DNA of 14,072 nucleotides from Candidatus Eiseniibacteriota bacterium (GTDB lineage Bacteria; Arandabacterota; Arandabacteria; JAGLYR01). Of the stretch, positions 1-14,072 are shown piece after piece. The stretch's first letter is position 1, and the number at the start of each line of letters is the position of its first letter. Location of the stretch: positions 1 to 14,072 of the forward strand of contig JAGLYR010000168.1 of the NCBI GenBank assembly GCA_023132135.1, in the 5' to 3' direction. Both the position numbers and the translations under genes were made by a program. Below the pieces are notes generated by a model. That model ran no database searches, was not told the origin of the DNA, and worked only from the letters and a program-made list of their open reading frames with translations.

Positions 1-1
1 C

Positions 2-16
2 GCCCCCTCCGGGGGC
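2..16 (-). terminator. Possible terminator hairpin after serS
   Basis: A perfect 6-bp GC stem with a 3-base loop (GCCCCC-TCC-GGGGGC on the plus strand) lies about 105 bases beyond the serS stop codon in the direction of transcription. On the minus strand it is preceded by GAA and would need a T-run after it, but that would fall outside the window, so a Rho-independent terminator is only a possibility. The rest of 17-121 shows no gene that I can support. Confidence 0.4.
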
Positions 17-121
17 TTCAACCCTTCCAATACCCATCTGCCTTGCACGAAGCACCAAGCACAGGAACCGTAGCAGAAACCTGGTGAGAAATGCGGGGTA
101 GGACCGGGCAGAAGCAGTCCT

Positions 122-1399
122 CTACTTGATCTCTTTCATCCCATCCACGTACGGCACCAACGCCTCCGGGATCTCCACCGATCCATCCTCCCTCTGGTAG
201 TTCTCCAGGAGAGCGACGATGAGTCTGGGAAGCGCAACACCCGAACCATTGAGCGTATGAACCAACCGGGCCTTTCCTCCCCCGGCGGGTTTGTACCGGA
301 TGCCAATGCGTCTCGCCTGGAAATCCTCAAAGTTGGAACAGGAGGAAACCTCCAGCCACTTCCGCTGGGCCGGGCCCCAGAGCTCGAGATCATAGCACTT
401 GGCCGCGGCAAAACTGAGGTCGCCCGTCGACAGCATCACTACCCGGTAGGCCAGTCCCAGCCGCTGGAGCACGGTCTCCGCATTGGCTGTGAGACTCTCC
501 AGTTCATCATAGGAATCCTCGGGCCGCACGAACTTTACGAGTTCCACTTTTTCGAACTGGTGGACCCGTACCATGCCGCGGGTTTCTTTCCCGTGTGCCC
601 CCGCTTCCCGTCGGAAGCAGGCTGTGTGCGCAACGTACTGGATCGGTAGATCCCTCTCCGCCAGTGTTTCATTCCGATGAAGGTTCGTTACGGGGACTTC
701 GGCCGTGGGAATCAGAAACAGATCATCCACCTCACAGAAGTACATATCCTCTTCCAGCTTGGGCAACTGCCCCGTGCCAAACATGGTCTCCCGGTTGGCC
801 AGGTAAGGTGGAGCAACCTCCACGTACCCGTGTTCCCGGACATGAAGATCCAGCATGAACTGGACCAGTGCCCGCTGGAGTCTGGCCCCTCTCCCTTTCA
901 GCAGAGCGAAACCGCTCCCGGCCACGTTGGAAGCCGCCTGGAAGTCCATGAGTCCCAATCCATCCCCCAGTTCCCAGTGCGGCAGCGGCTCAAACGGGAA
1001 AGTCGGCCGCTCCCCCCACGTGCGCACCGTCTGGTTGGCTGACTCATCCACTCCAACCGGGACGCTTGGGTGAGGAATATTCGGAATGCGGATCTCGATC
1101 TCGTGCAGAGCTTCATCAATTCCCTTGAGTGCCTCGTCCAGGTCCGTGATCTCGTCGGACACCTTCCTCATCTCGCGGATACGGGTCTCGGCTTCCTCCT
1201 GCTCGCCCGAGGCCTTGAGACGCCCAATCTCCTGGGACACATCGTTCCGCTGCTTCTTCAGAGTATCGACCTTGACCAGCAGGGCGCGGCGCTGCTCGTC
1301 CCGCCGGAGCAGCTCGTCCAGATCCGCGGACTCGTTCTTGTCCGACATCGCTTTCTTTACCAGATCAGGATTCCCGCGCACGAACTTCCTGTCGAGCAT
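122..1399 (-). CDS. serS: Seryl-tRNA synthetase
   Basis: Class II aminoacyl-tRNA synthetase that charges tRNA-Ser in the cytoplasm. The 425-residue length is normal for the bacterial enzyme. Residues about 1-105 form the charged, Glu/Lys/Arg-rich antiparallel coiled-coil arm that binds the long variable arm of tRNA-Ser. The catalytic core follows: PTAEVP at 231-236, motif 2 starting FRREAGAHGKETRG at 262-275, the ELWGPAQRKWLEVSSCSNFEDFQARR stretch near 339-364 (given here by its ends and key residues E350, S352-S355), and motif 3 NGSGVALPR at 384-392. The ATG at 1397-1399 has a GGGGAG Shine-Dalgarno 9 bases upstream, inside the end of the preceding HemC-like gene. Only 6 bases separate the two genes, so translation is probably coupled. 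No missing residue or frameshift seen. Confidence 0.98.
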   Translation of the reverse strand: MLDRKFVRGNPDLVKKAMSDKNESADLDELLRRDEQRRALLVKVDTLKKQRNDVSQEIGRLKASGEQEEAETRIREMRKVSDEITDLDEALKGIDEALHEIEIRIPNIPHPSVPVGVDESANQTVRTWGERPTFPFEPLPHWELGDGLGLMDFQAASNVAGSGFALLKGRGARLQRALVQFMLDLHVREHGYVEVAPPYLANRETMFGTGQLPKLEEDMYFCEVDDLFLIPTAEVPVTNLHRNETLAERDLPIQYVAHTACFRREAGAHGKETRGMVRVHQFEKVELVKFVRPEDSYDELESLTANAETVLQRLGLAYRVVMLSTGDLSFAAAKCYDLELWGPAQRKWLEVSSCSNFEDFQARRIGIRYKPAGGGKARLVHTLNGSGVALPRLIVALLENYQREDGSVEIPEALVPYVDGMKEIK

Positions 1400-1447
1400 C
1401 GGACTCTACTCCCCGGTGGTGGATGAACTGGAAGATTCTTGCACGCT
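1397..1447 (-). promoter_or_regulatory. Serine-codon run overlapping serS translation start
   Basis: Just before the serS start codon the upstream gene ends with the codons AGC GTG CAA GAA TCT TCC AGT TCA TCC ACC ACC GGG GAG TAG (shown codon by codon). Five consecutive serines use four different codons, and the GGG GAG codons are themselves the serS Shine-Dalgarno (1409-1414). A ribosome slowed on these codons would sit directly over, or just upstream of, that site. A TCCGGT/ACCGGG pairing (about 1452-1457 with 1412-1417) could also enclose the serine codons in a loop. The codons and spacing are observed; a regulatory role is inference. Confidence 0.3.
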
Positions 1448-2371
1448 CCGACCGGATTTGCGACCCCGGCGAAACAGCGAACCGGCGCCATCTTCGCGCA
1501 ACTTCTCGGCCAAATCTTTTCCCACGTTGGTTGCCGAATCCATGTCTCCTCCCAATGAATCCCTCACCACTTCTTTCCCGTCGGAGCTCCACACACCCGC
1601 CTCAAGATTCAATACCCGCCCGGAGACTTCCGCCAGGGCCCCGAGCAATCCATCGAGACCATTCATCTCCCCCAAGAGCGCTCTCTCAGCATCAACCGCC
1701 GAGTGCGTGCTCGGGTCATCCAGGCCGGCAAGCCATTTCTCACGCGCCTTGCTTTCAGTGGTGCAAACCAGAGCGAATGCTCCACGTCCCACAGGAGGCA
1801 GGAATCGCGCACTGTCCAGGACTTCGTTGACGGCGTTCTGCCATCCCTGAAGCTCCAGGTACGCCACCGGTGCAATGAGGCCGTCCAGACGACCGGCCCG
1901 GACCCGCTTCACGCTGGCGTCCAGTGTTTCGTGGAGCATCGTGATGTTGAGATCCGGTCGATGGTTCAAGAGCTGAAATCGGCACAGCTCATCCACGACA
2001 CCCACTCGACCCCGGGCCGGAATGTCGTCCAGGAGACTTCCCCTGTGTGACACCAAGGCCTGATAGGGAGCCAGCCGTTCACACACTGCGGCAACCTCCA
2101 GGCCCGGAGCAAGACACACCGGCACATCTTCGACCGCGGCCAGAACTGCATCCACCGATCCGGCCTTCAGGACATGAAAAGGACAACCGGGCACTCGCTT
2201 TCCACCTTTCCTGGAAGACCCGCCCCGAGCCGGGCGCACCTCCACGGCCAGCCTGGGATAGAGCATCTCCAGCTGTTCAGTAATCGTCCGGGCAAGGGCG
2301 AGAACCAGGGGCGAGGGTTCACACACGAGTATCAACCCATCCGACGCTTTTGCTTCTCTGGACTGGTTCAT
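1406..2371 (-). CDS. HemC-like protein lacking catalytic and cofactor residues
   Basis: A 321-residue protein, close to the usual length of hydroxymethylbilane synthase (porphobilinogen deaminase), which aligns with it by eye along its whole length. Family landmarks are SPLVL at 20-24, GGK at 56-58, DVP at 82-84, GLEVAAV near 90-96, RVG...QLL..RPDL at 122-141, PPVGRGAFAL at 192-201, AERALL at 228-233 and GALAEV at 244-249. Key residues are changed (E. coli numbering): R11 to E18, K83 to E81, R131/R132 to L129/C130, R149 to H147, R155 to S153. The cofactor-carrying C242 is replaced by L239 or D240, with no Cys after 203. D84 is kept (D82). It therefore probably does not make hydroxymethylbilane. 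The C-terminus is a basic, Ser-rich tail (301-321). An upstream TTG at 2464 would add 31 residues with no family match; ATG at 2371 is preferred, although its ribosome-binding site is weak. Confidence 0.75.
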   Translation of the reverse strand: MNQSREAKASDGLILVCEPSPLVLALARTITEQLEMLYPRLAVEVRPARGGSSRKGGKRVPGCPFHVLKAGSVDAVLAAVEDVPVCLAPGLEVAAVCERLAPYQALVSHRGSLLDDIPARGRVGVVDELCRFQLLNHRPDLNITMLHETLDASVKRVRAGRLDGLIAPVAYLELQGWQNAVNEVLDSARFLPPVGRGAFALVCTTESKAREKWLAGLDDPSTHSAVDAERALLGEMNGLDGLLGALAEVSGRVLNLEAGVWSSDGKEVVRDSLGGDMDSATNVGKDLAEKLREDGAGSLFRRGRKSGRSVQESSSSSTTGE

Positions 2372-2498
2372 CTTATGCAGACACAAACCTGAGGTGGGTT
2401 CGAAGAAATGGACAAAGGAATCACCAACACCTGTGACACCGCAATCATCGCGAGCGAGTGTCAACCTAGCATGGAGGGGAAAGACAAGTCAACCCTTC
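2372..2498 (-). promoter_or_regulatory. Spacer with weak promoter-like elements before HemC-like gene
   Basis: On the minus strand, TTGACT at 2487-2492 is followed, after 18 bases, by TAGGTT at 2463-2468. The -35 match is good and the -10 match poor (3 of 6). A transcript from here would begin near 2456, which would rule out the TTG at 2464 and favour the ATG at 2371. A second TTGACA at 2459-2464 has no convincing -10 partner. Weak evidence. Confidence 0.25.
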
Positions 2499-2551
2499 TA
2501 GCCTGGGTTATTCATGAATCCCGGGCAGGGATTCATGAATAATCCAGGCTA
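2499..2551. repeat. Palindromic repeat, copy 1
   Basis: Two 24-base arms (2499-2522 and 2528-2551) pair completely around a GGGCA loop, with one G-T wobble (2507 with 2543). The arm begins TAGCCTGG and ends GAATCC(C). On the minus strand the first three bases of the element, TAG at 2551-2549, are the stop codon of the WecA-like gene. There is no T-run on either side, so a classical intrinsic terminator is unlikely, although such a strong hairpin could stabilise or separate mRNA segments. It shares its outer 8 bases, inner 6 bases and total arm length with the copy at 13877-13924. Confidence 0.9.
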
Positions 2552-3556
2552 AGAGCGCTGCACCGGCACCCCGCTCAACAGACGCCCCAGCCAGAACAAG
2601 CCCAGAGCGACGGCAGGTCCAATGATCAGGGCGCTCGTCAGGGTCAGACGGCAACACAGGAGAACACCACACAGGGCGAGGCCGGCGCAGAGCCCATAGA
2701 TGATCCATACCGAGCCCCGGGGCGAGGCAATCAGGGAAGCCAGCCGGTGGGAGGAGTGGTCCTTGCCCGGCTCACAGATCCCGCGCCCATCAAGCCACCG
2801 GGTCATGGTCACCAGACTGATGTCAAAGATGGGATAGCCCAGAATCAGGACGGGAACCAGCATGAAGAGATGGGAGCTCTGGTGCCAGGTGGACATGAGG
2901 CCCACCGACGCCATCACATATCCCATGAACATGGCACCCGCATCGCCCAGGAAAATCGAGGCCGGGTTGAAGTTGAATCGGAGAAAAGCCAAGCTGGCTC
3001 CGGCTGCCGCTGCGGCAAGCACAGCCGTCATCATCTGACCATGAAACACGCAGATCACCAGAAAAGCGCACGAGGCGATGAATGTAATCCCGCTGGAGAT
3101 CCCATCCATGTTGTCCAGGAAGTTGAAAGCGTTGATAAGTCCTACCACCCAGAGCAGGGACAGCGAAATGTCCATCCAGCCGTTGGTGATCAGACCGTTG
3201 GTATTGCCTGCGAACAGAAGCAGCAGCCCGGCGGCCAGCTGCCCGCACAGCTTGGTGGTTGGCGACAATCCTACCCGGTCATCCACCAGTCCGATCAGGA
3301 ACACCAGGAGGCCACCACCCAGGAACCCCAGAAGGCGAGGCGTGATGGGTTCCCGAAGCAGATACATCCCCATCGCCATGGCCCCCAGGAAACCCACAAG
3401 CACCGAAAGACCACCCAGGAGAGGTGTCGGCCGCCGGTGCGCTTTGCGCTGCGACGGCACATCCACAAAACCGGTCTTTCGCGCGAGGAATCTCACAAGC
3501 GGGGTCGTGAGAAGCACCACAAAGAACGCTACTGAAAACGCCACCAAGTAGTCCAT
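2549..3556 (-). CDS. WecA/TagO/MraY-family polyprenyl-phosphate phosphosugar transferase
   Basis: Multi-pass inner-membrane enzyme predicted to transfer a UDP-sugar phosphate (usually GlcNAc-1-P) to undecaprenyl phosphate, the first step of a lipid-linked glycan. From the ATG at 3556 it has 335 residues and roughly ten hydrophobic segments. Family motifs are RKAHRRPTPLLGG at 37-49, the Mg-binding GLVDD at 89-93, NAFNFLDNMDGISSG at 142-156, FLGDAGAMF at 202-210 and the cytoplasmic GKDHSSHRL at 264-272. NFLDNMDG and the DHxxHRL form point to the WecA/TagO branch rather than MraY. A GTG at 3604 would add 16 basic residues; the ATG is preferred because the first membrane segment then begins at residue 3, as usual. 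The C-terminus ends exactly at the TAG that opens a palindromic repeat, so the repeat may have set the end of the protein. Confidence 0.93.
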   Translation of the reverse strand: MDYLVAFSVAFFVVLLTTPLVRFLARKTGFVDVPSQRKAHRRPTPLLGGLSVLVGFLGAMAMGMYLLREPITPRLLGFLGGGLLVFLIGLVDDRVGLSPTTKLCGQLAAGLLLLFAGNTNGLITNGWMDISLSLLWVVGLINAFNFLDNMDGISSGITFIASCAFLVICVFHGQMMTAVLAAAAAGASLAFLRFNFNPASIFLGDAGAMFMGYVMASVGLMSTWHQSSHLFMLVPVLILGYPIFDISLVTMTRWLDGRGICEPGKDHSSHRLASLIASPRGSVWIIYGLCAGLALCGVLLCCRLTLTSALIIGPAVALGLFWLGRLLSGVPVQRS

Positions 3557-3634
3557 ACCCAGAACCAAGCACCTCTCGCACAAAGTGGAAAGCCGCCGCC
3601 TCACCCACCCGCTATTCCCGGTCCAGCTTCCGCC

Positions 3635-3663
3635 AGTCTAGTGTGGGGCACTCATGACGTCAA
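3635..3663 (-). promoter_or_regulatory. Sigma70-type promoter for the WecA-like gene
   Basis: On the minus strand TTGACG (3658-3663) and TAGACT (3635-3640) are separated by exactly 17 bases. The -35 matches consensus at 5 of 6 positions and the -10 at 4 of 6. It lies in the 168-base gap between the SDR gene and the WecA-like gene, giving a predicted start near 3628 and a leader of about 70 bases to the ATG at 3556. This marks a new transcription unit (WecA-like, HemC-like, serS). Confidence 0.55.
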
Positions 3664-3687
3664 GCACAAGGGGAAGATACAGAAAAG

Positions 3688-3714
3688 CCCCTCGCGGCGC
3701 AACCTCAAAAGGGG
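3688..3714 (-). terminator. Possible terminator after the SDR gene
   Basis: On the minus strand CCCCT (3714-3710) pairs with AGGGG (3692-3688), followed at once by CTTTTCTGTATC. An inner TTGC/GCGA pairing may extend the stem. It begins 10 bases beyond the SDR stop codon and just before the next promoter, which is where a terminator would be expected. The stem is short and its loop long, so confidence is modest. Confidence 0.4.
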
Positions 3715-3724
3715 TAAACCCACC

Positions 3725-4684
3725 CTATGCCTCGAAGTAGCGAATCACACTCTCAAGGATCTCGTCAAGACTGACTTCGGGTCTGTACTTGATCAGTTCC
3801 CGGATTTTCTTGAGATCCGGAACTCTTCGCCGCATGTCCTGGAACCCCTGCTCGTAGGCCTTCTCGTAGGGAATGTGGTCAATTGTCGAGGAACTCCCCG
3901 TCATTTTCTTGATCTTGCCAGCCAGATCCTCGATAGCAATTTCGCTCTCGCTTCCCACGTTGAAGATCTCGCCCACGGCAGCGTCGTGCTCCGCCAGGTC
4001 CAGAACGGCCCGCACCACATCCGCTACAGCGGTGAAACACCGGGTCTGCTTGCCATCCCCGTAGATTGTGATGGGATTGCCCAGGAGGCACTGCTTCACG
4101 AATCTGGGAATGACCATCCCGTATTGTCCGGTCTGCCTCGGACCGCATGTGTTGAAACAACGGACGATGACCATGGGCAGCTTTTTCTCACGATGGTAGG
4201 CCAGAGCCAGGATCTCATCAATGGCCTTGGCGGCCGCGTAGCTCCAGCGGTTGATGGTGGTAGGTCCCAGCAGCCGGTCATGCTCTTCATGGAAAGGAAG
4301 AGAATTCGCCTTGCCGTAGACCTCCGATGATGAGAAGAGCACAACCTTCGTCTTCTGACGATTGGCCACATCCAGAACGATCTCTGTCCCCCGGATGTTG
4401 ATCTGGAGTGCTTTCAGCATGTTCTCGATAACGTACTTGACGCCAACCGCCGCAGCCAGATGGAAAATGACATCCACGCCGTCTGCCAGACGAGCCATCA
4501 CTTCTTCGTCGAGAATCGTGTCAATGGTATACTGGAAACCGGGATGGTCCTCCAAGTGAGCAATGTTATCGAAGCTCCCGGTCGAGAGATCATCAATGAC
4601 GCTCACTTCCGCCCCACGCTTTAACAAACCCTCAACCAGGTGCGACCCAATGAACCCGGCCCCTCCTGTCACCAACGCTCTCAT
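3725..4684 (-). CDS. NAD-dependent nucleotide-sugar epimerase/decarboxylase (extended SDR)
   Basis: Cytoplasmic extended short-chain dehydrogenase acting on a nucleotide sugar. From the ATG at 4684 it has 319 residues. It shows the Rossmann TGGAGFIG at 6-13, HLAA at 75-78, SSSEVYG at 118-124, the catalytic Y149xxxK153 (SYAAAK), and RCFNTCGPRQTGQYG at 175-189. The RW(S)Y..K and GDGKQTRCFT pattern resembles the UDP-glucuronate decarboxylase domain of ArnA as well as UDP-sugar 4-epimerases, so the substrate is not settled. AGGAAGG lies 11 bases upstream of this ATG; a TTG at 4714 is less likely. The acyltransferase gene ends 36 bases upstream, suggesting one operon with it and the oxidoreductase. 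It differs clearly from the uxs and rmlB products in the same window, so it is not a recent duplicate of either. Confidence 0.88.
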   Translation of the reverse strand: MRALVTGGAGFIGSHLVEGLLKRGAEVSVIDDLSTGSFDNIAHLEDHPGFQYTIDTILDEEVMARLADGVDVIFHLAAAVGVKYVIENMLKALQINIRGTEIVLDVANRQKTKVVLFSSSEVYGKANSLPFHEEHDRLLGPTTINRWSYAAAKAIDEILALAYHREKKLPMVIVRCFNTCGPRQTGQYGMVIPRFVKQCLLGNPITIYGDGKQTRCFTAVADVVRAVLDLAEHDAAVGEIFNVGSESEIAIEDLAGKIKKMTGSSSTIDHIPYEKAYEQGFQDMRRRVPDLKKIRELIKYRPEVSLDEILESVIRYFEA

Positions 4685-4720
4685 CTCAACAACCGCCTTC
4701 CTCACCCGCTCCAAGCCGGA

Positions 4721-5464
4721 CTACTTGCTATCGGGTAAACGCTGCTCCACAGGAGTATCACGTATCTCTCTGGCCGGGACCCCGAAGTACACCTTGCGCG
4801 CCGGGATATCCCTCACCGCCACAGCTCCGGCCCCCACGACTGCGTCTTCCCCGATCACCACACCGGGCAGAAGCACCGCGCCCGCCCCGATCCTCGCCCC
4901 TCGTTTCAGGTGGGGTCCCTTCGTGTGCTTGAACCGCTCTTCGGTTCGGCCCAGGAAGTTGTCGTTCGACGTCACCACCATCGGGGCCACGAAACAGAGA
5001 TCCTCAATAACAGATCGGGCCGTAATGTAACAACCCGTCTCCAGCTTCACCTTCGAACCCACTTCGCACAGATTCTCGATGGCCACGCCACGCCCCACAA
5101 TGGTCGCGTCCCCCACTGTGACATTCTCGCGAATTGTCGCCAGATCCGCGACCAGGGTTTTCTTTCCCAGCCTGCAGCCGGCGTAGATCACGACGGAGGT
5201 CCCGATCATGCAACCGTCCCCGATCTCGGCCGGGGGGAGGGAATCTTCCACTTCAAGGGTGCTCAAGGCTGCACGCATCGGCTGCTTGCCAATGACCACG
5301 TTGTCGTCAATCCGGACGCCTGTGCCGATCCTCGTTCCCCTGTTCAGAACTACGTTGTGCCCGACGACAGTGTTGTCACCCACAACGACACTCGCTTCGA
5401 CCAGCGTGTTTTCCCCCAGTTGTACTCCCTTACCCAATCGGGCTGTCGGATCCACGCCTGTCAT
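4721..5464 (-). CDS. Left-handed beta-helix (hexapeptide) acyltransferase, WbpD/WlbB-like
   Basis: Predicted trimeric cytoplasmic acyltransferase of 247 residues, built of hexapeptide repeats ([LIV]GxxxxX) over about 5-60 and 79-215, with a charged loop near 60-78. The C-terminal part resembles UDP-3-amino-sugar N-acetyltransferases of the WbpD/WlbB group: CFVAPMVVTSNDNFLGR at 157-173, GARIGAGAVLLPGVVIG at 189-205, VGAGAVAVRDIPA at 210-222 and GVPAR at 228-232. Start at ATG 5464 is chosen because GGAGGT lies 9 bases upstream; a TTG at 5518 would overlap the preceding gene and has no such support. Its neighbour upstream is a Gfo/Idh/MocA oxidoreductase, as in WbpB/WbpD-type pathways. It is longer than WbpD, with extra N-terminal coils, so the substrate could differ. 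Confidence 0.88.
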   Translation of the reverse strand: MTGVDPTARLGKGVQLGENTLVEASVVVGDNTVVGHNVVLNRGTRIGTGVRIDDNVVIGKQPMRAALSTLEVEDSLPPAEIGDGCMIGTSVVIYAGCRLGKKTLVADLATIRENVTVGDATIVGRGVAIENLCEVGSKVKLETGCYITARSVIEDLCFVAPMVVTSNDNFLGRTEERFKHTKGPHLKRGARIGAGAVLLPGVVIGEDAVVGAGAVAVRDIPARKVYFGVPAREIRDTPVEQRLPDSK

Positions 5465-5510
5465 TACCGGAATACCTCCGCGACAGAAATCTTGGCGGTC
5501 TCGGACACCG

Positions 5511-6518
5511 CTATTCAATCATGACCCGGCTGCCGTGCCCCTTCATGGACTCATCTGCAGCCTCGAGGACCCTCAGCACGCGCAACCCGTCTTCGCCGCC
5601 GGTGAGAGGCGCCTCCCCGTTGTTAACGCAGCTCAGGAAGTGCTGGCACTCAACCCTGAGAGGTTCCAGCAGATCCAGCTTCGGGATCCAGATATCTCCC
5701 ACCCGAATTGTGAGAGACTCCCCGTAGTCCCCGTATGAGGGGGTGTAGCTCACGCCCTTGTCGTAGACGCGGACCTTTTCCGTTACCTCGGTGTCGTCCA
5801 GAACAGCCATTTTCTTGCTCCCGACGACAGTGGTCCTCCGGACCTTGTGCGGATCCAGCCAACTGACGTGGATATGGGCCACCACTTCTTCCGGGAACTC
5901 GAGAACGATGAAACCAACATCCTCAACCCCCTCGCGCAGGTAGGACCGCCCCACCGCCACCACCGAGGTCGGCATCGCCCCAACCAGGTAGAGGACCACG
6001 GAAATATCGTGGGGGGCAAAGCTCCAGAGCGCGTTTTCAGTGCGGCGAACCTTCCCGAGGTTGACCCGGGTGCAGTACAGATAGTGGAGCTTCCCCAGAC
6101 TCCCGTCTTCCAGGTAGCCCCTGAGCGCCTGGTATGCCCCGTGGTACCTCAGAAGGTGTCCCACCATGAGAATGCGGTCATTCTTCTCCGCCAGATCCAC
6201 CATCTCTTTCCCCTGGACATGCGACATGGCCAAGGGCTTCTCGACCAGAAGATGCTTGCCGGCCGCCAGAACCTCCGAACCAATAGCATGGTGAGTGTCG
6301 GAGGATGTGGCCACCACGACCGCTTCCAGCTCCGAATCGTTCAGGAGATCGCCATAGTCCGTGGTCAGCTTGAGATGTGGGTAGATCTTGGAAATCTTGT
6401 CGAAGCGCGACGCGTCCTTGTCGCAAACCCACTTCAGCGAGGCTTCCGGCAGTTCATCCAGGACCCGGACGAAGTTCGGACCCCAGTATCCAACACCGAC
6501 TACACCAACCGTTGCCAC
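5511..6518 (-). CDS. Gfo/Idh/MocA-family NAD(P)-dependent sugar oxidoreductase
   Basis: A 335-residue cytoplasmic oxidoreductase. The N-terminal Rossmann fold shows GVVGVGYWGPN at 5-15 and an acidic D33 after strand 2, which favours NAD. The family lysine is in VEKPLA at 92-97 (K94), followed by GHLLRYHGAY at 120-129 and APHDISV at 168-174 (H170, D171), the usual catalytic region. A likely role is oxidation of a nucleotide sugar at C3, as in WbpB/WlbA, given the WbpD-like acyltransferase 46 bases downstream; this is inferred from context. The GTG start at 6518 has AAAGGAG 8 bases upstream. It opens a three-gene unit after a 123-base gap. No aminotransferase, the expected partner between the oxidation and acylation steps, is present here. 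Confidence 0.92.
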   Translation of the reverse strand: MATVGVVGVGYWGPNFVRVLDELPEASLKWVCDKDASRFDKISKIYPHLKLTTDYGDLLNDSELEAVVVATSSDTHHAIGSEVLAAGKHLLVEKPLAMSHVQGKEMVDLAEKNDRILMVGHLLRYHGAYQALRGYLEDGSLGKLHYLYCTRVNLGKVRRTENALWSFAPHDISVVLYLVGAMPTSVVAVGRSYLREGVEDVGFIVLEFPEEVVAHIHVSWLDPHKVRRTTVVGSKKMAVLDDTEVTEKVRVYDKGVSYTPSYGDYGESLTIRVGDIWIPKLDLLEPLRVECQHFLSCVNNGEAPLTGGEDGLRVLRVLEAADESMKGHGSRVMIE

Positions 6519-6641
6519 TCAATGCACTCCTTTTCGAGTCTATCTTCCAGTCTCTGAAACACCATGCGGGGCATGGTACGTCAAGGCCCCTTCCACTTCA
6601 AGCAAAAGCGTAGCGAAAACCGGACCGTATTTCTCACCGGG
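6519..6641 (-). promoter_or_regulatory. Intergenic gap with TTGACG box and a 7-bp inverted repeat
   Basis: This 123-base gap separates the export gene from the oxidoreductase gene. On the minus strand TTGACG (6579-6584) is followed at once by a perfect inverted repeat ACCATGC-CCC-GCATGGT (6577-6561), placed where a promoter spacer or operator would lie. No good -10 box follows at 16-18 bases (TGTTTC at 17), so a promoter here is uncertain. I see no clear terminator for the upstream gene. Confidence 0.3.
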
Positions 6642-8282
6642 CTAATTACCCATCGCACTGTCGACGACGAGATACACGGTTGCCAGTTCCGCCAGCACCC
6701 TCGCAACATCCTTGAACAGCTCCCACCACTCGATCTCACGCTTTTCCGGAATCCAGATAGTGTCCCCGGGCTCCAGGCTATCGACATCCCCGGGCCATTT
6801 CCACTCTCCGGAGCGAACCCTGATCACACGGGTCTTGCCCCGATTCGCATTCCAGGAGTATCCGCCCGCCTGCTCGATGTAGTAGTCCACCCCTCTATCC
6901 GGAACATGGATAACATGCCCGGGCGAAGCCACCTGCCCTTCCACCGCGACGGTCAGGGGCTTGTGCGGAATGTTGACCACATCCAGGTTTCGCAAGATCA
7001 GATCATGACTCGAGTCGTTTTCCAGAAACAGCTTTTCGAAATCCACAACCATCTGCCCGCGCCGCTCACGCGACCGGAACTTGAAGTACTCGTACTCTGT
7101 CTTGGTCATGTCCACCACAGGCATGTTCTTCAGACGCTCGAACTCCCGGTCGATAACTGTATCCCGTTCAGCCCTCACCACCGTCGCCTCGCGAAGCGCC
7201 GCAAAGGGAGTGAACCCACCCGCTCGTTTCACTATGTGCGACAGCAATTCCAGGTTCTCTTCGATCGCGTACCAGCCGGGATACTGAACCTCGCCGGTGA
7301 CGAGGACGGCATGTTCTTCGTGCCACTTCGGAATAGACCGGAGGAACACGCGGTCCCCGTCCTTGAGCACCTGCGCCCCATCGACTGACCGCCCCTCCCT
7401 GTATCCCGTCAGATTCAGGAACAGGCGCTCTGTATCCGAAGGATCGGTATCCGAGAACCGTTCAATTTCAACACTCTGGAGGAAAGCCCCGGGCTCGGGG
7501 CCGCCGGCCAGGGCAATCAGGTCCGCAACCGTCTCTCCCGACCGCAGTTCAATCAGTCCGGGCCGGAAAACGGCCCCCAGAATCCGGACAGCCCGCTCCA
7601 TTGGCGGGACGTGAACGACGTCGCCCTCACGCAGGAGGGGGTTGTTCTCCAGGCAGCCCGAAACCTCGTAGGCAACCAGATCCACCGGGACAACACCACC
7701 GCCGGACCGCAGAAGCGCGATATTCCGCCTGGAACCAATGGCCGCCACGCCCTCGGCCATTTCGATGATTCCGGCCACTCTCTCGACCGCTGTGGCCACG
7801 TACACGCCCGGGGAGCTGACCTCTCCCAGGACATGGACCCGGAACCGACGGACGTCCACGAGTTGCAGTCGGACAAGCGTGTTCCGCAGAAAACCCGACA
7901 GAGCACGGCGAACCGTCTCCTCTGCCGCTTCCACACTCAGGCCGCAGACCTGCACGGGCCCCGCCGGATCCAGGAAAACCATTCCCTCCGGGCTCACATC
8001 AAGTGTCCTTACCTCTACCCGTTCACCCGACAGCCAGAGAGCCAGCCGGTCCCCGGGCCCCAGCCGGTAGGTGGCCCGATCGATCTTGCCTTCCAACGGC
8101 GTGATGCCCGGTCCGGATTGTCCCCCGGTCTCAGGCGCGGTCTGTTCCGGCAACCAGTCCGGGAAATCCGTCTGGGCAGATACCCTCGCGGGCCCTCCCC
8201 CAACCGCACCCAGGATGAGACACAGGGCGCAAAGGCCGGCGGCCACTGTTCTGTTGAGGAACAGGACATCACGCTTGGACAT
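6642..8282 (-). CDS. SLBB-domain polysaccharide export protein (Wza-related)
   Basis: Envelope protein expected to form or join the outer-membrane/periplasmic channel for a surface polysaccharide. It has 546 residues. The N-terminus has a signal peptide (KR, a hydrophobic stretch about 12-29, likely cleavage after VSA at 34-36) but no lipobox cysteine, unlike Wza. A Poly_export domain begins at YRLGPGDRL (72-80), followed by four SLBB-like repeats at about 149-180 (VLGEVSSPGVY), 231-262 (ILGAVFRPGLI), 325-358 (VTGEVQYPGWY) and 443-475 (VEGQVASPGHV). A C-terminal hydrophobic or amphipathic segment at about 522-542 may be the membrane-crossing helix. The ATG is directly adjacent to the stop of uxs, with GGGGAG just upstream, so the two are in one operon. 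No Wzc-type kinase gene accompanies it here. Confidence 0.92.
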   Translation of the reverse strand: MSKRDVLFLNRTVAAGLCALCLILGAVGGGPARVSAQTDFPDWLPEQTAPETGGQSGPGITPLEGKIDRATYRLGPGDRLALWLSGERVEVRTLDVSPEGMVFLDPAGPVQVCGLSVEAAEETVRRALSGFLRNTLVRLQLVDVRRFRVHVLGEVSSPGVYVATAVERVAGIIEMAEGVAAIGSRRNIALLRSGGGVVPVDLVAYEVSGCLENNPLLREGDVVHVPPMERAVRILGAVFRPGLIELRSGETVADLIALAGGPEPGAFLQSVEIERFSDTDPSDTERLFLNLTGYREGRSVDGAQVLKDGDRVFLRSIPKWHEEHAVLVTGEVQYPGWYAIEENLELLSHIVKRAGGFTPFAALREATVVRAERDTVIDREFERLKNMPVVDMTKTEYEYFKFRSRERRGQMVVDFEKLFLENDSSHDLILRNLDVVNIPHKPLTVAVEGQVASPGHVIHVPDRGVDYYIEQAGGYSWNANRGKTRVIRVRSGEWKWPGDVDSLEPGDTIWIPEKREIEWWELFKDVARVLAELATVYLVVDSAMGN

Positions 8283-9215
8283 CTATTCTCCCCGAGTCCT
8301 GAAATCCTTGATGGTTTTCTCCAACCCCTCGCGCAACGACACCCCGGGCTCCCAACCCAGAAGGTCCTTCGCCCGAGAGATGTCCGGCTGGCGAATCCTG
8401 GGATCGTCTTCCGGCAACTGCTCATGCACAAGGGCGCTGCCGGAACCTGTCAGGTCCAGAATTTCCCGAGCCAGCTCCAGGACCGTCCGTTCCGATGGAT
8501 TTCCCAGGTTCACCGGCTCAACCGTATCCGAAGTGAACAGCCGGTAGAGCCCCTCCACCAGATCGGCCACGTAGCAGAAGCTGCGCGTCTGTGCCCCGTC
8601 CCCGAACACCGTGAGAGGTTCGCCGGCCAGGGCCTGGCGGATGAAGGTCGGTACAACCCGGCCGTCCCGCGCCCGCATCCGGGGACCATAGGTGTTGAAA
8701 ATCCGGGCGATCCGGGTATCCACCGCATGGAACCTGTGGTACGCGAAGGTCATGGCCTCGCCAAACCGCTTGGCCTCGTCATACACACCGCGAGGACCAA
8801 TGGGATTGACATGCCCCCAGTACGATTCCACCTGCGGGTGGACGGCTGGATCGCCGTACACCTCCGACGATGACGCCAGAACAAACCGGGCTCCCTTTTC
8901 CTTGGCCAGTCCCAGCGCCTTGTGCGTTCCCATCGCACCTACTTTCAGAGTCTGAATCGGAAGATCCAGGTAGTCGATGGGACTTGCGGGCGACGCAAAA
9001 TGGAGCACACCGTCCAGCGGCCCTGAGATGAAAATGTACTCCGTCACATCATGCTTGACGAACTTGAAACGCTCGTGACCAGCCAGATGCTCGATGTTCC
9101 GGATCGACCCGGTAATCAGGTTGTCCAGCCCAACAATCTCATGCCCCTTACTGAGGAAGAAATCGCAGAGATGGGATCCAAGAAACCCCGCGGCCCCTGT
9201 AACCAGAATGCGCAT
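8283..9215 (-). CDS. uxs: UDP-glucuronate decarboxylase (UDP-xylose synthase)
   Basis: Extended SDR that converts UDP-glucuronate to UDP-xylose with a bound NAD. It has 310 residues, the usual length for bacterial UXS. Diagnostic pieces: TGAAGFLG at 6-13, [12 protein letters not shown] at 72-83, SSSEVYGDP at 115-123, [18 protein letters not shown] at 126-143, catalytic Y145xxxK149 (YDEAK), [10 protein letters not shown] at 171-180 and [12 protein letters not shown] at 205-216. The SPASP and [11 protein letters not shown] blocks separate UXS from RmlB and GalE. The start ATG shares one base with the stop of rmlB (TGATG), a sign of translational coupling. Its substrate would be supplied by Ugd, encoded three genes upstream in the same unit, which makes UDP-xylose a well-supported product. 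Confidence 0.95.
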
Positions 9216-10240
9216 CAGCTTTTCCCCATTCCGCGCTTTTCCCTATAGTGTTTCCGGTAGTACTCCTCGAATTCACCCGACCGGATTTTCCGCCACCACT
9301 CCTCGTTGTCCCGGTACCAATCAACTGTCTGTCGCATTCCCTCATCGATCCCCACTTCCGGGGCCCACCCGAGGGACTTCCGGATCCGCTCCGTGCTCAC
9401 GGCGTGACGCAGAACATGACCCGGGCGATCTTCCACCATTTGAATCCGGTCCTCCGCCAGACCCAAGGTCTCCAGGATAGACCGGGCCATCTCCAGGATG
9501 CTGAACTCATCGCCCGTGCCGATGTTGTAGACACGCTCGTCCAGGCTGTCGGCAAGCAAAATGGTCTCCAATGCCCTGCAGTGATCCTCTACGAAAATCC
9601 AGTCCCGTGTGTTCCTGCCCGATCCGTAGACCGGGAGTCCTTCGCCCACAAGCGCGTTGGTGATGAAAAGGGGAACCATTTTCTCGGGATACTGGCGGGG
9701 TCCGTAGTTGTTGGTGCAGCGCGTGATGAACACGGGCATTCCGTAAGTGACCCAGTACGAAAAAGCCAGCCGATCGCCTCCGGTTTTTGAGGCTGCATAG
9801 GGCGACTTGGGCTCCAACGTCGAGTCCTCACGGCAGGGTTCGTCGTGTGCCTCTCCGTACACCTCGTCCGTGGACACATGGACAAACCGGTGCAGGCCAT
9901 GGGCCCGGGCGCATTCCAGGAGCACGTACACACCGTACATGTCGGTCATCACGAAGCTCCCCGCCTCTTCGATAGACCGGTCCACGTGCGTCTCCGCCGC
10001 GAAGTTGATGACCAGATCGCACTCCCGGATCAGGGGTTCCACCACCGAACGCTCGCAGATGTCCCCGTGGACAAAACGGAACCGGGGACTGCCTTCCAGC
10101 TCCCTCAGGTTGTCCAGGGTCCCAGCGTAGGTAAGCTTGTCGATCACAACCAAGTCCCAGTCCGGATGGTTCCTGGCCATGTGGTGGGTAAAGTTGCTGC
10201 CGATAAACCCGGCACCGCCCGTGATCAGTAGATTGGCCAT
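9215..10240 (-). CDS. rmlB: dTDP-glucose 4,6-dehydratase
   Basis: Extended SDR that makes dTDP-4-keto-6-deoxyglucose. From the ATG at 10240 it has 341 residues. Markers are [11 protein letters not shown] at 7-17, [12 protein letters not shown] at 34-45, [10 protein letters not shown] at 81-90, the catalytic T124-D125-E126 in [11 protein letters not shown]148xxxK152 (SPYAASK), [14 protein letters not shown] at 174-187 and [16 protein letters not shown] at 207-222. The usual RPGHD-RRYAID segment is changed to [11 protein letters not shown] at 272-282, a mild departure. AGGGG about 8 bases upstream supports this start; an ATG at 10279 has no ribosome-binding site. It lies 47 bases after the cupin gene and overlaps uxs. 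The dTDP-glucose synthase (rmlA) and dTDP-rhamnose reductase (rmlD) genes are not in this window. Confidence 0.95.
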
Positions 10241-10287
10241 CGCATTTCCCCTGTCTGTGCCGTGAACAGACCTATGCATAGAACGGG

Positions 10288-10743
10288 CTAACCGTCTTGC
10301 CGCTCCCAGGAATACGGGATCTCGCCCGAATGCGGATCGACCCGGTACTCATCGGGCTGATCATGGTTGTATGGACGCGTCGGGCAGTTGATAAGGAACC
10401 CGGGTTCCACACTTATGCCTTTCACCCCATGCACAACCAGTGGCGGGATCTTGACCAGCATCAGATTGTCCTCGCCCATGAAGAACTCGTTGATCTCACC
10501 GCGGGTTGGGGAATCATCACGCTGATCAAAGAGAACCACCTTCAGCATGCCCTTGATCACGCAGAAGTGATCGGTCTGGAGTTTGTGGTAATGCCAGCCC
10601 TTGACCACTCCCGGATAGGCCACCGAAACATAGACCTGCCCGAATTGCTCGAATATTTCCTCGTCGGATCGCAGGATCTCGGCCAGCCATCCGCGCTCGT
10701 CGTGATGTGCGATCAGTTTCTTGGTCTTGACACCGTCGATCAT
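10288..10743 (-). CDS. RmlC-family cupin, dTDP-4-dehydrorhamnose 3,5-epimerase-like
   Basis: A 151-residue cupin from the ATG at 10743, which has GAGGGAG 3 bases or so upstream in the 14-base gap after ugd. It shows DERGWLAEILRSD at 15-27, the histidine block GWHYHKLQTDHFCVIKG at 49-65 (H51 matching the catalytic His of RmlC GxHxQ), GEINEFFMGE at 82-91, IPPLVVHGVKG at 99-109 and PTRPYNHDQPDEYRVDPH at 121-138. It is shorter than classical RmlC (about 180 residues) and belongs to a short COG1898 type of uncertain exact reaction. With rmlB next downstream, isomerisation of a dTDP-4-keto-6-deoxy sugar is the natural guess. A longer reading from 10830 would overlap ugd and is not favoured. Confidence 0.85.
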   Translation of the reverse strand: MIDGVKTKKLIAHHDERGWLAEILRSDEEIFEQFGQVYVSVAYPGVVKGWHYHKLQTDHFCVIKGMLKVVLFDQRDDSPTRGEINEFFMGEDNLMLVKIPPLVVHGVKGISVEPGFLINCPTRPYNHDQPDEYRVDPHSGEIPYSWERQDG

Positions 10744-10757
10744 TGCTCCCTCACTGG

Positions 10758-12062
10758 CTATGGTCGCCCCACACTCGCATACCGGAACCCGAGAGCCCGA
10801 ACGCTTTCGGGTTCGTACACGTTCCTGCAATCCACCAGGGCGGGGGTCCGCATCTGTTCTTTCATCCGCCCAAGATCCAGCTCCCGGAACTCATTCCAGT
10901 CCGTGACCAGGACCACGCAATCGGCGTCCTTCCCTGCCTCGTACGGATCGGCGGCAGTCTCCAGATCCGGCAGGATTTTCCTGGACTCTTCCATTGCCTC
11001 GGGGTCGAAAGCCACAATGTCGACGCCGAGGTCCCGAAGCCCCCGGATCAGCGTCAGCGAAGGCGCCTCCCGCATGTCATCGGTCTGCGGTTTGAAGGCC
11101 AGACCGAGAACGGCCACCCGCTTGCCCCTGGGATTCCCGAGGACCGTCGCCACCTTCTCTATCATGCGCTGCTTCTGCCGGTCGTTGACCCGCATCACGG
11201 CCTTGACGATCTCGGCACGGGCGCCGTGGGACTCAGCTGCCTGGATCAGGGCCCTAACGTCCTTGGGAAAGCAGGATCCCCCGTAGCCCGCACCAGCCTG
11301 CAGGAACTTCGATCCGATACGGGAATCCAGTCCCATCGCCTTGGCGACCACGGTTACGTCCGCCCCCAGGGACTCGCAAATCCCGGCCATCTCATTGACG
11401 AAGGAGATCTTCGTTGCCAGGAAAGCGTTGGAGGCATACTTGATCATCTCCGCAGACCTAACGGTCGTTCTCACCAAGGGCACGCCCAGCAGCGTCAGGG
11501 GGCGGTAGATCTCCGCCAGAACGTTCGTGGCCCGCTCGTTGGCTGCCCCGATCACAATCCGGTCGGGCTTCATGAAATCCTCGATGGCGGACCCCTCCCG
11601 CAGGAACTCAGGATTGGACACCACGTCGAACTCGATGGGCTCCTTCTGGGAGTCCCGGATCCACCCCTCGACCAAGCCGCCGGTTCCACAGGGCACTGTG
11701 CTCTTGGAAACGACCACCTTGTATCCGTTCATGGCCCGCCCGATGGAACGGGCCACCTCTTCCACCTGGCTCAGATCCGCATCCCCCTCATAGGTGGACG
11801 GGGTTCCAACCGCGATGAAAATCACCTCGGAATCCCGGATCGCGCCCTCAACCTCTGTTGTGAACTTGAGCCTGCCGCGCTGGGCGTTGATCCGCACGAA
11901 CTCGGCCAACCCGGGTTCAAAGAAGGGAACCTCAAAGCGCTTCAGGGATTCGATCTTCTTCTCGTCCACATCGACGTTGATAACCTGGTTGCCGAAATCC
12001 GCCAGACAGGCCCCGGTTACGAGACCCACGTAACCGGTTCCCATCACGCTGACATTGTGCAT
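10758..12062 (-). CDS. ugd: UDP-glucose 6-dehydrogenase
   Basis: Four-electron NAD-dependent oxidation of UDP-glucose to UDP-glucuronate. The protein has 434 residues from the ATG at 12062, preceded by AGGAGGAG at 9 bases, the strongest ribosome-binding site in the window; an earlier start at 12101 is therefore rejected. It shows the Rossmann GTGYVG at 8-13, VGTPS at 85-89, STVPCGTG at 121-128, NPEFLREG at 150-157, the catalytic cysteine C264 in GYGGSCFPKD (259-268), and a C-terminal second Rossmann domain with VAVLGLAFKPQTDDMREAPS at 316-335. It is the first gene of the unit that ends with the export protein and provides the substrate of Uxs. A promoter and a stable 5' hairpin precede it. 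Confidence 0.97.
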   Translation of the reverse strand: MHNVSVMGTGYVGLVTGACLADFGNQVINVDVDEKKIESLKRFEVPFFEPGLAEFVRINAQRGRLKFTTEVEGAIRDSEVIFIAVGTPSTYEGDADLSQVEEVARSIGRAMNGYKVVVSKSTVPCGTGGLVEGWIRDSQKEPIEFDVVSNPEFLREGSAIEDFMKPDRIVIGAANERATNVLAEIYRPLTLLGVPLVRTTVRSAEMIKYASNAFLATKISFVNEMAGICESLGADVTVVAKAMGLDSRIGSKFLQAGAGYGGSCFPKDVRALIQAAESHGARAEIVKAVMRVNDRQKQRMIEKVATVLGNPRGKRVAVLGLAFKPQTDDMREAPSLTLIRGLRDLGVDIVAFDPEAMEESRKILPDLETAADPYEAGKDADCVVLVTDWNEFRELDLGRMKEQMRTPALVDCRNVYEPESVRALGFRYASVGRP

Positions 12063-12080
12063 GGAACAGATCTCCTCCTG

Positions 12081-12120
12081 CCGGGTCCACCGGCAAAGCA
12101 AGACCCGGTGGCCGACCCGG
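12081..12120 (-). promoter_or_regulatory. 5'-UTR hairpin before ugd
   Basis: On the minus strand, CCGGGT (12120-12115) and CCACCGG (12111-12105) pair with CCGGTGG (12093-12087) and ACCCGG (12086-12081), giving 13 base pairs with a CGG bulge and an 11-base loop. The foot of the stem lies next to the AGGAGGAG ribosome-binding site (12072-12079). A second copy of CCGGGTC within the element could pair with the same 3' GACCCGG in an alternative, weaker fold. The structure is seen in sequence; any regulatory role is inferred. Confidence 0.5.
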
Positions 12121-12137
12121 GAACTGGCAAGTTCATC

Positions 12138-12167
12138 ATGCTATCTGATCCCCGGAAGGCATGTCAA
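12138..12167 (-). promoter_or_regulatory. Sigma70-type promoter for the ugd operon
   Basis: On the minus strand a perfect TTGACA (12162-12167) is followed after 18 bases by TAGCAT (12138-12143; 4 of 6 to consensus). It lies between the stop of the M6-like gene and ugd, with a predicted start near 12131 and a leader of about 69 bases that contains the hairpin at 12081-12120. Confidence 0.55.
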
Positions 12168-12201
12168 TTCCTTTCTCCGTAATTCCATGCAGCGTAGAAT
12201 G

Positions 12202-13863
12202 TTATGGAAACCGCACCCGGCAGATATCCCACCAGTCCGACGTCTGCACCTCCACGAAGTACATCCCGCTCGCTTCCATCCCCGTCTCCGACGGATCCCA
12301 ACGCAGCATATGTCTACCCACCTCTGGAAACCGGGTTTCCCTCTCCCAGACCGTATTGCCCGACAGATCGCGGACGCGGACTTGCACCAATCCGGGGTGG
12401 GCAATCTGGACCTCGATCTCGGCGACTGTGTTTCCCGCCGTTCCTTCCGCCACCCGGACGGTGATACCCGGGACTCGCTCGAGATCCAGAGGAAAATCCG
12501 TGTAGAGGTCGGCCATGAGGGCACCCTCAAACATCTTCAGATCCCGGACCGCTACTCCGGTGCGCTCGCCTTCGTAGTTGTGGGGCGCCGGGCTAGAGAA
12601 GTCGTCGAAATCCTGCGCCACGAAACGGTTGCCGCCCAGTGTCACCCAGAGGTCATTGGCCTCCGCAGGGAGTCCGGCCTCCAGCTCGCACAGACCATCC
12701 GCCTGTTCGACAGCTACCCGAGCATGGAGAGCGCTCGGACCGCAGGACACGAAGCGGTTGTCCGGCACGCGTTCGTCGACGTGGTATATGAGCACACCTT
12801 CTCCGGGCACACGCTGGTCAAATCGCTTGCGCCAGCGACACTCCACCATAAAGTACTCGGGGCCCGGAATGCCACCGGGGTAGAGCCGGAACACGGGCGG
12901 TGGCAGCAGGCCGCAGCCCAAATCGGTCTTGAGGCGCTCTCCCGTCACGTCAACGGGCGTGGCGAACCCCAGGTGAACTCGCGAGTAGGCATCCATCAGG
13001 GAAGGAGTGTCCCCGCTGCCCCCCGCCCACATCCCGGAGCTCATCAGGGACCATGTCCCGAGTCCGGACGATCCGTAGCTCGGATCCCCCAGATCCGGAG
13101 CGCCCAGAATGCGAGCAATCTCGTAGGCGAGGAGCCCTACAGGTGCAGTCACCGGCGCTACGACGTAGTGGCTTACCTTGACCCCTCCCACTTCCACCGG
13201 AGCCGGGAGTTTGCCCGAATGCGACCAGAGATTCCCGAGCTCGCCGGTGGACTCCATCCCCCGGCTTGAATGGATCACCACGAGAACATCCACCACACCA
13301 TCGCCCTCACCGGCCTCCCGCCCAAAGGCATCGAACTTCCCAAAGGGCACATCCCGGGCTGCGGCCAAGGCGTCCTCCACCAGCTTATGCGAGTTCTGCG
13401 GATACTGCCCCAGTCCGGCCCGCCCCGCGGCATAGTACGCGAGTTCCTGCGGGAGATCGAACCACCCGAATACACTCCCCTCCACATTCAGCGCTCCATC
13501 GGAGTTCACGGCGTAGAAGGCCGCAACGCTTCTCCCCTTCTTCCCCGTTCCCTTGAAGAGAGTCTGCTCGAATTTCTCGAGAGGATAGGCAGACATGCCC
13601 GCGCGGTTCGGGAAGGACACCAGCAGAGCCACCAGGCGCAGGGTAACCGAGGGTCGACCGGCGGTGATCACCGCGCCCCCCACAGGAAGATCGCCCATTC
13701 CCAGCGCCCCTCCCTCCTTTACTAGCTCAATCCACGCGTCCAGTCTCTCGTACTCGACAAGTTTCTCCGCGATGCGGGGTTCGAGGGGAACGGAGAGAGT
13801 TGTGGAGGCGAAGATCAGCAGGAGAAGTGAAACAGCGGGAATCAGGATTCGAATCGGGCCCAT
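12202..13863 (-). CDS. Secreted M6-peptidase-like protein with degenerate zinc site
   Basis: A 553-residue protein with a signal peptide (R5, hydrophobic 6-24). Residues about 73-300 resemble the M6 (immune inhibitor A-type) metalloprotease domain: LVSFPN at 81-86, GSVFGWFDLP at 129-138, YPQNSHKLVEDA at 154-165, DGVVDVLVVIHSS at 188-200, NLWSHSGKLP at 211-220 and the Met-turn WSLMSSGMW at 271-279. The expected HExxHxxGxPD site reads Y247-E248-I-A-R251-I-L-G254-A-P-D257, so both zinc-binding histidines are gone while Glu, Gly and Asp remain. The last 65 residues form a FlgD-Ig/type IX-sorting-like domain (VRVRDLSGNTVW at 495-506, RWD at 521-523, ASGMYFVEV at 531-539). The ATG has only a GGGGG stretch upstream. 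Probably an inactive, surface or secreted relative. Confidence 0.85.
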   Translation of the reverse strand: MGPIRILIPAVSLLLLIFASTTLSVPLEPRIAEKLVEYERLDAWIELVKEGGALGMGDLPVGGAVITAGRPSVTLRLVALLVSFPNRAGMSAYPLEKFEQTLFKGTGKKGRSVAAFYAVNSDGALNVEGSVFGWFDLPQELAYYAAGRAGLGQYPQNSHKLVEDALAAARDVPFGKFDAFGREAGEGDGVVDVLVVIHSSRGMESTGELGNLWSHSGKLPAPVEVGGVKVSHYVVAPVTAPVGLLAYEIARILGAPDLGDPSYGSSGLGTWSLMSSGMWAGGSGDTPSLMDAYSRVHLGFATPVDVTGERLKTDLGCGLLPPPVFRLYPGGIPGPEYFMVECRWRKRFDQRVPGEGVLIYHVDERVPDNRFVSCGPSALHARVAVEQADGLCELEAGLPAEANDLWVTLGGNRFVAQDFDDFSSPAPHNYEGERTGVAVRDLKMFEGALMADLYTDFPLDLERVPGITVRVAEGTAGNTVAEIEVQIAHPGLVQVRVRDLSGNTVWERETRFPEVGRHMLRWDPSETGMEASGMYFVEVQTSDWWDICRVRFP

Positions 13864-13876
13864 CGGAAGTACCCCC

Positions 13877-13924
13877 TAGCCTGGACTGTATGCGAATCCG
13901 GATGGATTCGCATACAGTCCAGGC
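13877..13924. repeat. Palindromic repeat, copy 2
   Basis: Perfect 21-base arms (13879-13899 and 13904-13924) around a GGAT loop, preceded by TA to give the same TAGCCTGG opening as copy 1. Its middle nine bases differ at seven positions from copy 1, yet the opposite arm changes to match, so pairing is kept. It lies 14 bases upstream of the M6-like start codon and would be in or near that gene's leader. Confidence 0.92.
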
Positions 13925-13927
13925 AGA

Positions 13928-14036
13928 GCAATAGAGAAGTGGACAATAGAGAATAGATTCTGGACAAGAGCATCATAGAAACACACTCACACTTCTCTAT
14001 TGCGGTCTATTTTCTATTGTCTATTGTCTATTCTCC
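13928..14036. repeat. Heptamer-rich block with long inverted repeats
   Basis: GCAATAGAGAAGTG (13928-13941) is repeated in perfect inverted form at 13990-14003. A second 16-base segment (13942-13957, GACAATAGAGAATAGA) is inverted at 14006-14021 with one mismatch. Tandem CTATTGT heptamers follow (14014-14032, about 2.7 units). The two inverted pairs are in A-B...A'-B' order, so they cannot both form one simple hairpin. AT-rich compared with its surroundings, with no coding potential seen. Confidence 0.75.
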
Positions 14037-14062
14037 TGCCCGAGACCGCAACGCTGCCGTTG

Positions 14063-14072
14063 TAGCCTGGGT
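14063..14072. repeat. Start of a third palindromic repeat copy, cut by window end
   Basis: TAGCCTGGGT at the window edge is identical to the first ten bases of copy 1 (2499-2508). The rest of the element is outside the window. Confidence 0.5.

Follow-up and report, generated by a model that had tools for sequence, protein, structure and literature searches.

HemC, which acts in tetrapyrrole synthesis, is a universal and highly conserved enzyme, and its gene is usually taken as a sign of the pathway. The window studied here, a stretch of 14,072 nucleotides that makes up an entire 14-kb contig of a 3.4-Mb, 345-contig assembly (96.4% complete, 0.42% contaminated), raises the question of what a HemC homologue may be doing when the residues that HemC needs for catalysis are gone and its neighbours are genes for a lipid-carrier glycosyltransferase and a seryl-tRNA synthetase. 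An earlier note, made from the sequence alone, suggested a maintained protein with a repurposed fold, perhaps a ligand binder or regulator. We use HemC*, a name coined in this analysis, for the family to which the window protein belongs. The features of the window are collected in Table 1.

Table 1. Features of the window, with positions counted from its first nucleotide.
Feature	Position	Strand	Basis or remark
serS (seryl-tRNA synthetase)	122..1399	-	Pfam; starts 6 bases past the HemC* stop
HemC* (predicted HemC fold, active site lost), 321 aa	1406..2371	-	Open reading frame, Pfam, NCBIfam, PDB match, model
Hairpin between wecA and HemC*, ~23-bp stem, no U tract	2499..2551	-	MFE -39.9, z -7.4
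WecA-type polyprenyl-phosphate sugar-1-phosphate transferase (PF00953), the gene next upstream of HemC*	2549..3604	-	Pfam
NAD-dependent sugar epimerase/dehydratase	3725..4714	-	Pfam; 56-59% identity to L188/L189/L190
Sugar-nucleotide and export cluster	3725..12101	-	Includes UGD
UDP-sugar 6-dehydrogenase (UGD), recurrent upstream gene at HemC* loci	10758..12101	-	Locus comparison
M6-family metalloprotease, FlgD-like C-terminal end	12202..13863	-	Match to the T9SS type A sorting domain, below threshold

Homology, fold and active site of the window protein

The frame of the window HemC*, 321 codons and a stop, is intact at the position that the earlier note gave for it, with the strand corrected to minus; its start is the ATG at 2371, an in-frame TTG upstream at 2464 also being possible. 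The protein matches Pfam PF01379 (E 2.5e-18) and PF03900 (E 1.1e-7), both above the Pfam cut-offs, and its match to the hemC equivalog model TIGR00212 (E 4.8e-32), at 111 bits, falls below the 164-bit cut-off of that model. In the PDB it matches E. coli HemC best (6e-26, residues 15-299), and its identity to canonical HemCs is 25-33%. An AlphaFold2 model (pLDDT 90, pTM 0.87) superposes on E. coli HemC with a Z of 35 and 2.1-2.2 Å over ~290 residues, and on the E. coli and human enzymes with Z values of 33-35 across ~280-300 residues. The input alignment for the model consisted of canonical HemCs, so that the fold is partly an input; the homology seen in the sequence is by itself enough to imply this fold. 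The profile search and superposition that the earlier note had suggested as checks thus gave a highly significant HemC match and a close structural fit. Its statement that the sequence follows HemC from end to end is not quite exact, in that eight residues are deleted from the mobile active-site loop (E. coli ~42-60, the K55/K59 region).

In HemC, C242 carries the dipyrromethane cofactor and D84 is the catalytic aspartate. Alignment to E. coli HemC agrees with the losses first described for the window protein: the position of C242 is occupied by leucine, and R11 is replaced by E, K83 by E, R131 by L, R132 by C, R149 by H, R155 by S and R176 by L, with further changes at T127 (V), S129 (D) and Q198 (R). 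D84 (D82 in the window protein), S13 and G199 are kept. None of the nine basic ligand residues (R11, K55, K59, K83, R131, R132, R149, R155 and R176) is retained, the placement of K55 and K59 varying with the alignment because of the loop deletion. Mutations of R11, R149, R155 and R176 are documented as detrimental, R131L and R132L as affecting cofactor binding, and K55Q and K59Q as affecting activity (PMC3945110). Judged by its sequence, the window protein is a full-length HemC homologue that has lost the catalytic site.

Nor does the host appear to have an evident use for HemC. No match to HemA, HemB or HemD was obtained in the window genome, control genomes being positive, or in seven other genomes of the same class, and a second HemC homologue, the presence of which the earlier note had wished to see checked, was not found in the window genome. 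No close orthologue of the window HemC* was found, and a contig scan with the window protein alone gave no match. The matches listed by a further contig scan, which used an alignment and a single active-site motif, were canonical HemCs, and these loci supplied the alignment for the model.

The HemC* family and its retention

The altered protein is not confined to the window. In a set of 98 genomes from many bacterial families we found two further HemC copies without the active site (in G073 and G032), each of which adjoins polysaccharide genes. Profile searches of the respective phyla gave HemC* in 5/5 genomes for that of G073; for that of G032, 70 of the 80 genomes had matches, and many of these had two copies. 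In total there are ~70 relatives in three phylum-level groups, a count that applies to the genomes searched, many of the assemblies being fragmented, and is not a census. A HemC* profile was also run on 386 genomes, and none of the 30 best loci read added a member. Beyond what the earlier note had proposed, HemC* is thus a widespread family, and the genome that carries the window copy is one without the tetrapyrrole pathway.

When 20 catalytic or ligand positions were read in 229 distinct aligned homologues, their retention was bimodal. The HemC* class (~71 of the 229) keeps 2-10 of the 20 residues, with Cys242 in none, and the canonical class, two truncated canonical fragments excepted, keeps 14-20. 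The mean net charge of the nine basic active-site positions is +1.5 in HemC* vs +8.4 in canonical HemC. The loss is thus not peculiar to the window copy, a doubt that the earlier note had itself raised, as the cysteine and most of the arginines are likewise missing from relatives with the same gene neighbourhood. HemC* has in addition acquired conserved residues of its own: Glu is found at E. coli position 175 in 69/69 HemC* compared with 13/153 canonical sequences, and at position 185 in 69/69 compared with 66/153; Gln occupies position 180 in 62/69 HemC*. In the window protein these three positions are E173, E183 and Q178, respectively.

It may be asked whether such residues mark a new enzyme of the operon, whose active site would be the conserved acidic residues and whose chemistry might, for example, concern sugar nucleotides or lipid carriers. 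The glutamates at 175, 185 and 231 are invariant in HemC*, R101 and P104 (E. coli numbering) are invariant or nearly so, and the neighbouring genes, described below, mostly encode biosynthetic enzymes. R101 and E231 are, however, equally conserved in canonical HemC, and so are probably structural; moreover, the old pocket varies widely among HemC* subgroups and no catalytic motif was recognised. We consider a new enzyme rather unlikely.

Three sequences call for separate mention. L168 and L169 were considered as odd members and rejected, since most of their residues are kept and their ends are cut or diverged. L302 (G311; 1483-2391, minus strand), which has Asp for Cys242, Tyr for D84 and Glu for R149, was rejected as HemC* because it nests inside canonical HemC; it is an independent HemC paralogue that arose in a separate event, and no polysaccharide genes were seen within 1.5 kb on either side of it.

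In a tree of 36 HemC* (the window sequence included) and 36 canonical sequences, one branch splits HemC* from canonical HemC with an SH-aLRT value of 99, which is 92 when the active-site regions are removed, both values being from short searches without bootstraps. A single origin of HemC* would be the simplest reading of these results. Where exactly the window sequence belongs within HemC* is unsure, as its branch is long (1.9). Pairwise dN/dS values (Nei-Gojobori) for the closest HemC* pairs, those from the families f28, f261 and f264 included, are 0.059-0.25; for some more distant pairs the values are higher or saturated, up to ~0.5, and are less certain. By this measure the family is under purifying selection, and we infer selection on the window copy from these family pairs.

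Retention of HemC* is seen also where the preceding enzyme gene is lacking. In the G032 phylum, HemB was not found in the families f259 (4 genomes), f261 (20), f262 (5) and f263 (1), in which HemC* was verified by its residues in 4, 15, 1 and 1 genomes, respectively; at least 21 genomes of this phylum, in addition to that of the window, hence carry HemC* without HemB. As a separate observation, two genomes (G018, locus L162; G029, locus L163) have a canonical-looking HemC and no HemB match; they may possibly use another route to porphobilinogen, or HemB may have been missed in them.

The absence of HemA, HemB and HemD from the window genome, together with the fast evolution of the window sequence, as seen from its branch length, is what might be expected of a decaying hemC remnant left after loss of the heme pathway. 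The frame is intact, however, the altered family occurs with the same neighbours in ~70 genomes, dN/dS is low in the relatives and the new invariant residues are present in the window copy; in addition, canonical HemC coexists with HemC*, being encoded elsewhere in many genomes of f28, f260, f264 and the G073 phylum. For the family as a whole decay is already refuted, and for the window copy we regard it as very improbable. The intact frames across ~70 genomes and the low dN/dS of the closest pairs uphold the view of the earlier note that the protein is maintained rather than decayed.

No separate HemC* model was among the matches from Pfam or NCBIfam. Two HemC* (L262, 79-1020, minus strand, and L229, 3950-4888, plus strand) pass the hemC equivalog cut-off with 210 and 166 bits against 164, and the genome carrying L262 has no HemB match. 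Any HemC* that passes this cut-off would be annotated as hydroxymethylbilane synthase, and inference of the pathway from it would be misled; databases probably hold some HemC* under the wrong name. Our literature searches, in which coverage of subscription journals was partial, found no description of a HemC pseudoenzyme or paralogue, or of hemC with serS and wecA. As far as we found, the family is new, with a known fold in a new use.

Gene order around HemC*

Neighbourhoods were counted at 54 HemC* loci and 17 more. The conserved orders are Wzx-WecA-HemC*-SerS-histidine kinase-PorX or UGD-DegT-HemC*: a WecA-type transferase lies upstream of HemC* at ~33 loci, where a Wzx-like flippase frequently precedes it, and a DegT aminotransferase following UGD at ~30, with the f28 group having DegT/UGD, not WecA, next to HemC*. 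In ~25 loci serS is directly downstream, mostly within 40 bases or overlapping, although the overlaps are approximate as some ends are those of stop-to-stop frames. The location between a lipid-carrier transferase and serS, to which the earlier note drew attention, hence reflects linkage to wecA and serS that is conserved across HemC* loci. In other genomes serS is followed by a histidine kinase and then by a response regulator with a PglZ domain, which meets the NCBIfam PorX model in the three of three cases tested (524-638 bits against a cut-off of 300); the kinase and PorX assignments come from Pfam and NCBIfam, and the kinase gave no match to a PorY model. The phylum of G073 shows the order WecA-HemC*-kinase-PorX, with serS absent. 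At the 10 canonical HemC loci examined, none of the WecA, DegT, UGD, SerS, kinase and PorX neighbours was present.

In G214 (L181, 334-2379, plus strand), WecA and HemC* form a single uninterrupted frame of 682 codons. Apparent fusions of DegT with HemC* were rejected, as on our reading of the translations the long frames overlap out of frame; only the WecA-HemC* of G214 is in frame. The single frame and the gene order both point to WecA, and a role of HemC* on or with WecA may thus be proposed.

The window itself has the order UGD, epimerases, WecA, HemC*, serS and contig end, the last of which falls 121 bases past serS, short of where the kinase and PorX would stand. The cluster upstream of wecA encodes epimerases, an acetyltransferase-like protein, a Gfo/Idh-like oxidoreductase, an EpsE-like export protein, an RmlB-like dehydratase and UGD, and the G073 phylum has a relative of the epimerase/dehydratase nearest to wecA on the upstream side of WecA-HemC*. 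The M6 metalloprotease, given its predicted C-terminal features, would fit a type IX secretion context. Since a strong hairpin separates them, wecA and HemC* of the window may not share a transcript. A second hairpin, at 13879-13924 beside the protease gene, is similar in design, both being long and near-perfect with GCCTGGA at the stem base and without a U tract; the two are possibly terminator-like elements of the window lineage.

The presence of the same gene order in other phyla, on a contig that is just a small part of a fragmented assembly, might raise the suspicion of wrong binning or of an assembly artefact. The window SerS, however, shares 60-62% identity with those of class relatives and no more than 55% with others, and the contig correlates at 0.948 in tetranucleotide profile with another contig of the same genome. 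On these two grounds the contig belongs to the window genome, and an error of this type is extremely improbable.

The PorX association also bears on the possibility that HemC* senses tetrapyrrole or heme status and feeds this to the kinase-PorX system. Such a role would accord with the HemC ancestry of the protein, with the sharing of an operon with PorX, and with the report that PorX/PorY of P. gingivalis is stimulated by hemin (PMC8050853). Against it, the arginines that bind propionate and acetate groups are lost, the heme pathway is absent from many HemC* carriers, and no PorX was seen beside HemC* in f28 or f260; we think a heme sensor quite improbable.

Proposed role of HemC*

That HemC* is conserved and is not a hydroxymethylbilane synthase is well supported. 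HemC* shares with HemC (TIGR00212; PF01379 and PF03900) the fold, the domain order and the structural residues R101, E231, G199 and P194, but differs in the absence of Cys242 and of the cofactor- and substrate-binding arginines, in the shortened active-site loop of the window copy, in having no tetrapyrrole gene neighbours and in being kept without HemB. As the HemC residues needed for them are lost, cofactor carriage and porphobilinogen binding are likely lacking. Our preferred reading, to which we give a probability of roughly 0.45, is tentative and draws on homology and gene order: HemC* would be a non-catalytic HemC-fold protein that either regulates WecA-dependent surface-polysaccharide synthesis by binding a ligand or is a partner in it.

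Domains 1 and 2 of HemC form a two-lobed cleft that resembles those of binding proteins, the third being the C-terminal domain, and folds of the periplasmic-binding-protein (PBP) type II widely serve as ligand sensors. After the HemCs, PBP-like domains are the next structural group matched by the model; type II domains, including the LysR effector domain and the EvgS/BvgS sensor domains, superpose on lobes 1 and 2 of HemC* with Z ~10-11, but are only ~10-17% identical in the alignments and lack the third HemC domain. HemC* keeps the three-domain architecture of two PBP-like lobes and a C-terminal domain, with a cleft that has lost the positive charges holding polyanionic pyrrole chains. This stripped cleft, with the newly invariant Glu beside the old R176 position, might accommodate another small ligand or a protein partner.

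WecA is the type of enzyme that initiates a lipid-linked glycan. WecA-type transferases are the immediate upstream partners of HemC* and in one case share its frame, and we know of no protein of the HemC fold that partners WecA. No signal peptide was seen in HemC*. The protein is probably a cytoplasmic subunit, regulatory or accessory, of the lipid-carrier glycosyltransferase of the WecA type and would adjust the start of surface-polysaccharide synthesis to a metabolite, perhaps coordinated with PorX, the two-component system of type IX secretion. Both its fusion to wecA and its sharing of an operon with the kinase and PorX would fit the ligand binder or regulator first suggested for the window protein. 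HemC* is no known component of PorX/PorY signalling, the link to which lies in the PorX-model response regulator that adjoins HemC* loci in other genomes, the accompanying kinase being without a PorY-model match. A more ambitious proposal, that HemC* is a ligand-sensing subunit coupling WecA, seryl-tRNA synthetase and PorX, such that surface glycan supply is linked to type IX secretion, is possible though unlikely; if it were true, no earlier case of the HemC fold in a non-catalytic use would be known.

The existence of a large non-catalytic branch indicates that the HemC fold has been reused. The conserved gene order yields a testable prediction about how poorly known phyla control their surface polysaccharide and PorX-type secretion signalling.

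HemC* is dispensable to the system, because in two class relatives of the window genome (G001 and G004) serS directly follows a WecA-type gene and nothing HemC-like separates them. What does lie between the wecA-type gene and serS in these two genomes (L038, L042) is a short ORF of ~120 aa on the reverse strand, which is conserved and whose start resembles a signal peptide.
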